Shown here one piece after another: positions 1 to 64,000 of a stretch of 64,000 nt of DNA. Source of the stretch: Cytophaga aurantiaca DSM 3654 (GTDB taxonomy: Bacteria; Bacteroidota; Bacteroidia; Cytophagales; Cytophagaceae). The position numbers and the translations under genes were made by a program. Position 1 is the first letter of the stretch. Every line of letters starts with the position of its first letter. The notes under the pieces are model-generated. The model ran no database searches. It saw only the letters and a list, made by a program, of their open reading frames with translations, and was not told the DNA's origin. The stretch is from NCBI RefSeq assembly GCF_000379725.1, contig NZ_KB903654.1, forward strand, positions 185,955 to 249,954, in the 5' to 3' direction.

Positions 1-2123
1 GCAGTCATCACAACACTCAACGGATTCGTTGTGCCTGTGGCATCACCGCTCCAGCCCGTAAAGGTATAGCCAGTAGCAGGTGTTGCGGTTAAGGTTTGTG
101 TGGTAGCGGAGTTAAACGTACCGGAAGATGGACTCACTGTTCCTGAGCCAACAATAGTTGTAGTAAGTGTATAGGTTGTTGTCGCATCGGTACAGGTAGG
201 TGTTGTACTAAATGCCATCTGTGCTGCTGTAAAGTTTGTAAACGTTGGATTAATATCTACGTTCGAAACATCGGTTGCTCCTTTTCCATCACACTCCGTT
301 CTGCCATTTCTATAGTATGGAGCCTGCATGTATACACCCGAAGCACAGCTAGGTACTTCTGCATCACCTCCTACTACAACTGTACCGGAGTATGTTGCTG
401 CCCAACACATGGCATTTCCTTTTAGATTTGCGGTATTGGTTACCGTTCCGCCTTCCATCCAGGCATTTCCCTCAACAATTGCATTGCCTGATATCGTTGC
501 ATTGTATACATACGCATTACCACGGATGATCGCGCTTCCACTGATATTTCCTCCTTCAACTGTTGCGTAATCTTCCACACGAACAGTTCCTGTAAGTGTA
601 CCGCCTTTAACAATTGCATACGGACCAACATATACGGTTGATGCAACACTTGCATTGTTAGAGATCCAGCCCCCTCCGTTCGGATGAATCTTTCCGTTTG
701 TTTTTAAAAACTTTCTGAATTCTGTTGCAGCTTGAAAACCTTCCGGAACAGCATTTGCAATATTAATTTCATAGGGGTATCTCCGTTGTTTCGGATAACC
801 CACATCCATGTTGTAATTGACATGTACTTTCGGTGCAGAATACACAACCAAATAAATATTTGTTTCAGTTGCCGTATTCAAGGTGAAGGATGCTTCGCCA
901 TCACCTGTAGACATTGAGCTATAACGGGATATTGTACCATCTGCTTTTGTTGTTACAAAACCATATCTCCATCCGGCCTGGGTAGTATTTACTTCTGTGT
1001 GCCCTTTGAATTTAATTGTAACTTTCTTTTCCGTACCTGTACATGTAGGATAAAGTGGAATGATATTCATCCCATAATCCTGCGGCGCCCAGTCGTCGTT
1101 GGTATAATACTGATCGGTTGTACCCGCAACTTTTGTAAGCAAAGTAAATTGTCGGCTTACATAACGCGGCATATTGCTTTTGATGAATTGGTGTACTTCA
1201 CGGATCTTCGCACCAAAATTCTTTGTTGCAGTAATCTGATCGTTCCATTGGATCGGATAATCAAAGGCAGGCTGACGTTGTGCATAGCCCCACAAATAAT
1301 CGTTAAGCTGTTCTTGTGTAAAACCTTTTAAGCGTTTAATGGTTTCAAGAGGATGTTCCTGATACTTTGACTCAGCCCACATTCTTCTGGTGAAATCGAA
1401 TCCTTCTTTTTCCTGAACATAAAACAACAAATGATAATTGGTATAATGGTGACGGTTTGAAGACCACATAAAATGACGTGTTTGCAGCCAACGTGTTAAG
1501 GTGCCATCTGTATCGGCCCATTGCGGATATGCCATAGCACGCATGTAATTGGCATGACCTTCGAAAAACGGACCGGCCCAATCATACCCTGCAAAAGCTG
1601 TTTGATTTCCCGGATTTTCCTGAATACGCATCATCATCTGAAGTGTGTGCGCAAATTCATGACTCAGTGCACCTCCGTCTTTAGTTGCCTGCGGATGTAC
1701 AAACATGGCTCCGATGGTATTGCTGAACGAGCTGGCAGCAGCAAAGCCCGTTAAACGTGTATCTGTGGACGTCCAGGTATTCATCATCATGATCATGATC
1801 TTATACTTCCCGAAATTGGTAGTCGGAGCATTATTGATAAAATGCAGATCGGTAATGTAGCGTTTGAAAATGTATTCCAATGTATCCGCTACCGACCTAG
1901 GAACGAAACGAAGGTCGGTATCTGCATACACAGATGGATCCGTTCCTACTTTATCTCCCCAATACAATACAAAGTTTGCAGATTCGTATTTACGGGTTTC
2001 TGAAACGTTATTGTAATATTCGCTGGCAGGATTATCAAATTCCGTTGGTCTAAAAACGGTTTTCTGTGCTGAAAGATTAAAAAAGATGCACATCAAAAAG
2101 ATTACCAGTAGATGTTTTTTCAT
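1..2123 (-). CDS. Secreted HEFAH metallopeptidase-like protein with beta-helix and InlB-like repeat (3' end outside window)
   Basis: The frame is open from the ATG at 2123 to the window edge, at least 707 codons. The N-terminus is a signal peptide (MKKHLLVIFLMCIFFNLSAQ). The region to about residue 400 resembles the DUF6055-type domain, with HEFAH at about residues 155-159 (HExxH zinc-peptidase motif) and a downstream FEGH that could supply further ligands. Residues ~486-590 are short hexapeptide-like repeats rich in G/A/V/N (GNAYV, GNAIVEGNAWMEGG), as in left-handed beta-helices. From ~646 a glycine/threonine-rich module (GYTFTGWSGDATGTTNP) matches the divergent InlB B-repeat. In this phylum such a layout normally ends in a T9SS sorting domain, which would lie outside the window. 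Protease activity is inferred from the motif only. Confidence 0.82.
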   Translation of the reverse strand, partial: MKKHLLVIFLMCIFFNLSAQKTVFRPTEFDNPASEYYNNVSETRKYESANFVLYWGDKVGTDPSVYADTDLRFVPRSVADTLEYIFKRYITDLHFINNAPTTNFGKYKIMIMMMNTWTSTDTRLTGFAAASSFSNTIGAMFVHPQATKDGGALSHEFAHTLQMMMRIQENPGNQTAFAGYDWAGPFFEGHANYMRAMAYPQWADTDGTLTRWLQTRHFMWSSNRHHYTNYHLLFYVQEKEGFDFTRRMWAESKYQEHPLETIKRLKGFTQEQLNDYLWGYAQRQPAFDYPIQWNDQITATKNFGAKIREVHQFIKSNMPRYVSRQFTLLTKVAGTTDQYYTNDDWAPQDYGMNIIPLYPTCTGTEKKVTIKFKGHTEVNTTQAGWRYGFVTTKADGTISRYSSMSTGDGEASFTLNTATETNIYLVVYSAPKVHVNYNMDVGYPKQRRYPYEINIANAVPEGFQAATEFRKFLKTNGKIHPNGGGWISNNASVASTVYVGPYAIVKGGTLTGTVRVEDYATVEGGNISGSAIIRGNAYVYNATISGNAIVEGNAWMEGGTVTNTANLKGNAMCWAATYSGTVVVGGDAEVPSCASGVYMQAPYYRNGRTECDGKGATDVSNVDINPTFTNFTAAQMAFSTTPTCTDATTTYTLTTTIVGSGTVSPSSGTFNSATTQTLTATPATGYTFTGWSGDATGTTNPLSVVMT

Positions 2124-2204
2124 AAGCTATGTTACTGTTTTAAAAAGTTAGCGAAACGGTTCTACACATAAGACATATGGAAAATAAAAAGGTAACGATA
2201 GTTC

Positions 2205-2233
2205 GTTGTCAGTGGACAGTGGTCAGTAGGCAG
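2205..2233 (+). repeat. Heptamer array, xxxxCAG family
   Basis: Four consecutive 7-bp units of the form TTGTCAG / TGGACAG / TGGTCAG / TAGGCAG lie in the 329-bp gap between gene 1 and the mobile mystery pair. The gap otherwise holds the palindrome at 2364-2416 and no convincing ORF. Related arrays recur across the window, mostly just after stop codons. Confidence 0.75.
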
Positions 2234-2363
2234 AATTATCAAACAAATGATTTACAATATTTTAATCAAAATGACTTATAGAAACTAATCCCCGCTGCCC
2301 TAAATTTGGCACAGAGTGTTAAAAGCATAAATTTTATCAAAAATACATCTTTTTACCCATTTT

Positions 2364-2416
2364 TGTAATACAATTATATGACAAAAAAACACTTTTTGTC
2401 ATATAATTGTATTACA
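2364..2416. promoter_or_regulatory. Perfect 24-bp inverted repeat, candidate operator of the mobile mystery pair
   Basis: The arms at 2364-2387 and 2393-2416 are perfect reverse complements with a 5-base spacer. The right arm ends 7 bp before the -7 promoter element at 2424-2431 and 36 bp before the start of the HTH gene. The position suits a site bound by that HTH protein (inference). It could instead be a cruciform-forming mobile end. It is not a classical terminator, since no T-run follows the stem. Confidence 0.6.
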
Positions 2417-2423
2417 TTTATAT

Positions 2424-2431
2424 TATATTTG
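2424..2431 (+). promoter_or_regulatory. -7 promoter element (TATATTTG)
   Basis: Exact match to the Bacteroidetes -7 consensus TAnnTTTG, 22 bp before the ATG at 2453. It implies a short leader and argues against the upstream in-frame ATG at 2378, which would precede the promoter. A -33 TTTG at ideal spacing is not evident. Confidence 0.55.
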
Positions 2432-2452
2432 TCTCACTATACTATTACAAAT

Positions 2453-2911
2453 ATGAAAAAGAACAAATTACAAATAGAACAATTAAGTCAAAAAATACAG
2501 GGTTTTGGATATCTTATTGAAACTACTAAACCAACAATAGGCTGGATAAAAACGATACGAACATCCCTAGGCATGTCTTTAGAACAGATTGGAAATAAAT
2601 TAAACATAACACGACAAAGTGCCCAGAACCTAGAAAAGAGAGAGGCTGCAGGTGCAATAACGTTAAAGTCTTTAGAAGAAGCTGCAAATGCGTTAGACAT
2701 GAAACTCGTTTATGCATTGGTACCCAAAGATGGTAGTATTGAAAAGTTAATAGAACGAAAAGCAAATCAACTAGCGGTAGAAATTGTAATGAGAACTTCA
2801 GGAACAATGAAGCTTGAGGATCAGGAAAACTCTCCGGAAAGAATTAAAAAAGCAATTGCAGAACGCACTTCTGAAATAATAGACGAATTACCTAAAATGC
2901 TATGGGATTAA
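2453..2911 (+). CDS. Mobile mystery protein A (HTH regulator)
   Basis: 152 residues with an XRE-like helix-turn-helix at ~36-66 (TSLGMSLEQIGNKLNITRQS). It matches the mobile mystery protein A family, a DNA-binding protein always paired with a Fic-domain protein B. The ATG at 2453 gives the usual family length; the in-frame ATG at 2378 would lie inside the palindrome and before the promoter. The gene overlaps protein B by 10 bp, so the two are translationally coupled. Its likely role is autoregulation of a toxin-antitoxin-like unit that moves between genomes. That role is inferred; the biochemistry of the family is not settled. Confidence 0.85.
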   Translation: MKKNKLQIEQLSQKIQGFGYLIETTKPTIGWIKTIRTSLGMSLEQIGNKLNITRQSAQNLEKREAAGAITLKSLEEAANALDMKLVYALVPKDGSIEKLIERKANQLAVEIVMRTSGTMKLEDQENSPERIKKAIAERTSEIIDELPKMLWD

Positions 2912-3498
2912 ATTTAGAATATCTTCCTGGCCAAACTCCTTTAGACGAGGAAGAAAAAGATGGTTTAAAGATTAAAACAATTGTAACGAAAGGAGAACTT
3001 GATGAATTCGAACAAAAGAATATTGAGCAAGCCATTCAGTGGACAATTGGCCGAAAGTATAAAATCGATAAAATAATTTCAGAATCATTTGTAAAATCAC
3101 TGCATAAGCGCATGTACAGTGAGGTATGGATATGGGCGGGAAACTTTCGATCCACCAATAAAAATATAGGTGTTGATAGATGGCAAATCCCAACAGAACT
3201 TAGAAAATTATTAGATGACACTTTATTTTGGATCGAACATACATCTTTTTCAGAAGATGAAATTGCAATTCGTTTTAAACATAGAATCGTAAGCATTCAT
3301 TGCTTTCCCAATGGCAACGGTAGACATAGCAGATTAATGGGAGATTTAATAGCAGAAAAAATTTTCAAGCGAAAAATATTTACCTGGGGACAGTTGAATG
3401 TATCAAAGACAAATGATATTAGAACGGAATACCTCAATGCGTTGAAAAAAGCTGACAAAGGGGATTATACAGATCTTATACATTTTGCTAGATCGTAA
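2902..3498 (+). CDS. Mobile mystery protein B (Fic domain)
   Basis: 198 residues with a Fic fold. The active-site loop HCFPNGNGRHSR lies at residues 133-144, keeping the catalytic His and the GNGR phosphate-binding segment. Canonical Fic AMP-transferases read HxFx(D/E)GNGR; here an Asn replaces the Mg-binding acid, as far as I recall a feature of this subfamily. The N-terminal part (LDEFEQKNIEQAIQW) is typical of protein B. With the upstream HTH partner it forms a two-gene operon. The substrate is unknown, and AMPylation cannot be assumed because of the missing acid. Confidence 0.87.
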   Translation: MGLNLEYLPGQTPLDEEEKDGLKIKTIVTKGELDEFEQKNIEQAIQWTIGRKYKIDKIISESFVKSLHKRMYSEVWIWAGNFRSTNKNIGVDRWQIPTELRKLLDDTLFWIEHTSFSEDEIAIRFKHRIVSIHCFPNGNGRHSRLMGDLIAEKIFKRKIFTWGQLNVSKTNDIRTEYLNALKKADKGDYTDLIHFARS

Positions 3499-3610
3499 TC
3501 TGTTTTTCGCGTGTTAATTCTATGTATAAATTAAAAACAAATTCAATCTATTATTTTTTCACCACTACAATTTAAAATACTACATTTATAATGAACTCAA
3601 TGAAGATATT

Positions 3611-4954
3611 TTGAAAAATATATTAATTATAGACGACGAAGAAAAACTAAGAACCTTGCTTGCACGGATTATTGGTTTGGAAGGTTTTGAGGTACAACAA
3701 GCAGGCGATATTAAAACTGCATTAAAAAAATTAGAACAGATAGAAATTGATGTTGTACTCTGCGATGTAAAACTTCCGGATGGCAATGGCGTTGACACAT
3801 GTAAAAAAATAAAAGAACTGTATCCATTCGTAGAAATCATTTTATTAACAGCATATGGAAATATTCCTGATGGTGTGCAGGCCATTAAAAATGGCGCCTT
3901 TGATTACATAACGAAAGGAGACGACAACAATAAAATCATTCCGTTGCTTTATCGTGCAATGGAAAAAGCTGCACTTGCAAAACGTGTTCAGCAATTAGAA
4001 AAACAACTGGGCGACAAACATTCCTTTGATAAAATCATCGGTAAATCAAAGGTTCTTATTCAAGCGATAGACTTAGCCAAGAAAGTTGCCAATACTGATA
4101 CCACCGTTCTATTGACAGGCGAAACCGGAACAGGTAAAGAAGTATTTGCACAAGCCATTCATCAGGAAAGCAATCGAAGCAAACAAAATTTTGTTGCGAT
4201 CAATTGTTCCGCATTCAGTACAGATCTTTTAGAAAGTGAAATGTTTGGGCATAAAGCCGGTTCATTTACCGGAGCTACGAAAGATCAAAAAGGTTTATTT
4301 GAAGAGGCTAACAATGGCACCATTTTTTTAGATGAAATTGGAGAAATGGCATTGAATTTACAGGCCAAATTACTCCGTGTAATTGAAACCGGAGAGTTTT
4401 TAAAAGTAGGTGAAAGCAAAGTCACAAAAGTGAATGTTCGTATTATTGCTGCGACAAACAGAGATCTGCAAAAAGAAATTGTAGCCGGACATTTCAGAGA
4501 AGATCTATTTTACCGCATCTCTGTTTTTCAAATTCAATTGCCGCCACTACGCGAAAGAGTCGTTGATATTGAGCTGCTGGCGTATCATTTTTTATACTTG
4601 TTCTCAAGCAAGACCAATAAAAAGATCAAACACATATCAAACGAATGCATAGAAGCACTTAAGCAACATGCATGGAATGGAAACATACGTGAGTTGAAAA
4701 ACAGTATTGAGCGTGCTGTCATCCTATCAACCAGCGATGAAATTCAGTTGGATCAATTGCCGATTGAATTTCAACATCACTCTGTCAATAAGGATGGAAA
4801 ACAGCTTTCCGCATTCGATCTGGCAAGTGCCGAAAAAATACACATCCAAAAAGTGTTGAATTATACGAATGGAAATAAAACAAAAGCAGCCGAATTATTA
4901 AATATTGCATTAACAACTCTTTATAGAAAACTAGAAGAATACAAAATAAGTTAA
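3611..4954 (+). CDS. Sigma-54-dependent response regulator (NtrC family), putative kdp activator
   Basis: 447 residues. The receiver domain (~1-118) has acidic pocket D8/D9, phospho-acceptor D52 (LCDVKLPDG) and a conserved T/K. The central AAA+ domain has Walker A GETGTGKE and the sigma-54 contact loop GSFTGA (a common variant of GAFTGA). A Fis-type HTH occupies the last ~45 residues (NKTKAAELLNIALTTLYRKL). The start is TTG at 3611; the nearby ATG at 3591 runs into a stop after seven codons. It lies directly upstream of the kdp genes, and the only histidine kinase nearby is the one ending that operon, so it probably replaces the OmpR-type KdpE found in E. coli. That pairing is an inference. 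Confidence 0.88.
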   Translation: MKNILIIDDEEKLRTLLARIIGLEGFEVQQAGDIKTALKKLEQIEIDVVLCDVKLPDGNGVDTCKKIKELYPFVEIILLTAYGNIPDGVQAIKNGAFDYITKGDDNNKIIPLLYRAMEKAALAKRVQQLEKQLGDKHSFDKIIGKSKVLIQAIDLAKKVANTDTTVLLTGETGTGKEVFAQAIHQESNRSKQNFVAINCSAFSTDLLESEMFGHKAGSFTGATKDQKGLFEEANNGTIFLDEIGEMALNLQAKLLRVIETGEFLKVGESKVTKVNVRIIAATNRDLQKEIVAGHFREDLFYRISVFQIQLPPLRERVVDIELLAYHFLYLFSSKTNKKIKHISNECIEALKQHAWNGNIRELKNSIERAVILSTSDEIQLDQLPIEFQHHSVNKDGKQLSAFDLASAEKIHIQKVLNYTNGNKTKAAELLNIALTTLYRKLEEYKIS

Positions 4955-4979
4955 ACATTATAAGAGTACTCTTTATACA

Positions 4980-5059
4980 TAAACCTATGAGGTTTTCTAA
5001 CTATCACCTACACTCAACCGAATTACACGTCCACTTGGTTACGAAACCTCATAGGTTTA
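4980..5059. repeat. Pair of AAACCT-ATG-AGGTTT palindromes in inverted orientation
   Basis: 16-bp arms at 4980-4995 and 5044-5059 are perfect inverted copies, and each arm is itself a small palindrome. They lie just after the response-regulator gene. The 315-bp gap 4955-5269 otherwise contains the terminator at 5097-5124 and the sigma-54-like site at 5192-5207. Confidence 0.6.
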
Positions 5060-5096
5060 ACTACCATCATCCCCTCCCTAGCGAAACGATAGTGCA

Positions 5097-5124
5097 AACC
5101 CTTTCAAAATGAAAGGGTTTTTTA
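5097..5124 (+). terminator. Rho-independent terminator
   Basis: Stem AACCCTTTC / GAAAGGGTT with a 5-base loop, followed by a T-rich run. It sits 143 bp after the response-regulator stop and separates it from the kdp structural genes. Confidence 0.8.
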
Positions 5125-5191
5125 TTGCCCTATTTTATAAATAAAAGTCAAATCACATTCTAACAATACATTAGCTGTTAATGATCAAAGA

Positions 5192-5207
5192 TGGTATAGG
5201 AGTTGAC
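5192..5207 (+). promoter_or_regulatory. Candidate sigma-54 (-24/-12) promoter of kdp operon
   Basis: TGGTATAGGAGTTGAC fits the TGGcac-N5-TTGca layout with correct spacing. The -12 dinucleotide is GA instead of GC, so the match is imperfect. It lies about 60 bp before the first small kdp ORF and downstream of a sigma-54 activator gene, which makes it the best candidate in the gap. Confidence 0.35.
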
Positions 5208-5269
5208 AAAGATCATGTAGTTGACTAATCCATTAAACTACATTATTGAATAACTAAATACACAACACT

Positions 5270-5353
5270 ATGATCACAGGCATTCTCATATCAACAGGCA
5301 CCATTATGTATGCCTTCTTTTATGCATCCATTAACTGGTTTGAAAAAATCTAA
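5270..5353 (+). CDS. 27-residue membrane peptide preceding KdpF
   Basis: ATG at 5270, stop at 5351-5353. The product has one hydrophobic segment and the tail NWFEKI. It is followed after 4 bp by kdpF, whose product has the same design (one transmembrane helix, short polar C-tail ending in EKF). It may be a second KdpF-like subunit, but the sequence is too short to prove homology. Spacing and codon use are consistent with translation. Confidence 0.5.
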   Translation: MITGILISTGTIMYAFFYASINWFEKI

Positions 5354-5357
5354 TCCT

Positions 5358-5435
5358 ATGACAGCATTATTTATTATCGCACTTGCAGTATTTAGTTATA
5401 TGTGCTACGTACTACTTAAACCTGAAAAATTCTAA
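5358..5435 (+). CDS. kdpF: KdpF, small subunit of K+-transporting ATPase
   Basis: 25 residues: one transmembrane helix, then YVLLKPEKF, matching the KdpF pattern (single helix, short C-terminal tail, usually 25-30 residues). It lies 4 bp before kdpA, the standard kdpFABC position. KdpF stabilises the KdpABC complex in the inner membrane. Confidence 0.8.
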   Translation: MTALFIIALAVFSYMCYVLLKPEKF

Positions 5436-5439
5436 TCTT

Positions 5440-7140
5440 ATGAATACTGAAATCTCCGGTATACTCTTGATGTATGCGCTCGTTATTGCGTTTGCTATTC
5501 CTTTAGGAAGATACATTGGTAAGATCTTCAACTACGAACATACGTGGTTGGATAGCATCTTCGATCCACTGGATAAGCTATTCTTTAAGCTTAGCGGCAT
5601 TGATCCAAACGAAGAAATGAATTGGAAACAACATCTGATTGCCTTGCTTACCATCAATCTTGTATGGTTCATTGTGGCCATGCTGGTACTTACAAACATG
5701 AGCTGGCTGCCTTTAAATCCGGATGGTAATCCATCTATGAGTGGTGACTTGGCTTTTAATACCGCAGTAAGTTTTGTAACCAATACAAACCTGCAACACT
5801 ATTCCGGTGAAAGCGGTCTCTCCTATTTGGGTCAATTAATATTGATGTTATGGCAGTTTATCAGTGCCGGAACAGGGATCGCAATTTGTGCTGTGGTGTT
5901 TGTTGCTATGAAAGAACGTACAGCCAACACCTTAGGTAACTTTTATTCCTTCTTTGTAAGAAGCTGTACACGTATCTTATTGCCTATCGCGTTTGTTGTC
6001 GCAATTCTTCTGGCATTCAATGGAATGCCTATGACGTTTGAAGGAAAAGATACCATGGTTACCCTTCAAGGAGATACCGTAGAAGTAAGCCGCGGTCCGG
6101 TTGCAGGCTTTGTTGCCATAAAACAACTCGGTACAAATGGAGGTGGTTTTTATGGACCAAACTCAGCTCATCCGCTGGAAAATCCAAGTTACTTCACAAA
6201 CATCATTGAGAACTGTTCTATTTTCTTAATACCCATAGCAATGATTTTTGCCATGGGCTATGTGTTGAAACGAAAAAAGTTAGCATTTACTATTTATGGA
6301 GTAATGACATTGGGTTTCTTGCTCTTACTCGTACCAAGCATCGTTAGTGAAATGAATGGTAACCCTGCCATTACAGACTTAGCAATCGCTCAACCCATGG
6401 GAAGCATGGAAGGCAAAGAAGTTCGATTTGGCCCTGCTGCCTCTGCTAACTGGGCAGTTTACACAACCGTAACCAGTAACGGATCTGTGAATGCAATGCA
6501 CGATAGTATGACTCCGCTTACAGGCATGTTTGCAATGTTAGGTATGATGATCAATTCATTTTACGGTGGTGTAGGTGTTGGCTTTCTCAACTTTTACATA
6601 TTTATCATTCTAGCCGTTTTTATTAGTGGCTTAATGGTTGGAAGAACTCCTGAGTTTCTGGGTAAAAAGATTGAAGCCAAAGAAATGAAAATTGCAATGA
6701 TCATTGCACTGCTTCACCCCTTACTTATCCTTACATCAACAGCAATTTCAAGTTATCTGTATGCTTCCAACCCTACAGAATATGCAGGCTGGTTAGCTAA
6801 TCCTGGTTACCATGGTTTTAGTGAAATGTTGTATGAGTTCACATCTTCTTCAGCAAATAATGGAAGTGGTTTTGAAGGCCTGGGAGACAACACTCCTTTC
6901 TGGAACATCGCTTGTGGACTGGTTATGCTGATGGCACGTTACCTTCCGATAATCGGACCGGTTGCTATTGCAGGAATTCTTGCAAGTAAAAAATACATTC
7001 CGGAAAGTAACGGAACATTAAAGACAGATACACCAACATTTGGTTTGATGGTATTCGCTGTAATTGCATTGGTAGCCGCTTTAGCGTTCTTCCCTGCACT
7101 TACCTTAGGCCCGATTGCTGAATATTTCTCCATGATTTAA
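5440..7140 (+). CDS. kdpA: K+-transporting ATPase subunit KdpA
   Basis: 566 residues, close to the ~557 of E. coli KdpA, with about ten membrane segments. It has the selectivity-filter-like loops of the superfamily of K+ transporters ([46 protein letters not shown]). It is the K+-binding and translocating subunit of the high-affinity KdpFABC pump. The ATG at 5440 is chosen over the in-frame ATG at 5383, which overlaps kdpF; it starts the family-typical N-terminus ([10 protein letters not shown]) 4 bp after kdpF. Confidence 0.97.
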
Positions 7141-7151
7141 TCGTACAGAAA

Positions 7152-9164
7152 ATGACAAAGTCACATACATCGTTGTTTCAAAAAGAGTTGATGCAGGAAG
7201 CATTTAAACAATCGTTTGTAAAACTCAATCCTAAAATTATGTTCCGTAATCCTGTAATGTTTACAGTAGAAATCGGAACAGCGGTAATGTTTGCTGTATG
7301 TCTCTGGATCTTATCCGGCGAAGCATCACAGGGAAGCTTTACCTATAACTTTATTGTATTCCTTGTTTTATTACTCACCTTGTTGTTTGCCAATTTTGCA
7401 GAAGCCATAGCAGAAGCAAGAGGAAAAGCACAAGCAGACAGTCTGCGTAAAACACGGGAAGAGACACCTGCGAAATTAGCAAACGGACAAATCATCTCTT
7501 CCTCCCAATTAAAAAAAGGAGATGTATTTATCTGCGAAGCAGGTGATATTATTGCAACCGATGGTGAAATCATTGAAGGACTAGCAACGATTGATGAAAG
7601 CGCCATTACAGGAGAAAGTGCCCCGGTAATTCGCGAATCCGGTGGCGATAAAAGTTCGGTTACGGGTGGTACTAAAGTTTTGTCGGACAAAATAAAAGTG
7701 CAGGTAACAACCGAACCAGGCGAAAGTTTCTTAGATAAAATGATTGCATTGGTAGAAGGTGCAAGTCGTCAAAAAACGCCTAACGAAATTGCTTTAACAA
7801 TTCTGTTGGCTGGTTTTACCTTGGTCTTTATCATTGTAACCATTACATTAAAACCTTTTGCTGATTATGCAAACACCCCCATTACCATTGCTGCATTTAT
7901 TTCATTGTTTGTTTGTTTGATACCAACTACCATTGGCGGTTTGCTTTCTGCTATTGGTATCGCAGGCATGGATCGGGCATTGCGGGCAAATGTAATTACC
8001 AAGAGTGGTAAAGCTGTTGAAACAGCCGGTGATATAGACGTGTTGCTGTTAGACAAAACAGGGACCATCACCATTGGCAATCGAAAAGCGACGCATTTTT
8101 ATCCAAGTAACGGTGTGGATGAAAAGTATTTTATTACCTGCGCTGCACTCAGTTCTATGAGCGATGAAACACCGGAAGGGAAATCCATTATTGAATTAGC
8201 CGGAGTAAATCCTTCAAGTTATAATATTGAAAATCCGCGTTTCATAAAATTCACGGCAGAAACAAGATGTTCAGGGATTGATTATGAAAATACACGCATT
8301 CGCAAAGGTGCTGCAGATGCCATCAAACGTTTGGCTGAAAAGGAAGGAAATACGTATTCAGCAGAAACCATTGAACGTGTAACCGCAATTTCAAGTAATG
8401 GCGGAACACCTTTGGTCATTTCGGTCAATGAAAAAATAATTGGTGTTATTGAATTGCAGGATATCATCAAACCCGGTATACAAGAACGTTTTGAACGTCT
8501 GCGTAAAATGGGAATTAAAACTGTAATGGTAACGGGCGACAATCCATTAACAGCAAAATTCATTGCAGAGAAAGCAGGTGTAGATGATTTTATTGCGGAA
8601 GCAAAGCCGGAAGATAAAATGAACTACATCAAAAAAGAACAATCAGAAGGCCGTCTTGTAGCTATGATGGGCGATGGCACAAACGATGCTCCTGCCCTTG
8701 CACAGGCAGATGTGGGTGTGGCGATGAACAGCGGAACACAGGCAGCAAAAGAAGCCGGCAATATGGTTGACTTAGATAATGATCCAACAAAACTGATCGA
8801 GATCGTTGAGATCGGTAAGCAGTTATTGATGACCCGAGGAACGCTAACAACCTTCAGCATTGCAAATGATGTTGCTAAATATTTTGCCATCATTCCAGCA
8901 CTGTTTATTGTAGCCATTCCTTCATTACAAGGTTTAAATATCATGAAGCTGCACAGCCCGGAAAGTGCGATCCTTTCAGCGGTTATCTTCAATGCCATTA
9001 TCATTCCGTTCCTGATTCCATTGGCATTGAAAGGTGTTGCTTACAAACCCATTGGCGCAAGTGCGCTGCTTCGTAGAAACCTATTGATCTATGGCCTAGG
9101 TGGTGTACTTATACCCTTCGTCGGTATCAAAGCAATTGATCTGATTGTTTCTTTATTCATTTAA
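7152..9164 (+). CDS. kdpB: K+-transporting P-type ATPase subunit KdpB
   Basis: 670 residues, P-type ATPase. TGES actuator loop at 153-156, phosphorylation motif DKTGT with D301, [19 protein letters not shown] hinge motif near ~520, and C-terminal membrane helices. It hydrolyses ATP to drive K+ uptake through KdpA. It sits 11 bp after kdpA and 13 bp before kdpC in the usual order. Confidence 0.98.
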
Positions 9165-9177
9165 ATAAAAAACTATT

Positions 9178-9738
9178 ATGAAATCGAATCTACTTCCTGC
9201 CATAAAACTTACGCTTGTTAGCCTGGTATTCTTTATGGGCATATACACATTGGTCGTATATGGCATCGCACAACTCGCTCCAAATAAAGGTAAAGGTTTT
9301 ATCATTGTGCACAAAGATAAAACCTATTACAGCAACATTGGACAAGCCTTTACAGACGACATGTATTTTAATTCAAGACCATCTGCAGTGGGTTATAATG
9401 CGGCTGGCTCAGGCGGCAGCAATAAAGGTCCAAGCAATCCCGACTATTTAAAAGAAGTACAGGCACGCATTGATACCTTTCTGGTTCATAATCCAGGTGT
9501 CAGCAAATCAGAGATCCCATCTGATCTGGTAACAGCAAGCGGAAGCGGGTTAGATCCGAATATTTCTTTGCAGGCCGCAAAAGTGCAAGTGAAACGTATT
9601 GCAAAGATCCGTCACATTTCAGAAGAACGATTAATACAATTAATTGACGAACAAACTGAAAAGCCCTTGCTTGGATTATTCGGCACAGAAAAAATAAATG
9701 TACTGAAACTCAACATTGCCTTAGATGATTTAAAATAA
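9178..9738 (+). CDS. kdpC: K+-transporting ATPase subunit KdpC
   Basis: 186 residues: one N-terminal transmembrane helix, then a periplasmic domain with the conserved signature FNSRPSAVGYNAAGSGGSN and the C-terminal GLFGTEKINVLKLNIAL. KdpC assists the catalytic cycle of KdpB. It follows kdpB by 13 bp. Confidence 0.97.
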   Translation: MKSNLLPAIKLTLVSLVFFMGIYTLVVYGIAQLAPNKGKGFIIVHKDKTYYSNIGQAFTDDMYFNSRPSAVGYNAAGSGGSNKGPSNPDYLKEVQARIDTFLVHNPGVSKSEIPSDLVTASGSGLDPNISLQAAKVQVKRIAKIRHISEERLIQLIDEQTEKPLLGLFGTEKINVLKLNIALDDLK

Positions 9739-9746
9739 CAGTACAC

Positions 9747-10895
9747 GTGCAAAATATCTTTAAAGTTATATATGTAAGTGTATGCATACTTATAGGTGCA
9801 ACACATACGCTACAAGCGCAGGTAACGGATCAAACACAAAGGACCGAATCCGATACCATACCTGAAACCAGATTGTTAAATCAAATGACCAACCATCTAA
9901 CAATATCGGGCTACATTGAAGCCTATTATGGATATGACTTTAGTAATACTGGAAATCATACAAGACCAAGTTTTGTTTACTCGTATAACAGGCACAACGA
10001 AGTAAACATCAATCTTGGTTTTATAAAAGCAGCGTATGCAACAGACAAGGTACGGGCAAACATTGCACTCATGACGGGTACTTATGCAAATGCCAATCTT
10101 GCAGCTGAACCAGGTGTATTAAAAAACATCTTTGAAGCGAATGTTGGTGCGAAGATCTCAAAAAGAAAAAACCTTTGGGTTGATGCAGGTGTATTTGCAT
10201 CGCACATAGGTTTTGAAAGTGCCATAGGTAAAGATTGCTGGAATTTAACACGTAGTATGCTGGCAGACAATTCGCCTTATTATGAAAGTGGTGTAAAAGT
10301 ATCCTACACGAGTGATAACGAAAAGTGGTTTGTGAGTGGATTGGTCTTAAACGGATGGCAGCGCATTCAACGTGTTGATGGCAATAACACACCTGCGCTT
10401 GGACATCAGCTTACCTATAAACCCACATCAAAGATCACATTAAACAGTAGTTCCTTTGTGGGTAGCGATACACCGGATAGCAGCAGACAAATGCGTTATT
10501 TTCATAATCTCTACGGCATCTTTCAGCTTCACGAAAAATTCGGAATTATATTGGGTTTTGATATTGGCGTTCAACAAAAATCAAAAGGAAGCAGTGCGTA
10601 TAATACATGGTTCTCTCCTGTTGTACAGGCAAGATACAACCTATCTTCCAGGTCAACGATTGCTGCAAGGCTCGAATATTACAGCGATGTCAATGGTGTA
10701 ATTATTTCTACCGGTACACCACATGGATTTCAAACCTATGGCTACTCGCTTAATCTCGATTACAAAATTGCTGAAAACGTAGTCTGGCGGACGGAAGGAA
10801 AAGTTTTCAGCAGTACCGATAAAATATTTATATTGGATAATGAGCCCAACAATAATAATTACGTACTAACAACATCCTTAGCCGTATCTTTCTAA
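9747..10895 (+). CDS. Outer-membrane beta-barrel porin of the kdp operon
   Basis: 382 residues starting with GTG at 9747. The signal peptide ends near THTLQAQ. The remainder alternates aromatic and polar residues and ends in Phe (LTTSLAVSF), as outer-membrane barrels do, and resembles the BBP2-type porin family. It lies between kdpC (8 bp before) and the KdpD-like gene (next ATG immediately after the stop). The context suggests passage of K+ or small solutes across the outer membrane to feed KdpFABC; this is an inference. No ATG gives a better signal peptide. Confidence 0.75.
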   Translation: MQNIFKVIYVSVCILIGATHTLQAQVTDQTQRTESDTIPETRLLNQMTNHLTISGYIEAYYGYDFSNTGNHTRPSFVYSYNRHNEVNINLGFIKAAYATDKVRANIALMTGTYANANLAAEPGVLKNIFEANVGAKISKRKNLWVDAGVFASHIGFESAIGKDCWNLTRSMLADNSPYYESGVKVSYTSDNEKWFVSGLVLNGWQRIQRVDGNNTPALGHQLTYKPTSKITLNSSSFVGSDTPDSSRQMRYFHNLYGIFQLHEKFGIILGFDIGVQQKSKGSSAYNTWFSPVVQARYNLSSRSTIAARLEYYSDVNGVIISTGTPHGFQTYGYSLNLDYKIAENVVWRTEGKVFSSTDKIFILDNEPNNNNYVLTTSLAVSF

Positions 10896-12020
10896 ATGAG
10901 TGAAAAAGATAAAACCGTACAGCACTTTCTCGATTTAATTAAAAAGTCGAGGAAAGGTAAATTTAAAATCTACATCGGCATGAGTGCCGGTGTAGGTAAA
11001 TCATACCGTATGCTGCAGGAAGCACATGCCTTATTGAAAAATGGTATTGATGTAAAGATCGGTTTTATCGAAACACATAATCGAAAAGAAACACATGCTC
11101 TGCTAGAAGGACTTCCGGTAATACCAAGACGAACCTTATTTTATAAAGGAAAAGAACTGGAAGAAATGGATGTGCAGGCCATTATTAATGTTCGTCCGGA
11201 GGTGGTTATTGTTGATGAACTTGCTCACACAAATATTGAGGGAAGTAAAAATGAAAAACGCTGGCAGGATGTAATCGAAATTTTAGAAGCAGGTATCAAT
11301 GTCATTTCAGCAGTAAACATTCAGCATATTGAAAGCCTGAATGAAGAAGTAAAAACCATTACCGGAATTGAAGTTAAAGAACGTATCCCTGACAGCATCT
11401 TAACACTAGCAGATGAAGTTGTAAACATTGATTTAACAGCCGATGAATTGATCATCCGATTAAAGGAAGGTAAAATATACAAGCAAGAAAAAATACAAGC
11501 TGCTTTACAGAATTTCTTCAAGAGCGATCATATTTTACAACTGCGAGAATTGGCGCTCAAAGAAGTTGCATCGCAGGTTGAACGAAAAGTTGAAACGGAA
11601 GTAACAAAAACACAAGCCATTAAACACGAACGTTTTTTAGCTTGCATCAGCAGTAATGATCATACAGCGAAGGTCGTTATTCGTAAAACAGCACGACTGG
11701 CAAATTACTTCCACAGCAAATGGTATGTATTGTATGTACAAATGCCGAATGAACATGCCGACAAAATAGCATTAGATAAGCAGCGTCATTTAATAAATAA
11801 CTTTAAATTAGCTACGGAGTTAGGAGCAGAAATCATCAAAATTGAAAGTACTTCCATCTCCAAAACAATCGTTAGTCAAGCCATTGAACGAAACATAACC
11901 ACTATTTGTATAGGTAAACCCCATTTAAACATGTTCAAAATTATCTGGAGAACCAACTTATTAAATACACTTTTTAAAAAGCTATCTTCGAACAATATTG
12001 ATCTAGTAATTTTATCATAA
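10896..12020 (+). CDS. KdpD-type sensor domain with UspA, lacking a kinase
   Basis: 374 residues. The KdpD N-terminal sensor domain (~20-230) has Walker A GMSAGVGKS at 28-36 and Walker B VVIVDELAHTN. The C-terminal universal-stress-protein-like domain (~245-374) includes TICIGKPH. E. coli KdpD is ~894 residues, with transmembrane and kinase modules after these domains; here translation stops after the Usp domain and a separate histidine kinase starts 2 bp later. It probably senses nucleotide or K+ status in the cytoplasm and acts on that kinase (inference). Confidence 0.9.
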   Translation: MSEKDKTVQHFLDLIKKSRKGKFKIYIGMSAGVGKSYRMLQEAHALLKNGIDVKIGFIETHNRKETHALLEGLPVIPRRTLFYKGKELEEMDVQAIINVRPEVVIVDELAHTNIEGSKNEKRWQDVIEILEAGINVISAVNIQHIESLNEEVKTITGIEVKERIPDSILTLADEVVNIDLTADELIIRLKEGKIYKQEKIQAALQNFFKSDHILQLRELALKEVASQVERKVETEVTKTQAIKHERFLACISSNDHTAKVVIRKTARLANYFHSKWYVLYVQMPNEHADKIALDKQRHLINNFKLATELGAEIIKIESTSISKTIVSQAIERNITTICIGKPHLNMFKIIWRTNLLNTLFKKLSSNNIDLVILS

Positions 12021-12022
12021 CA

Positions 12023-13756
12023 ATGAAAATAAAAACAAAACTAACCTTAGGCGTTGGACTGTTGTTCTTACTCATTATTTTATTGAGTGCTGTTGGAACC
12101 AGATACATCAATGCACTAAAGTCAGATACGGAAAACATTTTGGTTGCCAATTACAATTCTTTAGAGTACGCGCGTTTCATGTTGAGTTCCTTAGAAGAAC
12201 AAGGTACTGAAGCAATCTCTATGTTCGAAAATAATTTAACGAAGCAAGAAGCAAACCTAACGGAAACAGGAGAAAAAAGTGTTACGACAGAAATACGAAA
12301 TCTGTACAACCAATATAAAATCAACAGATCCGATAGTACGTTATTGCCACAGATCCGTCATGGCATTTATAAAATAATGGATCTGAATATGCAGGGAATC
12401 CAACGCAAAAGTGAGGTGGCTAAGTCTACCGCCAACAAAGCGATCTTCTGGATTGCTGTTACAGGTACACTTTGCTTTGTGATCGCATTTACCTTATTGA
12501 TCAATTTACCTTCTAACATTGCCAATCCGATCAAGGAGCTTACCGAAAGCATTCGACAGATCGCTGAAAAAAAATATTCTGAACGTGTACATTTTGAGGG
12601 CCATGATGAATTTGGAGAACTCGCCAAATCCTTTAATACCATGGCGGAGAAATTAGAAGAATACAACAGCAGCAATCTGGCAGGGCTGATGATGGAGAAA
12701 AAACGTATTGAAAGTCTTATTAACAACATGTACGACCCGGTGATCGGTCTGGACGAAAATCTAAAAATACTTTTTGCAAATGAACAAGCCATCAAAATCA
12801 TTGGCATTCCACAAGACGAACTTATCGGGCACTATACACAGGATCTTTCAATAAAAAATGATCTGGTACGAACACTTGTACAAGATCTGATGGTTGCAGA
12901 AAACACTCCGTCAAATAAAGCCATACCTATTAAAATTTATTCGAATAACAAAGAAGGGTATTTTGAAAAAGAAATCCTGCACATCTCCGTCACTCCTACC
13001 GGCGAAGAAGTCAAACAATTGATCGGCCATGTTATTATTCTACGAAATATTACGGAATACAAGGAATTGGATTTTGCTAAAACAAATTTCATTGCAACGG
13101 TTTCCCATGAATTCAAAACACCTATCTCTTCTATTAAAATGAGTTTGCAATTACTGGAAAACAAACAGGTAGGTACACTCAATGAAGAACAAACAAACTT
13201 ATTAGAAAGTATTAAAGAGGATGCCAACCGCTTGCTTAAAATCACTGGTGAACTGTTAAATATGACACAGGTTGAAAGCGGAAACATTCAGTTATCCATT
13301 CTGCCAAATGATCCGAAAGAGATTTTGATGTATGCTGTCAATGCTACAAAAACACAGGCCGAACAGAAACACATCACACTTGAGATTACATCACCGGACA
13401 ATATTCCACATGTACTTGCCGACAATGAGAAGACAGCCTGGGTGCTGATCAACTTATTATCAAATGCCATTCGCTATTCGTACGATAACTCTACCATTCA
13501 ATTATCGATTGTATCGCGTGACGATAAAGTAACAATATCTGTAAAAGATACCGGACAAGGCATCGCGTCTCAATACAAAGACAAAATATTCAACCGGTAC
13601 TTTCGTGTACCCGGAACAAAAAAAGAAGGTACCGGACTTGGCCTAGCTATCAGCAAAGAATTTATTGAAGCACAAGGCGGCTCCATCTCCGTTGACAGTG
13701 AATTTGGGAGCGGTAGCACGTTTACGATCGCTTTGCTGGTGGTCAATGGACAGTAG
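12023..13756 (+). CDS. Membrane histidine kinase (HAMP-PAS-HisKA-HATPase) of the kdp cluster
   Basis: 577 residues. Transmembrane helices at ~7-27 and ~140-160 flank a short periplasmic region; then HAMP (~163-215), PAS (~225-340), HisKA with phospho-acceptor H362 (FIATVSHEFKTP), and HATPase_c with N box (NLLSNAIRYS), DTGQGI and GTGLGLAI. It starts 2 bp after the KdpD-like gene. Its likely partners are that sensor protein and the NtrC-type regulator at 3.6 kb. The last codons (VVNGQ, stop) are built from the heptamer repeat that continues downstream, so the true ancestral C-terminus may have been rewritten. Confidence 0.92.
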   Translation: MKIKTKLTLGVGLLFLLIILLSAVGTRYINALKSDTENILVANYNSLEYARFMLSSLEEQGTEAISMFENNLTKQEANLTETGEKSVTTEIRNLYNQYKINRSDSTLLPQIRHGIYKIMDLNMQGIQRKSEVAKSTANKAIFWIAVTGTLCFVIAFTLLINLPSNIANPIKELTESIRQIAEKKYSERVHFEGHDEFGELAKSFNTMAEKLEEYNSSNLAGLMMEKKRIESLINNMYDPVIGLDENLKILFANEQAIKIIGIPQDELIGHYTQDLSIKNDLVRTLVQDLMVAENTPSNKAIPIKIYSNNKEGYFEKEILHISVTPTGEEVKQLIGHVIILRNITEYKELDFAKTNFIATVSHEFKTPISSIKMSLQLLENKQVGTLNEEQTNLLESIKEDANRLLKITGELLNMTQVESGNIQLSILPNDPKEILMYAVNATKTQAEQKHITLEITSPDNIPHVLADNEKTAWVLINLLSNAIRYSYDNSTIQLSIVSRDDKVTISVKDTGQGIASQYKDKIFNRYFRVPGTKKEGTGLGLAISKEFIEAQGGSISVDSEFGSGSTFTIALLVVNGQ

Positions 13757-13774
13757 CCAGTGGACAGTTGTCAG
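13741..13774 (+). repeat. Heptamer array overlapping the end of the histidine kinase gene
   Basis: Units TGGACAG, TAGCCAG, TGGACAG, TTGTCAG follow one another from 13747; the stop TAG (13754-13756) is the first three bases of one unit. The array enters the coding sequence. Confidence 0.75.
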
Positions 13775-13951
13775 ATAAGCGGATTACAAATCCTTTTTAT
13801 CTGGCTTCCGGATTACAAATCCGGAAGAGCTGAGGACTACTAAATGGAAAGCGGCTGTTATCACTACGCTAATACAGGCTCAGATATGTGTTTGTTTTAT
13901 TCCACAGTGAAAACCATGGTCTATGCAAATCAGTAAATTATTAAGCACGCC
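13775..13951. repeat. Palindromic repeats between kinase and YdeI genes
   Basis: The segment contains a hairpin TTCCGGATT-ACA-AATCCGGAA and a 33-bp sequence (13901-13933) with core AAAACCATGGTCTATGCAA. That sequence recurs in similar form at 35375-35407, followed there by a GCGGAT hairpin. Such palindromes resemble REP-type elements. No gene is seen here. Confidence 0.5.
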
Positions 13952-14000
13952 CTACTGACAACTTTCCATTGATTACTGACCACTGTTTACTGACAACTTA
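13952..14000 (-). repeat. Heptamer array at the 3' end of the YdeI-like gene
   Basis: Read on the minus strand, the stop TAA is followed by one base and then six 7-bp units (TTGTCAG, TAAACAG, TGGTCAG and variants). Together with the array at 13741 it forms an inverted pair flanking the gap. Confidence 0.75.
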
Positions 14001-14576
14001 AAGATGTTTCGGTTTTAAGCCTTGTGCTGCTCGTTCTACAATTTCAGTGATACGTTTTTGTCGGGTCTCTTCACGTTTGGCAGACACTACCCAGTATAGA
14101 ATCATTTTACGTACAGATTTGCTTAGACTTAAAAAATAGTCTTTAGAACCCTTGTGAGCCTTAAATGCTTTACCGAGGTCTATTGGTATGGTTAACTCTT
14201 CTACTTCGTCTAAAATGACCCAGGAACCGTTTTGTTTCGCTTTCTCAATACTCTCCAATCCTCTCTCGGTCATGAGTCCGTCTTCAATGAGCTGCAGTAC
14301 TTTCTCTTTGTTTACTTTCGACCAGGTACCTTTAGGCTTTCTCTGGCAGAAGAACTGAATAAAACTTTCTGCATCCAACGATTTACGTTTGCTGTCGATC
14401 CACCCAAAACACAAGGCCTCTTCAACTGCATCGCTCCAGCTGATGCTTGGCTTACCGGATTCTTTTTTATACAACAACAGCCACACGGATTGCTCTGAAC
14501 GATGGTATTTACTTAACCATTGCCTCCATGCTTTCCGACTCTTCGGATAAAATGTTTTTATTTCTTCTGCGCTCAT
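13998..14576 (-). CDS. YdeI/OmpD-associated family protein
   Basis: 192 residues. The N-terminal ~60-residue module (SRKAWRQWLSKYH ... ALCFGWIDSKRKSLDAESF) and the C-terminal segment with VSAKREETRQKRITEIVERAAQG are characteristic of the YdeI/OmpD-associated family, annotated in some genomes as bacteriocin-protection protein. No catalytic motif is evident. It is a single gene and probably cytoplasmic. The biochemical role is unknown. Confidence 0.85.
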   Translation of the reverse strand: MSAEEIKTFYPKSRKAWRQWLSKYHRSEQSVWLLLYKKESGKPSISWSDAVEEALCFGWIDSKRKSLDAESFIQFFCQRKPKGTWSKVNKEKVLQLIEDGLMTERGLESIEKAKQNGSWVILDEVEELTIPIDLGKAFKAHKGSKDYFLSLSKSVRKMILYWVVSAKREETRQKRITEIVERAAQGLKPKHL

Positions 14577-14649
14577 TTTTCATGCTTTGAACAAAAATAA
14601 CATGTGCTTGTGACAACAGTATGTCAGTGCATACTAATACCTTACACAA

Positions 14650-14717
14650 TTGGTTGGTGGCACTCGGAAATCAACAATACTCTTATTCAATATCCTGCCT
14701 CGCTAAACACCAACCAA
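14650..14717. repeat. TTGGTTGGTG inverted repeat, possible degenerate MITE core
   Basis: TTGGTTGGTG at 14650-14659 and CACCAACCAA at 14708-14717 form a perfect 10-bp inverted repeat. Surrounding words (CGGAA, GGCGGAATCACC) resemble the arms of the element at 56085-56310, suggesting a decayed copy. Confidence 0.35.
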
Positions 14718-14724
14718 GGCGGAA

Positions 14725-15174
14725 TCACCAAAATCTTTTCAAGTTATTTTCTAAAGATACAATATGCTCTCCTTCAAAAGCCAACTCTTCAAAATCTTCG
14801 CTAGGTTTACCTTTAAAAAATATTTCATATTGATTTTCTGAAATTCTTTTTAACACCAACGTTGTTTCGGAAAGATTTTGATGATTGTACTCATAGAAAC
14901 CTGTCATAAAATATGTATCAAGCAATGCTGTCATTTCACTTGTTTCCGGAACAGATAGAGTTATCGTTTCATTCTCTGTTGGAAAATTAGTGATCGGCAT
15001 AAAAATTTCAATCATAGGTCCCCTTGAAGTTTTCAACTTACCATCAAACATATAATCAGTCTCACAGTGAATCCAAAGATTGAAAACCAATTTATCATTA
15101 AGTACAGAGATTGACAGTCTACTTTGACCAATCCGATATTCATCTATTTTATCTTTCCTGATAATTCTAAACAT
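14725..15174 (-). CDS. Hypothetical protein, 149 residues
   Basis: No family recognised. The product is soluble, beta-strand rich, with no signal peptide or membrane segment. It starts 6 bp after the stop of the DUF4173 membrane protein gene on the same strand, so the two are probably co-transcribed. Its composition (FRIIRKDKIDEYRIGQ ... FEELAFEGEHIVSLENN) suggests a small beta-sandwich domain, perhaps a partner of the upstream membrane protein. Confidence 0.7.
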   Translation of the reverse strand: MFRIIRKDKIDEYRIGQSRLSISVLNDKLVFNLWIHCETDYMFDGKLKTSRGPMIEIFMPITNFPTENETITLSVPETSEMTALLDTYFMTGFYEYNHQNLSETTLVLKRISENQYEIFFKGKPSEDFEELAFEGEHIVSLENNLKRFW

Positions 15175-15180
15175 TTTTAT

Positions 15181-16695
15181 TTATTCGGCTAAACTATTAC
15201 TGTCCACTAACTTCCTATACGTCAAATATTCAGATAAATTCCAGGATAACCAACTTTTCTTTTCCCATTTATTTTTGAATTCATTTTTCCTCCATTCTAT
15301 TGTTTGAATATACAATTCCGGAGTAAGATCATTTCGTTCAAGGGGGTATTTGTTGAATTGAAATTTCTGAATACGTTCAAGTTCAGCTATAGGAAGTTCA
15401 ACAATGGGAAGCGTAGCATCCGATAAGTATGCTGCATACCGCATTTCATAATACGATTTACCTGCGTGTGCCACGTTATATTTTGCAATAATCACATCCC
15501 AGTTTATAAAGGAACTTACCAGCAGCAAGGCATATATCACCAGTACATTGTTTCTAAAAAGATAGAATGCAGATTTACGTTCTTTCACTTTTATAAATAC
15601 CGTATACAAACCATAAATGGTTAAGAGTAAAAATATAAACAGTCCGATCCGTTTATGCGCTAATGAAAAGTAATGTACATACCAATAATTCCGTATGATC
15701 ACAGAAACTGCCAATAACGTATTTTGTGCAAGCCATGCATAACACAATACTTTCAGGAGTTTATTCTTATGGAAAAAATTCAGAGAACCTCTGAAGAAGT
15801 ACAATACCAGTGCGATCGAAAGCAATATTGAAAAGATCAGATACCAGGTTCCTTCGTGCACAAAACCTTTCAGCGCTTCATTCGCCCATTCAAAATTGAA
15901 CCAGACAAAATAAATATCCAGTATATTCAGAACAAACAGCAATGCATTTAATGAAACAAAAAGAAAGATCGCAGACCGCAATTCATTTTTTAGTCCGATG
16001 TTATTGAAAGAACGTTTTTCTTTTCTTTTTATACGTTGCAGTTCCACATCCGACTGTGCATCATAACTGAGTATAGCGGCATTTTTTGATTGCTGCAAAA
16101 TGAAATTACTTATTAACAATCCAACAATGAACGTGAAGACCAAAGAGAATTCAATATTTTCAAAAAAGATACTAAACCAATTTCCAATATATTTATTGAT
16201 CGTTGAAACAATTTTATCAAACAGCGGATTGGAATTACTATAGATCAATACAAATATGCTGATGATAATAACAGGAAATAAAAAGATCCGGAACTTCCAT
16301 ACATACTTCCCCATGCTTTGAAATCTGGAGTTTCGCAGACTTGTAAAAAACAATTTCTGTCCGTCAAACATATTTACAAAAGCCAATCCAAACGACGATA
16401 CAATTGACTTTACATTCGATTCTAAATGAACACCGATAAATAAGATCAATGCAATCGTATTCATCACATACACAAAATTGGAATATGTAATGATGGTAAA
16501 AATAGAAGACGAAACGAGCGCAACAGTACTGAATATAGAGAGTGCGTTTTTAGTTATTCTGCCACTTAGCCAGAAGTACAGCACCACCAGCGATTCAAAG
16601 ATCAGCACATTTAAGCCGTTGGATTGTTTATAAAATAAAAGTGTGATCAGTATGGCACTAACCAGAGTGATTCTTTTCAGCGATGTCGTATTCAT
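15181..16695 (-). CDS. DUF4173-type multi-pass membrane protein
   Basis: 504 residues from the ATG at 16695, with about 12 predicted hydrophobic segments and a hydrophilic C-terminal ~90 residues (YEMRYAAYLSDATLPIVELP). It matches the DUF4173/DUF4153-type integral membrane family of unknown function. The frame stays open for 79 codons upstream, but that extension runs through palindromic repeats, has no membrane character and is probably untranslated. It heads a two-gene unit with the 149-residue protein downstream. Confidence 0.78.
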   Translation of the reverse strand: MNTTSLKRITLVSAILITLLFYKQSNGLNVLIFESLVVLYFWLSGRITKNALSIFSTVALVSSSIFTIITYSNFVYVMNTIALILFIGVHLESNVKSIVSSFGLAFVNMFDGQKLFFTSLRNSRFQSMGKYVWKFRIFLFPVIIISIFVLIYSNSNPLFDKIVSTINKYIGNWFSIFFENIEFSLVFTFIVGLLISNFILQQSKNAAILSYDAQSDVELQRIKRKEKRSFNNIGLKNELRSAIFLFVSLNALLFVLNILDIYFVWFNFEWANEALKGFVHEGTWYLIFSILLSIALVLYFFRGSLNFFHKNKLLKVLCYAWLAQNTLLAVSVIIRNYWYVHYFSLAHKRIGLFIFLLLTIYGLYTVFIKVKERKSAFYLFRNNVLVIYALLLVSSFINWDVIIAKYNVAHAGKSYYEMRYAAYLSDATLPIVELPIAELERIQKFQFNKYPLERNDLTPELYIQTIEWRKNEFKNKWEKKSWLSWNLSEYLTYRKLVDSNSLAE

Positions 16696-16799
16696 TTCAG
16701 GGGATTTTGAAAAGTAACGTTGAGGTTGCGGGATTATTTTAGTTTGTGGGGAATTGTTTAAAAGTATAGGATTGCAAATCAGGAATAGCTTATAACAAC

Positions 16800-16930
16800 G
16801 AGTCAAAGACTCTAAATTATTTCTATCCGTAGAACGCTTCGCTAACTCTACGGATAGAAATGGTGGGGAATAAAATGTAGTCAAAGACTTCGGAATAATG
16901 GACACCAGTCCCAGCTTCGCTAAGACTGGC
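16800..16930. repeat. Cluster of hairpins with GCTTCGCTAA loops
   Basis: Two hairpins share a loop sequence. One has perfect 15-bp arms at 16819-16833 and 16847-16861. The other has CCAGTC (16905-16910) and GACTGG (16924-16929) arms. Both loops contain GCTTCGCTAA. A smaller GAGTC-AAA-GACTC palindrome precedes them. A related ...CCAGTC-TTT-GACTGG... hairpin lies near 53665. The 290-bp gap 16696-16985 has no convincing gene. Confidence 0.6.
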
Positions 16931-16985
16931 AATAGATAGCGTAGAATGATCCTACGAAAAATCTAAGAAGACCTGCTCACGCTTT

Positions 16986-18167
16986 TCATCGTATCACAGA
17001 TACCCATCCTTTATACTTTCCTTTTACATTTTTTTTGTCTGTGTAGGTAATGTCATAATAATAAATACCGTCACTTACTTCTGAAGGATTCCATTTTATG
17101 TTGGTACTTGTATAGACCAATCCGCCCCACCTGTTATATATATTAAGTGTGACTTGTATGATATTTTCAAACACAAGAGGTTCAAACTGATCATTCATAA
17201 GATCTCCATTGGGTGTAATCAGTGTAGGCATCTGAACCCTTCCGTCACAATTTACTTTCGTAGCATTATAGGTAACCTGCAGGCTGCAGTTGTTTTGAAA
17301 TTCTTCTATTTGATATGCACCCGTCTGATCGATCACAAAGAAATTCGTATCGATCACAGTTGTTTCTCCATTCACTTGTATTCTTATTGAGTCGGGATTC
17401 AAACGTGCTTTATATACAACGTTTCTATTATCACAAAAGGTAGAATCTAACGATGTTGTTACCACAGATTCAGTAACACTTACATCATCAATATAATAAT
17501 AAGCAGCGCCGTCATATAGTTGAGGTACTACATCCCATTTGATGGTGCGGTCGTAGGTTTCAAAATTTCCGATTGTAATATATTCTTCGCCACCGACAGC
17601 TAAATAGTACCCTGAAATCGTTTCCCATTGCCCTAATACAGGCGGCCCCTTTGCTTTATCTCTAAAGATTTGTGGACTAACCTGTATCACTGCCGCAGTA
17701 GTCATTACCTTATCTTTTGATAGAGATAATCCAAGATTAGATACAGCCCATTTGGTTTTCGGACCATTCGCGACACTTACTTTAAAGTAGATATAATACA
17801 ACTGACAGGCCTTTAAGGGTTCTGCAAGTTTTACACTTATATATTCTCTGATAACGGAGTTACTGCTCCCCCAAGAGTTATCCCATGCACGAATGCCTAC
17901 ATAGTTTGTCCCTGTAGCTGCATACTGAAAGCCAAAGTTCTGCGAATTATCCGGTGTTGAATACCATCCTGCAAGTCCGCAGGGAGTAAAAAAGTCTGTT
18001 GTCTGCCCATTGGGAGAATACCAATCTGTTGTAAACAACTGTCCCTGCATAACTGGACAAGGTCCTGTGTTATTTTCAAAACTATAATTTGGTACAAGGT
18101 TCTGAGCTGATGAAACAAATGTATACGTAAAGCACATGCTGCAGAAAAGAATCAATCGAAAAAGCAT
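16986..18167 (-). CDS. Secreted protein with CHU_C (gliding motility-associated) C-terminal domain
   Basis: 393 residues. Signal peptide (VSSAQ at ~20), then a ~210-residue lectin-like beta-sandwich region (NLVPNYSFENNTGPCP ... YYYIDDVSVTES). The last ~85 residues (PTLITPNGDLMNDQFEP ... NIYNRWGGLVYTSTN ... GIYYYDITYTD) are the T9SS type B sorting domain CHU_C/TIGR04131. It should be exported by the T9SS and held at the cell surface. The ligand is unknown. It is monocistronic. Confidence 0.93.
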   Translation of the reverse strand: MLFRLILFCSMCFTYTFVSSAQNLVPNYSFENNTGPCPVMQGQLFTTDWYSPNGQTTDFFTPCGLAGWYSTPDNSQNFGFQYAATGTNYVGIRAWDNSWGSSNSVIREYISVKLAEPLKACQLYYIYFKVSVANGPKTKWAVSNLGLSLSKDKVMTTAAVIQVSPQIFRDKAKGPPVLGQWETISGYYLAVGGEEYITIGNFETYDRTIKWDVVPQLYDGAAYYYIDDVSVTESVVTTSLDSTFCDNRNVVYKARLNPDSIRIQVNGETTVIDTNFFVIDQTGAYQIEEFQNNCSLQVTYNATKVNCDGRVQMPTLITPNGDLMNDQFEPLVFENIIQVTLNIYNRWGGLVYTSTNIKWNPSEVSDGIYYYDITYTDKKNVKGKYKGWVSVIR

Positions 18168-18206
18168 TGTGTGAAAAGTTTAAGAGATTTCTTTAAACAA
18201 AATAGC

Positions 18207-18386
18207 TCATTTATTAAATATATACCGCTTCGTTTTTGAATATTTTACATTGTGCTGTATATAATCACTATATCTAGTGATTGTAAGCATTGTCTGTATA
18301 GCTCCATATTTTGAAGCATACCAGTCTATAAGATCTGTTTTTGCAACAAAGGCCAGATATCCTTTATAATCTACGGTGAGCTTAAC
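18207..18386 (-). pseudogene. Possible gene remnant, 59 codons without a start
   Basis: A minus-strand frame open from 18386 to the TGA at 18207-18209 reads like coding sequence (balanced, aromatic-rich: LIDWYASKYGAIQTM). It has no start codon until an internal ATG that would leave 27 residues. It is bounded upstream by in-frame stops right after the DUF3592 gene. It may be the tail of a decayed gene. Confidence 0.3.
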
Positions 18387-18406
18387 TTAATTTACTCAAT
18401 ATAAAT

Positions 18407-19078
18407 TTACTCTTCCTTTTTCTCGATTACTACGACCTTTTTCGAAATATCAATATCTCCAATATGAAATATCATCTTACTTATTCCAAGAGCCCAAATG
18501 ATACACGTAAATACCAATATCTTTTTTGCAGTGAGCTGTTTAAAGAAATGAGGTAATAAGAAAACCATTAAGAGAGCATTCAACATAAGCGAAAATACCA
18601 CCAAGCCAATCATTGAATTTGTCACGTCTCTGATTACGACAGACTCGCTTGGATCATTCTCATTGACATACACTTCAACGACCTTCGCACTATATAGACT
18701 ATCATACAATGCTCCGTATTTTTCCAAATTATTTTTTCCACTATAAAATGAAACGGAGTTTCCGATAAAAAATTTCGCACCAACAAAATATTCATATTTA
18801 ACATTCACATCATACCTAGCGGATCCATTTCTACCATTGCTGGAATACTGTTCAGCAAAAAGCATATTGGCATGTGTAGGCTTCCAGTTTTTTGCTTCAC
18901 TTACTTTGTAAAATTTATATGTAACAAAAAATAATGAACCAAATCCACCGATAACGAATGGAAGAAAAAATAATACCATGCAACCTAGTCCGAGCTTATG
19001 TTTTTTTAGATCACCAAATTTTCCACCTTTTTTTTGATCGTTGCTATTATCCGAATTTGAAGTTACCTCTGTATTCAC
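18407..19078 (-). CDS. DUF3592-type membrane protein
   Basis: 223 residues. Two hydrophobic segments at the N-terminal side (~30-55) and two near ~150-195 flank an extracytoplasmic part with the DUF3592 signature (YEYFVGAKFF ... VVEVYVNENDPSESVVIRD). Function is unknown. It lies 26 bp after the 106-residue membrane protein on the same strand, probably in one transcript. Confidence 0.8.
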   Translation of the reverse strand: MNTEVTSNSDNSNDQKKGGKFGDLKKHKLGLGCMVLFFLPFVIGGFGSLFFVTYKFYKVSEAKNWKPTHANMLFAEQYSSNGRNGSARYDVNVKYEYFVGAKFFIGNSVSFYSGKNNLEKYGALYDSLYSAKVVEVYVNENDPSESVVIRDVTNSMIGLVVFSLMLNALLMVFLLPHFFKQLTAKKILVFTCIIWALGISKMIFHIGDIDISKKVVVIEKKEE

Positions 19079-19104
19079 AGTCCTATTTTAATCTGTAATG
19101 CCTA

Positions 19105-19425
19105 TTATATTTTAGAAGCAATGTAATTAAAAAGTACACTGCAAAAAGCTAATATGGACAAACCTAAAAATATATACGACCAGACTTTCATTGGGATAAA
19201 AAACAATTCATGTTCAAGAAATAATCTCGCCTTGTTCCCGTCTCTGTCAATATAATAATCTTCGCATGTTAAATACGTCCATATAGAAGTTAACAAACAT
19301 GCGACACCAAGTACAAATACAAAATCCATTTTAAGGAAAATCCCACCAAGAATCACTGATCCGACAAAACAAACGATGAAGTAAAGTATTATAAGAATTC
19401 CTTTACCTTTCCATATTATAAGCAT
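19105..19425 (-). CDS. Small hypothetical membrane protein
   Basis: 106 residues with three hydrophobic stretches (~9-30, 31-48, 80-104) and a polar loop (CEDYYIDRDGNKARLF). No family recognised. It is 26 bp upstream of the DUF3592 gene. No signal peptide is evident. Confidence 0.65.
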   Translation of the reverse strand: MLIIWKGKGILIILYFIVCFVGSVILGGIFLKMDFVFVLGVACLLTSIWTYLTCEDYYIDRDGNKARLFLEHELFFIPMKVWSYIFLGLSILAFCSVLFNYIASKI

Positions 19426-19518
19426 ACTAAAATTAATTTGTTTTTATACAAGCTATTAAATGTCTGGTTTATTTCAAAATAACTTTATGGTGCAACAGCA
19501 GCAACTCCTCTCCGAAAT

Positions 19519-19555
19519 AATAAAGCCTGCCGAATAACATTCAACAGGCCTTATT
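19519..19555 (-). terminator. Terminator downstream of the E1 gene
   Basis: Arms AATAAAGCCTG and CAGGCCTTATT (one mismatch) with a 15-base loop and A/T tails on both sides, 168 bp after the stop of the minus-strand E1 gene. Confidence 0.6.
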
Positions 19556-19565
19556 TTATCTGTAG

Positions 19566-19637
19566 TGGTTGTTGGTGACTCCGCGTTGTCCTTCGCTCAT
19601 TAACTAAACATCTGTTCAGGCGGAAACACCAACAACG
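19566..19637. repeat. MITE-core related inverted repeat
   Basis: GTTGTTGGTG...CCGC and its inverted partner GGCGGAAACACCAACAAC bound a short palindromic segment. The right side (from ACATCTGTTCAGG, about 29 bp) is nearly identical to 56250-56277 inside the element at 56085-56310. It is probably a truncated copy in the 297-bp gap before the E1 stop. Confidence 0.6.
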
Positions 19638-19689
19638 GCGTTTGGCTTTAATAGGATGTTGGCCGTTGGCACAACATCGGGTTGATTCG

Positions 19690-19722
19690 TGGTCAGTCAA
19701 ATACTGACAACTGACCACTAAA
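19690..19722 (-). repeat. Heptamer array after the E1 stop
   Basis: On the coding strand, TGGTCAG and TTGTCAG follow five bases after the stop triplet, then a partial inverted copy. Same family as the arrays at 32517 and 61156. Confidence 0.65.
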
Positions 19723-22131
19723 TTATTTATACCATTTCGGAAACTTGCCGGGATTTACTTCGTGCATCATTTCGTATACCATGTCGATCACATCATCCGG
19801 ACTTGGTTTTGAATAATAGTCACCGTCGGTTGAGTATGCCGGTCTGTTATCCTGTGCAGACAAGGTTCTCGGTTCTGAATCCAGATACTGCCAAGCCTTC
19901 TGTCCTTCCAATACCTGCTGCATCATATAGGCGGTTGCGCCTGCAGAGTAATCTTCATCGGCAAACAATACACGATTCGTTTTTTTGATCGACTCAACAA
20001 TCTGCTGTGTTCTATCAAACGGCAGTAATGTTTGTATATCGATGATCTCGCATGAGATACCTAATTGCTGTAATTCATTTGCACCTTCCTGCACAATACG
20101 ACACATAGAGCCGTAGGTAACAATCGTAATATCTGTGCCGGGTCTCAATACATCTATAATACCTAACTGTACCGTAAACTCTCCTAAGTTCTGTGGAAGT
20201 TTTTCTTTTAAGCGATACGCGTTTAACGATTCGATCATGATCGCCGGTTCATCGCCTTTAACCAGTGTGTTGTACATACCTGCAGCCTGTGTCATGTTGC
20301 GCGGCACGCATAAGAACATACCACGTATCGAACCCAGGATCATCTGCATCGGTGAACCCGAGTGGAACATACCTTCCAGACGGTGTCCGCGTGTACGGAT
20401 GATCAACGGAGCTTTTTGTCCGCCCGCTGAACGGTAATGCAGCGAAGCCACATCATCCGATAATATTTCTATTGCGAATAATAAATAATCTAAATACTGA
20501 ATCTCTGCAATCGGACGTAAGCCACGCATTGCAGTACCTATCGCCTGTCCAACAATGGTTGCTTCACGAATACCGGTATCGGTAATACGGATCTCACCGA
20601 ATTTATCCTGCAAACCGGAGAAGCCTTGGTTCACATCTCCTATTTGTCCTACGTCTTCACCGAAAGCCAGCAAGCGCGGATCGCGGTTGAACAGAGCTTC
20701 GAAGTTGTGTTGTAACAATTCTCTTCCGTCTAATATCGGAGAATCTTCGGTAATGATCGGTGCTACTTCAGGGACCAGCAAAGCCGACTCAACTGATTGA
20801 CTGTATAAGTGGCTATTGAAACGACGTCTGTTCTCTATTTCCGTACGTTCAGCCCAATTCTGCAAATTTTCTTTAGATCCATTCGTTTCGTTACGAAGCA
20901 AACGCAAGGCCTTCTTCACAGCCCTTACAGCATCGGAGCGGTATGGATTTAACGTTTTGTGTAATTCTATAGACAGCTGTTCCAATTCGTCTTTCACCGA
21001 ACTTGAAGAAGCAGCTTCTCTAATATATTGCACTGCCAATTCGTGATCTTCCTTAAGATAATTTACAAAATTTTCCCAGGCACGCTGACGGGCTTGTTTT
21101 ACTTTTTCAACCGACTCCGTTTCGATCTGTAGCAAATCATCTTCAGAGCAAATACCGTTTTCCAGAATCCACTCTTTAAACTTCTTATTGCAATCGTATT
21201 CTTCTTCCCAGTCCAGACGCTCTTTTGTTTTGTAGCGCTCATGAGAACCGGAAGTGGAGTGTCCCATTGGTTGAGTCATCTCACACACATGCATCAATAC
21301 AGGTACGTGCTCTTCTCTACACAAACGGGTTGCTTCTTTGTATCCATAGCAAAGCGCTTCGTAATCCCAGCCCTTTACTTTCATGATCTCAATACCACGT
21401 TCGTTGTGATCTCTTCTGAAACCTTCGAACATAGACGAGATATCATCTTTTGTAGTTTGATAGCGCTGCGGAACAGAGATCGCGTAGGCATCATCCCAGA
21501 TGGAGATGAGCATAGGAACCTGTAATACACCTGCAGCATTGATCGCTTCAAAAAATACACCTTCCGCCATGGCACCGTTTCCGATCGTTCCGAATGCAAC
21601 TTCATTTCCGTTATTGCTGAAGTTGGTCATGCTGTGCAGTTCCGGGTTGTTGCGGAATAATTTGGAAGCCCAGGCTAAACCTACCAGACGAGGCATTTGA
21701 GCACCCGTTGGAGAAATATCCGGTGTTGATACTTTTATTTTTGTCAGGTCTTTGAAACGACCTTGTTCATCTAAATTACGTGTTGAATAATGGCCGATCA
21801 TCATTCGTCCACCTGAATGCGGATCGTGCTCCACATCTGCATGACCGTATAATTGCGCAAAGTATTGTTCGATGGTCAACGCCCCTGTGGCCATCATAAA
21901 AGTCTGATCTCTATAATATCCGGAACGGAAATCACCTTCTTTAAAGAACTTCGCCATACAGATCTGCGCAAGTTCTTTCCCTGTACCAAAAATACCAAAC
22001 TTCGCCTTGCCCATGAAAACTTCCTTACGAGCAAGGATACTCGTTTGTCTGCTTTCACATGCCAGTCTATAATCTTGTAGAATTTCCTCCTTGGTCAAAG
22101 AAAACTCCCCTGTAATTTCGCTTGTATTCAA
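19723..22131 (-). CDS. Fused alpha/beta E1 component of branched-chain 2-oxoacid dehydrogenase
   Basis: 802 residues. The N-terminal ~400 are an E1-alpha thiamine-diphosphate domain (GHADVEHDPHSGGRM, FGTIGNGAMAEGVFFEA, EMTQPMGHSTSGSHERY). A linker leads to E1-beta from ~455 (LLAFGEDVGQIGDVNQGFSG, FAIEILSDDVASLHYRS, IIDIQTLLPFD). It decarboxylates branched-chain 2-oxoacids and passes the acyl group to E2 lipoyl domains; E2 and E3 are not in this window. The single-chain form is common in Bacteroidetes. Alternative substrates such as acetoin or pyruvate cannot be ruled out. Confidence 0.93.
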   Translation of the reverse strand: MNTSEITGEFSLTKEEILQDYRLACESRQTSILARKEVFMGKAKFGIFGTGKELAQICMAKFFKEGDFRSGYYRDQTFMMATGALTIEQYFAQLYGHADVEHDPHSGGRMMIGHYSTRNLDEQGRFKDLTKIKVSTPDISPTGAQMPRLVGLAWASKLFRNNPELHSMTNFSNNGNEVAFGTIGNGAMAEGVFFEAINAAGVLQVPMLISIWDDAYAISVPQRYQTTKDDISSMFEGFRRDHNERGIEIMKVKGWDYEALCYGYKEATRLCREEHVPVLMHVCEMTQPMGHSTSGSHERYKTKERLDWEEEYDCNKKFKEWILENGICSEDDLLQIETESVEKVKQARQRAWENFVNYLKEDHELAVQYIREAASSSSVKDELEQLSIELHKTLNPYRSDAVRAVKKALRLLRNETNGSKENLQNWAERTEIENRRRFNSHLYSQSVESALLVPEVAPIITEDSPILDGRELLQHNFEALFNRDPRLLAFGEDVGQIGDVNQGFSGLQDKFGEIRITDTGIREATIVGQAIGTAMRGLRPIAEIQYLDYLLFAIEILSDDVASLHYRSAGGQKAPLIIRTRGHRLEGMFHSGSPMQMILGSIRGMFLCVPRNMTQAAGMYNTLVKGDEPAIMIESLNAYRLKEKLPQNLGEFTVQLGIIDVLRPGTDITIVTYGSMCRIVQEGANELQQLGISCEIIDIQTLLPFDRTQQIVESIKKTNRVLFADEDYSAGATAYMMQQVLEGQKAWQYLDSEPRTLSAQDNRPAYSTDGDYYSKPSPDDVIDMVYEMMHEVNPGKFPKWYK

Positions 22132-22242
22132 AATGCTGTTTGTATCGGATTAGCCAAAACCTTACAAAATTATGCAATTAAAAGCGCTATTCAAATTTTT
22201 ACCCTTTCAGCACAAAATCTATATTTTTTGGTATAATTTATG

Positions 22243-22250
22243 TAAGTTTG
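22243..22250 (+). promoter_or_regulatory. -7 element (TAAGTTTG) for the DUF1573 gene
   Basis: Exact TAnnTTTG match 49 bp before the ATG at 22300, in the divergent 168-bp gap with the E1 gene. No clear -33 TTTG at 19-bp spacing. Confidence 0.4.
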
Positions 22251-22299
22251 GTTACTATACGTTAATTTTGAGTATTCAAGTCAATAAATTATAGAAGCT

Positions 22300-23181
22300 A
22301 TGTTTAAGAAAATAGTGGTTTTGGTTGCCTTAGCAGCTAGTACAATGGGTGTTACATTTGCACAACAATCCAATAATTTCAATTTTCCGATTGATAAATT
22401 TGATTTCGGTGTAATTAATGAAGGCGAACAAGCCACTCATACATTCGAATTCTACAATACAGGAAAAGACACCATTCTTTTAAAACAAGAGAACGTTCGT
22501 GCTTCTTGTGGTTGCACAACCCCTTCATTCTCTACAGATGCAATTTTACCCGGACAAAAAGGCGTTATTACGGCTTCATTTAACTCTTCAGGCAGACCAG
22601 GTGTATTCCAGAAAACGGTTACGGTTTATTACAAGGACGAGATAGTTAAAATGCTGAATATCAAAGGAATTGTTGAGCCAATAACTGCTGCACCGGCTCC
22701 AAATCAGACTCAGGCACCAGCTCCAGCTGCCCATACAGATGGATCACATGCACATGCTCCTGCACATGTGGATGACAAAAAAAGTGCTAAGATTGTTCTT
22801 GAAAAACATGCTGTGAATTATGGTAAAATTGAACGCAGCCAAAAAGGTGTGTATTCAATGAAGATCACAAATGCTGGAAAAGATACCTTGTTTATTTCTA
22901 AATCAGCAAGTGCTTGCAGCTGTACTTCATTCAAATTGAAAAAAGAAAAAGCTGTAGATGAAATTACATACGTACTTCCTGGTAAAACTGCAAGATTAGA
23001 AATTACATACTCTCCTGCTGCGGATGGATACAACAGAGATATCATCACATTGTATACGAATGATCCGGCAAATGCAAGAGTATCCATTCCTCTGGAAGCG
23101 GAAGTAGTTGAATCTTTACAACAAAAAAATATGCTTCAGGAAGGCGGCAACAACGGTGGTGCTCCTTTTTCGAATAAATAA
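22300..23181 (+). CDS. Secreted protein with two DUF1573 domains
   Basis: 293 residues. Signal peptide ending VTFAQ; two DUF1573 (ASH-like beta-sandwich) domains at ~28-125 and ~165-270, each with the xCGCTxPSF / CSCTSFK cysteine motif and a DFGxIxEG or NYGKIERS strand. A Pro/Ala/His-rich linker separates them (APAPAAHTDGSHAHAPAH) and a glycine/asparagine tail follows. The His-rich linker might bind metal. The family is periplasmic or surface-exposed and its role is unknown. A 72-bp perfect palindrome follows immediately. Confidence 0.88.
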   Translation: MFKKIVVLVALAASTMGVTFAQQSNNFNFPIDKFDFGVINEGEQATHTFEFYNTGKDTILLKQENVRASCGCTTPSFSTDAILPGQKGVITASFNSSGRPGVFQKTVTVYYKDEIVKMLNIKGIVEPITAAPAPNQTQAPAPAAHTDGSHAHAPAHVDDKKSAKIVLEKHAVNYGKIERSQKGVYSMKITNAGKDTLFISKSASACSCTSFKLKKEKAVDEITYVLPGKTARLEITYSPAADGYNRDIITLYTNDPANARVSIPLEAEVVESLQQKNMLQEGGNNGGAPFSNK

Positions 23182-23184
23182 AAG

Positions 23185-23256
23185 CTTTTCAAAAGCGCAT
23201 AAAAAAAGTCATCCCGATAGATATCGGGATGACTTTTTTTATGCGCTTTTGAAAAG
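23185..23256. terminator. Perfect 72-bp palindrome (35-bp arms, 2-base centre)
   Basis: The arms 23185-23219 and 23222-23256 are exact reverse complements. The inner part (AAAAAAAGTCATCCCGATA and partner, with a T-run) is a standard bidirectional terminator. The outer CTTTTCAAAAGCGCAT extension makes the stem far longer than termination needs. It starts 4 bp after the DUF1573 stop. Confidence 0.85.
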
Positions 23257-23340
23257 AAATAACAAATAACAAAAAACAAATTCCAAACGGAGAGAGTATA
23301 TAGTAAGTAGTTGTCAGTGGACAGTAGTCTGTTGTCAGTG
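23256..23340 (+). repeat. Two heptamer arrays after the palindrome
   Basis: AAATAAC-type units start at ~23257, and TTGTCAG / TGGACAG-type units occupy ~23311-23339. Both read in the direction of the preceding gene. They occupy part of the 324-bp gap before ald. Confidence 0.6.
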
Positions 23341-23349
23341 ATTGCATTG

Positions 23350-23436
23350 TGGCATAGTACAGAAAATGTTGTTGAGTGGCACGATAAAGGAAAATATACA
23401 ATTCAATACGGAATGAAATTGTTCATTCAGCGTTAA
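23350..23436 (+). pseudogene. Possible C-terminal gene remnant
   Basis: A 28-codon open stretch ending in TAA at 23434-23436 reads like the end of a protein (ENVVEWHDKGKYTIQYGMKL). It is preceded directly by a heptamer array and has no plausible start. It may be the tail of a gene whose front was lost where the repeat sits. Confidence 0.22.
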
Positions 23437-23505
23437 AGAATTAAATAGAATACCTGTAGTTTACAGTCAATAGAATTTGATAACGAACATTAAGAAACCA
23501 AAGTT

Positions 23506-24624
23506 ATGATCATCGGTGTACCAAAAGAAATTAAGAACAGAGAGTTTCGGGTTTCAATGACTCCTTCCGGAGTTGCAGAATTGATCGCACACAAACATAC
23601 CATACTTATACAACAAGGAGCCGGTCTTGGTTCGGGCTTTACAGACGAAGCTTATACAAAAGCGGGCGCTACTATTCTGGAAAAAGCAGTAGATGTATTT
23701 GCAAAAGCAGATCTGATTGTAAAAGTGAAAGAACCTCTGACTTCTGAATATGCGTTGATCAAAGAAGGGCAGATTATTTTCACCTACTTCCATTTTGCTT
23801 CGAATGAAGAATTAACAAAAGCGATGATCGAGCGCAAAGCAATTTGCATTACGTATGAGACCATTCAGAAAGCCGATCATTCCTTGCCGATCTTAACGCC
23901 CATGTCGGAAGTGGCCGGACGTATGGCTGTACAGATCGCGGCACATTATTTAGAAAAAAATAATGGAGGAAGCGGAAAGCTTCTGGGTGGCGTGCCAGGT
24001 GTTAAACCTGCCCGGGTTGTGATCTTAGGCGCAGGTGTTGTTGGTACGCAGGCAGCAAAAATCGCTTCAGGTATGGGTGCGGAAGTTATTTTAATGGACA
24101 TTAATTTAAACCGTCTGCGTTATTTGGCCGATGTACTTCCTGCTAACGTAACAGGCATCTATCCTACGCAGCAGCTCATAGCTGAATATTTACTAAACAC
24201 AGATGTGCTTATCGGAGCGGTATTAATACCCGGCGGAAAAGCGCCAGTGTTAGCAAGTAAAGCTATGATCGAAACGATGCCCAAAGGCAGTGTGGTAATA
24301 GATGTTGCCGTTGATCAGGGCGGATGTATCGAAACCTGTAAACCCACATCGCATGAACACCCGATCTTTACAGTAAACGATGTGATACATTATTGCGTGC
24401 CCAATATACCGGGTGCCGTACCGGCAAGTTCTACCATTGCACTTACCAATGCCAGTCTGCCCTATCTGATACAGATCGCAGATAAAGGCTGGAAAGAAGC
24501 GTGCAGATCAAACAGTGAAATACAAAAAGGCTTATCCATTGCCTCAGGTAATGTAGTGGATGTTATGCTGGCTAAAACATTTCAGTTATCTTTGCATGAT
24601 ATACACGAATACCTGAATTCATGA
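23506..24624 (+). CDS. ald: Alanine dehydrogenase
   Basis: 372 residues, the family length. N-terminal MIIGVPKEIKNREFRVSMTP, the conserved TPMSEVAGRMA segment, NAD-binding GAGVVGTQAAKIASGMGA (~178-195), VIDVAVDQGG and NIPGAVPASST. It catalyses reversible NAD-dependent oxidative deamination of L-alanine to pyruvate and ammonia in the cytoplasm. Its stop overlaps the start of the next gene by 4 bp (ATGA). Confidence 0.97.
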   Translation: MIIGVPKEIKNREFRVSMTPSGVAELIAHKHTILIQQGAGLGSGFTDEAYTKAGATILEKAVDVFAKADLIVKVKEPLTSEYALIKEGQIIFTYFHFASNEELTKAMIERKAICITYETIQKADHSLPILTPMSEVAGRMAVQIAAHYLEKNNGGSGKLLGGVPGVKPARVVILGAGVVGTQAAKIASGMGAEVILMDINLNRLRYLADVLPANVTGIYPTQQLIAEYLLNTDVLIGAVLIPGGKAPVLASKAMIETMPKGSVVIDVAVDQGGCIETCKPTSHEHPIFTVNDVIHYCVPNIPGAVPASSTIALTNASLPYLIQIADKGWKEACRSNSEIQKGLSIASGNVVDVMLAKTFQLSLHDIHEYLNS

Positions 24625-26507
24625 TCGTAGCTTTATATCGCTTTCTATTTACCCGGTTATTATTTCTTCTTTTCTTATTCAGTCTTTGCAGACTTTTATT
24701 TTATTTATTTTATTCTCCGGAATTTGAATCGTGTACGACTAGTCAAATCGCTTACGCCTTCTTACTGGGCTTGCGTTTTGACCTGTCTATACTACTAGGT
24801 GCAAACGTTGTATTCTTTTTACCGCTAGCAATTGGTCGCTTCTTTGCCATACCTAAGTGGGTATTTACCATCAATAAACTTCTCTTTGTTCTTGTTAACA
24901 GCATTCTGGTTTCATTAAATCTCCTCGACTTAGAATACTTTGCGTTCACAGGAAAACGTACAGGCATTGAGATCTTAGGCATTAAAGATGATATAGGTAA
25001 TCAGGCAAATCAATTGTTCTTACACTACTGGCACATTGCTTTACTTGGATTTGTATTGTTTTTATGGATTCTACTTCGCACGCTGCGTTTAACATACAAA
25101 CCGGTAGTTTCTAAAAGACCTGTACTTTATTTTGCAATCGGTTATGCCCTATTTATAGGGCTTGCTGTACTTGGTATCCGCAGCGGCTTCCAGCTTAAAC
25201 CATTGCGTCCAAACATTGCATTCTCCATTCAACCAAGTAAACTTGGCAACGTTGTATTGAATACTCCTTTCAATATTTTTATGACGATTGGCATTGAACC
25301 CATTGAACCCGTTCACTATTTTAAAAATGAAAGTGAAGTGTCGGATATTTTATCAGAATGGAACAGACAAGGGAAGTCAACGTTTCCAACACATACAACA
25401 AAACAAAATGTTGTCATCATCATTCTGGAAAGCTTTGCATCTGAATATACCGGAATAGCGAATGCAGGAAAAGGCTATACTCCCTTTTTGGATTCGCTGG
25501 CTTCAACGAATTTATATTTCCAAAATCATTTTGCAAACGGACGTGTAAGCATGGAAGCTGTACCTTCTATCCTTGCATCCATACCGGGTCTGATGCGCGA
25601 ACCTTATATCACGTCTCTCTATCAAACCAACGCATTACAAGGTTTGGGTACGCAGTTACTTAAAAGCGGTTACCATACATCGTTCTTTCATGCTGCTAAA
25701 AACGGTTCAATGGGATTTGATGCATTTACAAAAAATGCAGACTTTACACACTATTACGGTTTGAACGAATACAAAGGAAGCCAAGAAGATTTTGATGGTA
25801 ACTGGGGCATTTATGACGAACCTTATCTTCAATATTTTAAAGAACATCTGAACACATTTCCACAGCCTTTTGCAAGCTGCGTATTTACGATCAGTTCACA
25901 CCAACCGTATTCATTACCAGAAAAATATGCCGGCAAGTTTCCCGAAGGCGATCTGGATATTCACAAAACGATTGGTTATGTAGATTACTCGTTACGAAAA
26001 TTCTTCGAAGCTGCTAAGAAAGAAACCTGGTATACCAACACCTTGTTTGTTATCACTGCAGATCATACACAAATGCATAGCAATCCGAAGTATAAGAATA
26101 TACGTGGCGATTACAACGTTCCGCTGATCTTCTTCCATCCTTCTGAAAAATTAACTGCAGATACTTCTCTGGTTGCAAGTCAGATTGATATCATGCCAAG
26201 TATTTTAGACTATCTGCAGATCATAAATCCGGAGCCAGCATTGATCGGTCAATCGGTTTTTGGAAAACAGCCATCACATGATTATGCAGTAAACTTTTCA
26301 GACAACAATTATCGAGTATTTTTAAAGGACTATTATATAGAAGGAACGTTAGAGACTGAGTTTCTTATAAAAAAATATACGCACGAAATCATACGGCCAG
26401 CAAACGAGAAAGAGCGTAAACTCATTCAAGCCATTATTCAATACTACAACAATGGTATGATTGAAAACACGTATTACACCTGGGGAAAAACGAAGGGATC
26501 TATATAA
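24621..26507 (+). CDS. LTA-synthase-like membrane sulfatase (phosphoglycerol transferase family)
   Basis: 628 residues. Five N-terminal membrane helices (to ~190), then an extracytoplasmic sulfatase-fold domain with VVIIILESFASEYTG (metal site), nucleophile-region GRVSMEAVPSILASIPG, FTISSHQPYSLP and TADHTQMHSN. Homologues move glycerol-phosphate or phosphoethanolamine onto lipids or glycans. Gram-negative Bacteroidetes have no classical teichoic acid, so the acceptor is unknown. Overlap with ald implies co-transcription, but no functional link is obvious. Its 3' end overlaps the next minus-strand gene by 8 bp. Confidence 0.88.
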   Translation: MIVALYRFLFTRLLFLLFLFSLCRLLFYLFYSPEFESCTTSQIAYAFLLGLRFDLSILLGANVVFFLPLAIGRFFAIPKWVFTINKLLFVLVNSILVSLNLLDLEYFAFTGKRTGIEILGIKDDIGNQANQLFLHYWHIALLGFVLFLWILLRTLRLTYKPVVSKRPVLYFAIGYALFIGLAVLGIRSGFQLKPLRPNIAFSIQPSKLGNVVLNTPFNIFMTIGIEPIEPVHYFKNESEVSDILSEWNRQGKSTFPTHTTKQNVVIIILESFASEYTGIANAGKGYTPFLDSLASTNLYFQNHFANGRVSMEAVPSILASIPGLMREPYITSLYQTNALQGLGTQLLKSGYHTSFFHAAKNGSMGFDAFTKNADFTHYYGLNEYKGSQEDFDGNWGIYDEPYLQYFKEHLNTFPQPFASCVFTISSHQPYSLPEKYAGKFPEGDLDIHKTIGYVDYSLRKFFEAAKKETWYTNTLFVITADHTQMHSNPKYKNIRGDYNVPLIFFHPSEKLTADTSLVASQIDIMPSILDYLQIINPEPALIGQSVFGKQPSHDYAVNFSDNNYRVFLKDYYIEGTLETEFLIKKYTHEIIRPANEKERKLIQAIIQYYNNGMIENTYYTWGKTKGSI

Positions 26508-26952
26508 AAGGAGGAAGTTCGTTCCGCTTTTCAAAAGCGATTTCATCGCCTTCGCCAACCCGTTGGAAAGCGAAATGATGTAAACCATTTGTTATAACCA
26601 GCCACTCAGCTGCTATTGTTTTATTATAAGCCGATGCCTGCTTGAGCGTCTGTTCACTCAACGGAACCGAAAAGGCTTTACATTCAACCAGCATAAAGAC
26701 CGTACCCTGACGGTTATAGATCTGAATATCGCTGCGTTTCTGCATGGTATTATACTGCAAGCCTGATTCAACTTTAAAAAGTACCCGTGGATATTTACAG
26801 GTATGGATCAGATAATGAATAAAATGTTGGCGCACCCATTCTTCGGGAGTCAACAAAATATTTTTTTTACGTATACCATCATATACATATATCTCCCCAT
26901 TATCTCTGGAAAGTTTTAAATCTGCTTCAGGTAAATTTAAATTCGGGTACAT
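26500..26952 (-). CDS. HsdR_N-like restriction endonuclease fold protein
   Basis: 150 residues resembling the N-terminal domain of type I restriction R subunits (HSDR_N). VRQHFIHYLI, the PD-(D/E)xK-like core KRSDIQIYN ... FMLVECKAF, and ASAYNKTIAAEWLVITNGLHH are visible. Full R subunits exceed 800 residues and carry a helicase; this stand-alone form is common in Bacteroidetes, and no hsdS/hsdM genes are near. It is probably a small nuclease-fold protein of unknown role. Its end overlaps the convergent sulfatase gene by 8 bp. Confidence 0.82.
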   Translation of the reverse strand: MYPNLNLPEADLKLSRDNGEIYVYDGIRKKNILLTPEEWVRQHFIHYLIHTCKYPRVLFKVESGLQYNTMQKRSDIQIYNRQGTVFMLVECKAFSVPLSEQTLKQASAYNKTIAAEWLVITNGLHHFAFQRVGEGDEIAFEKRNELPPFI

Positions 26953-27023
26953 GTGTATACTATTGCCTCGTAATTTACGTACATAAAAATAGAAATTTCA
27001 GTTATTACTTTTAATATTGTTGT

Positions 27024-27794
27024 ATGAAAACGAAAGAAGAAATTGTAAAGAACTGGTTGCCACGCTATACAGGAACAGAAATCAAAGAATTTGGAGAATA
27101 TATCTTAATTGTAAATTTTCATAATTACCTCGAAATGTTTGCAAAACAATTCGATGCTGAAATAAAAGGTATCGGGAAACCGATGCAGACCTGTACTGCA
27201 AACAACATCACCATTATAAATTTTGGTATGGGAAGCGCTATGGCAGCAACCTGTATGGATATACTTTCTGCAATTGATCCTAAAGCCGTTTTATTTTTAG
27301 GCAAATGCGGAGGCTTGAAGAAAACAAAAGTCGGAGATCTGATCCTTCCGATTGCAGCGATACGCGGCGAAGGTACAAGCGATGATTATCTGCCGAAAGA
27401 AATTCCGGCGCTCCCTTCCTTCCGATTGCAGCAAGCGGTTTCATCTATTATCCGTAAGCATGAACGCGATTATTGGACGGGAACCGTTTATACAACGAAC
27501 CGAAGAGTTTGGGAACACGACGAAAAATTTAAAGAATATCTGCGCAGCATCCGAACGATGGCTATTGATATGGAAACGGCTACAATATTCGTTGTAGGCT
27601 TTGCGAACAGCATTCCACACGGAGCATTGTTATTGGTCTCTGACAATCCAATGGTACCAGACGGCGTAAAGACTGCCGATAGCGATACTTCTGTAACGAA
27701 ACTCTATGCAGAAGAACATTTAAAGATTGGTATTGAATCGTTACAGGAGCTAGCGTCAAGCGGTGATTCGGTGAAGCATTTGATATTTGAGTAG
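27024..27794 (+). CDS. amn: AMP nucleosidase (short form)
   Basis: 256 residues of the nucleoside phosphorylase fold: GKCGGLKKTKVGDLILP phosphate/ribose-binding strand, RGEGTSDDYLP, AIDMETATIF (base and ribose site) and LLLVSDNPMVPDG. It hydrolyses AMP to adenine and ribose 5-phosphate. The size fits the short Bacteroidetes-type enzyme rather than the ~480-residue E. coli Amn. Adenine could be reclaimed by the APT encoded at 34.8 kb. Confidence 0.9.
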   Translation: MKTKEEIVKNWLPRYTGTEIKEFGEYILIVNFHNYLEMFAKQFDAEIKGIGKPMQTCTANNITIINFGMGSAMAATCMDILSAIDPKAVLFLGKCGGLKKTKVGDLILPIAAIRGEGTSDDYLPKEIPALPSFRLQQAVSSIIRKHERDYWTGTVYTTNRRVWEHDEKFKEYLRSIRTMAIDMETATIFVVGFANSIPHGALLLVSDNPMVPDGVKTADSDTSVTKLYAEEHLKIGIESLQELASSGDSVKHLIFE

Positions 27795-27802
27795 CCAGTG
27801 AG

Positions 27803-28370
27803 ACACGATTAAAAGATTGCAGGATGGACAGGATCATTCGTTTGTAATTTTATCTATTGTTAGTATTTTTTAAGGTAGTTTGAATTCATTATTTGATTGT
27901 ATAGTTTGGTGAAAAATATTTCATCAAACTATTTTTTTTATAACATATGGAGAATAATGAAATCAATGCATTAACACATAAAATTATCGGATGTGCTATG
28001 GAAGTACACAAAAGACTAGGAAATGGCTTCCAGGAAAAAATATACCAACGTTGTTTAGCTGTTGAATTTAATCAATCGAAGGTTAAATATACATGGAAAC
28101 AGGAAATGGAAATCATTTACAAAGGGCATTCTGTCGGAATGAGAAGAGTAGATTTTTTTATTGAAGGGAAAGTAATGCTTGAAATAAAAGCTGTTGAAAA
28201 GATAGAAGAAGCTCATAAAGCTCAAGCTATAAATTACTGCGAAGCATATAATATAGCAGATGGTTTACTCATTAATTTCGGAGGAAAAAGCCTAGAATTT
28301 AAAAGCGTTTACAATAAAAGACTAGTAACTCCAACATAATCCTGTCTATCCTGCAATCTTTTAATCCTGT
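27803..28370. repeat. 32-bp inverted repeats flanking the GxxExxY gene
   Basis: The arms 27803-27834 and 28339-28370 match at 30 of 32 positions in inverted orientation (core GATTGCAGGAT-GACAGGAT). The right arm begins at the last base of the GxxExxY stop and runs into the 3' end of the HPP gene. The arrangement looks like a gene cassette or repeat-borne unit. Confidence 0.75.
27947..28339 (+). CDS. GxxExxY family protein
   Basis: 130 residues of the GxxExxY (PDDEXK_3) family: HKIIGCAMEVHKRLGNGFQEKIYQ contains the name motif (GNGFQEKIY), and VDFFIEGKVMLEIKAVEKI gives the D...ExK core of a PD-(D/E)xK nuclease fold. Cytoplasmic; function not established. Such genes are often scattered in many copies in Bacteroidetes. 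It lies inside a pair of inverted repeats, supporting mobility. Confidence 0.93.
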   Translation: MENNEINALTHKIIGCAMEVHKRLGNGFQEKIYQRCLAVEFNQSKVKYTWKQEMEIIYKGHSVGMRRVDFFIEGKVMLEIKAVEKIEEAHKAQAINYCEAYNIADGLLINFGGKSLEFKSVYNKRLVTPT

Positions 28371-28957
28371 TCAAACTTTCTTAATCGTGTCCGGAACGCT
28401 TTTGTATACCTTTTATCTGTCGGATAACTTCTATGTGAAGTCATATTATTAAAGATCAACGCTACAACAAGCATAATCAAACACCCCGTCAGAACAGGGC
28501 TCAATACATACCAATAACCTAAATGTTTTATTTTTTCTGACCCGATAACAGCGATTAGAGCAGTGGCACCACCGGGAGGATGTAACGTTTTTGTGATTTG
28601 CATCAGGACAATCGACAAAGCAACTGCAAACGGAGCTGAGAGCCATAGCATATCCGGAAATAATTTATACGCTGTTACACCAATGAATGCGGAGATCACA
28701 TGGCCTCCGATTAAATTTCTAGGCTGAGCTAACGGACTTTGAATAGATCCATATACCAACACACTGGAAGCACCAAATGAACCTATTAAAAAAACATTCT
28801 CCTGATGCGTGACAATTTTACTTTGAAAAAAAGTAATTAAACCAATGCCAACAAACGCACCTATAAAAGACCAAACATGTTCTTTGTAATCAACAAGGGT
28901 TTCCTTATAGATAATGTATTTTGATACACGCAGACTTCTGGTTATTCTTTTCTTCAT
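28361..28957 (-). CDS. HPP family membrane protein
   Basis: 198 residues with four to five membrane segments and the family motif THPPGGATALIAV (HPPGGA, ~130). It also has SFGASSVLVYG and PLAQPRNLIGGH, both conserved. HPP proteins are proposed anion (nitrite) transporters in plastids and cyanobacteria; the bacterial substrate is unproven. The C-terminal 10 bp overlap the right arm of the GxxExxY repeat. Confidence 0.9.
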   Translation of the reverse strand: MKKRITRSLRVSKYIIYKETLVDYKEHVWSFIGAFVGIGLITFFQSKIVTHQENVFLIGSFGASSVLVYGSIQSPLAQPRNLIGGHVISAFIGVTAYKLFPDMLWLSAPFAVALSIVLMQITKTLHPPGGATALIAVIGSEKIKHLGYWYVLSPVLTGCLIMLVVALIFNNMTSHRSYPTDKRYTKAFRTRLRKFEQD

Positions 28958-29172
28958 AGTGCCCTAATTAGTCAAAACAATAGACGTTGATGCTATATAC
29001 TTATTAACGAATCTTCTATTTAACTAAAATGAGAGCGGGGTGAAATAGGTGTATACACGTATTTTATATTTTCAGATTCGTGTACGTATATTATATTTAA
29101 ATACAGCCGTATCAGGCCATTAATAAAGGCTCCAAGAAGTCCTTTACTATACATCTTTTGTATGTGTTTTAT

Positions 29173-29180
29173 TATTTTTG
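29173..29180 (+). promoter_or_regulatory. -7 element (TATTTTTG) for the ClC gene
   Basis: Exact TAnnTTTG match 37 bp before the ATG at 29217. It overlaps a possible in-frame TTG at 29178, which makes that TTG unlikely as a start. Confidence 0.4.
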
Positions 29181-29216
29181 AATTATATTGTCCGTATCAT
29201 ACATACAATTCATCAA

Positions 29217-30494
29217 ATGAGCACCCAACGAAAACGACAATTCATAAATCATTTAAACACGCTGAATAAACCAGTCCGCTTTGATAATTTTGTATTCAGC
29301 AGAATGTTTTTATTGTGGGCAGCTCTTGGACTTATTGGCGGTGTAACAGCCGGTATATATTGGATCACGCTTGAATATCTCACACATAGCATTGCACATT
29401 TTGAAGGATGGCTAGTCATTCCGGTCATGGCAATATGCGGGCTGCTTGCAGGTTTGGTCATTCATGTTATAGGAGATCCCGGTGAAATGCATTTAATGGT
29501 GAATAACATCCGATTCAAAAAAGGAAAATTAGATCCTAAAAATAATCCTTCCATGATCGTATCTTCTCTGCTGTGTGTAGCATCCGGGGGAAGCCTTGGA
29601 CCCGAGGCTCCATTGGTACAGGTAACAGGTTCTACAGGTTCCTGGATCGGAAGATTGCTGCGGTTGAAGGAAGAAGAATTACGTTCGCTTAGCATTGCAG
29701 GTATGGCATCCGGATTTACGGCCTTATTTGGTGCTCCATTGGGAGGAAGTTTGTTTGCGTTGGAAATTTTACATCACAAACATGCTGTAGAATATTATCA
29801 GGCAATCATCCCGGCTTTAGTTGCCAGTTCATTCAGCTACATTATTTTTGCTGTGATCATAAATATGGGTATCGGCCCAACCTGGGAATTACCAGCCTAT
29901 GAAATGTTCGACAGATTTGACTTTGCTTATGCAGTACTATTTGGCTTGTGTGCGACTGCTATCGGATGGCTGTTTATTTATTATATAAAAATTCTGCAAT
30001 CTATCTTAAAGACAATAGAGTTTCCTATATATATTAAAACCTTTGCCGGAGGTATTGTATTAGGCATCATTGCCTATTACCTTCCGGTAACACGTTACTT
30101 CGGACACGATCAAATACACACCCTATTAACAGAATCATTTACATTAAATATGTTACTGGCTATAATCGTATTTAAAATAATTGCTATTGGTGTAACGGTA
30201 ACATCCGGCTGGAGAGGTGGTTTTATTATTCCGTTATTTTTTGTGGGTGCATGCCTGGGCCTTATTATTCATCAGTACTTCCCTATGGTTAATCTTGCAT
30301 TAACAATTGTAAGCTGCATGGCTGCAATCAATGCTTGTGTTACACGCACTCCAATGAGTACAACTATATTGTTATCATCTCTTACGGGCTTTACGTATTT
30401 CATTCCGATTCTTTTTGCAAGTCTTACGGGATATTTTCTTGCACCAAGAACACCTTTTATTAAATCTCAGTTAAAAGAGATCGAAGAAGAGTAA
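29217..30494 (+). CDS. ClC-type voltage-gated chloride channel/antiporter
   Basis: 425 residues, about ten membrane helices. The selectivity motifs are GGSLGPEAPLVQ (GxxGPEGP-like), GAPLGGSLFALEI (gating glutamate E in FALE), and TSGWRGGFIIPLFFVGACLG (GGxFxP-like). It moves Cl- across the inner membrane, possibly with H+ exchange. An in-frame TTG lies 13 codons upstream, but it overlaps the promoter element, so ATG at 29217 is preferred. Transcribed divergently from the HPP gene. Confidence 0.9.
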   Translation: MSTQRKRQFINHLNTLNKPVRFDNFVFSRMFLLWAALGLIGGVTAGIYWITLEYLTHSIAHFEGWLVIPVMAICGLLAGLVIHVIGDPGEMHLMVNNIRFKKGKLDPKNNPSMIVSSLLCVASGGSLGPEAPLVQVTGSTGSWIGRLLRLKEEELRSLSIAGMASGFTALFGAPLGGSLFALEILHHKHAVEYYQAIIPALVASSFSYIIFAVIINMGIGPTWELPAYEMFDRFDFAYAVLFGLCATAIGWLFIYYIKILQSILKTIEFPIYIKTFAGGIVLGIIAYYLPVTRYFGHDQIHTLLTESFTLNMLLAIIVFKIIAIGVTVTSGWRGGFIIPLFFVGACLGLIIHQYFPMVNLALTIVSCMAAINACVTRTPMSTTILLSSLTGFTYFIPILFASLTGYFLAPRTPFIKSQLKEIEEE

Positions 30495-30577
30495 CATAAG
30501 TAAAATGCAGAGATAGAATTATTCTTGAATATATCGTAATAATATATCTCTGTATTTTGATTGTTCTATAAGCAATT

Positions 30578-31090
30578 TTAACTGATATAATTTTTCTTTA
30601 TACTTTTCTTATCAGGCTTCGAAAACATATATACCTTGTTGCTATTACCCAAAACAGTTGGATTTCCATCCTTGTATTTAGATTGAATAAAATGATAATA
30701 CTCTTCTACAAGGAGTCCATTAAATGGATATATGTCAATTAAACAGCTGCAATAATAGGCTACTTCAGATGTATCATTGATTACTTTTTTCAATAATTCA
30801 AAAACAACTGAATCATTGTCTTTATCAGACAATAGATAATGAAAACAGTAATATTTCAAAACGTAGCTGGAATCATTAAATAATTGTATTTTATCTTTTG
30901 CAGAAAGCAATCCATTTAATGTATCAGCCTTCATAAATAAAGCTGAAGGCATTCCTGCATAACCCAGAACAATGCACTCAATCGTGTTTGAAGCTTTTAT
31001 TTCAGCAATCAATTTCTGTACACGATCCTGTGCATTGCTTAAAGAAAAAGAGCAAAAATTTATAAGTAAAAATAATGAGAGCTTTTTCAT
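30578..31090 (-). CDS. Hypothetical secreted protein, 170 residues
   Basis: Signal peptide (LLINFCSFSLSNAQ), then a largely helical ~150-residue domain (KLIAEIKASNTIECIVLGYAG ... YYHFIQSKYKDGNP). No family recognised; alternating helices may be HEAT/TPR-like. It lies 55 bp downstream of the MazG-like gene but behind a terminator, so it likely has its own promoter. Confidence 0.7.
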   Translation of the reverse strand: MKKLSLFLLINFCSFSLSNAQDRVQKLIAEIKASNTIECIVLGYAGMPSALFMKADTLNGLLSAKDKIQLFNDSSYVLKYYCFHYLLSDKDNDSVVFELLKKVINDTSEVAYYCSCLIDIYPFNGLLVEEYYHFIQSKYKDGNPTVLGNSNKVYMFSKPDKKSIKKNYIS

Positions 31091-31103
31091 AAAAACAGTA
31101 AAA

Positions 31104-31135
31104 GAAAAAGTCCCGCTATCGGCGGGACCTTTTTA
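31104..31135 (-). terminator. Terminator of the MazG-like gene
   Basis: Stem GTCCCGC / GCGGGAC (31110-31116 with 31122-31128) with a 5-base loop and T-runs on both sides. It lies 10 bp after the minus-strand stop at 31146, and would work in both directions. Confidence 0.85.
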
Positions 31136-31145
31136 CAAACAACTT

Positions 31146-31613
31146 TTATTTCTCTACAATTGATTTCAAGTCAGCTGCAGAATACTTAATTGACTTTAAT
31201 GTTTTATTATCTTCTGTTCTATATACCAGATAATGATTGCCACTTTTCACATGATAGCAAGGTTGTCCTTTCGCTTCGTAATGTGCGATGGTGTCTTTTG
31301 CTTCCTGCTCCGTAGCACAGGTCTTACTCATGTTTGAACGCTGCACTTCATCGAACAGATCTTTAAATTTTTCACCCAAACCAAACTCAAGCACCGCTCC
31401 TGCCAATACATATTGAAGATCGCATAATGCATCTGCCACTTCTACAATATCATTTTGTGCAATGGCTTCTTCCAATTCCTTTAACTCCTCTGCAAGCAAG
31501 GCTACACGCAATTTAGCGCGCTCTATCGCAGGGATTGTTGGGGTATCTAAGATGGGATGTTTGAACGTGCGGTGAAATTCCGCTACCTGATTGAGTGGGT
31601 CGATGGGAAGCAT
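31146..31613 (-). CDS. MazG/PRA-PH-like nucleoside triphosphate pyrophosphohydrolase
   Basis: 155 residues. All-alpha NTP pyrophosphatase motifs: EELKELEEAI (ExxE) at ~43 and EVADALCDLQYVL (ExxD) at ~58, which bind Mg. The C-terminal ~50 residues (CYHVKSGNHYLVYRTEDNKTL) form an added beta-rich tail. It probably cleans up non-canonical (d)NTPs. It lies 99 bp downstream of dcd on the same strand, with a heptamer array between them. Confidence 0.85.
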   Translation of the reverse strand: MLPIDPLNQVAEFHRTFKHPILDTPTIPAIERAKLRVALLAEELKELEEAIAQNDIVEVADALCDLQYVLAGAVLEFGLGEKFKDLFDEVQRSNMSKTCATEQEAKDTIAHYEAKGQPCYHVKSGNHYLVYRTEDNKTLKSIKYSAADLKSIVEK

Positions 31614-31623
31614 AATGAATGTA

Positions 31624-31712
31624 GTTGCGAGGTACTAGCTGCTAGGTACTAGTATAATGGTTAAACATTTTTTATCTGGAAACTAGTAACTAGCACCTAG
31701 TAACTTATAAAA
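31624..31712. repeat. Inverted pair of xxxxTAG heptamer arrays
   Basis: Plus-strand units TTGCGAG, GTACTAG, CTGCTAG, GTACTAG (from ~31624) face minus-strand units TTACTAG, GTGCTAG, TTACTAG, TTTCCAG that follow the dcd stop. A ~25-bp AT-rich centre separates them. The pair fills almost all of the gap between dcd and the MazG-like gene. Confidence 0.75.
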
Positions 31713-32234
31713 CTACTTTTCGAAATCCTTATACAACAAGCTCGGCTGAATGCCTTTGTTGTTCTGGTATTTTCCGCTTTTATAGTTTTCGTATTTTCCT
31801 TCAATGGTGTGATAGAAGATCTGACAGATCTCAACGCCCGGATACACACGGATCGGATGCACACAGAAGATCTCCAATGTCCAGAAGCCACAGAAACCAA
31901 CGTCGCCAAAGCCGGCAGTAACGTGAACGAATAAGCCCAGGCGACCGATAGAGGAACGCCCTTCCAGCATCGGAACATAGTTATGTGATTCTGTGTATTC
32001 AATCGTTCTGCCTAAATACAATTTACCTGTCTCCAACAACACCCCCTCTTCCGGTATGATCAACGGCGAAGCAGTGTTCGGCTTTTTCATATCAAGTTCA
32101 TTGTTGTCATATACCAGCAATTCATTGTGTAAGCGTAAGTTGTAGCTATTGGGATTTAAGCGGGAATCGTCGTATGGTTCGATCACAATATCAGAACCTA
32201 ATTTATCTTTAATCTCTAAACCTGAAAGAATCAT
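31713..32234 (-). CDS. dcd: dCTP deaminase
   Basis: 173 residues, trimeric dUTPase-like fold. LNPNSYNLRL, GRSSIGRLGLFVHVTAGFGDVGFCGFWTLEI (substrate loop with catalytic Glu in WTLEI) and GVEICQIFYH. It converts dCTP to dUTP (some homologues go to dUMP) for thymidylate synthesis. The ATG start gives MILSGLEIK, typical of the family. Confidence 0.95.
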   Translation of the reverse strand: MILSGLEIKDKLGSDIVIEPYDDSRLNPNSYNLRLHNELLVYDNNELDMKKPNTASPLIIPEEGVLLETGKLYLGRTIEYTESHNYVPMLEGRSSIGRLGLFVHVTAGFGDVGFCGFWTLEIFCVHPIRVYPGVEICQIFYHTIEGKYENYKSGKYQNNKGIQPSLLYKDFEK

Positions 32235-32240
32235 GTGCGT

Positions 32241-32551
32241 ATTTTTTGAGTACTTAGTACCAAGTACAGAGTACTAAGTAAAAAGGAGTTATCTACAAAG
32301 ATACATTTTTTTCAAAGTCGAAAATGGATTGTGGATTAACTGTTGAAAGTGTTCATTACAAAACACATTCAATTAAAAATCAAATAATTAAAAGTTGATA
32401 AAGTTATAAACAAGTGTTTATGTATCGCCTGCAGCAAACCAAGTCAAATTATTTTAACCGCAAGGAACGTAAAGATAAAAACGCAAAGGGCGCAAATGAA
32501 ATCCTCCTGTAGTATACTGACCACTGTTTACTGACAACTGACAACTGACCA
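32241..32551. repeat. Repeat-bearing gap between dcd and the MFS gene
   Basis: At 32247-32282 xxGTACx-type heptamers (GAGTACT, TAGTACC, AAGTACA, GAGTACT). At 32452-32500 an AACCGCAAGGAACG...AACGCAAAGGGCGCAAA sequence resembles a repeat common in Bacteroidetes gaps. At 32517-32551 five heptamers (TGGTCAG, TTGTCAG, TTGTCAG, TAAACAG, TGGTCAG on the minus strand) start exactly after the MFS stop. Between them lies AT-rich DNA with words like TTATCTACA. No gene is seen. Confidence 0.6.
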
Positions 32552-33850
32552 CTAGTCAGGTAGCTGCGTATCATACACCTGCTTCGAAGGGATCAATCGC
32601 AGGAAGAAAATACTGATCACAAAATAAATACCCAAAGCAATTAAACTGTTGCGCATATCCCCTGTTACTTGTCGGATCAATCCATAACTAAAGGTTCCCA
32701 GTACGATCGACATTTTATCAACTACATCAAAGAAACTAAAATAGGATGCATGATCTTTTGTATTCACAGGCATCAACTTCGAATAGGTTGCACGCGATAA
32801 GGACTGCACGCCTCCCATTACAAAACCTATTGTTCCGGCCAGAATAAAGAAACTTACACCTGGCTTAACAACATACGCCATGCAGCAGATCGCGATCCAT
32901 ACAACAACCCCTGCCATCAACGCATTGGTATTCCCTACTCTATTGGATAAGATGTTCAATGCATAGGCACCTGCAATAGCAACCAGTTGAATCAACAGTA
33001 TCGTAGCGATCAATGATTCCTGTTCGATGTGTATTACTTCTTTTGCAAACAAGGGGGCCAGATACATAACAGTCTGCACACCCATATTGTAAAAGAAAAA
33101 GCCAACAAGAAAACGTTTTAACAAGGGAAGTTTCTGAATGTTCTTCCACACTTTATTCAATTCTATTAAACCATTGGTCAGCATATGCCCTGCATTATTT
33201 TTCTGCTGCACCTTCGGTAATCCCATGAAAGAGATCTGTCCGAATACAAGCCACCATACACCTACGGTTAAGAAAGCTAAACGTGCTGCAAGACTCGATG
33301 TAATCCCAATCTTTTCATGGAATACAACGCATACCAAATTGATAATTAATAACAAGACACTGCCGATATATCCCCATGTATATCCTTTAGCACTGATGCG
33401 ATCATACTGATCTTCGGTTGCAATTTCCGGTAGATAAGAATTGTAAAATACAATGCTTGAACTATAACCGATACCTGCAAGCACAAAAGCAAGTACACCA
33501 AATTCTATCGTATGTTCATTAAAAAAATATAACGCTGCACACGACACTGCACCTGTATAGCAAGACACTTTCATAAACGTTTTTTTCATTCCGGAATAAT
33601 CGGCAATGGATGTTAAAAACGGACTCAGGATTGCAGCCACTAAAAATACAATCGATACTGCCCATGAATACAAAACCGTATTCGGAATTAAAAAGCCGAA
33701 GAAGTCAACCAGATTATGATTCGCCTCGCTATTCGTGATCCCTAAAAAGTATTCAGGAAAAATTGCTGTTGTGATCGTCAGCGAATACACCGAATTAGCC
33801 CAGTCGTAAGTGCACCAGGCATTGATGATTTTAGGATCGTTTTTAATCAT
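32552..33850 (-). CDS. MFS transporter, UMF1/Atg22-like
   Basis: 432 residues, 12 predicted helices. The N-terminus (NAWCTYDWANSVYSLTITTAIFPEYF) and GGVQSLSRATYSKLMP are hallmarks of the UMF1 family (related to vacuolar Atg22 amino-acid exporters). The substrate is unknown, possibly amino acids or nucleosides. Its stop TAG (32552-32554) runs directly into a heptamer array. Confidence 0.88.
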   Translation of the reverse strand: MIKNDPKIINAWCTYDWANSVYSLTITTAIFPEYFLGITNSEANHNLVDFFGFLIPNTVLYSWAVSIVFLVAAILSPFLTSIADYSGMKKTFMKVSCYTGAVSCAALYFFNEHTIEFGVLAFVLAGIGYSSSIVFYNSYLPEIATEDQYDRISAKGYTWGYIGSVLLLIINLVCVVFHEKIGITSSLAARLAFLTVGVWWLVFGQISFMGLPKVQQKNNAGHMLTNGLIELNKVWKNIQKLPLLKRFLVGFFFYNMGVQTVMYLAPLFAKEVIHIEQESLIATILLIQLVAIAGAYALNILSNRVGNTNALMAGVVVWIAICCMAYVVKPGVSFFILAGTIGFVMGGVQSLSRATYSKLMPVNTKDHASYFSFFDVVDKMSIVLGTFSYGLIRQVTGDMRNSLIALGIYFVISIFFLRLIPSKQVYDTQLPD

Positions 33851-33977
33851 GTTATAAGTAATAAGTTTTACGTTTTAAGAAAGTAATACGTTCAATATAT
33901 TATGTTTTAAGAATGCGATTATTAAGATCTTCTGAAGCGTTTACGCTTCTTAAAACTTAATACATAAAACTTAAAAC
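33851..33977. repeat. Heptamer arrays between mtnN and the MFS gene
   Basis: On the minus strand, GTTTTAA, GTTTTAT, GTATTAA, GTTTTAA (33950-33977) begin right after the mtnN stop. On the plus strand, TATAAGT, AATAAGT, TTTACGT, TTTAAGA start next to the MFS start codon. The two arrays are inverted relative to each other and flank a ~65-bp centre. Confidence 0.7.
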
Positions 33978-34736
33978 CTATTTCATCATCCCCTCTATCA
34001 ATCCCCAGGTATAATACTTCGCAACATTTTCAATATATCGGTTGAAGTCGATGTGCGCAATTGCATTTGCTTTATCTGAGATCGAACGTACGACAACCAA
34101 CGGAACCTTATATTCATAACACACCTGTGCGACGGCCGCCCCTTCCATTTCAACGAAAATGGCATCAGGAAGTTCGGCTCTGATCTTTTCGTATTGCGGC
34201 ATGGTACCAATAAACTGATCACCGCTTACCAGCAAACCTTTGTGAACGGTTGGCTGCTGAATGTGTAAGGCTTCCAACTCTTCTTTACTTACAAAATCAT
34301 ACAGTTCTTCTTTAATAAAAGTAGAACAGCTTTTGAATGCATCTTCAACAAGGGCTGTATCACAGTTAAAAGTTGTTACATCCAGTAACGGAATTTCAAA
34401 CTGCGGAAAGATCGGACGGCAATCCATATCGTGCTGAACAGAAGAAGTTGCTACAACAATATCTCCGATCTTAACTTCATCGGTTAAACCACCTGCAACA
34501 CCTGTTACGATGATGCGGTCCACACCGAAACGTTCGATCATAACCGCTGCTGTAACCGAAGAAGCAACTTTACCGATACGGGACAAACTCACCACACTTT
34601 TCTTTCCTTGTATAGTGCCGACATAAAACTTGCGACTGCCTGTTTCAACAATATTTTCTACGTGCATATGATGCAGGATCAATTCAATCTCCTGCTGCAT
34701 CGGCACCAATATTCCGGTAATTTGTTCCTTTTCCAT
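33978..34736 (-). CDS. mtnN: 5'-methylthioadenosine/S-adenosylhomocysteine nucleosidase
   Basis: 252 residues from the ATG at 34736. Nucleosidase motifs: GILVPMQQEIELIL, VTGVAGGLTDEVKIGDIVVA, FVEMEGAAVAQVCYEYKVPLVVVRSISDKAN (ribose-binding Glu-Met-Glu). It releases adenine from MTA and SAH. An in-frame ATG at 34787 would leave only 18 bp to the divergent apt gene and add an atypical N-terminus, so the later ATG is chosen. Its product adenine is the substrate of the neighbouring APT. Confidence 0.92.
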   Translation of the reverse strand: MEKEQITGILVPMQQEIELILHHMHVENIVETGSRKFYVGTIQGKKSVVSLSRIGKVASSVTAAVMIERFGVDRIIVTGVAGGLTDEVKIGDIVVATSSVQHDMDCRPIFPQFEIPLLDVTTFNCDTALVEDAFKSCSTFIKEELYDFVSKEELEALHIQQPTVHKGLLVSGDQFIGTMPQYEKIRAELPDAIFVEMEGAAVAQVCYEYKVPLVVVRSISDKANAIAHIDFNRYIENVAKYYTWGLIEGMMK

Positions 34737-34805
34737 TCTACTCTTGTAAAGCACCTGCAAGATGTCGTATATTGTTGATGGAATCAACCCAAGGGGATAA
34801 ATTTT

Positions 34806-35351
34806 ATGGCTACATCTGAAGAAATTTTAGAACAAACAATAAAATCAACCATTCGCGATATCGTTGATTTTCCCGAACCGGGAATTATTTTTAAAGACAT
34901 TACTCCCTTACTAAAAGATCCTCAATTATGTAAGGCAATTGTACAAGCTATTGCAGATCAATTGCGCCCGTTACACATAGATGCACTCGCCTGTTTAGAC
35001 AGCCGAGGTTTCTGGTTTGGTTTGTCTGTAGCTATGGAACTGGGGGTTCCAATGATACCGATACGTAAAAAAGGAAAGCTGCCATATGAAACCGTGTATG
35101 AAGAATATGCATTGGAGTATGGAACGAATACAATAGAAATGCATACCGATGCCATACAACCGGGCTGGAAAGTTGCTATCCACGATGATATTTTAGCAAC
35201 TGGTGGTACAGCGGAAGCAACATCAAAGCTGATCAAAAAATCTCAGGGGGAAATCGTTGCTTATTCTTTTCTGATTGAATTGAATTTTCTAAAAGGAAAA
35301 GATAAACTTACTCCGTACTGTCCAACCATTCAATCGCTGATTAATTATTGA
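34806..35351 (+). CDS. apt: Adenine phosphoribosyltransferase
   Basis: 181 residues. DFPEPGIIFKDITPLLKDP, LDSRGFWFG and the PRPP-binding loop VAIHDDILATGGTAEA. It converts adenine plus PRPP to AMP. It is divergent from mtnN across ~69 bp. The two enzymes act in sequence in adenine salvage, so coordinated control is plausible. Confidence 0.96.
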   Translation: MATSEEILEQTIKSTIRDIVDFPEPGIIFKDITPLLKDPQLCKAIVQAIADQLRPLHIDALACLDSRGFWFGLSVAMELGVPMIPIRKKGKLPYETVYEEYALEYGTNTIEMHTDAIQPGWKVAIHDDILATGGTAEATSKLIKKSQGEIVAYSFLIELNFLKGKDKLTPYCPTIQSLINY

Positions 35352-35374
35352 TTGTATTTAAATTATTATTTACT

Positions 35375-35433
35375 CCCCATGTTTAAAACCGTGGGCTATG
35401 CAATTTAGCAGCGATAAATCCGCAATAGCGGAT
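35375..35433. repeat. REP-like palindromic sequence
   Basis: 35375-35407 (core AAAACCGTGGGCTATGCAA) is similar to 13901-13933. It is followed by a perfect ATCCGC-AATA-GCGGAT hairpin (35418-35433). Lies in the apt/DUF4199 gap. Confidence 0.5.
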
Positions 35434-35487
35434 ATAAACTATACAATAAAAATCACACTCATTCGACTATATTAATAAAACCATTTC

Positions 35488-35991
35488 ATGATCATTAAAA
35501 ACGAATTACTTGCCGGTGTTACTATTGCTGTAGCTTCTTTTATCTGGATCTGTTTAGAATACATTATTGGATTCCACGACCGTCTGATCGATTATCATCC
35601 ATATGTTACTAATCTTGCATACATTCTTCCTGTAATTGGTGTCAACTGGGCTGTAAAGAAACGGTATGCTGCACAGACTCCGGAAGCATTTGAAATTAAA
35701 GATGGTTTAATGAGTGGTGTTATTGTTGCTGTAACTTCTGCTTTTTTGCTGTTGCCTCTTTTATGGATCTTTGTTACATATATCAATCCGGCATTTTTTG
35801 GCAACATGATTGCCGGCGCAACTAAAAAAGCACTTATGAGCGGAGATAACAGTGTGATTGCATTACAGGACGCAAAAGAATACTTTAATCTTTCTTCTTA
35901 TCTCATACAAAGCTTCACAAGCATGCTTATGCTCGGTGTATTGATCTCATTAATGGTAAGCTTCCGACTGATTAAGAAAAGAAGGAAGTAA
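35488..35991 (+). CDS. DUF4199 membrane protein
   Basis: 167 residues, four membrane helices, N-terminus MIIKNELLAGVTIAVASFIWICLE and GLMSGVIVAVTSAFLLLP typical of DUF4199 proteins, which are common and uncharacterised in Bacteroidetes. The stop TAA is followed at once by TTATGAA-type heptamers and then a bidirectional terminator. Confidence 0.85.
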   Translation: MIIKNELLAGVTIAVASFIWICLEYIIGFHDRLIDYHPYVTNLAYILPVIGVNWAVKKRYAAQTPEAFEIKDGLMSGVIVAVTSAFLLLPLLWIFVTYINPAFFGNMIAGATKKALMSGDNSVIALQDAKEYFNLSSYLIQSFTSMLMLGVLISLMVSFRLIKKRRK

Positions 35992-36073
35992 TTATGAATT
36001 ATTTGTAATAAAATAAAAAAGTCTGATTTACAATCAGACTTTTCATTCATAATTTATAACTCATAATTCATAA
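35992..36073. repeat. Inverted TTATGAA heptamer arrays around a terminator
   Basis: Plus strand: TTATGAA, TTATTTG directly after the DUF4199 stop. Minus strand: TTATGAA, TTATGAG, TTATAAA, TTATGAA (36046-36073) directly after the stop of the convergent oxidoreductase gene. Both convergent genes end in the same word, in register with TAA stops. Confidence 0.8.
36018..36042. terminator. Bidirectional terminator
   Basis: Stem AAAGTCTGATT / AATCAGACTTT with 3-base loop, A-run before and T-run after, between convergent genes. Confidence 0.85.
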
Positions 36074-37081
36074 TTAACCAGAAAGTCTCTCTAACCATCC
36101 TACCAGCTCAACCGCATCATTCAAGGATATAAGAGGTTGTGTACCCTTTCGTATCGAATCAGATACACCTTGATAAAATATACGATAATCACCCGGTAAG
36201 GTAGGATAGGTTTGTATCTGTCCATCTGCAAATTCGATCTTACCAAATTGACCGGCATCTTCAACTCCCCAATCCACTGATAAAGGCTTCTCTCCTGCAT
36301 TCAATCTCGCTTCCTGAGGATCGACACCATATTTCACATACGTACCCTTAGAACCTTTAATAACCCAGCGTGGTGTAGGTTCTTTCTCTAACATACCAGC
36401 ATGTATAGTAAATGTCATCTGATCATATTGAAACGTCACATCAACGTAATCAATACCGATCGCCCCTTTCCGTTGCTTTTTAATATCTGCTGTATAGTTT
36501 TGCGGCTGTCCGAATACGTGGAATGCCTGATCCATCAAATGCGGTCCTAAGTCATACCACAAGCCGTTTCCTAACGCATCTGATTCTTTCCAGTACGTTG
36601 TCCGCGGCTCTGGTCTGTATCGGTCGAAACGTGATTCGATTGAAAATATTTTTCCCAATACTTCTTCCTTTATTATTTTTTGAACGGTTAAAAAATCTCC
36701 ATCCCATCTCCTGTTCTGATACACAAAAATATGCTTCCCTGTTTTTAGAGAAAGTTCCAACAAACGTTTTGCATCGGATGCATATACCGTAAACGGTTTA
36801 TCTACCACAACATGTTTTCCGGCCGACAAAACCTGTGCAGCAAGCTCGGCATGCGTTTCATTGGGAGTAGTCAATACAACCAACTCAATAGCAGGATCTG
36901 AAAGTACCTCCTGAAACGTACGAACAATCTGCGCTTGCGGATAAGCCGTTGCTGCATGTTTGGGTGTACGTTCAACTATTTTTGTTAGTTCAAAAAAAGG
37001 ACTGCTTTCTATAAAAGGAGCATGTAAAAATTCTCCCGCTTTACCAAAACCCACCAATGCCGTTTTAATGCGATCCGACAT
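36074..37081 (-). CDS. Gfo/Idh/MocA family oxidoreductase
   Basis: 335 residues. N-terminal Rossmann domain (TALVGFGKAGEFLHAPFI), VVLTTPNETHAELAAQVLSAGKHVVVDKPFT (the DKP variant of EKP), and C-terminal GFO_IDH domain (NGLWYDLGPHLMDQAFHVFG). It is an NAD(P)-dependent sugar or cyclitol dehydrogenase; the substrate is not predictable. It starts 3 bp after the OmpA-like gene stop, so the pair may be co-transcribed, though the functions seem unrelated. Confidence 0.9.
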   Translation of the reverse strand: MSDRIKTALVGFGKAGEFLHAPFIESSPFFELTKIVERTPKHAATAYPQAQIVRTFQEVLSDPAIELVVLTTPNETHAELAAQVLSAGKHVVVDKPFTVYASDAKRLLELSLKTGKHIFVYQNRRWDGDFLTVQKIIKEEVLGKIFSIESRFDRYRPEPRTTYWKESDALGNGLWYDLGPHLMDQAFHVFGQPQNYTADIKKQRKGAIGIDYVDVTFQYDQMTFTIHAGMLEKEPTPRWVIKGSKGTYVKYGVDPQEARLNAGEKPLSVDWGVEDAGQFGKIEFADGQIQTYPTLPGDYRIFYQGVSDSIRKGTQPLISLNDAVELVGWLERLSG

Positions 37082-37084
37082 GCG

Positions 37085-38605
37085 TTATAATTTAATTATT
37101 TTAAATTCTACCCGACGGTTCTTTGCTCTGTTATCATCGGTATCGTTTGGTACAGAAGGCATCGCTTCTCCATAACCTTTGGCAACCAAACGAGATGCAT
37201 CAATACCGTGTAAGGTTAGATAGCGTACAACAGATTCTGCACGCAGCTGCGACAATTTTAAATTATATGCATCGCTTCCCATATCATCGGTGTGCGCCGA
37301 AATCTCTACCTGCATCGTAGAATTCGTTTTCATCATATCAATTACCCGATCCAGCTCCAATTCAGATTCTTTTGTTAAAGACGCCGAATCAAAATCAAAA
37401 AATAAATTATTCAATCGAAACGATGCGTTTAACTTCAATGGTTCCAACATCATATCTTTTTTCACTTTCTGATAAGCTCCTGCTTTTTCCAGATCGTATA
37501 CCTCCGACTGGAAGCTATACCCCTTGGAGGTTACAGACACATCGTACTTCTTTCCTTTTTGTAGATACAAATTGTATTTACCCGTAATCGAATCATTTTC
37601 GGATTCAAAGATCTGTTCTTTTGTTTTAATATTACTTACCCGTATGGTTGCAGGCATAGGTTTATTTGTTGCTTCATTCTTCACGGTACCTTCCACCAAC
37701 ACTACTTCTTCGGGCTGAAACTCTTTAGGCAAAGGAAGTTTATAAATATCGTCTTTATTATTTTTATTGGTATTCGATAAATAAATAACATCTCCTGAAG
37801 CAGGTACAGAAATCAATTCGTCATCCTTGGGTGTATTAATGAATTCCATTGCAACAGGTGCTCCCCATTTGGATCCTGATTTTTTAGATTGATACAGATC
37901 GTACCCACCCTTACCTCCTGTACGGAACGAAGAAAAGATCAAGGTTTTTCCATCTGCCATGATACGTGGGTATCCTTCGCAGCCACTGTTTACAGGTGCA
38001 GGCAGAGCTTTGGGATTGATAAAATAATTACCTCTTTTTTCAGCAATCATCAATATACAGCAACGTTGTCCGGTTGGTGAGGTAGCGTTTCCGGCACGCA
38101 TAAAATACAACGTCTTGTTATCTGGAGATACAGAAGGAAAGCCATCATAGCCACCTGTATTTACGGTACGCCCCATGTTCTTAGGTGCCTGCCATACATC
38201 GTTTATCTTTTCGCTATACCATAGATCCATGCCGCCAACAGTACCTTTCATATTGGATGTAAAATACAATCGGTTTCCATCGTAACTAAAACATGGACCG
38301 CCTATAAAATCACCTGGCTCCAGACGATTATTGATTACATCCATATCTTTCGGAGCAGACCACACACCATTCACCTGAGTCGAGATATATAAGCGCCAAC
38401 GGCCGCTTTTATCAGATTCAAAGATCAATGTATTGCCATCTGCACTGATGGTTGGGGCAAATTCAGAGAACTCTCCTGTATTAACCGGCTTGCCTAAGGT
38501 ACGAAGGCCCGGATTTATAAGCGTAGGTGCATCATCCTGTGCAGAAACAGTTACACAGAGTAATGAAAAAATTACGATTGAACAATAAACTATAAATCGG
38601 CTCAT
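37085..38605 (-). CDS. Beta-propeller (PD40)/carboxypeptidase-regulatory-like/OmpA protein
   Basis: 506 residues. Signal peptide (LLCVTVSAQ). Six or so PD40 blades (~45-285; APTISADGNTLIFESDKSG, PCFSYDGNRLYFTSN, PSVSPDNKTLYFMR), a CarboxypepD_reg-like domain (~295-375), and an OmpA_C peptidoglycan-binding domain (~390-506; ISAHTDDMGSDAYNLKLSQLRAESV). The order matches the T9SS protein PorE, but the TPR domain that precedes the propeller in PorE is missing. ATG 38605 gives a clean signal peptide; an in-frame ATG at 38629 is less likely. Likely outer-membrane/periplasmic anchor. Confidence 0.85.
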   Translation of the reverse strand: MSRFIVYCSIVIFSLLCVTVSAQDDAPTLINPGLRTLGKPVNTGEFSEFAPTISADGNTLIFESDKSGRWRLYISTQVNGVWSAPKDMDVINNRLEPGDFIGGPCFSYDGNRLYFTSNMKGTVGGMDLWYSEKINDVWQAPKNMGRTVNTGGYDGFPSVSPDNKTLYFMRAGNATSPTGQRCCILMIAEKRGNYFINPKALPAPVNSGCEGYPRIMADGKTLIFSSFRTGGKGGYDLYQSKKSGSKWGAPVAMEFINTPKDDELISVPASGDVIYLSNTNKNNKDDIYKLPLPKEFQPEEVVLVEGTVKNEATNKPMPATIRVSNIKTKEQIFESENDSITGKYNLYLQKGKKYDVSVTSKGYSFQSEVYDLEKAGAYQKVKKDMMLEPLKLNASFRLNNLFFDFDSASLTKESELELDRVIDMMKTNSTMQVEISAHTDDMGSDAYNLKLSQLRAESVVRYLTLHGIDASRLVAKGYGEAMPSVPNDTDDNRAKNRRVEFKIIKL

Positions 38606-38680
38606 GTTTACTGTGTTTATATAAAACAAAACTTTATTTCATTATACCTCGCCCGGCAAAGCTTCCAAACGTTATATATC

Positions 38681-39700
38681 TTAATTATTAATAAGACGAT
38701 TGACAATTATTTCCAATTCGTCTTTATGTTTTTCAATGGTAGCTGCAGCTACATCCATTAAGCGCGCAATATTTTCCGGTGATGCATCGTCCATTTCCTG
38801 ACTTGCTTCACCTAACTCCGGTTGAATCCTGTGATATTGATCTGTTGCCTGTAACGCCTGAAACTGCACGCTAAGCTCTCGTTCAATGGCATCTGCAGCA
38901 CCATTGATCATCACATCCAATAAGGGATTTAACCAGCCTAAGCCACCCCAATCTTTTACCTGTTCGTAAGTGTATACCTTTTGATTCCGGCCTGTTCCCA
39001 ATGAAACTACTTCAAACTGATCTGCAGTTAAGGGAATACCTTTATTTGCAAACAGAACTGCTGCTTCTGTTAAGGCACACAAGGTTGGATTGTTTGCATA
39101 AACAGATCCATCAATCAGCGTATAAGATACTCCGGTAAGTGAATCTATACGGGCAGGTTCAAAGTATAAAGGCGCACTGGCAGTAGCTCTGCATGCATCC
39201 TTCACATAAAAATCCAATGCGTTATTTTGCTTTGCAACATGCGACTGAAAAAACACTGGGGTCTTTCGTTCCACATCGTACGAAGTAATCAAACAGGGCT
39301 TTAACAGTTCGCTTATTTTAGCTTGCTTAAATGCAACATTCAATACTTTTTCCAAAGGCTGGTGTAGGTAACGGGCTTTTAGAAAGCCACCCATAGATGC
39401 TACTTTATTCCAGATATCCGTTGAAAAGATATAATTTCCTTTTTCTAAATAAAATCGAAGCGCATCCGAAGCTGTAAACTTATGCTTTGTTTCATCAAGT
39501 ACTGTCGGACATACATAGGTGGATACAAGAATAGCTCCTGTACTTGTTCCCGCAATAAAATCAAAATAATCGCTTATGCGTACCTCTGGATTTTTGGTAA
39601 GACGCTGCAATCGATTTTCAATGTACACAACAATCGATGCAGGTATAATGCCTCTTATACCACCTCCGTCTATAGATAATATGCGATATTTTTTTTGCAT
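38681..39700 (-). CDS. Patatin-like phospholipase
   Basis: 339 residues. Oxyanion hole DGGGIRGIIP (~11-20), nucleophile GTSTG (~50), catalytic Asp in DGSVYANNP. The Ser-Asp dyad is intact, so acyl hydrolase activity is expected. No signal peptide; cytoplasmic. Similar single-domain patatins act as effectors in CBASS defence, but no cyclase gene is nearby. The start codon overlaps the stop of the TerB-like gene by one base, giving a tight two-gene operon. Confidence 0.9.
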   Translation of the reverse strand: MQKKYRILSIDGGGIRGIIPASIVVYIENRLQRLTKNPEVRISDYFDFIAGTSTGAILVSTYVCPTVLDETKHKFTASDALRFYLEKGNYIFSTDIWNKVASMGGFLKARYLHQPLEKVLNVAFKQAKISELLKPCLITSYDVERKTPVFFQSHVAKQNNALDFYVKDACRATASAPLYFEPARIDSLTGVSYTLIDGSVYANNPTLCALTEAAVLFANKGIPLTADQFEVVSLGTGRNQKVYTYEQVKDWGGLGWLNPLLDVMINGAADAIERELSVQFQALQATDQYHRIQPELGEASQEMDDASPENIARLMDVAAATIEKHKDELEIIVNRLINN

Positions 39701-40074
39701 TAAAAGCGTGTAATGTCAGAAGAGAAACGTTCAATGACAGATGTTTCTTTATAATCTGTTTCGCCAAATGCATCTGCTATTTTTTTCATGAATGAGATGC
39801 AGCGGGTTTTCGTTGCATCATCAAAATCATAATCATGACGATTGGCTTCCAAGGTATCTATAGCATAATCATACGCTTCATTCATTCCAATATGTTGAGA
39901 TTCCAATTGGGTAAACATTGCATTGATCCATTCGCTATCTGTATCAGATAATTGAAATTCTTTTGTTGCCAATTGAAGGATCACTTCTTTTTCTTTTTTC
40001 TGAATTGTTCCGTCTGCTACTGCAATTGCATAAGCCAAACTTCCCATTGCTCTGTGTATGTTTTCCTTTGCCAT
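39700..40074 (-). CDS. TerB-like protein
   Basis: 124 residues, all helical. AMGSLAYAIAVADGTIQKKEKEVILQLA is the TerB N-terminal signature with metal-binding acidic DG..E. The rest is variable. TerB-like domains occur with membrane-stress and defence proteins. Here it is translationally coupled to a patatin (stop/start overlap), suggesting it modulates or localises that enzyme; this is inferred from gene order. Confidence 0.75.
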   Translation of the reverse strand: MAKENIHRAMGSLAYAIAVADGTIQKKEKEVILQLATKEFQLSDTDSEWINAMFTQLESQHIGMNEAYDYAIDTLEANRHDYDFDDATKTRCISFMKKIADAFGETDYKETSVIERFSSDITRF

Positions 40075-40270
40075 GTAAATTCGTATAAAATATTTTTATT
40101 AATTAAAATTATTAAAGATAAAACACCTACTTAAAATGATCTTGATTCTATTTGATATTAAGTAAGAACGGTAAAATTGGTATTCATGTTGCATTTTAAA
40201 TATACACATTCCCGATGGAACACGAAAACAAATTGTGTATAGGGTCTATGAATCAGCAGCTATTACCAAC

Positions 40271-40313
40271 AAAAAAGGAAGGTGTACCTGTTACAGACAC
40301 ACCTTCCTTTTTT
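40271..40313. terminator. Terminator downstream of the TonB operon
   Basis: Perfect 15-bp arms (AAAAAAGGAAGGTGT and its complement) with 13-base loop, flanked by A/T runs, 16 bp past the TPR gene stop. Confidence 0.85.
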
Positions 40314-40329
40314 ATATGTTAAATGGATT

Positions 40330-41895
40330 TTACTTCGCTTTTAAACCATTTATTGCCCTCGTATTGGCTGGGTCTAAAGCAAGCACATTTTTCCAGGCAG
40401 CATCCGCTTTTACTTTATCGCGATTTACTGTATAATACACCGCAATATATTCGTTTGCTTCAATCAATTCATCTTTATACTTTGCACCACTTGGACCACA
40501 CAATTCAATAACTTTCTCGTAAAAAGGTTTCGCTAAACCTTGTTTCATCTCCAAGTCCTGTGCGGAAATTGAACGTGCTCTCCATAAATAACCAAGATAA
40601 ACAGCAGGTTTTAATTCTACTAATTTCGCAAAACTTGAATCTGCCTTTGCATATTCTTTGTTATAAAAATATGCTCTTCCTAATTCGAAAAATATTTTCG
40701 GTTCTTTAGTAGTAGGTTTTATCTGCTTGCTTATATATTCAGCCGTTTTTGCATAATCATTTTTTGAATAGTAATAAGAAGCGATTTCACCATACAGTTC
40801 CAAACGTGTTGTATCTTTAGCAACAGCATACTCCATTTGAGCTATAGCCAATGAATCCTGCCCTAACTTCAATAATATTTTACTGTAATATTCATAATCG
40901 GCAGATTTCGTACTTGCAGCATTTACCTTCTTAAAATATGTTTCCATATCGTTTTTAGCAGGTTCATATTTAGCTAATTCATAATAACATACAGCACGTG
41001 TATTATATATATATGGACTATCATATTTTCTTTTTTCAAGAGTTGTAAATGTCTCTACAGCTTCTGAGTACTTTTGACTTTTCCACAAGAAGAAACCATA
41101 TTTGAATTCAACATCGTCGTTGCGATCGATGTATGATAAATACTTCTTGTAATTTTCAACTGCCAGGTCGTATTTCTTTTTTGTATTGTATACATCTCCT
41201 AATTCACGGTAAAGCGGTCCATACGTAGCATCTACAGCCAAGCCTTCGTTAAAATAGTTTATAGCAAGATCTGTATTACGGACAGCTGTATATAATTTTC
41301 CGTATTTCATTTTTAATAAAGGAACAGAATGAACCAGAGTCCCGGCTTTGTTATAATCTTCAATTTGCTTCGTACCGTCACCTTGTCTTCCATATGCATC
41401 TCCCAGCAATATCCATCCCGTAGCATTCTTTGGATCTACTTCAATAGACTTTTTAAGCAAGGCAATTCCTTTAGGCAATTCAGCTGCTGTGGCATCCAGT
41501 ACATAATATTCACCAATTGCATTTAACACCTGAGAGTTCTTACTGGATGTCAATTGCAAGGCTTTATCAAAACTACGCTGCCCTTCAGTAGTATTCTTAC
41601 TTCTCATAGATACAATACCTATACCTACATAGTTTAAGGCATTGCTTTCATCCGCTTTGATACCTTCCATAAAGAAATACTTAGCAGAATCATTTTTTTC
41701 TTTTCTCAAACAAATATCACCTAAGTAATAATAATAATCGCCCGCTTTTTTACTATTTGAAACAAGAAGATTTTTGTAAATGATATTCGCATTAGAATAT
41801 TGTTCTTTCTCTACATACTTCTGTGCCTGCTCGTCCTGAGCCGAAATAGATAATGAAATAAGCAATGCAGAGATAAAGATAATTACGTGTTTCAT
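40330..41895 (-). CDS. Periplasmic TPR protein of the TonB operon
   Basis: 521 residues. Signal peptide (LLISLSISAQ), then about a dozen TPR-like helix pairs (e.g. GPLYRELGDVYNTKKKYDLA, KIFFELGRAYFYNKEYAKAD). It is the last gene of the ExbB-ExbD-ExbD-TonB-PstS-like operon, an order I recall from other Bacteroidetes. It probably scaffolds proteins in the periplasm. An ATG two codons upstream (41901) is equally possible. Confidence 0.85.
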   Translation of the reverse strand: MKHVIIFISALLISLSISAQDEQAQKYVEKEQYSNANIIYKNLLVSNSKKAGDYYYYLGDICLRKEKNDSAKYFFMEGIKADESNALNYVGIGIVSMRSKNTTEGQRSFDKALQLTSSKNSQVLNAIGEYYVLDATAAELPKGIALLKKSIEVDPKNATGWILLGDAYGRQGDGTKQIEDYNKAGTLVHSVPLLKMKYGKLYTAVRNTDLAINYFNEGLAVDATYGPLYRELGDVYNTKKKYDLAVENYKKYLSYIDRNDDVEFKYGFFLWKSQKYSEAVETFTTLEKRKYDSPYIYNTRAVCYYELAKYEPAKNDMETYFKKVNAASTKSADYEYYSKILLKLGQDSLAIAQMEYAVAKDTTRLELYGEIASYYYSKNDYAKTAEYISKQIKPTTKEPKIFFELGRAYFYNKEYAKADSSFAKLVELKPAVYLGYLWRARSISAQDLEMKQGLAKPFYEKVIELCGPSGAKYKDELIEANEYIAVYYTVNRDKVKADAAWKNVLALDPANTRAINGLKAK

Positions 41896-41940
41896 ATACA
41901 TGAACGTTTTATTTATTTGAGATCTTAGAACAGATTATTG

Positions 41941-42843
41941 TTAATTTTTAAATTCAATTTCACGGGCAGGTATTTTGTAAGGCAATAAGCCTTCTTTAAG
42001 AAAGAGCCGCTGTCCGCGATTATGTATAAAGAAGGAGGCAAAAGCCGTGCCTAAACCTGTACTTGAATCACGGTTTAATACACGAAGAACCCGTTTGAAT
42101 GGATAAGTACCTAATGCTAAATCATTTTGAAAAGGAGAATATGCCTGACTTTGAGCTGTTGCGCTGATCTTAATGATTTTAATAGAAGATAGATATTCGC
42201 GGTGTTGCTTATCTTCTAAATTAACCAGCCAGCTGGAAGAGATACATGCCAACGCTGTAGAGCGCGACTGTACTGATTTGATGATGGCAACATCATCACC
42301 ACCGGTATATATGTGTTTTGTTGATGGCGGTACGCCAAAATAGTTTGTCAGATAATTTGCGACTGAAGAGCCTGCTCCATTTAATTGAATCGTATAAGAT
42401 ACTCCATCCAGTAAACCTGTTTGAAATAATTCTTTTATTTGAGCAACTGTAAGAGAATCTTTAGGAAAAGATTTAGGACCAATCCAGGCAAGTCCATCGT
42501 AGCAAAGTGTATCACTTTCAATCTGCCATCTATTATTGATCACAAGATCTTTTTCTTTGGGTGTTAAATCTCTGGAGACAAATACGGTTCGAAACGTACT
42601 GTTCATCAGATCTGTGATGCACTGCGATTCAGGTTTAACAATCAGTACTACTTTTCTGGTTGGATTTAACCCTTCGTATGTTTTAATAAATGTCCGAATC
42701 GAATTTTCCCATGAAGGGTCACACAATACCGTTACAGTATCGTAGACTGTTTGTGCATCTGTTTTGTTTTCTTTGCTATTTGAACAGGAAATAGCCAATA
42801 AACAAACAAAAGAAAAGAAGAGGTATTTGAAAACAGTATTCAA
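41941..42843 (-). CDS. PstS-like substrate-binding lipoprotein
   Basis: About 300 residues. From a TTG at 42843 the N-terminus is MNTVFKYLFFSFVCLLAISC, a standard lipoprotein signal with Cys in the lipobox. The ATG at 42903 is in frame but overlaps the upstream gene by 47 bp and places 20 polar residues before the signal. The mature part is PBP-like (ITDLMNSTFRTVFVSRDLTPKE, TIQLNGAGSSVANYLTNYF, SSTGLGTAFASFF) and resembles phosphate-binding PstS. No pst transport genes are near; it sits in a TonB operon, so its role may differ from phosphate import. Confidence 0.78.
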   Translation of the reverse strand: MNTVFKYLFFSFVCLLAISCSNSKENKTDAQTVYDTVTVLCDPSWENSIRTFIKTYEGLNPTRKVVLIVKPESQCITDLMNSTFRTVFVSRDLTPKEKDLVINNRWQIESDTLCYDGLAWIGPKSFPKDSLTVAQIKELFQTGLLDGVSYTIQLNGAGSSVANYLTNYFGVPPSTKHIYTGGDDVAIIKSVQSRSTALACISSSWLVNLEDKQHREYLSSIKIIKISATAQSQAYSPFQNDLALGTYPFKRVLRVLNRDSSTGLGTAFASFFIHNRGQRLFLKEGLLPYKIPAREIEFKN

Positions 42844-42856
42844 CTTACTATATGAA

Positions 42857-43051
42857 TTACATATTTCTTTCAATGAACCAGGCACGGTATCCTCTGAAAG
42901 CACCGAAAAGAATTAAAACCACTCCTATGATCAATGTCATGTCTTTACTTAGCATGCCCGTTAATGCCTGGGGATGGGTTATTAAATAAATGCCTATGGC
43001 CGTGTATACAACGGCCATAGTAATTTTAAATCCGAGAAAAAGATTTTTCAT
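42857..43051 (-). CDS. Small two-helix membrane protein in TonB operon
   Basis: 64 residues, two transmembrane segments (~7-26 and ~37-53) with a short loop (HPQALTGMLSKDM) and a positively charged end (FRGYRAWFIERNM). No family recognised. It begins 1 bp after the tonB stop, so it is in the operon. It may be an accessory of the energy-transducing complex. Confidence 0.7.
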   Translation of the reverse strand: MKNLFLGFKITMAVVYTAIGIYLITHPQALTGMLSKDMTLIIGVVLILFGAFRGYRAWFIERNM

Positions 43052-43052
43052 T

Positions 43053-43901
43053 TTATTGAGTTGTCAACGTAAATTTAACACGTTGAGTTAAGGTAACTTT
43101 TCGTAATTCACCACTTTGACGAGCCGGAATAAAATCAGGCATAGATTTAATTACACGCACTGCTTCGGCATCACAAGAAGGATCCAATCCTCTGCCTGGT
43201 ACTACCTGCACATCTGTAACTTTACCTTCTTTTGTAATTGTATATTTAACATACACAACTCCTTCTACTTTACGCTGCTTTGCATCTTCCGGATAGAACA
43301 TTTTACCCATAATATACTTTTCACGTGCTTTTGCGCTTTCAGCATCGGTAGCTGTACCTTTAAATCGAGGCATTTCCTGAGCAAACGTAAATACTTCTTC
43401 AGTCTTCTCAGTGCCGGTACCACCTATCTTGCCGGATGGATCATTATCCGGATCCTGATACTCATCTGATTTTTTACCTGCAACATTTTGGGTAGAAACC
43501 TTGCTATTCAGAAGTGAATCCAGTTCATTGATCTGCTCTTCCTTTGCAACCATCTTATCAGGTTTGATGATCGGCGGCATGAATTTTATTTCCTCAATTT
43601 TAGGCTGCTCTTTAGGAGGCGGAGGTGGCAATTTTTCTTTTTCCTCTGCTTTAAGTTCCTCTGTAACCGGCTCCATGTCTATTATAACGGGCACATAAGC
43701 TTCTTCCACTTTTGCCGTAAATTTATAGTAAAAATGAATGCTTGTAGCTACAACGACAAAAGCAATACACGTAAATATAACTGCTTTGCTTACATTTTTT
43801 TCGTACCAAACACGAAGAAAATAACCACCATACGATTTGTTTCTATCGTCAAAAACGATCTCGTCTAAGGTAGCTGTATATAAATCTAATTCCTTTTCCA
43901 T
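43053..43901 (-). CDS. tonB: TonB energy transducer
   Basis: 282 residues. One N-terminal transmembrane helix (~36-60), a Pro/Glu/Lys-rich spacer (KLPPPPPKEQPKIEEI) and a C-terminal TonB domain (~195-282; FYPEDAKQRKVEGVVYVKYTITKEGKV). It transmits proton-motive force from ExbB/ExbD to outer-membrane receptors. It starts 3 bp after exbD2. Confidence 0.93.
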   Translation of the reverse strand: MEKELDLYTATLDEIVFDDRNKSYGGYFLRVWYEKNVSKAVIFTCIAFVVVATSIHFYYKFTAKVEEAYVPVIIDMEPVTEELKAEEKEKLPPPPPKEQPKIEEIKFMPPIIKPDKMVAKEEQINELDSLLNSKVSTQNVAGKKSDEYQDPDNDPSGKIGGTGTEKTEEVFTFAQEMPRFKGTATDAESAKAREKYIMGKMFYPEDAKQRKVEGVVYVKYTITKEGKVTDVQVVPGRGLDPSCDAEAVRVIKSMPDFIPARQSGELRKVTLTQRVKFTLTTQ

Positions 43902-43904
43902 AGA

Positions 43905-44429
43905 TTAATTAACTGAAGCGTTTTCTGCCTGAACAAGTTGTATGTCATTAGGTGTAGCATCTACCAATGCTTGCTTCCCAATTCCCAAAATTCCCAGTTC
44001 ATCAATAATGTCTACTAAGTTTTTGTATTTTGAATCTTTCATTGGCTTGATAACAACATTCAAATTTTTACCAACGGCCTTTTTACGTTCAATAAGTGTT
44101 GCACGAATTCCATCTTCAGAGAAATCTGTTTTATGAAAATCTGTAGTGCCATCCTGATTCATTACATACCAATACACTGCATCGTCTTTACCCAATATAA
44201 GTGTAATTGCATTACTTGCTTTCAATTCCGGTTGATCCTTCTGGTCTTTCACATCCGGCGGAACAGCAAAATCAAACTTTTGTTGCTTTGTTAAGGTCGT
44301 AGCCAACATAAAGAAGGTAATTAAAAGAAAGGCCAAATCCACCATAGGTGTCATATCTACTTTCGTAGACATTTTTTTGGATCTCTTTTTTCCTCCTTTA
44401 TCGCCGCCGCCTGTATTAATTTCAGCCAT
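43905..44429 (-). CDS. ExbD/TolR-family protein (second copy)
   Basis: 174 residues. One transmembrane helix with the essential Asp (VDMTPMVDLAFLLITFFML) and a periplasmic domain (KNLVDIIDELGILG). Second of two adjacent ExbD-type genes, 6 bp after the first. Works with the ExbB-like channel in proton-driven energisation. Confidence 0.92.
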   Translation of the reverse strand: MAEINTGGGDKGGKKRSKKMSTKVDMTPMVDLAFLLITFFMLATTLTKQQKFDFAVPPDVKDQKDQPELKASNAITLILGKDDAVYWYVMNQDGTTDFHKTDFSEDGIRATLIERKKAVGKNLNVVIKPMKDSKYKNLVDIIDELGILGIGKQALVDATPNDIQLVQAENASVN

Positions 44430-44435
44430 GATATT

Positions 44436-45041
44436 TTATAAGTTTGTGGGTTTATTTTCCAGTGATGTCACTAGACTAAACTCATAAATTCTTCTTTTTT
44501 TAAGGGCAGCAATTACTTCTCCAAACTTCGTATAGTTTGCATCTTTATCGCCTTTAATTGCTATAGTCACTTTGGGTCTTACGCCTTTTGCCGTAGCAAT
44601 CCATTGCTCTAACTCGTTATTGGTAGAGTCTGCCGGAATTCCTGATTGTGGAAACTTTTTTCTCACTGCATCCGACTGCGCCAAATACGAAATTAAATCA
44701 GATCGCTGCATACCAAAAGTTTCTGTCAATTCGAATGTTTCCTTTTGTTTAGGCGATAAATTTAGTTTAAATGTATTTGAATACGCATCAATCATTTCTC
44801 TTCTGAGAATCTGATCCGGTATGGTTAAGAAAATACGATCGTCTTTACTGATCGAAATTCGAATCAGATCTTTTTCTTCGTATTTCTCAGTGGATACAGA
44901 CGATGGTACATCAAACTGAGCGGGCTCAGGTACTTTCATTTTAGCCGTGAGGATAAAGAAAGTTAGTAACAGGAATGCCATATCACACATGGCAGTCATG
45001 TCAAGAGAAATACTTTGTCTTTTTGCTTTTACTTTGGACAT
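44436..45041 (-). CDS. ExbD/TolR-family protein (first copy)
   Basis: 201 residues. Transmembrane helix with conserved Asp (LDMTAMCDMAFLLLTFFIL), periplasmic domain longer than in the second copy. 25 bp after the ExbB-like gene. Two ExbD paralogues in a row are usual for this phylum and may form heteromers. Confidence 0.92.
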   Translation of the reverse strand: MSKVKAKRQSISLDMTAMCDMAFLLLTFFILTAKMKVPEPAQFDVPSSVSTEKYEEKDLIRISISKDDRIFLTIPDQILRREMIDAYSNTFKLNLSPKQKETFELTETFGMQRSDLISYLAQSDAVRKKFPQSGIPADSTNNELEQWIATAKGVRPKVTIAIKGDKDANYTKFGEVIAALKKRRIYEFSLVTSLENKPTNL

Positions 45042-45066
45042 GGCCTAATAAATTAGTACTATTTAA

Positions 45067-45900
45067 TTAAGCCAATACAGTTGATTCTTTTTCTTTGTGG
45101 TTAGCAGCAAAATTTTGGTTGATGCTGAATCCTACTTCATCAATACTGTATGTTAATGTATCAATCTTGCTTGTAAATAAGTTATAAAATACAATTGCAA
45201 ATGCAGATGAAGCAATACCAAGAGCTGTATTGATCAAGGCTTCAGAGATACCTGATGCCAAGTGTTCTGCATTCGGAGTGCCTGAAGCTGCAAGTGCTGC
45301 GAAGGCTTTGATCATACCGATTACCGTACCCAACAAACCTACAAGTGTTGCTACAGATGCAAGTGTTGCAAGAATTGTTAAGTTCTTTTCTAAGATTGGC
45401 AATTCTAAAGAAGTAGCTTCTTCTAATTCTTTTTGAATAGAAACTTGTTTTTGATCTTTGCTCAATGACTTATCAGCAGCAACTGATTTATATTTTTTCA
45501 ATACAGCTAATGTTACATTACCTAAAGAACCTTTTTGTTCTTCACACACCTGAATTGCAGAAGCAACATCATTTGTAGACAAAAACGATTTTATTTTACG
45601 AACAAAGTTGTCCAATGAACCTGAACCGTATGCTTGTTGAATGGTAATGAAACGCTCAACAGAAAATGTAATAACCATTAAAAAGAATGATAACAAAACA
45701 GGTACAATAACACCACCTTCATGAACTATACCTAAATAGTTACCTGGTACCGGTTTGCCATCTGCCTGGAAATTACTTGAAGCACCAAATACAAATATGA
45801 ATACAAGTATTGATACTGCTAAGCAAATTGGGATAACTAATAATGCGAACGTAGAGCTAAATTTAGACTTTTGTGGGATTGTTTGATTTTCCATATTCAT
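45067..45900 (-). CDS. exbB: MotA/TolQ/ExbB proton channel protein
   Basis: 277 residues. Three transmembrane helices; the last two contain LATLASVATLVGLLGTVIGMIKAF and SGISEALINTALGIASSAFAIVFYN, the MotA/TolQ/ExbB signature. First gene of the TonB operon. The nearby ATG at 45894 is an alternative start. Confidence 0.93.
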   Translation of the reverse strand: MNMENQTIPQKSKFSSTFALLVIPICLAVSILVFIFVFGASSNFQADGKPVPGNYLGIVHEGGVIVPVLLSFFLMVITFSVERFITIQQAYGSGSLDNFVRKIKSFLSTNDVASAIQVCEEQKGSLGNVTLAVLKKYKSVAADKSLSKDQKQVSIQKELEEATSLELPILEKNLTILATLASVATLVGLLGTVIGMIKAFAALAASGTPNAEHLASGISEALINTALGIASSAFAIVFYNLFTSKIDTLTYSIDEVGFSINQNFAANHKEKESTVLA

Positions 45901-46219
45901 TTTAACTTATAAGAGACTATTCAGTTTTTAATTCGGTGCAAATTTCGGAAATGCTTTGTTAAGCCAATGTTAATTCTAGAGGATTTTCTATATCAATTTA
46001 ATAACATTAAATTTAAAATGCTGGTTTATAAGCATTTATTTTTATTGATTTGTTTCAGTTTTTTTCAACATGAAACTTTTATAGATTCGTACAATAGAGC
46101 TTTTAACATACTCTACCAATTTAGTATACAATATTACCATTGCCTAGCAAAATCTGCAAGAAAAAACAAAATTAAATTTCTTGCGTACCTAAATTAAAGT
46201 ATTCATTCAGAATTATATT
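45901..46219. other. Divergent intergenic region
   Basis: 319 bp between the TonB operon and the hydroxyacyl-CoA dehydrogenase gene. AT-rich. An open frame at 45967-46197 has no coding character. No clear promoter or repeat was found, though both operons must start here. Confidence 0.5.
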
Positions 46220-47116
46220 ATGCAAAACTCAAATAAACAAGTTTTAATAATCGGATCTGGTACAATGGGCAGTGGAATTGCACACACTTTTGCCCAATAT
46301 CATTTTCCAGTCTTTTTATATGATTCAAACACACAGGCGTTAGATGCTGCACTGCAGAAGATCACAACGAATATAGAACGACAAATTGCAAAAGGAAGTA
46401 TACCGCTTTCAGATAAACAGACAATTTTAGGGAACATTACCCCTACTACCGATATTAAATCTGCTGCAAAAAATTGTGTGCTTGTTGTAGAAGCGGTGCC
46501 TGAAAACATAGAGATCAAACAGAATGTTTTTAAATTGATCGATGCGGTTTGTCCTGAAGAAACTATTTTAGCAAGCAATACGTCATCCATCTCAATCACG
46601 CAATTGGCAAGCTTTACAGACCGTCCAGATAAAGTGATCGGGATGCATTTTATGAATCCGGTACCCATCATGCCTTTGGTAGAAGTTATTTCCGGAATGC
46701 TTACGAGTAAAGCAACAACCGAATCGATTGTAGAAATGAGTAAAGCAATTGGTAAAACACCTGTGTGCACTGCAGATTTTCCGGGCTTTATTTCGAATCG
46801 TATCTTGATGCCTATGATCAATGAAGCGATCTATGCCTTGCAGGAAGGAGTAGCCGGTATAGCTGAAATTGATCAGATCATGAAACTGGGTATGGCACAT
46901 CCAATGGGGCCGCTTCAGCTTGCTGATTATATTGGGCTTGATGTTTGTTTACATATTATGGAAGTACTACATACAGGTTTCGGAAATTCAAAATACGCAC
47001 CTTGTCCATTATTAGTTAAAATGGTACATGCAGGTTTTCTGGGACAAAAAACAAAAAAAGGATTTTACGATTGGACTACCCCTAAAAATCTAATTGCTAA
47101 TGACATAATCCGATAG
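46220..47116 (+). CDS. 3-hydroxybutyryl-CoA dehydrogenase
   Basis: 298 residues. NAD-binding GSGTMGSGIAHTFAQ (~11-25), catalytic His region IGMHFMNPVPIMPLVEVI, and PGFISNRILMPMINEAI. Short-form 3-hydroxyacyl-CoA dehydrogenase; it interconverts 3-hydroxybutyryl-CoA and acetoacetyl-CoA in fatty-acid or aromatic catabolism. Monocistronic. Confidence 0.94.
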   Translation: MQNSNKQVLIIGSGTMGSGIAHTFAQYHFPVFLYDSNTQALDAALQKITTNIERQIAKGSIPLSDKQTILGNITPTTDIKSAAKNCVLVVEAVPENIEIKQNVFKLIDAVCPEETILASNTSSISITQLASFTDRPDKVIGMHFMNPVPIMPLVEVISGMLTSKATTESIVEMSKAIGKTPVCTADFPGFISNRILMPMINEAIYALQEGVAGIAEIDQIMKLGMAHPMGPLQLADYIGLDVCLHIMEVLHTGFGNSKYAPCPLLVKMVHAGFLGQKTKKGFYDWTTPKNLIANDIIR

Positions 47117-47179
47117 AATGTTTCGTTATATTACTTTAGTTTTATAAATTAGGCTGATTATTCAATCTTATAACTACAT

Positions 47180-48181
47180 ATGTTACGAATTTACGTACTA
47201 TTAATTTTCATTATATCCTTTCAAATAGGCAGTTATAGCCAAACAATTGGAGGTAAAACCCTCTCTAAGGATTGGAAAAAGATAGAATATGGATACAATC
47301 CCGATAGTATACAAATAGATAATCTGTATTACATCCATGGAGATGGCATGTTTATGTGTTCCAATAAAGGTTTATATCAATACATAGATTCTATTTACCG
47401 GTTTAAAAAAATTGACGTTTCGCCGAATCTTAAAAATGCCAGAGTAAGTATGGTAATGAAACATCTTGGATATTATTATACAGGCTTCAGAGATGGTTAT
47501 GGTTTATTCAGAAGTAAAGATTTAAAGAAATGGGAACCACTTGGTAGTGGAAAGTTAGGTACGAGTAAGATCTTCTATTTATACAGCATGGACTCCATGT
47601 TATTTGTTTGCAACTGGCAAAAAACGATCTATTTATCACACAATCTTGGTAAAAGCTTCCGTTCTATCAGTGTAGGATTTAATCCATTAGGAAAAAGCTT
47701 TATCAATAATATTGAAAATTCTGAAGACTATATGTTCTGCAGCATGAATGGGGATGGTGTGTATTCTTTGAACATTAAAAAAGGAACCGCTTGGGAACAT
47801 AGCGATAAAGGCTTGCCGGAAAGTAAAAAAATAGGTGATCTGGCAGATATAGGCAAAGTATTATTCCTTGCAACGGATAATGGCGTTTATAAATCCGACA
47901 ATAAAGGAAGTTCCTGGAAGCCTGTAAATGCAGGCATGGAAGGAAAAACAATAACACGTCTGGTTGCTGAAGGGAGTATTTTGTATGCGGCAACAAATCA
48001 AGGTGAATTATTTTTCTCTGAAGATTTTGGTACCACCTGGACTAAAATCCCAATCGATTTCATGCAATCCCCTATTTCTGGTGTTTGCGTAACGGATAAA
48101 TCTGTATTTGTTGCTGTGAATGGAACAGATGCAAAACCTTCTTATGTATATTATCTTCCTTTCCTGAAAAAAGGAAAATAA
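47180..48181 (+). CDS. Secreted BNR/sialidase-like beta-propeller protein
   Basis: 333 residues. Signal peptide (IISFQIGSYSQ), then repeats with Asp-box character (KSDNKGSSWKPVNAG, FSEDFGTTWTKIPI, YLSHNLGKSFRSISV), as in photosystem II assembly-like or glycosyl hydrolase BNR propellers. No T9SS tail is visible, so it is periplasmic or outer-membrane associated. Catalytic activity is not implied. A terminator follows. Confidence 0.75.
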   Translation: MLRIYVLLIFIISFQIGSYSQTIGGKTLSKDWKKIEYGYNPDSIQIDNLYYIHGDGMFMCSNKGLYQYIDSIYRFKKIDVSPNLKNARVSMVMKHLGYYYTGFRDGYGLFRSKDLKKWEPLGSGKLGTSKIFYLYSMDSMLFVCNWQKTIYLSHNLGKSFRSISVGFNPLGKSFINNIENSEDYMFCSMNGDGVYSLNIKKGTAWEHSDKGLPESKKIGDLADIGKVLFLATDNGVYKSDNKGSSWKPVNAGMEGKTITRLVAEGSILYAATNQGELFFSEDFGTTWTKIPIDFMQSPISGVCVTDKSVFVAVNGTDAKPSYVYYLPFLKKGK

Positions 48182-48208
48182 GTATGCGTTACGAATTATA
48201 CATTCATC

Positions 48209-48259
48209 GCATATAAAACAAAAAGCCCCGCAATATGCGAGGCTTTTTGTTTTATATGC
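48209..48259. terminator. Bidirectional terminator
   Basis: Perfect 19-bp arms at 48209-48227 and 48241-48259 with a 13-base loop (GCATATAAAACAAAAAGCC and partner). It lies between the convergent BNR gene and dps. Confidence 0.88.
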
Positions 48260-48272
48260 AAAACGTTAAATC

Positions 48273-48749
48273 TTACTTACCCAGATACGCACGGTACATC
48301 CATACCAGTTTTTCCTGCTCCCGGATATAATCACTCATAAGCGCGTTTGTACCTTCATCGTTGGCCTTTGCAGACAACTCCAATAAATCTCTTTGTTTTG
48401 TAATGATGATTGTAAATGAATCCAATATATGCTGAATAGCAACTTTGCCTTCTGAAACATTTTTTACGGAAGCAATTTTAGACGTAGCAATATAATCTGC
48501 ATAGGAATGCATTGGAGTATGTGCCAACGTTAATACACGTTCCGCTACTTCATCAATTTTAAGAACCAGATTGTTATACAATTCTTCAAATTTAAGATGC
48601 AATTCAAAGAACTTGTCGCCGGAAATATTCCAGTGAAAACCTCTTGTATTCATATAAAAGATGGAATAGTTAGCGAGTAAATCATTCAATTTTTCGGCTA
48701 ATTCTTTAGCTAACTGTTCATCCAACCCGATCGAATTTAACTTGCTCAT
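48273..48749 (-). CDS. dps: Dps-family ferritin-like DNA-protection protein
   Basis: 158 residues. TRGFHWNISGDKFFELHLKFEELYNNLVLKIDEVAERV contains the inter-subunit ferroxidase ligands (H, D, E). It oxidises Fe(II) with peroxide and stores iron, protecting DNA under stress. A well-formed promoter is present upstream. Confidence 0.95.
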   Translation of the reverse strand: MSKLNSIGLDEQLAKELAEKLNDLLANYSIFYMNTRGFHWNISGDKFFELHLKFEELYNNLVLKIDEVAERVLTLAHTPMHSYADYIATSKIASVKNVSEGKVAIQHILDSFTIIITKQRDLLELSAKANDEGTNALMSDYIREQEKLVWMYRAYLGK

Positions 48750-48793
48750 AGTACGCTTGTTTTAATTTTAAAAAGAAATATTTTGTGTTTTTT

Positions 48794-48824
48794 CAAATAT
48801 AAAAGAGTTGTCTGCATAATCAAA
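48794..48824 (-). promoter_or_regulatory. Bacteroidetes promoter of dps (-33 TTTG, -7 TATATTTG)
   Basis: On the minus strand TTTG (48824-48821) is followed after exactly 19 bp by TATATTTG (48801-48794), an ideal fit to TTTG-N19-TAnnTTTG. The predicted start gives a leader of ~38 bases before the dps ATG. Confidence 0.8.
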
Positions 48825-48895
48825 CACCTGCATCTGAATTTATAACAGCAACAGAGATAATTTCATTCATCGTAAAAAAATACAATTTAAAGTAT

Positions 48896-48920
48896 AAAAA
48901 AAGAGGGCTTAAACCCTCTT
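48896..48920 (-). terminator. Terminator of dapD
   Basis: Stem AAGAGGG / CCCTCTT with 6-base loop followed on the minus strand by a long T-run, 24 bp after the dapD stop. Confidence 0.85.
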
Positions 48921-48944
48921 CCTTTAATTATATTTCAATGTGAT

Positions 48945-49754
48945 TTAAATGCTCACATTATTCTCTCTCAATGCATCATTTAAAGAAGTCTTCAGATCGG
49001 TACTTGGCTTTCTTTTACCAATAATCAAAGCACAGGGTACCTGATACGTTCCTGAAGCAAATTCCTTTGGAATTGTACCCGGAATAACAACCGAACGATC
49101 TGGAACAAATCCCTTATATTCAATAGGTTCAGGTCCTGTTACATCAATAATTTTAGAACTTGCAGTTAATACAACATTTGCGCCTAAAACCGCCTCTTTT
49201 CCAACTCTAACTCCCTCAACAACAATACATCTGGAACCTAAAAACGCACCATCACCAATAATTACAGGAGCAGCCTGCACCGGTTCCAATACACCACCAA
49301 TACCAACACCACCACTTAAGTGTACATCTTTGCCAATCTGAGCACAGCTTCCTACCGTTGCCCAGGTATCAACCATAGTACCGGAATCAACATATGCACC
49401 TATATTTACATACGATGGCATCAGGATCGTACCCTTCGCAAGGTAAGCTCCATAACGCGCAACTGCATGCGGAACTACACGAACACCTAAAGCTTCGTAG
49501 CCAGTTTTCAACGCCATTTTGTCATAAAATTCCATCGGCCCGCATTCAATTGTTTCCATTTTGCGAATCGGAAAATACATAATAACGGCCTTTTTTACCC
49601 AGTCATTTACAGTCCAGGTACCATCTTCGTTTGGTTGAGCAACACGCAAACGCCCTTTATCCAATTCTTCAATTACTGTATTAATTACATTTTGTACTTC
49701 CGGGTTGGAAAGCATTGAACGATCTTCCCAAGCCTTTTCAATTATTTCTTTCAT
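48945..49754 (-). CDS. dapD: 2,3,4,5-tetrahydropyridine-2,6-dicarboxylate N-succinyltransferase
   Basis: 269 residues. Left-handed beta-helix with hexapeptide repeats (VNIGAYVDSGTMVDTWATVGSCAQIG, GDGAFLGSRCIVVEGVRVGKEAVLG). Matches DapD over full length. Succinylates tetrahydrodipicolinate in lysine/diaminopimelate synthesis. Divergent from the glycosyltransferase gene across 36 bp. Confidence 0.96.
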   Translation of the reverse strand: MKEIIEKAWEDRSMLSNPEVQNVINTVIEELDKGRLRVAQPNEDGTWTVNDWVKKAVIMYFPIRKMETIECGPMEFYDKMALKTGYEALGVRVVPHAVARYGAYLAKGTILMPSYVNIGAYVDSGTMVDTWATVGSCAQIGKDVHLSGGVGIGGVLEPVQAAPVIIGDGAFLGSRCIVVEGVRVGKEAVLGANVVLTASSKIIDVTGPEPIEYKGFVPDRSVVIPGTIPKEFASGTYQVPCALIIGKRKPSTDLKTSLNDALRENNVSI

Positions 49755-49790
49755 TTCGATTGTTTATAATATAATTTTTTTTCTATTTTT

Positions 49791-50948
49791 ATGAATATGA
49801 CGAATCATAGAATACTTATTGGCTCGATACTTAAACCCACAAACGATTCCCGAATGTACGAAAAAATCGGGAAAAGTTTAAGTCTGTTGGTAAATACAGA
49901 AATCCACATTGCAGGCCTGAAAAGTAGTCAGATCGATGAGCAAAATATCCATTTTTATCCTATTTTTTCAGCTACCCGAATCTCCATTTCACGTTTTATC
50001 GCTCCTTGGAAATTTCTCATTCGCGCAGTTAAAGTAAAACCTGATACAATTATAGTTTCAACACATGAATTACTGTTAGTTACATATTTATACAAAATAA
50101 TATTTGGTTGCACATTTATCTACGATGTACAAGAAAACTACTTTCATAATATCCTCTATACAGACGCCTTCCCATCTTTAATTAAGCCTATTATTGCACG
50201 TTGGGTACGATGGAAAGAACGGGTATGTAAAAAGCACATTAATGGCTACCTCCTGGCAGAAAAAATATACCGTAATGAGTTAGCGGATCGGATACAGGAA
50301 CCCATTCTGGTACTTGAAAATAAGTATGTGGGGTCAGCACCGGATACCTCAAAAATTGTAAGAATTAAAGATGAAAATAAAATCAAACTATTGTATTCAG
50401 GTACAATTGCCACTTCATATGGAGTCTTTGAAGCAATAGATTTGGTTATTCGTCTGTATTTAAAAGACAGCAGATTTGAACTAACCATCATCGGTTTTGC
50501 TCCAAATTGCAGAGAATTAACAAAGGTTAAAAATCGAATTGCCTCCTTCCCTTTTATCAAACTTATAGGCGGAGAAAAACCGGTTGATCATACTGAAATT
50601 TTGTCAGCTATTCAATCTCATCACATAGGTTTGCTTCCCTACCGATTTAACGAAAGCACACATTTAAGAGTACCGACTAAACTGTTTGAATATTTCTTAA
50701 ACCATCTTCCGGTGATCTGTTCGTATAATCCAACATGGGAAGAATACATCGAAACGTATCGGGCGGGTATCATTATCCAATTCAATAATCTTCCTCCAGC
50801 AATGGACATTCTGGATCAACTTTCCAACGCTACTTTTTACACGCAGGGCGATCAAAAAAAGTTGATCTGGGAAGAATCAAATTTACAAAACTGGTATACA
50901 GAACAGTTCCTTCAGCCAAGATCAGAAACTCTTCCTCAAGGCGTTTAA
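49791..50948 (+). CDS. Glycosyltransferase (GT4-like)
   Basis: 385 residues of GT-B fold. N-terminal domain with VSTHELLLVTYLY and FIYDVQENYFHNIL; C-terminal domain KIKLLYSGTIATSYGVFEAIDLVIRLY, HIGLLPYRFNESTHLRVPTKLFEYFLNHLPVICS (donor-binding E..K/E region). Probably adds a sugar to a surface polymer or lipid. No other glycan genes are adjacent. A start two codons downstream (ATG 49797) is also possible. Confidence 0.82.
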   Translation: MNMTNHRILIGSILKPTNDSRMYEKIGKSLSLLVNTEIHIAGLKSSQIDEQNIHFYPIFSATRISISRFIAPWKFLIRAVKVKPDTIIVSTHELLLVTYLYKIIFGCTFIYDVQENYFHNILYTDAFPSLIKPIIARWVRWKERVCKKHINGYLLAEKIYRNELADRIQEPILVLENKYVGSAPDTSKIVRIKDENKIKLLYSGTIATSYGVFEAIDLVIRLYLKDSRFELTIIGFAPNCRELTKVKNRIASFPFIKLIGGEKPVDHTEILSAIQSHHIGLLPYRFNESTHLRVPTKLFEYFLNHLPVICSYNPTWEEYIETYRAGIIIQFNNLPPAMDILDQLSNATFYTQGDQKKLIWEESNLQNWYTEQFLQPRSETLPQGV

Positions 50949-51056
50949 TACAAAAATAGTCCTTTTTATTCTCTTCTATTCTTTTCGAACAATATTAGTA
51001 TAATCCTATATAATAGATGGAGATATCCTGGATAAAATAAATATGTCAAAATATTT

Positions 51057-51074
51057 TTTTAGACTATTCTAAAA
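51057..51074. promoter_or_regulatory. Candidate DtxR/MntR operator (TTTTAGA-N4-TCTAAAA)
   Basis: Perfect 7-bp inverted repeat separated by CTAT, 30 bp before the start of the metalloregulator gene. The layout (TTAG..nn..CTAA) resembles DtxR-family boxes. It probably mediates metal-dependent autoregulation of the importer operon; not shown directly. Confidence 0.5.
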
Positions 51075-51103
51075 TCTTATTTTTATAAAACGAAAATAAA
51101 TTC

Positions 51104-51760
51104 ATGCTTACCCATACCGAAGAGAATTACATCAAAACCATTTATCATCTTTCCGGAGATGCGAATCGGGATGTATCTACCAATGGAATTTCGGAAGTAT
51201 TAAAAACAAAACCTGCCTCGGTTACAGACATGCTTCGAAAGTTGTCTGAAAAGTCGTACATCCATTATATAAAATACCAGGGAGTAACGCTTACTAAAAA
51301 AGGAAAAAAGGAAGCGCTGCAGATCATTCGCAAGCATCGGTTGTGGGAGGTATTTTTAGTTGATAAACTAAAATTTCATTGGGATGAAGTACATGAGATC
51401 GCTGAACAGCTGGAGCACATACACTCCAATCTATTAATAAGCCGACTGGATGAATTCCTGGGAAATCCGGCCTTTGATCCGCATGGTGATCCGATCCCAG
51501 ATCCTCAGGGCGAAATAACCATTCGAAAAAAATACCTGCTATGCGATATGGCTGTCGGCTTTAATGGAGTCGTTGTAGGCATGCTCGAAACCTCTCCTGC
51601 CTTTCTGCAATATCTTGACCGCTTGAATATTTGTCCTGGAGCAAAGATCTCGATCAAAGAACGTATTGTATTTGATGGTTCCTTAGAGATCCTTCTTCAG
51701 GAAGATAAACAACTCGTTATTTCTTATGAAGTAGCAAAAAATCTCTATGTATCCGATTGA
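51104..51760 (+). CDS. DtxR/MntR-family metal-dependent repressor
   Basis: 218 residues. Winged-helix domain (~1-65; TEENYIKTIYHLSG ... SVTDMLRKLSEKSYI), dimerisation and metal domain (EVHEIAEQLEHIHSNLLISRLDEFLGNPAFDPHGDPIP, with the H..E..EH ligands), and a C-terminal FeoA/SH3-like domain (~150-218). It senses Mn(II) or Fe(II) and represses uptake genes. First of a five-gene importer cluster. The ORF of the lipoprotein overlaps its 3' end if the upstream ATG were used. Confidence 0.92.
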   Translation: MLTHTEENYIKTIYHLSGDANRDVSTNGISEVLKTKPASVTDMLRKLSEKSYIHYIKYQGVTLTKKGKKEALQIIRKHRLWEVFLVDKLKFHWDEVHEIAEQLEHIHSNLLISRLDEFLGNPAFDPHGDPIPDPQGEITIRKKYLLCDMAVGFNGVVVGMLETSPAFLQYLDRLNICPGAKISIKERIVFDGSLEILLQEDKQLVISYEVAKNLYVSD

Positions 51761-51803
51761 TTTATACCGTACCCATTATAACCAGCTTCCCAATTTATCT
51801 ACT

Positions 51804-52718
51804 ATGAAAAATATTCTTTACTTCTTTCTTGCCACCGTTCTTTTCTCCTGCTCCAATTCGGAGACACGTACAGATAAGCCGCATAAGCTTGTGATCGTTA
51901 CCACAACGGGCATGATCGGCGATGCAGTTATAAATCTTGTAGGTGATCAGGCAGAAGTGATCTCACTTATGGGTCCAGGCGTAGATCCACATCTATATAA
52001 GGCAACACAAGGTGATCTGGAGCGTTTGCAACAAGCGGATGTTATTGTATACAATGGCCTTCATCTTGAAGGTAAAATGTCTGAGATCCTTGAGAAACTT
52101 TCTTCAAAGAAAATTGTGATTGCCATGGGCGACGGTGTACCAAAAGAAAAACTGCGTTTACTGGATGCGAATGCAAAGGTATACGATCCGCATATCTGGT
52201 TTGATGTAGCTTTATGGAAAGAAGCTGTTGCTGCTATGGCCAAAACACTGTCTGCCAAACAACCAACGTTGGCTGCAGCGATACAAACAAACAGCACCAC
52301 CTATTTAACACAATTGGATAGTCTGCACAAAGAAGTAAAAGCGAACATGGAAAGTATACCGAAAGCACAACGGGTGCTGATCACTGCGCACGATGCCTTT
52401 GGTTATTTTGGTCTGGCATACGATACCGAAGTAAAAGGTTTGCAGGGAATTTCTACGGTGTCTGATTTTGGGTTGAACGACGTAACGCAATTGGTCAATC
52501 TGATTGTGGAACGAAAAATAAAATCGGTATTCATTGAAACATCTGTTTCGGACCAATCTATTAAAGCAGTGCTGGATGGCTGCCGCCAGAGAGGACACAA
52601 CATCTCGATCGGAGGAACACTCTTTTCGGATGCGATGGGCGCTGCCGATACACCCGAAGGTACTTACCAGGGCATGGTTCGGAAAAATGTGGCAACAATT
52701 GTTGCTGCTTTGAAATAA
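51804..52718 (+). CDS. Metal ABC transporter substrate-binding lipoprotein (TroA/ZnuA-like)
   Basis: 304 residues from the ATG at 51804, which gives a lipoprotein signal (MKNILYFFLATVLFSC). Cluster A-I metal-binding fold: GPGVDPHLYKAT, DPHIWFDVALW, TAHDAFGYFGLAYDTEV and a distal Asp, giving His/His/His(Glu)/Asp ligands. Specificity (Mn, Zn or Fe) cannot be read off. An ATG at 51747 overlaps the regulator gene and lacks a signal. Confidence 0.92.
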   Translation: MKNILYFFLATVLFSCSNSETRTDKPHKLVIVTTTGMIGDAVINLVGDQAEVISLMGPGVDPHLYKATQGDLERLQQADVIVYNGLHLEGKMSEILEKLSSKKIVIAMGDGVPKEKLRLLDANAKVYDPHIWFDVALWKEAVAAMAKTLSAKQPTLAAAIQTNSTTYLTQLDSLHKEVKANMESIPKAQRVLITAHDAFGYFGLAYDTEVKGLQGISTVSDFGLNDVTQLVNLIVERKIKSVFIETSVSDQSIKAVLDGCRQRGHNISIGGTLFSDAMGAADTPEGTYQGMVRKNVATIVAALK

Positions 52719-52752
52719 GAGATAATTTATTTGTCATTCGAACAAGTGGTAC

Positions 52753-52770
52753 GACCGCAAACAAGCGGTC
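52753..52770. repeat. Small hairpin in the importer operon
   Basis: GACCGC-AAACAA-GCGGTC between the lipoprotein and ATPase genes, no T-run. Could trim or attenuate the transcript; otherwise a small palindromic repeat. Confidence 0.35.
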
Positions 52771-52825
52771 TGACGACGCTAATAACAGAAACTGTACATT
52801 TTAATTCAGCTTAAAAATTTTAGAT

Positions 52826-53611
52826 ATGATCGAACATGTTGCAGATCCAATATTGGAAATACACGATCTAACGGTTAGTTATTCAAAACGTCCAGTATTA
52901 TGGAACATTGATCTGACCTTACCTCAAGGTGTACTGGCTGGAATCATCGGTCCGAATGGTGCCGGAAAATCCACGTTGATCAAAACCGCTATGGGCCTGA
53001 TCCCTAAAGCAAGTGGTTATGTAAAATTATTCAATAAAGATCTGGAAGAAGTTCGAAAAAAAGTCAGTTATGTACCGCAACGCGAGTCTGTAGACTGGGA
53101 TTTCCCTGCTTCAGCGCTTGACGTGGTATTGATGGGACGATACGGACACGTAGGTATTTTCAAATCGCTCCGTCAGGCCGATAAAGAAGTAGCCTTGGAT
53201 TGTCTGCGTAAGGTAGGCATGGAAGCATTTGCAGACAGACAGATCTCTCAGCTTTCGGGCGGACAGCAACAGCGTGTATTCCTTGCACGAGCCCTTGCAC
53301 AGGACGCCGACCTGTATTTCATGGACGAACCCTTTGCAGGAGTAGATGCCTCAACCGAAAAAACAATCATTGCTTTATTAAAAGAAATGACGGCAAAAGG
53401 TAAGACCATCATCGTTGTACACCACGATCTGAATTCAGCAGACGAATACTTTGATTGGATCTTATTATTAAATACCAGGTTGGTAGCAAGCGGCCCGACA
53501 GAAAAAGTTTTTACCAAAGAACTGCTTCAAAAAACATACGGCGGCAAACTCAACATTCTATCCAGTGTTGGTGATCTGCTGCATAATGAACAGTTTCCAA
53601 ACAGAGAGTAG
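52826..53611 (+). CDS. Metal ABC transporter ATPase
   Basis: 261 residues. Walker A GPNGAGKST (~39), Q-loop VPQRESVDWDFP, signature LSGGQQQR, Walker B YFMDEPFAG, H-loop VVHHD. It powers the metal permeases. Stop TAG is continued by xxxxTAG heptamers. Confidence 0.95.
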   Translation: MIEHVADPILEIHDLTVSYSKRPVLWNIDLTLPQGVLAGIIGPNGAGKSTLIKTAMGLIPKASGYVKLFNKDLEEVRKKVSYVPQRESVDWDFPASALDVVLMGRYGHVGIFKSLRQADKEVALDCLRKVGMEAFADRQISQLSGGQQQRVFLARALAQDADLYFMDEPFAGVDASTEKTIIALLKEMTAKGKTIIVVHHDLNSADEYFDWILLLNTRLVASGPTEKVFTKELLQKTYGGKLNILSSVGDLLHNEQFPNRE

Positions 53612-53769
53612 TTTCTAGGTGCTAGTTACCAGTTACTAGACTGTTACAATAAACACTAGCGCCAGTCTTTGACTGGTGCTTCTCAAATACATTTCTAAAT
53701 ATTTACACTAAACACAATTCAAACTCATACTCGTCAAGAAACTAGTACCTAGCAACTGGAAACTAAAAC
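53612..53769. repeat. Inverted heptamer arrays filling the ATPase-permease gap
   Basis: Plus strand TTTCTAG, GTGCTAG, TTACCAG, TTACTAG start right after the TAG stop (53612-53639). Minus-strand TTTCCAG, TTGCTAG, GTACTAG units end next to the permease start. A CCAGTC-TTT-GACTGG hairpin lies between them. Confidence 0.8.
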
Positions 53770-55056
53770 ATGAAAGAATTAATCCGCTTCCTCCTTCTCG
53801 AAGACCCTAACGTACGTACCGTTGTGTTCGGCACCATACTGCTGAATCTCTCGGCTTCGGTAGTGGGCAGCTTTGCTTTTTTACAAAAGAAAAGTTTGTC
53901 GGGTGATGCCGTTGCGCACTCCATCCTGCCGGGCATCTGTATGGCATTCATTTTCTTTCAGACAAAATCTTTGTGGGTATTGCTTCCGGGTGCTTTTGTA
54001 ACCGGCTGGCTTTCACTTTATCTCGTTGATCTCATTTCGCGTCATTCAAAATTAAAACAGGACACGGCCATTGCGGTTGTACTCTCTGTATTCTTTGCAG
54101 TCGGAATTATCTTATTGACCTACATCCAACACTCAGGCAGCGGTGCACAGAGCGGATTGGATAGTTTCCTGTTTGGCAAAGCAGCAGCACTATTAGAAAA
54201 AGATCTGATCACTTATGCCATCATAAGCTTACTGGTAATTGGTGTAACCGTATTTTTCTTCAAAGAATTTATGCTCATCAGTTTTGATGCAACGTATGCA
54301 GGCAGCATCGGACTTCCTGTGCGTGGCTTGCAACTTGTATTAACAACCTTAACGGTGATTGCTATTGTTACCGGAATTCAATCGGTTGGTGTTGTATTGA
54401 TGTCGGCCATGTTGATTACCCCTGCAGTGGCGGCGCGCTACTGGACAGATGACCTGAAACAATTACTTATCCTTGCTGTGTTCTTCAATACCATTGCGGC
54501 CATCATGGGCGCGTATATCTCCTACCGTTACCCATCTATGCCAACAGGACCATGGATTGTAGTAGTTATTTCATTGTTTGCCTTTGCATCCATTTTGTTT
54601 GCACCTAAGAAAGGTCTTGTATACAGCATGTATCGTGTATTCAAACACAAATCCTTAATTCTGAAAGAAAACATTCTGAAAGCCTTATACCAATTGGGCG
54701 AACAGGACAATGGTTTCAGAGACACACGTGCGCTAAATAAGTTACTGGCAAAACGAAATCTTCCTTTATGGCAGGTATATCCTGCACTATACCGACTGAT
54801 GTTTGAAGGTTATCTGCAGCATACATCCAAAGGCTGGGCACTCACAAGCGAAGGCATGGAACGCGGCAAACGCATTGTACGTCTGCATCGTTTGTGGGAA
54901 ATGTATCTGTCTAAAAACTTATTGCTTGCATCCGATCACGTACACGACGATGCAGAAACCATTGAACACATCCTTACACCCGAACTGGAATCACGACTGG
55001 AAAAAAGTTTAAACTTCCCGGAAGTGGATCCGCATTCATCGAAGATACCACGATAG
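53770..55056 (+). CDS. Metal ABC permease fused to a DtxR-like domain
   Basis: 428 residues. The N-terminal ~275 are an ABC-3 permease (seven to nine helices; KKSLSGDAVAHSILPGI, GVVLMSAMLITPAVAARYW). After a linker, ~295-428 form a winged helix plus DtxR dimerisation/metal segment (LWQVYPALYRLMFEGYLQ, VHDDAETIEHILTPELESRLEKSLNFPEVDPHSSKIPR), mirroring the stand-alone regulator. Normal permeases stop near 280. The fusion may let cytoplasmic metal gate transport. I recall similar fusions in other Bacteroidetes; function is inferred. Confidence 0.92.
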   Translation: MKELIRFLLLEDPNVRTVVFGTILLNLSASVVGSFAFLQKKSLSGDAVAHSILPGICMAFIFFQTKSLWVLLPGAFVTGWLSLYLVDLISRHSKLKQDTAIAVVLSVFFAVGIILLTYIQHSGSGAQSGLDSFLFGKAAALLEKDLITYAIISLLVIGVTVFFFKEFMLISFDATYAGSIGLPVRGLQLVLTTLTVIAIVTGIQSVGVVLMSAMLITPAVAARYWTDDLKQLLILAVFFNTIAAIMGAYISYRYPSMPTGPWIVVVISLFAFASILFAPKKGLVYSMYRVFKHKSLILKENILKALYQLGEQDNGFRDTRALNKLLAKRNLPLWQVYPALYRLMFEGYLQHTSKGWALTSEGMERGKRIVRLHRLWEMYLSKNLLLASDHVHDDAETIEHILTPELESRLEKSLNFPEVDPHSSKIPR

Positions 55057-55175
55057 TTGCTAGGTACTAGCTTCTAGCTACTAGACTAAAGAATATCTAC
55101 TCATTAAAATATTATTACTATCTATGTTTACGGTCTAGCAACTGGAAACTAGCAACTGGCAACTGACCACTAAAT
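55057..55175. repeat. Inverted heptamer arrays filling the permease-permease gap
   Basis: TTGCTAG, GTACTAG, CTTCTAG, CTACTAG begin right after the TAG stop (55057-55084). At the other end minus-strand TGGTCAG, TTGCCAG, TTGCTAG, TTTCCAG, TTGCTAG abut the next start, mixing the CAG and TAG families. The centre is ~45 bp AT-rich. Confidence 0.8.
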
Positions 55176-56057
55176 ATGAACGACTTCTACATCATACTCA
55201 CCGGAATTCTTGTTGCTGTATCGTGCAGCATACTCGGAACGTTTTTGGTCTTACGGAAGATGGCCATGGTTGGCGATGCCATATCCCATGCGGTATTACC
55301 GGGCATTGTACTTTCTTTCTTTATTACAGGAAGCAGAGAATCCATCTGGATGCTGATCGGTGCAGGTCTGATGGGTGTTTTCACCACCTTGATTATTGAA
55401 TGGCTACATAAAAAAACGAAGCTGCAGGAAGATGCATCCATTGGTGTAACCTTTACGTTTTTATTTGCCTTGGGTGTATTGCTGATCAGTTACTTTGCAG
55501 AAAATATCGATCTGGATCAGGAGTGTGTACTCTATGGAGAGATCGCCTATGTGCCACTGAATACCATTATGTTATTCGGACTTGAACTTCCAAAAGCAAT
55601 TGTAATGCTTGCTGTTGTTTTGATCCTGATCACAGCCGTCATCTTTTTCTTCTATAAAGAATGGGTCATCACCACCTTTGATGCACCGTATGCTGCGTCC
55701 ATCGGTATGAGTACGGTATTGTGGAATTACATCCTGATGTCGATGGTTTCCTTTACAACCGTTGCATCCTTCGAATCCGTTGGTGCCATTTTAGTCGTTG
55801 CCTTTTTGGTTGTACCTGCTTCGGCTGCATATTTAATCACGGATTCCTTACCTAAGACGTTATTCTTCGCGGTATTATTCGGAATTATTTCTTCTGTAGC
55901 AGGTTACTATAGTGCATCTATTCTGGATGTATCCATATCCGGTGCCATGGCAACTGCAGCGGGTATTATCTTCATCATCTGTTTCATCCTGCAATGGATA
56001 CAGAAGCAGATACACACATCTCCTTCTATTTTACAAGCGGAAGAGCAAGACGTGTAA
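55176..56057 (+). CDS. Metal ABC permease (second)
   Basis: 293 residues, ABC-3 permease, about eight helices. LRKMAMVGDAISHAVLPGIVL, VGAILVVAFLVVPASAAYLIT. No DtxR extension. It probably pairs with the fused permease as a heterodimer. Last gene of the importer cluster; a MITE-like element follows 27 bp after the stop. Confidence 0.94.
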   Translation: MNDFYIILTGILVAVSCSILGTFLVLRKMAMVGDAISHAVLPGIVLSFFITGSRESIWMLIGAGLMGVFTTLIIEWLHKKTKLQEDASIGVTFTFLFALGVLLISYFAENIDLDQECVLYGEIAYVPLNTIMLFGLELPKAIVMLAVVLILITAVIFFFYKEWVITTFDAPYAASIGMSTVLWNYILMSMVSFTTVASFESVGAILVVAFLVVPASAAYLITDSLPKTLFFAVLFGIISSVAGYYSASILDVSISGAMATAAGIIFIICFILQWIQKQIHTSPSILQAEEQDV

Positions 56058-56084
56058 TATCCCTCGTATTTCTATCTGCAATAC

Positions 56085-56310
56085 AATGTCGTTTAGTTAA
56101 GTGGAAAGATTGCTGTTGTTGGTGTTTCCGCCTGCTCCATTCTAACTTTAGTGATGAGATAACTATGCGGATCACCAACAACCCATTGTTCTCAAAATTA
56201 AGCAGCCTAGATTGTTGGTGATCTGCGCAAATGCGCTTCCTCTACCATCACATCTGTTCAGGCAGAAACACCAACAATAGCTACCAAAGTAACTTAACAA
56301 AACGACATTG
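56085..56310. mobile_element. 226-bp MITE-like element with ~50-bp terminal inverted repeats
   Basis: The ends CAATGTCGTTTAGTTAAG and CTTAACAAAACGACATTG are inverted copies (17 of 18). Similarity extends inward about 50 bp through TGTTGGTGTTTCCGCCTG. No ORF inside. A lone end copy is at 63157-63174, and core-related segments are at 19566-19637 and perhaps 14650-14717. Target-site duplication is unclear. No transposase was found in the window. Confidence 0.72.
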
Positions 56311-56370
56311 CTATACAATCATTTATTGCATCACTAGGAACTATTTATAAAAAGAAATACTTTTAGGTAT

Positions 56371-56910
56371 ATGAAGTCAAAAGTTATAGCGTTGTTCGCC
56401 CTTGCAATCGTTATTGCATCTGTTGGTTTTATTTGTGCCCCAACACAAACAGAATCTGTATCTACTCCTGCTGCTGAAGTTGTTAAATGGATGACCTACG
56501 ATCAGGCGATCGCATTGAGTAAAAAAAATCCCAAACCCATCTTCATTGATGTCTACACCGATTGGTGCGGATGGTGCAAACAAATGGATAAAAATACCTT
56601 CAGCAATCACAAAGTTGCTGCCTATTTAAACAAGCGTTTTTATTCCGTAAAATTAAATCCGGAAAAAGCTGATACCGTGCACTACAAAGGCGTTGCCATG
56701 ACAAATGGTGCATTGGCTGCAAAGATCTTCCATGCAACCTCATACCCTACTACCGTATACTTAGAAGGCGACGAAACATTGCTTCAGCCTATACCAGGAT
56801 ACCAGGCACCGAATGATCTGTACCGCATCATTCATTACATTGGCGAGAACCATTACAAAACAACCAACTGGGAAGATTTCTCCAGAAGCTTTACAGAAAC
56901 CGTAGAATAA
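56371..56910 (+). CDS. Thioredoxin-like protein (WCGWCK)
   Basis: 179 residues. N-terminal hydrophobic signal/anchor (~7-25), thioredoxin fold with redox motif WCGWCKQMDKNTFSN at ~66 and cis-Pro region TSYPTTVYLEG. Related to the DsbD-C / thioredoxin_7 group; probably a periplasmic thiol-disulfide reductase. mnmE starts 3 bp after its stop. Confidence 0.9.
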   Translation: MKSKVIALFALAIVIASVGFICAPTQTESVSTPAAEVVKWMTYDQAIALSKKNPKPIFIDVYTDWCGWCKQMDKNTFSNHKVAAYLNKRFYSVKLNPEKADTVHYKGVAMTNGALAAKIFHATSYPTTVYLEGDETLLQPIPGYQAPNDLYRIIHYIGENHYKTTNWEDFSRSFTETVE

Positions 56911-56913
56911 ATT

Positions 56914-58296
56914 TTGAGTACACAGACCGTTACCAATCACACCGATACCATTGTAGCACTCGCTAGTCCGCAAGGCATGGGTGCTATCGGCGTTATCCGT
57001 TTATCCGGACCGAAAGCATTTGAAATTACCTCTGCTGTTTTTCCTTCTAAAACGATTTCTCTGGTACCAAGCCATACAGTGCATGTTGGGAATATCGAAG
57101 ACGAAGGCCGTGTAATTGATGAAGTTGTGGTAACGGTATTTAAAGGTCCGCGTTCGTTTACCAAAGAAGATGTGATCGAAATATCCTGTCACGGTTCTAC
57201 CTTCATTATACAGGAACTTATCCAGCTCTTATTACGCAAAGGAGCGCGCCATGCAAAGCCGGGCGAGTTCACGATGCGTGCATTTTTAAACGGACGTTTT
57301 GATCTGGCGCAAGCAGAAGCTGTAGCCGATCTGATCGCTTCGGATTCTAAAGCATCGCACCAGGTAGCCTTGCAACAGATGCGTGGCGGCTTCTCCGATG
57401 AGATCCGCAGATTACGCGAGCAGTTGATCCACTTTGCATCTATGGTGGAACTGGAGCTCGACTTCAGCGAAGAAGATGTTGCCTTTGCCGATCGTACCCA
57501 ATTGCGCAAACTCATCAACGAGATCAAACGCGTGATCGATCGACTGATCCATTCGTTCTCTCTGGGTAACGTAATTAAAAACGGTGTACCTACCGTGATC
57601 ATTGGCAAGCCCAATGCCGGTAAGTCTACGCTATTGAATACATTATTAAATGAAGAGAAAGCAATCGTATCGGAAATTGCAGGTACCACACGCGATTTCA
57701 TTGAAGACGAATTGAATGTAGAAGGCATCACCTTCCGCTTTATAGATACTGCCGGTTTGCGCGAAGCAACAGACACCATTGAAGCAATGGGTGTGAAACG
57801 TACGCGCGAAAAAATGACGCAGGCAAGTCTGATCATTTATCTGTTTGATGTAAAGTCTACCTCCGAGCGCGAACTGATCCGTGACTTAGAAGAATTAAAA
57901 ACGTTACAAGCTCCCTATCTGGTTGTCGGAAATAAAATTGATAAACGCGAAGATGCAATCATCACTACGTTTAAAAACATCGACGGCATCATTTATATTT
58001 CTGCCAAAGAGAACATCGGCATTGAAGAATTGAAACAAAATCTTTTAGAGATCATTCAATACGATTCCTTCAAACAAAACGATACGCTGGTAACCAACAT
58101 GCGCCACTACGAAAGCTTACGCGAAACACGCAAGGCTTTAGATGAAGTGCTTAGCGGTATGGACAACGACGTACCCGGCGACTTGCTTGCACAGGACATC
58201 CGTCAATCCTTATTCCACTTAGGTGAGATCACCGGGGACATATCAACGGATGATCTGCTGGATAATATTTTTAGCAAGTTTTGTATCGGAAAGTAA
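56914..58296 (+). CDS. mnmE: tRNA modification GTPase MnmE
   Basis: 460 residues. N-terminal folate-binding domain (DTIVALASPQGMGAIGVIRLSG), helical domain, G domain with GKPNAGKSTLLN (G1), DTAGLREATDTIE (G3), GNKID (G4), and the invariant C-terminal CIGK. With MnmG it makes 5-carboxymethylaminomethyluridine at tRNA wobble U34. Start is TTG at 56914, 3 bp after the upstream stop; no nearby ATG preserves the N-terminus. Confidence 0.97.
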   Translation: MSTQTVTNHTDTIVALASPQGMGAIGVIRLSGPKAFEITSAVFPSKTISLVPSHTVHVGNIEDEGRVIDEVVVTVFKGPRSFTKEDVIEISCHGSTFIIQELIQLLLRKGARHAKPGEFTMRAFLNGRFDLAQAEAVADLIASDSKASHQVALQQMRGGFSDEIRRLREQLIHFASMVELELDFSEEDVAFADRTQLRKLINEIKRVIDRLIHSFSLGNVIKNGVPTVIIGKPNAGKSTLLNTLLNEEKAIVSEIAGTTRDFIEDELNVEGITFRFIDTAGLREATDTIEAMGVKRTREKMTQASLIIYLFDVKSTSERELIRDLEELKTLQAPYLVVGNKIDKREDAIITTFKNIDGIIYISAKENIGIEELKQNLLEIIQYDSFKQNDTLVTNMRHYESLRETRKALDEVLSGMDNDVPGDLLAQDIRQSLFHLGEITGDISTDDLLDNIFSKFCIGK

Positions 58297-58571
58297 CCCC
58301 GATAAATATCCAAAAACAAACGAAACAAACGAGTGGAATTACTTTCTCATAGTTTGGTAAACACGCATGCCGCCGTGGTTATGCCTTTTCGGCCAACCAC
58401 CTAATACTCTTAAATCTGATACTGTTGTTTAGGATTAGAAGTATAGCAACAACAATAACTAAAAACACTGGTTATATAAAACACGTTACCGCTCTTACAC
58501 ATCTGTATTCATAAAATGTGTTACTACTAATTTTAAATTGAAAGTAATTTCATCCTCTCGAATGTAAATAC
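58297..58571. other. Intergenic region after mnmE
   Basis: 275 bp, convergent genes. It contains GC-richer words around 58360-58395 (CCGCCGTGGTTATGCC, GGCCAACCACC) with partial dyad symmetry that resemble words near 60985-61060, but no clean palindrome. No gene seen. Confidence 0.4.
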
Positions 58572-60836
58572 CTATTCAACAATAATCTTTTTTATGAATG
58601 TATTGCCATCCTGCGTCAGTTCAATCAGATACAAACCTGCTTGCAAATCATGTATATGGATTGTCTTGTTATTTATCTGCAACGCTTTAACCACTTTGCC
58701 GGACAGATCCAGTATCCGCACATCAACCAAGCCTTCAAGATTTATATATACCTGTCCCTTTGCAGGGTTTGGATATAGATTGATCTCCGTATTAGACGAA
58801 GTATTTCTAGTGGACGTAGGTATTTCAGGCAAATCAAGTACGGCAATTGTAAATGCTTTATCAAATGTCAAACCAGCAGCATCTGTAGCACGAACTAAAA
58901 TGTTATAACTGCTTTTGATTTCATAATCCGGGCTCGATACAATTTTCAATGCATCATTCACAATCACAAAAGAAGCATTATCATCATCGCCGCTACCTGC
59001 AAGCAGGCTGTATGTAAAGCTATCTCCTGCATCCGGATCGCTTGCAGTAAACAAACCTATCTGTGTATTTGCAGCGACATTTTCATTGACACTTGTTGAA
59101 CTCAACAACAATGCTGCAGGTGCTTCATTTACATTATTTATTGTAATCGTAAATGCTTTATCATAGACCAGATTACCTTCATCCCGAACCCGGACCAAAA
59201 TGGTATAACTGCTTTTCGTTTCCCGATCCGGACTTGAAACAATCTTCAAAGCATCATTTACGATCACAAAAGAAGCATTATCTTCTCCTCCCGTACCTGC
59301 AATCAAACTGTACACAAAGTGATCCGTTGCATCCGGATCTGTAGTAGTAAATAAACCTATTTGTGTATTGGCAGCGACATTTTCATCTACCGAAGTTGTA
59401 CTTAAAGATAAATCGGTGGGCGCATCATTATGTCGATAGCGTTGTGCGTATATACCGCCTTGATCACCGTCCTGAAAGTAACTGCTCCAGGTAACAACAA
59501 AGTCACCGTCATCATCCATTGCCATCTGGCCATACGTCTGATTTTCTATTGTATAGGAGTTTACTCGAAATTCTGGTCCTAATGCAACGCCACTTGCATT
59601 AAAAGCCCGTGCATATACACCGTCTTTGCTTCCATCCTGACCAGTACTTTGCCAGGCGATTACAAAATCTCCATCGTGATCCACTCCGATCCCGGAAGGA
59701 AATTGTTCACCTATTGTAATCGCATTCACCCGGAACTCGCTCCCTTGCTTTTGGGCAGCAGCATTGTAACGTTGTGCATACACACCATCCTGGTCGCCAT
59801 CCTGCTGATAGCTCCCCCAGGTAATTACGAATCCACCATCCTGATCCAATCCAATATGACTGCCAGCCTGGCCGCTTATTGTATAGGTATTCACCTGAAA
59901 CTCGTTCCCCTTAGGTATACCCGCTGAAGTGTAACGCTGGGCATACACACCGGCATAATCCCCATCCTGATGTTTGCTGTTCCAGGAAATGATAAAATCT
60001 CCATTAATGTCAAATGCAACATCATTTGTTGCTTGGACATCTGTTGTATAGGTATTTACTCGAAACTCACTTCCTTGTGGAGTACCTGCCGCATTGTAAC
60101 GTTGCGCAAATACATCCAGCTTATTTCCGCCACTTTGATTCAGACTGTTCCACGAAATAACAAAATCCCCATCAGCGTCCATCGCAATGAGACTATTTTG
60201 TTGGTCATCTATCGTAGTGGTATTGACTCTAAATTCGCCTCCCTGAGCAATACCCGAAGCATTGTAACGCTGTGCATAGACGCCAGAACTACTGCCATCC
60301 TGCAACAAACTTCCCCAGGTAATAACGAAATCCCCATCACTATCCATAGCAATATCAGGATAGCGCTGCGTACTTGTTGTATAGGTATTGACAATGAATT
60401 CAGTTCCCTGAGCAACGCCCTCCGCATTGTAGCGTTGTGCAAAGATATCACATACACTTGTGCCGAGCACATAACTCGTCCACACAATCACAAAATTGCC
60501 ATGTTGATCTATTGCTACATTAGCGTCGTATTGCCCTCCGGTTGTATTGGTATTTACCCGGAATTCAGGACCCACAGGAATAAACTTTTGCTGTGCAGCA
60601 GCATTTAAATGAATACCTGCAAACATGCCTACAGCAATACCAGCCAAACGAAGATGCTGCTCCATACCAATCAGACTGACCTGAATCTTTTCTAAGCGAT
60701 TTACTAAATTGTGTTTTTTCGCTTTGCTGAATGTTGTAAAGCGCCCGGTTGAAAAATAGGTAGTTAAACGGCTATTAAGCTTTCGATATATGTTACATAA
60801 TCGGGAATATTGATAAAAAAGTATTGGTTTTTTCAT
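58572..60836 (-). CDS. Repeat-rich T9SS cargo with two cadherin-like domains
   Basis: 754 residues. A cationic ~55-residue leader precedes the signal helix (LRLAGIAVGMFAGIHLNAAAQQ), then seven ~51-residue repeats (EFRVNTxTxxxQ ... DGDFVITWxSxxQDG ... VYAQRYNAxGxxxG). Two cadherin-like domains follow (VDENVAANTQIGLF ... ALKIVSSPDYE) and a T9SS type A sorting domain at the end (INLYPNPAKGQVYINLEG ... LIELTQDGNTFIKKIIVE). Likely a surface protein. ATG 60665 is a possible shorter start with a plain signal peptide. The ligand is unknown. Confidence 0.9.
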   Translation of the reverse strand: MKKPILFYQYSRLCNIYRKLNSRLTTYFSTGRFTTFSKAKKHNLVNRLEKIQVSLIGMEQHLRLAGIAVGMFAGIHLNAAAQQKFIPVGPEFRVNTNTTGGQYDANVAIDQHGNFVIVWTSYVLGTSVCDIFAQRYNAEGVAQGTEFIVNTYTTSTQRYPDIAMDSDGDFVITWGSLLQDGSSSGVYAQRYNASGIAQGGEFRVNTTTIDDQQNSLIAMDADGDFVISWNSLNQSGGNKLDVFAQRYNAAGTPQGSEFRVNTYTTDVQATNDVAFDINGDFIISWNSKHQDGDYAGVYAQRYTSAGIPKGNEFQVNTYTISGQAGSHIGLDQDGGFVITWGSYQQDGDQDGVYAQRYNAAAQKQGSEFRVNAITIGEQFPSGIGVDHDGDFVIAWQSTGQDGSKDGVYARAFNASGVALGPEFRVNSYTIENQTYGQMAMDDDGDFVVTWSSYFQDGDQGGIYAQRYRHNDAPTDLSLSTTSVDENVAANTQIGLFTTTDPDATDHFVYSLIAGTGGEDNASFVIVNDALKIVSSPDRETKSSYTILVRVRDEGNLVYDKAFTITINNVNEAPAALLLSSTSVNENVAANTQIGLFTASDPDAGDSFTYSLLAGSGDDDNASFVIVNDALKIVSSPDYEIKSSYNILVRATDAAGLTFDKAFTIAVLDLPEIPTSTRNTSSNTEINLYPNPAKGQVYINLEGLVDVRILDLSGKVVKALQINNKTIHIHDLQAGLYLIELTQDGNTFIKKIIVE

Positions 60837-61190
60837 GTTTAAAATTAAAAATAATCATTAGAAATACTACGTTAGTATACAAAATATATTAAAAGTTTTC
60901 TTGATTTAACGCATTGGTATAACATCTCTTACGTTTTAAATACCGGATACATAATCTCGCACAACGGACCAATAAAACCAACGCTGTGGTTCAGCACGTT
61001 TATGCCCACTTCATTTAAAATATAGAAAAGAATTCAACAGGCATAAACTGCCAACCACCATTGCCAAAGCAAATAGTCGGTGACACCCGGGATATATGTA
61101 TGCGCACATTAAAATTGTGCCGGGCTAAACACCTACCATGGCGTAGAATAATTTACTGACCACTGCCCACTGTTTACTGACAACTGACCA
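60837..61190. repeat. Intergenic region with heptamer array
   Basis: 354 bp. The array at 61156-61190 (minus strand TGGTCAG, TTGTCAG, TAAACAG, TGGGCAG, TGGTCAG) begins right after the ABC exporter stop. The rest has partial palindromes (ACCAACGCTGTGGTTCAGC, GGCATAAACTGCC) but no gene. Confidence 0.6.
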
Positions 61191-62936
61191 CTAAAAATTC
61201 TTTTCCCCGATCTGCTGGCGCCACATAGCGTAGTATAATCCTTTTTCAAGCAACAGATCTTCGTGTTTGCCGGATTCAATGATATTGCCTCTTTCGAGAA
61301 CAAATATCCGATCGGCATGCATTATCGTTGATAAGCGGTGTGCAATTAATATGGTAATGTGATCTTTAACGGTTGACACCTCTCGTATCGTCTGCGTAAT
61401 TTCTTCTTCTGTAATCGAATCCAGCGAAGAGGTGGCTTCATCAAATACCAGAATGTCCGGTTGGCGGAGCAGTGCACGTGCAATCGATAAGCGTTGCTTC
61501 TCCCCTCCGGAAACCTTTACACCACCCTCGCCGATAACCGTATCCAACCCCTTATCCGCGCGGGCTAAAAGCGTTTGGCAAGCTGCTTTATGCAATACGG
61601 TTAAACAATCTTCATCCGAAGCATCGGGTTTTACAAATAATAAGTTTTCACGAATTGTTCCGGAAAACAGTTGCGTATCCTGCGTTACAAAACCAATCTT
61701 TTCACGCAGTTCATCCAGATCAATGTTGGTACTTAATACATCGTTGTACAGAATGCTACCGTCTTTAGGCGGATATAAGCCTACAAGCAGTTTTACCAAA
61801 GTGGTTTTACCGGATCCGGATGGACCAACAAATGCGATGGTTTGTCCGTTCTGTGTTGAGAAAGAAATACCATTGAGTGCATTGCTGTGGGCGGATTGAT
61901 GTTTGAAACCAACGTTATCAAAACGTAAAGTTTTTATCTGGCCAATTGTTTGCGGATGCTCGGGTTTAACCTCTTTCGGTAAATTTAATATGCGATCAAA
62001 ATTTAAAAGAGATACTTCCGCTTCTCTGTATGCAATGATTACATTTCCCAATTCCTGTAGGGGACCAAATAAGAAGAAGGAATAAAACAAAAACGTAAAA
62101 TACTTACCCGGTGATAATTCGTTATCAAAAATAAGCAGCAGTAAAATTACAACCATGACACTCCGTATAAAATTTACGGTTGTGCCTTGCAAAAAACTCA
62201 TGCTTCTTACGTACTTGACTTTTTTAAGCTCCAGGTCAAGAATTTTGTATGTTGTGTTGTTCAACCGTTCAATCTCCTGATTGGCAAGTCCAAGACTTTT
62301 CACCAATTCGATGTTGCGCAGTGATTCAGTAGTAGAACCGGCAAGAGCCGTCGTTTCTTTTACAATACTTTTTTGTACAACTTTTATTTTACGGCTCAAC
62401 AGCCAGCTTGTAAAAGCGATAATGGGTACTGCAGCAAAGTATACCAGCGTAACTTTATAACTTACCGATAAGGAATAAACGACTACAAAGATCAACCCGA
62501 CTACACTTGAGAATAATACGCTGATAAAAGAGGTAATAAACTTTTCAGAATCCGTGCGTACCTTTTGAAGTATGCCTAAGGTCTCTCCGCTTCGTTGGTC
62601 TTCAAAGGTCTGATAAGGCAGTTCTAAGGAATGTTTCAAGCCATCGGCATACATCCTGGCCCCTAGCTTCTGAACAACGATACTGGTGAAGTAATCCTGA
62701 AGATTTTTAGCAATACGGGAAACCATCGCTGCACCAATGGCTAAACCAACAAGAAACAAAATACCTTTGATAAACGCCTCCCGTGAAAGGACATCCTTCT
62801 TTTCTATAAAATTATCTACAATTTTACCTGTAATGTGCGGGTCCAATAAAGAAAAAACCTGGCTTGTAGAAGCCAGCAACAAAGCAATTGCAATAAGGCC
62901 TTTATAATTCTTTAGGTAATTCAGTAATAATTTCAT
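61191..62936 (-). CDS. ABC exporter (fused permease-ATPase, MsbA-like)
   Basis: 581 residues. Six-helix transmembrane domain (~1-310), ATPase with Walker A VGPSGSGKTTLVKLL, Q-loop VTQDTQLF, signature VSGGEKQRLS, Walker B ILVFDEATSSLDS, H-loop LIAHRLST. Exports lipids, drugs or peptides as a homodimer or heterodimer; the substrate is unknown. Single gene. Stop TAG is in register with the following heptamer array. Confidence 0.93.
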   Translation of the reverse strand: MKLLLNYLKNYKGLIAIALLLASTSQVFSLLDPHITGKIVDNFIEKKDVLSREAFIKGILFLVGLAIGAAMVSRIAKNLQDYFTSIVVQKLGARMYADGLKHSLELPYQTFEDQRSGETLGILQKVRTDSEKFITSFISVLFSSVVGLIFVVVYSLSVSYKVTLVYFAAVPIIAFTSWLLSRKIKVVQKSIVKETTALAGSTTESLRNIELVKSLGLANQEIERLNNTTYKILDLELKKVKYVRSMSFLQGTTVNFIRSVMVVILLLLIFDNELSPGKYFTFLFYSFFLFGPLQELGNVIIAYREAEVSLLNFDRILNLPKEVKPEHPQTIGQIKTLRFDNVGFKHQSAHSNALNGISFSTQNGQTIAFVGPSGSGKTTLVKLLVGLYPPKDGSILYNDVLSTNIDLDELREKIGFVTQDTQLFSGTIRENLLFVKPDASDEDCLTVLHKAACQTLLARADKGLDTVIGEGGVKVSGGEKQRLSIARALLRQPDILVFDEATSSLDSITEEEITQTIREVSTVKDHITILIAHRLSTIMHADRIFVLERGNIIESGKHEDLLLEKGLYYAMWRQQIGEKNF

Positions 62937-63156
62937 TTTTATAATTCAATCGTTCTAATTAATATCTACCTGTGTAACAAAAAAAATGCAATGTAGTTCC
63001 ATCGGACTGTATGTATACATTTCCTGAAGACAAAGGTAGCATAAATTTCTACACTCCTTAGAACCTGTTCTTTAATAGAAAAACCGGATGATACATACTG
63101 GGTTAAAAAGAATACATGCAAAAATTGCGATTTCAGTTCTTCCGGATGTGTAATCC
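62937..63156. other. Intergenic region upstream of ABC exporter
   Basis: First third of a 636-bp gap. AT-rich; no gene or clear promoter seen. Confidence 0.4.
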
Positions 63157-63174
63157 AATGTCGTTTAGTTAAGC
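63157..63174 (+). repeat. Isolated end of the MITE-like element
   Basis: CAATGTCGTTTAGTTAAG is identical to the left terminus of the 56085-56310 element. No matching partner follows, so it may be a solo end left by deletion. Confidence 0.6.
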
Positions 63175-63236
63175 TTTAATTAGATACAAACAGTTTTCCT
63201 TTCTTAACTCAATTTATCTTTCTTTTTTATTCTTCT

Positions 63237-63399
63237 GTTCTTTTGTCTTAATACAAAAGAACCAAAAAATCAAGGCTGATTTCAAATAGGCTAAAATTTT
63301 GGTTCATTCCGCGAACGCTACAAAACCGTCCTGGAAAAAGGACTAGTTGTAGCGTTCAAAAAGCTCCATGAACCAAAATTTCTTAACGCAATTTGAAAT
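63237..63399. repeat. Composite palindromic element
   Basis: A perfect 10-bp hairpin (63237-63262, GTTCTTTTGT and partner) is followed by an outer inverted repeat of ~30 bp (63279-63307 with 63368-63399, TTTCAAAT...TTTTGGTTCAT). Inside is a perfect GAACGCTACAA / TTGTAGCGTTC hairpin. No coding frame. Words like CAAAAGAACCAAAAAATCAAGGC recur in Bacteroidetes gaps as far as I recall. Confidence 0.65.
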
Positions 63400-63420
63400 G
63401 AGGCCGTTCGGGCGTTACTA

Positions 63421-63456
63421 AATCACAATAATTATGAATTATAAATTATGATAGTG
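63421..63456. repeat. AATTATG heptamer array
   Basis: AATTATG, AATTATA, AATTATG in tandem, the same word family as the arrays at 35992 and 36046. Confidence 0.55.
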
Positions 63457-63509
63457 CACCAAGAATCGTGTAAATTATTTGATTAACAAGAATAGTATTC
63501 GTAAAACAA

Positions 63510-63540
63510 AAAAGGGGCTAGAAAATCTCTCGCCCCTTTT
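63510..63540 (-). terminator. Terminator of the T9SS gene at the window end
   Basis: Stem AAAAGGGGC / GCCCCTTTT with 13-base loop and A/T flanks, 33 bp after the stop at 63573. Confidence 0.85.
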
Positions 63541-63572
63541 ACTCTAACTGGAATTAAAACTAAAAATTGGTA

Positions 63573-64000
63573 TTATCTGATTACAGTGATTTTTTTCCGC
63601 ATCACTGAGTTATTCTTATTGATGATCAGTATATAGATACCATCTGATAGATTACTGACATTCACTTGCGCACTCAAACCATTTGTAGTTTGTAACAATT
63701 GATGTTCATTACCCATCACATCTACCAGTATACAGCTTGCACCCGACAAGTCTGTATCTGAATCTATAAATACAATTCCATTCGATGGATTCGGATATAT
63801 GTTTGCATTTAATGTGTTTGATGACTGAACACCTGTCGTGATCGCTTCTGCTGTAATTGTTACCGGTGCAGAAGTTGTTACACCTCCGTTGCTGTCTGTT
63901 ACACGAACCGTGATTACATGAGTCCCTTGACCTGGGTTGTTCCAGTCAAAACTGTATGGTGCTGTTGTGCTTGTTCCGATAACCATGTTGCCATCCAGGA
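63573..64000 (-). CDS. C-terminus of a T9SS-secreted protein (5' end outside window)
   Basis: About 142 residues visible. An Ig-like fragment (MVIGTSTTAPYSFDWNN ... HVITVRVTDSNGGVTTSAPVTI), typical of carbohydrate-active cargo, then a T9SS type A sorting domain (NANIYPNPSNGIVFIDSD ... GIYILIINKNNSVMRKKITV). The reading frame stays open to the window edge. The catalytic domain, if any, lies outside. Confidence 0.92.
   Translation of the reverse strand, partial: LDGNMVIGTSTTAPYSFDWNNPGQGTHVITVRVTDSNGGVTTSAPVTITAEAITTGVQSSNTLNANIYPNPSNGIVFIDSDTDLSGASCILVDVMGNEHQLLQTTNGLSAQVNVSNLSDGIYILIINKNNSVMRKKITVIR

Follow-up and report, generated by a model that had tools for sequence, protein, structure and literature searches.

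Inverted heptamer arrays beside stop codons keep their intergenic sites but often differ in unit family among Cytophaga genomes

The window, that is, the whole stretch of 64,000 nucleotides analysed here (C35:185955-249954 of the 4.42-Mb Cytophaga aurantiaca genome, referred to as G000), contains a metal-importer operon coding for a DtxR-type repressor with a FeoA domain, a ZnuA-type binding protein, an ABC ATPase and two ABC-3 permeases. The first permease (53770-55056) is fused to a DtxR-type metal-binding domain, in addition to the separate DtxR-type repressor of the same operon. Two gaps of the operon, both between protein genes, contain inverted arrays of 7-base units, of the TTNCTAG type on the left and of the CTAGNAA type on the right; in both, the left arm abuts the stop codon and the right arm stops 2-3 nt short of the next start. 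Gap 1 follows the ATPase gene (52826-53611), whose stop codon TAG (53609-53611, plus strand) lies at the base of the predicted stem, where it is paired. Its CTAG-family left arm (TTTCTAG, GTGCTAG, TTACCAG, TTACTAG and a final AC; 53612-53641) is separated by a spacer with the hairpin GCGCCAGTCTTTGACTGGTGC (53642-53732), which has no similarity to other CTAG-family spacers at E 0.01, from the CTAG-family right arm GTCAAGAAACTAGTACCTAGCAACTGGAAACTAA (53733-53766), 3 nt before the ATG at 53770. Gap 2 follows the first permease gene and consists of a CTAG-family left arm (55057-55086) directly after the stop codon TAG (55054-55056), an AT-rich spacer (55087-55132) and a CTAG-family right arm of six units with the first letters GTCTAG (55133-55173), 2 nt before the ATG at 55176.

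The original prediction had described these gaps as inverted heptamer-array pairs reaching from a stop codon to the next start, possibly folding the mRNA. The coordinates confirm this anatomy, and a lag of 7 stands above all other lags (see below). Both gaps are also predicted to form a long RNA stem, with a predicted folding energy of -47.1 kcal/mol for gap 1 (z -7.3) and -33.4 kcal/mol for gap 2 (z -4.3), none of 200 shuffles folding as well in either case; the predicted stems begin at the stop codon and leave 4 and 10 nt, respectively, between their end and the next start codon. No terminator-like site (GC-rich stem, short loop, T-run) was found in either gap, and an Rfam scan of the window returned no family at gathering score, hence no tRNA-Leu group I intron P6b setting.

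The same two-ended inverted design was found at the four other places of the window where it had been predicted, once with CTAG units and three times with different families. The CTAG pair (31619-31653 and 31675-31709) lies in a gap between two minus-strand genes, and the corresponding gap of the genus-mate G001 (one contig, 4,433,218 bp) holds a GTAC-family pair. The second site is a TTAA-family pair, with TTTTAAG units on the left (33853-33880) and CTTAAAA units, beginning with TCTTAAAAC, on the right (33948-33982). The third, in a convergent gap (whole site 35989-36076), has an AATTATG-family left arm (35989-36015), found as an inverted repeat and lying under the threshold of the family detector, and a CATAATT-family right arm (36045-36072); a hairpin between an A-run and a T-run lies between them (36016-36043) and by eye resembles a bidirectional terminator. 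The fourth is a CTGA-family pair (a TGGACAG/ACTGACC site) in a convergent gap, whose left arm (13741-13775) contains the stop codon of the ORF at 12023-13756 and whose right arm lies at 13954-14009. One further gap is mixed, with a GTAC-family left arm (32245-32286) and a CTGA-family right arm (32516-32557); in the sister genome, the counterpart of this gap yielded no array. Two families are stacked at 23254-23339, where a TTTG array precedes a CTGA array, both left-facing, and a terminator-like inverted repeat, perfect over 35 bp around a 2-nt centre (23185-23256), adjoins them. A CTGA array at 61155-61203 and further arrays at 2179-2234 and 19703-19723 have no detected partner.

The period of these arrays is specific. 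Counting as a peak any run of 28 nt with 20 or more matches at lag 7, and likewise for other lags, we found 11 peaks in the window at lag 7, none at lags 4-6 and 8-10, and one each at lags 11 and 12. The excess was reproduced in 650 kb of G000 (50 arrays at lag 7 versus 3-9 at any one of the other lags between 4 and 12), in 275 kb of G001 (14 versus 0-3) and in 279 kb of a second genus-mate, G002 (26 versus 1-3). A detector of seven families, built from units observed in these same genomes, reported 82, 29 and 51 arrays in G000, G001 and G002, compared to 5, 3 and 5 in shuffled and 15, 6 and 12 in reversed sequence. For comparisons between genomes, genes were defined as ORFs with a reciprocal match in the sister genome, RNA genes being excluded, and gaps that were non-collinear or outside 30-600 nt were set aside, which kept 156 of 299 adjacent G000-G001 gaps. 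On 156 gaps the seven-family detector fired in 1 and 1 shuffled and in 11 and 6 reversed gaps, part of the latter probably being real arrays read backwards; the reversed-gap control applies to this seven-family version of the detector, an eight-family version also being used. A generic comparison of lag-7 profiles yielded few pairs. About a quarter of the sampled intergenic gaps in G000 and its sister species hold 7-base arrays.

At least eight unit families occur in the genus, and the CTAG pattern is present in all three members. Read from the gap centre outward, the units are ACTAGNA/ACTGGNA (CTAG), ACTTAAA/ACTTATT (TTAA), ACTCNGT/ACTTAGT (GTAC), ACTGACC/ACTGTTT (CTGA), ACTTTAC (TTTAC), ATTCATA (TCATAA), AGCNTTA (GCTTAA) and ATTTGGA/ATTTGTT (TTTG), five of the eight having the ACT register in common. 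The GCTTAA and GTAC units are nearly self-complementary, so that arm direction is less certain in both families. By eye, the inner end of the arm is near-constant in several families, namely GTCTAG (CTAG), TCTTAAAAC (TTAA) and CCGTTTGG (TTTG).

Neighbouring arrays at most 450 bp apart (n = 64) mostly face outward: 44 pairs do so, compared to a single inward pair, and 13 and 6 pairs point in the same direction. The arrays of the inward pair flank the RNase P RNA gene. Both members belong to one family in 36 of the 44 outward pairs, against 12.6 expected (permutation within genomes, maximum 25 of 5000), so that left and right arrays do not occur independently of each other, in line with the original prediction. 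Among 110 occupied collinear gaps, 58 were two-sided (51 family-matched and 7 mixed) and 52 one-sided; the latter count is an upper bound, because the detector sometimes assigns the same direction to both arms (for example, to the importer-type GCTTAA arms of G001), GCTTAA and GTAC units being nearly self-complementary. A relaxed search for weak partners of one-sided arrays showed no significant excess (17 better, 10 worse, 15 tied, P = 0.25). In convergent pairs, where each arm adjoins the end of a different, opposing gene, the families matched in nine of nine cases, with a terminator-like hairpin between the arms in five; by a crude ad hoc definition, such hairpins occur in the spacers of 19 of the 58 two-sided gaps. 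Since convergent pairs match in family although their arms serve opposite genes, family matching needs no RNA stem and probably arises at the DNA level.

The original prediction had placed the element inside operons, a restriction that is not supported: arrays occupy 16 of 52 convergent gaps as they do 84 of 273 co-directional ones. They are rare only in divergent gaps (7 of 112, versus 100 of 325 non-divergent), and one of these seven is actually the 3′ end of the RNase P RNA. The array block lies within 12 nt of the stop codon in 65 of 87 co-directional gaps, compared to 39.1 expected from random placement in the same gap, whereas it lies within 12 nt of the start codon in 37 (39.1 expected). 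The median distance is -1 nt to the stop and 18 nt to the start, and the nearer end of the gap is the stop in 62 cases and the start in 24. The excess on the stop side, with none on the start side, indicates that the arrays are anchored to gene 3′ ends. The suggestion that the element is sized to fill its gap is not supported: the stop is hugged and the start is not, spacers are unrelated (see below) and many occupied gaps are one-sided. Proximity to gene ends could also reflect translational safety, heptamers with stop codons closing all reading frames in three units at both ends of the gene. Read inward from the gene, 28-nt arms do block all three frames at a higher rate than shuffled arms (0.32 versus 0.13), but closure is rare in GTAC (0.04), TTTG (0.06), CTGA (0.17) and GCTTAA (0.19) arms. 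As a general function it fails for these four of the seven families tested, and we regard it as very improbable.

The RNase P RNA gene (L026 15430-15835) has heptad-array pairs on both flanks. Compared with G001, its downstream arms show point changes only, while the upstream pair belongs to another family there.

The two importer gaps hold arrays in all three genomes, and the families differ. Gap 1 has CTAG units in G000, GCTTAA-type units in G001 and CATAATT units in G002; gap 2 has CTAG, GCTTAA-type and one-sided TTTG-type units, respectively. When 157 collinear orthologous gaps were compared between G000 and G001, arrays were found in neither genome in 113, in G000 only in 13, in G001 only in 2 and in both in 29 (Fisher P = 3×10−19). 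The association persisted among the 62 gaps that are non-divergent and measure 75-300 bp in each of the two genomes (36 neither, 5 G000 only, 1 G001 only, 20 both, P = 1×10−10) and in a permutation stratified by orientation and length (29 co-occupied gaps observed, mean 15.0, maximum 23 of 5000). It was likewise seen with an early strict detector on 67 gaps (52 without arrays, 6 and 3 with an array in one genome, 6 with arrays in both, P = 6×10−4) and with the seven-family detector on 156 gaps (115 neither, 14 and 5 one only, 22 both, P = 5×10−13). For G002, which provided fewer gaps, the seven-family detector also gave co-occurrence with G000 (P = 4×10−4) and with G001 (P = 0.009); in the family comparison described next, 7 of 10 co-occupied G000-G002 gaps and 4 of 9 co-occupied G001-G002 gaps had no common family.

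Families were compared with slightly different array boundaries (of 156 gaps, 112 were empty in both genomes, 14 and 3 filled in one and 27 co-occupied). No family was common to both genomes in 18 of the 27 gaps co-occupied in G000 and G001, and one family was shared in nine, compared to 4.1 expected by permutation (P = 0.006), as would be expected if some elements are retained as true orthologs. The original prediction had proposed a discrete element that is either present or absent, and this stands in part: of the 44 gaps filled in at least one of G000 and G001, 17 are filled in one genome only. The other 27 are filled in both, including the 18 without a common family. The slot of the array is thus kept and its family often swapped, which is neither plain presence/absence nor gradual drift. 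Conserved intergenic elements of this swappable type would be missed by sequence alignment alone.

Fourfold-site identity between G000 and G001 is 0.46, so that unconstrained DNA is nearly randomised and arrays intact in both genomes must have been maintained or recently renewed. Among 23 orthologous arms that agree in family and side, 7 exceed all random arms of that family in similarity (six of them at 25-28 of 28 bases) and 16 do not. That the seven are so alike at this divergence speaks for constraint on retained arms. At C35:175777, directly behind the RNase P RNA, the orthologous arms are identical at 27 and 25 of 28 bases. In gaps with swapped families, orthologous spacers show no apparent relationship (mean z 0.52 versus 0.22 for random pairs), as expected at this divergence for any neutral DNA.

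Could such pairs be a neutral by-product of replication, 7-nt slippage building the arrays, template switching at hairpins inverting them, and their positions then being inherited? Some arrays are indeed long and near-perfect (CATAATT x16 and x17), but template switching should make the arms of one locus more alike than arms drawn from different loci, and they are not. Out of 28 bases, same-locus and random same-family arms agreed at 21.3 versus 21.5 for CTAG, 20.7 versus 22.0 for TTAA, 19.0 versus 18.8 for GTAC, 18.0 versus 17.7 for CTGA, 18.3 versus 17.6 for GCTTAA (3 pairs) and 25.2 versus 23.9 for TCATAA (P = 0.10). TTTG is the exception (24.0 versus 21.2, P = 0.02). Families are, moreover, discrete and common to several species; in the two TTAA elements most clearly retained, the arms have diverged by point changes while the number of units stayed constant; and conservation of sites together with a change of family at near-saturated divergence is hard to obtain by inheritance alone. 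We therefore consider a neutral by-product improbable.

Two related candidates were rejected on the same comparison, again with the exception of TTTG: copying of one arm from the other, as same-locus arms are no more alike than random ones, and co-evolved pairing of the two arms, as same-locus arms are not more complementary than arms of other loci and so give no general sign of it. Known hairpin repeats as regular spacers were also discarded, only 9 of their 52 matches lying between outward arms.

Alternatively, the families may be selfish miniature palindromes, non-autonomous mobile families that would insert preferentially at gene 3′ ends and into each other's centres; co-occupied sites would then be hot spots, and no host benefit would be needed. 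They are discrete, occur in all three genomes and differ in abundance from species to species (chi-square P = 8×10−8). They stack: in 13 stacks of families, CTAG lies outside GTAC in all seven that combine the two, at five loci, and never the reverse, and complete nested palindromes occur among the stacked families of G002 and G000. Their rarity in promoter gaps is what selection against damage would leave, and Y1 transposase genes are present in all three genomes. However, the interior of a MITE is shared between copies, and spacers here are not common to the loci of a family: among 51 spacers, only three pairs had a short match, one of these being truly orthologous. Unsystematic inspection revealed no target duplication. 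Of the six Y1 loci examined, three contain a heptad array; the family differs each time, one array lies at the locus edge, and no consistent link to a RAYT/REP system as the driver of the arrays emerged.

Remnants of the replaced family did not exceed the inward control either. For the other species' family outside the present arms (n = 96), 35 cases were better than this control, 31 worse and 30 tied, and against third families 54 were better and 38 worse, so that replacement by nesting is not demonstrated. Remnants that look suggestive by eye (g1c 111954, g1b 110977, the right end of g0_C24 84698 and the left end of G002 gap 1) were not counted as evidence. Overall, we hold a selfish origin to be possible, if doubtful, and nearly as likely as the reading proposed below.

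Copies of the palindrome GGGGCGATGCCCC occur at two of the six Y1 loci (L138 and L140), around Y1-transposase genes of RAYT size, which likely represent a REP/RAYT system of Cytophaga. REPINs (Bertels and Rainey 2011, PMC3116915) resemble the present elements in being intergenic inverted doublets with a spacer and a predicted hairpin, with Y1 genes present in our genus as well; unlike REPINs, whose ends are REP sequences, the arms here are heptad arrays of at least eight families and the spacers are unrelated.

Heptamer repeats themselves are known from other bacteria. The intergenic TAACTGA repeats are mostly one-sided direct repeats just upstream of start codons, with five carriers in the Bacteroidetes; one inverted case is given for BOGUAY, and F. 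litoralis has one set reversed right after a stop codon (MacGregor 2015, PMC4679880). Like these, the present units are intergenic, 7 nt long and run towards starts, and the cyclic form ACTGATA has the ACT register of five of our eight families. Unlike the single TAACTGA unit, our arrays comprise at least eight families, many two-sided outward pairs anchored to stops, and families that differ between species at the same gap. No TAACTGA dimer was found on either strand of the window. An RNA-binding regulator reading single heptamers near starts and stops has been proposed for TAACTGA, and the families could by extension mark different regulons; our right arms are oriented towards the start codon as TAACTGA sets are, and the set reversed behind a stop would fit as well (PMC4679880). 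On this reading, though, the 18 of 27 G000-G001 gaps without a common family would rewire regulons wholesale, and the arms are anchored to stops, not starts. We think it quite unlikely, more so than a neutral by-product.

By analogy, the closest precedent for the family swap is the P6b stem of the Nostoc tRNA-Leu intron, which is built of heptanucleotides of Class I (TDNGATT) or Class II (NNTGAGT); orthologous sites carry either class, and the authors infer repeated replacement with equal function (Kaasalainen 2015, PMC4476775). As in P6b, heptamers on both sides form one stem, here a predicted one, and orthologous sites carry different unit classes; on our own reading, the 3′ arm of Class II would be ACTCANN, as in our outward arms. 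Unlike P6b, which has two classes at one self-splicing-intron locus of cyanobacteria, the arrays here occupy tens of intergenic loci and comprise at least eight families. The heptameric simple sequence repeats of Xanthomonas and Nostoc are intergenic, G-rich and G-quadruplex-forming, with inverted repeats noted, and two Xanthomonas species have most of theirs between the same genes, with varying length and sequence (PMC4692102); the arms described here are AT-rich, unlike these G-rich units, and often paired outward. Among the papers listed by a literature search, largely confined to papers outside subscription so that absence is unproven, none described heptad arrays in Cytophaga, nor, within the same scope, stop-anchored heptamer pairs that swap family genome-wide. 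Heptamer repeats and two-class heptamer stems were thus already known from other organisms.

We propose, tentatively and at less than even confidence, that these elements are palindromic modules anchored to gene 3′ ends, in which the slot is kept and the unit family exchangeable. Each module would consist of two outward-facing arms of about four to six heptamers, starting at a stop codon, and its centre could later be filled by a spacer, other repeats or a second heptamer palindrome. Because both arms of a pair share the inner end, we infer that each pair was originally one palindrome, and because family matching appears to arise at the DNA level, such palindromes would have been laid down there, in one event, at the 3′ ends of genes. 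The slot may be kept across species if a stem-forming, stop-anchored array is tolerated or useful at that position, with whole modules being replaced by modules of another family.

RNA folding would then be a consequence, and possibly a benefit, of the DNA-level palindrome. Its most likely role in co-directional gaps would be a long, irregular stem of the transcript that spans the gap from the stop codon almost to the following start, which might shield or separate the cistrons and would hold the spacer aside. Where genes converge, each mRNA would receive the same sense-orientation array directly after its stop codon. Counted against these modules are the mixed families in 7 of 58 two-sided gaps, the 52 one-sided gaps among 110 occupied ones and the 4 of 9 G001-G002 gaps that differ in family. 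A bolder formulation, to which we give slightly less credence still, is that the arrays belong to a sequence-agnostic class of cis-elements, whose form (period, inversion and anchoring) would be inherited and selected while any of at least eight heptamer dialects can fill the slot. In the literature covered, bacterial heptamer repeats are without a settled role or origin. This genus separates what is conserved (site, period and inversion) from what is not (the letters), making origin and function directly testable, and it includes C. hutchinsonii, a cultivated gliding cellulose degrader.

Outside the genus, the CTAG pattern was absent from all 16 other genomes of the same family that were searched. 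Elsewhere in the order it matched another 22 genomes, which brings the total to 25 of 390, with five genomes matched by the backward control; among the places listed, 14 of the 22 had only perfect tandem copies and eight had mixed units. A genome of another family (L124, G141:C10) had 141 CTAG-pattern matches, mostly long CTAGAAA runs among the places listed. Two genomes of two other families (G344 and G107) showed, by eye, outward-facing inverted heptad pairs with ACTG, ATTC and AGC units. In stretches picked for holding arrays, and hence not random, two of three and two of four neighbour pairs were inverted, respectively. In G344, lags 6 and 8 were no rarer than lag 7 (13, 11 and 11). In 17 stretches taken regardless of arrays (311 kb), lag 7 gave six arrays and other lags one to four, a run of N adding one to each.

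The window contains one further repeat at 56112-56281, where GCTGTTGTTGGTGTTTCCGCC is present in inverted copies. The same sequence occurs in the spacers of two other loci (L058 and L068) and represents a separate dispersed repeat of the genus.
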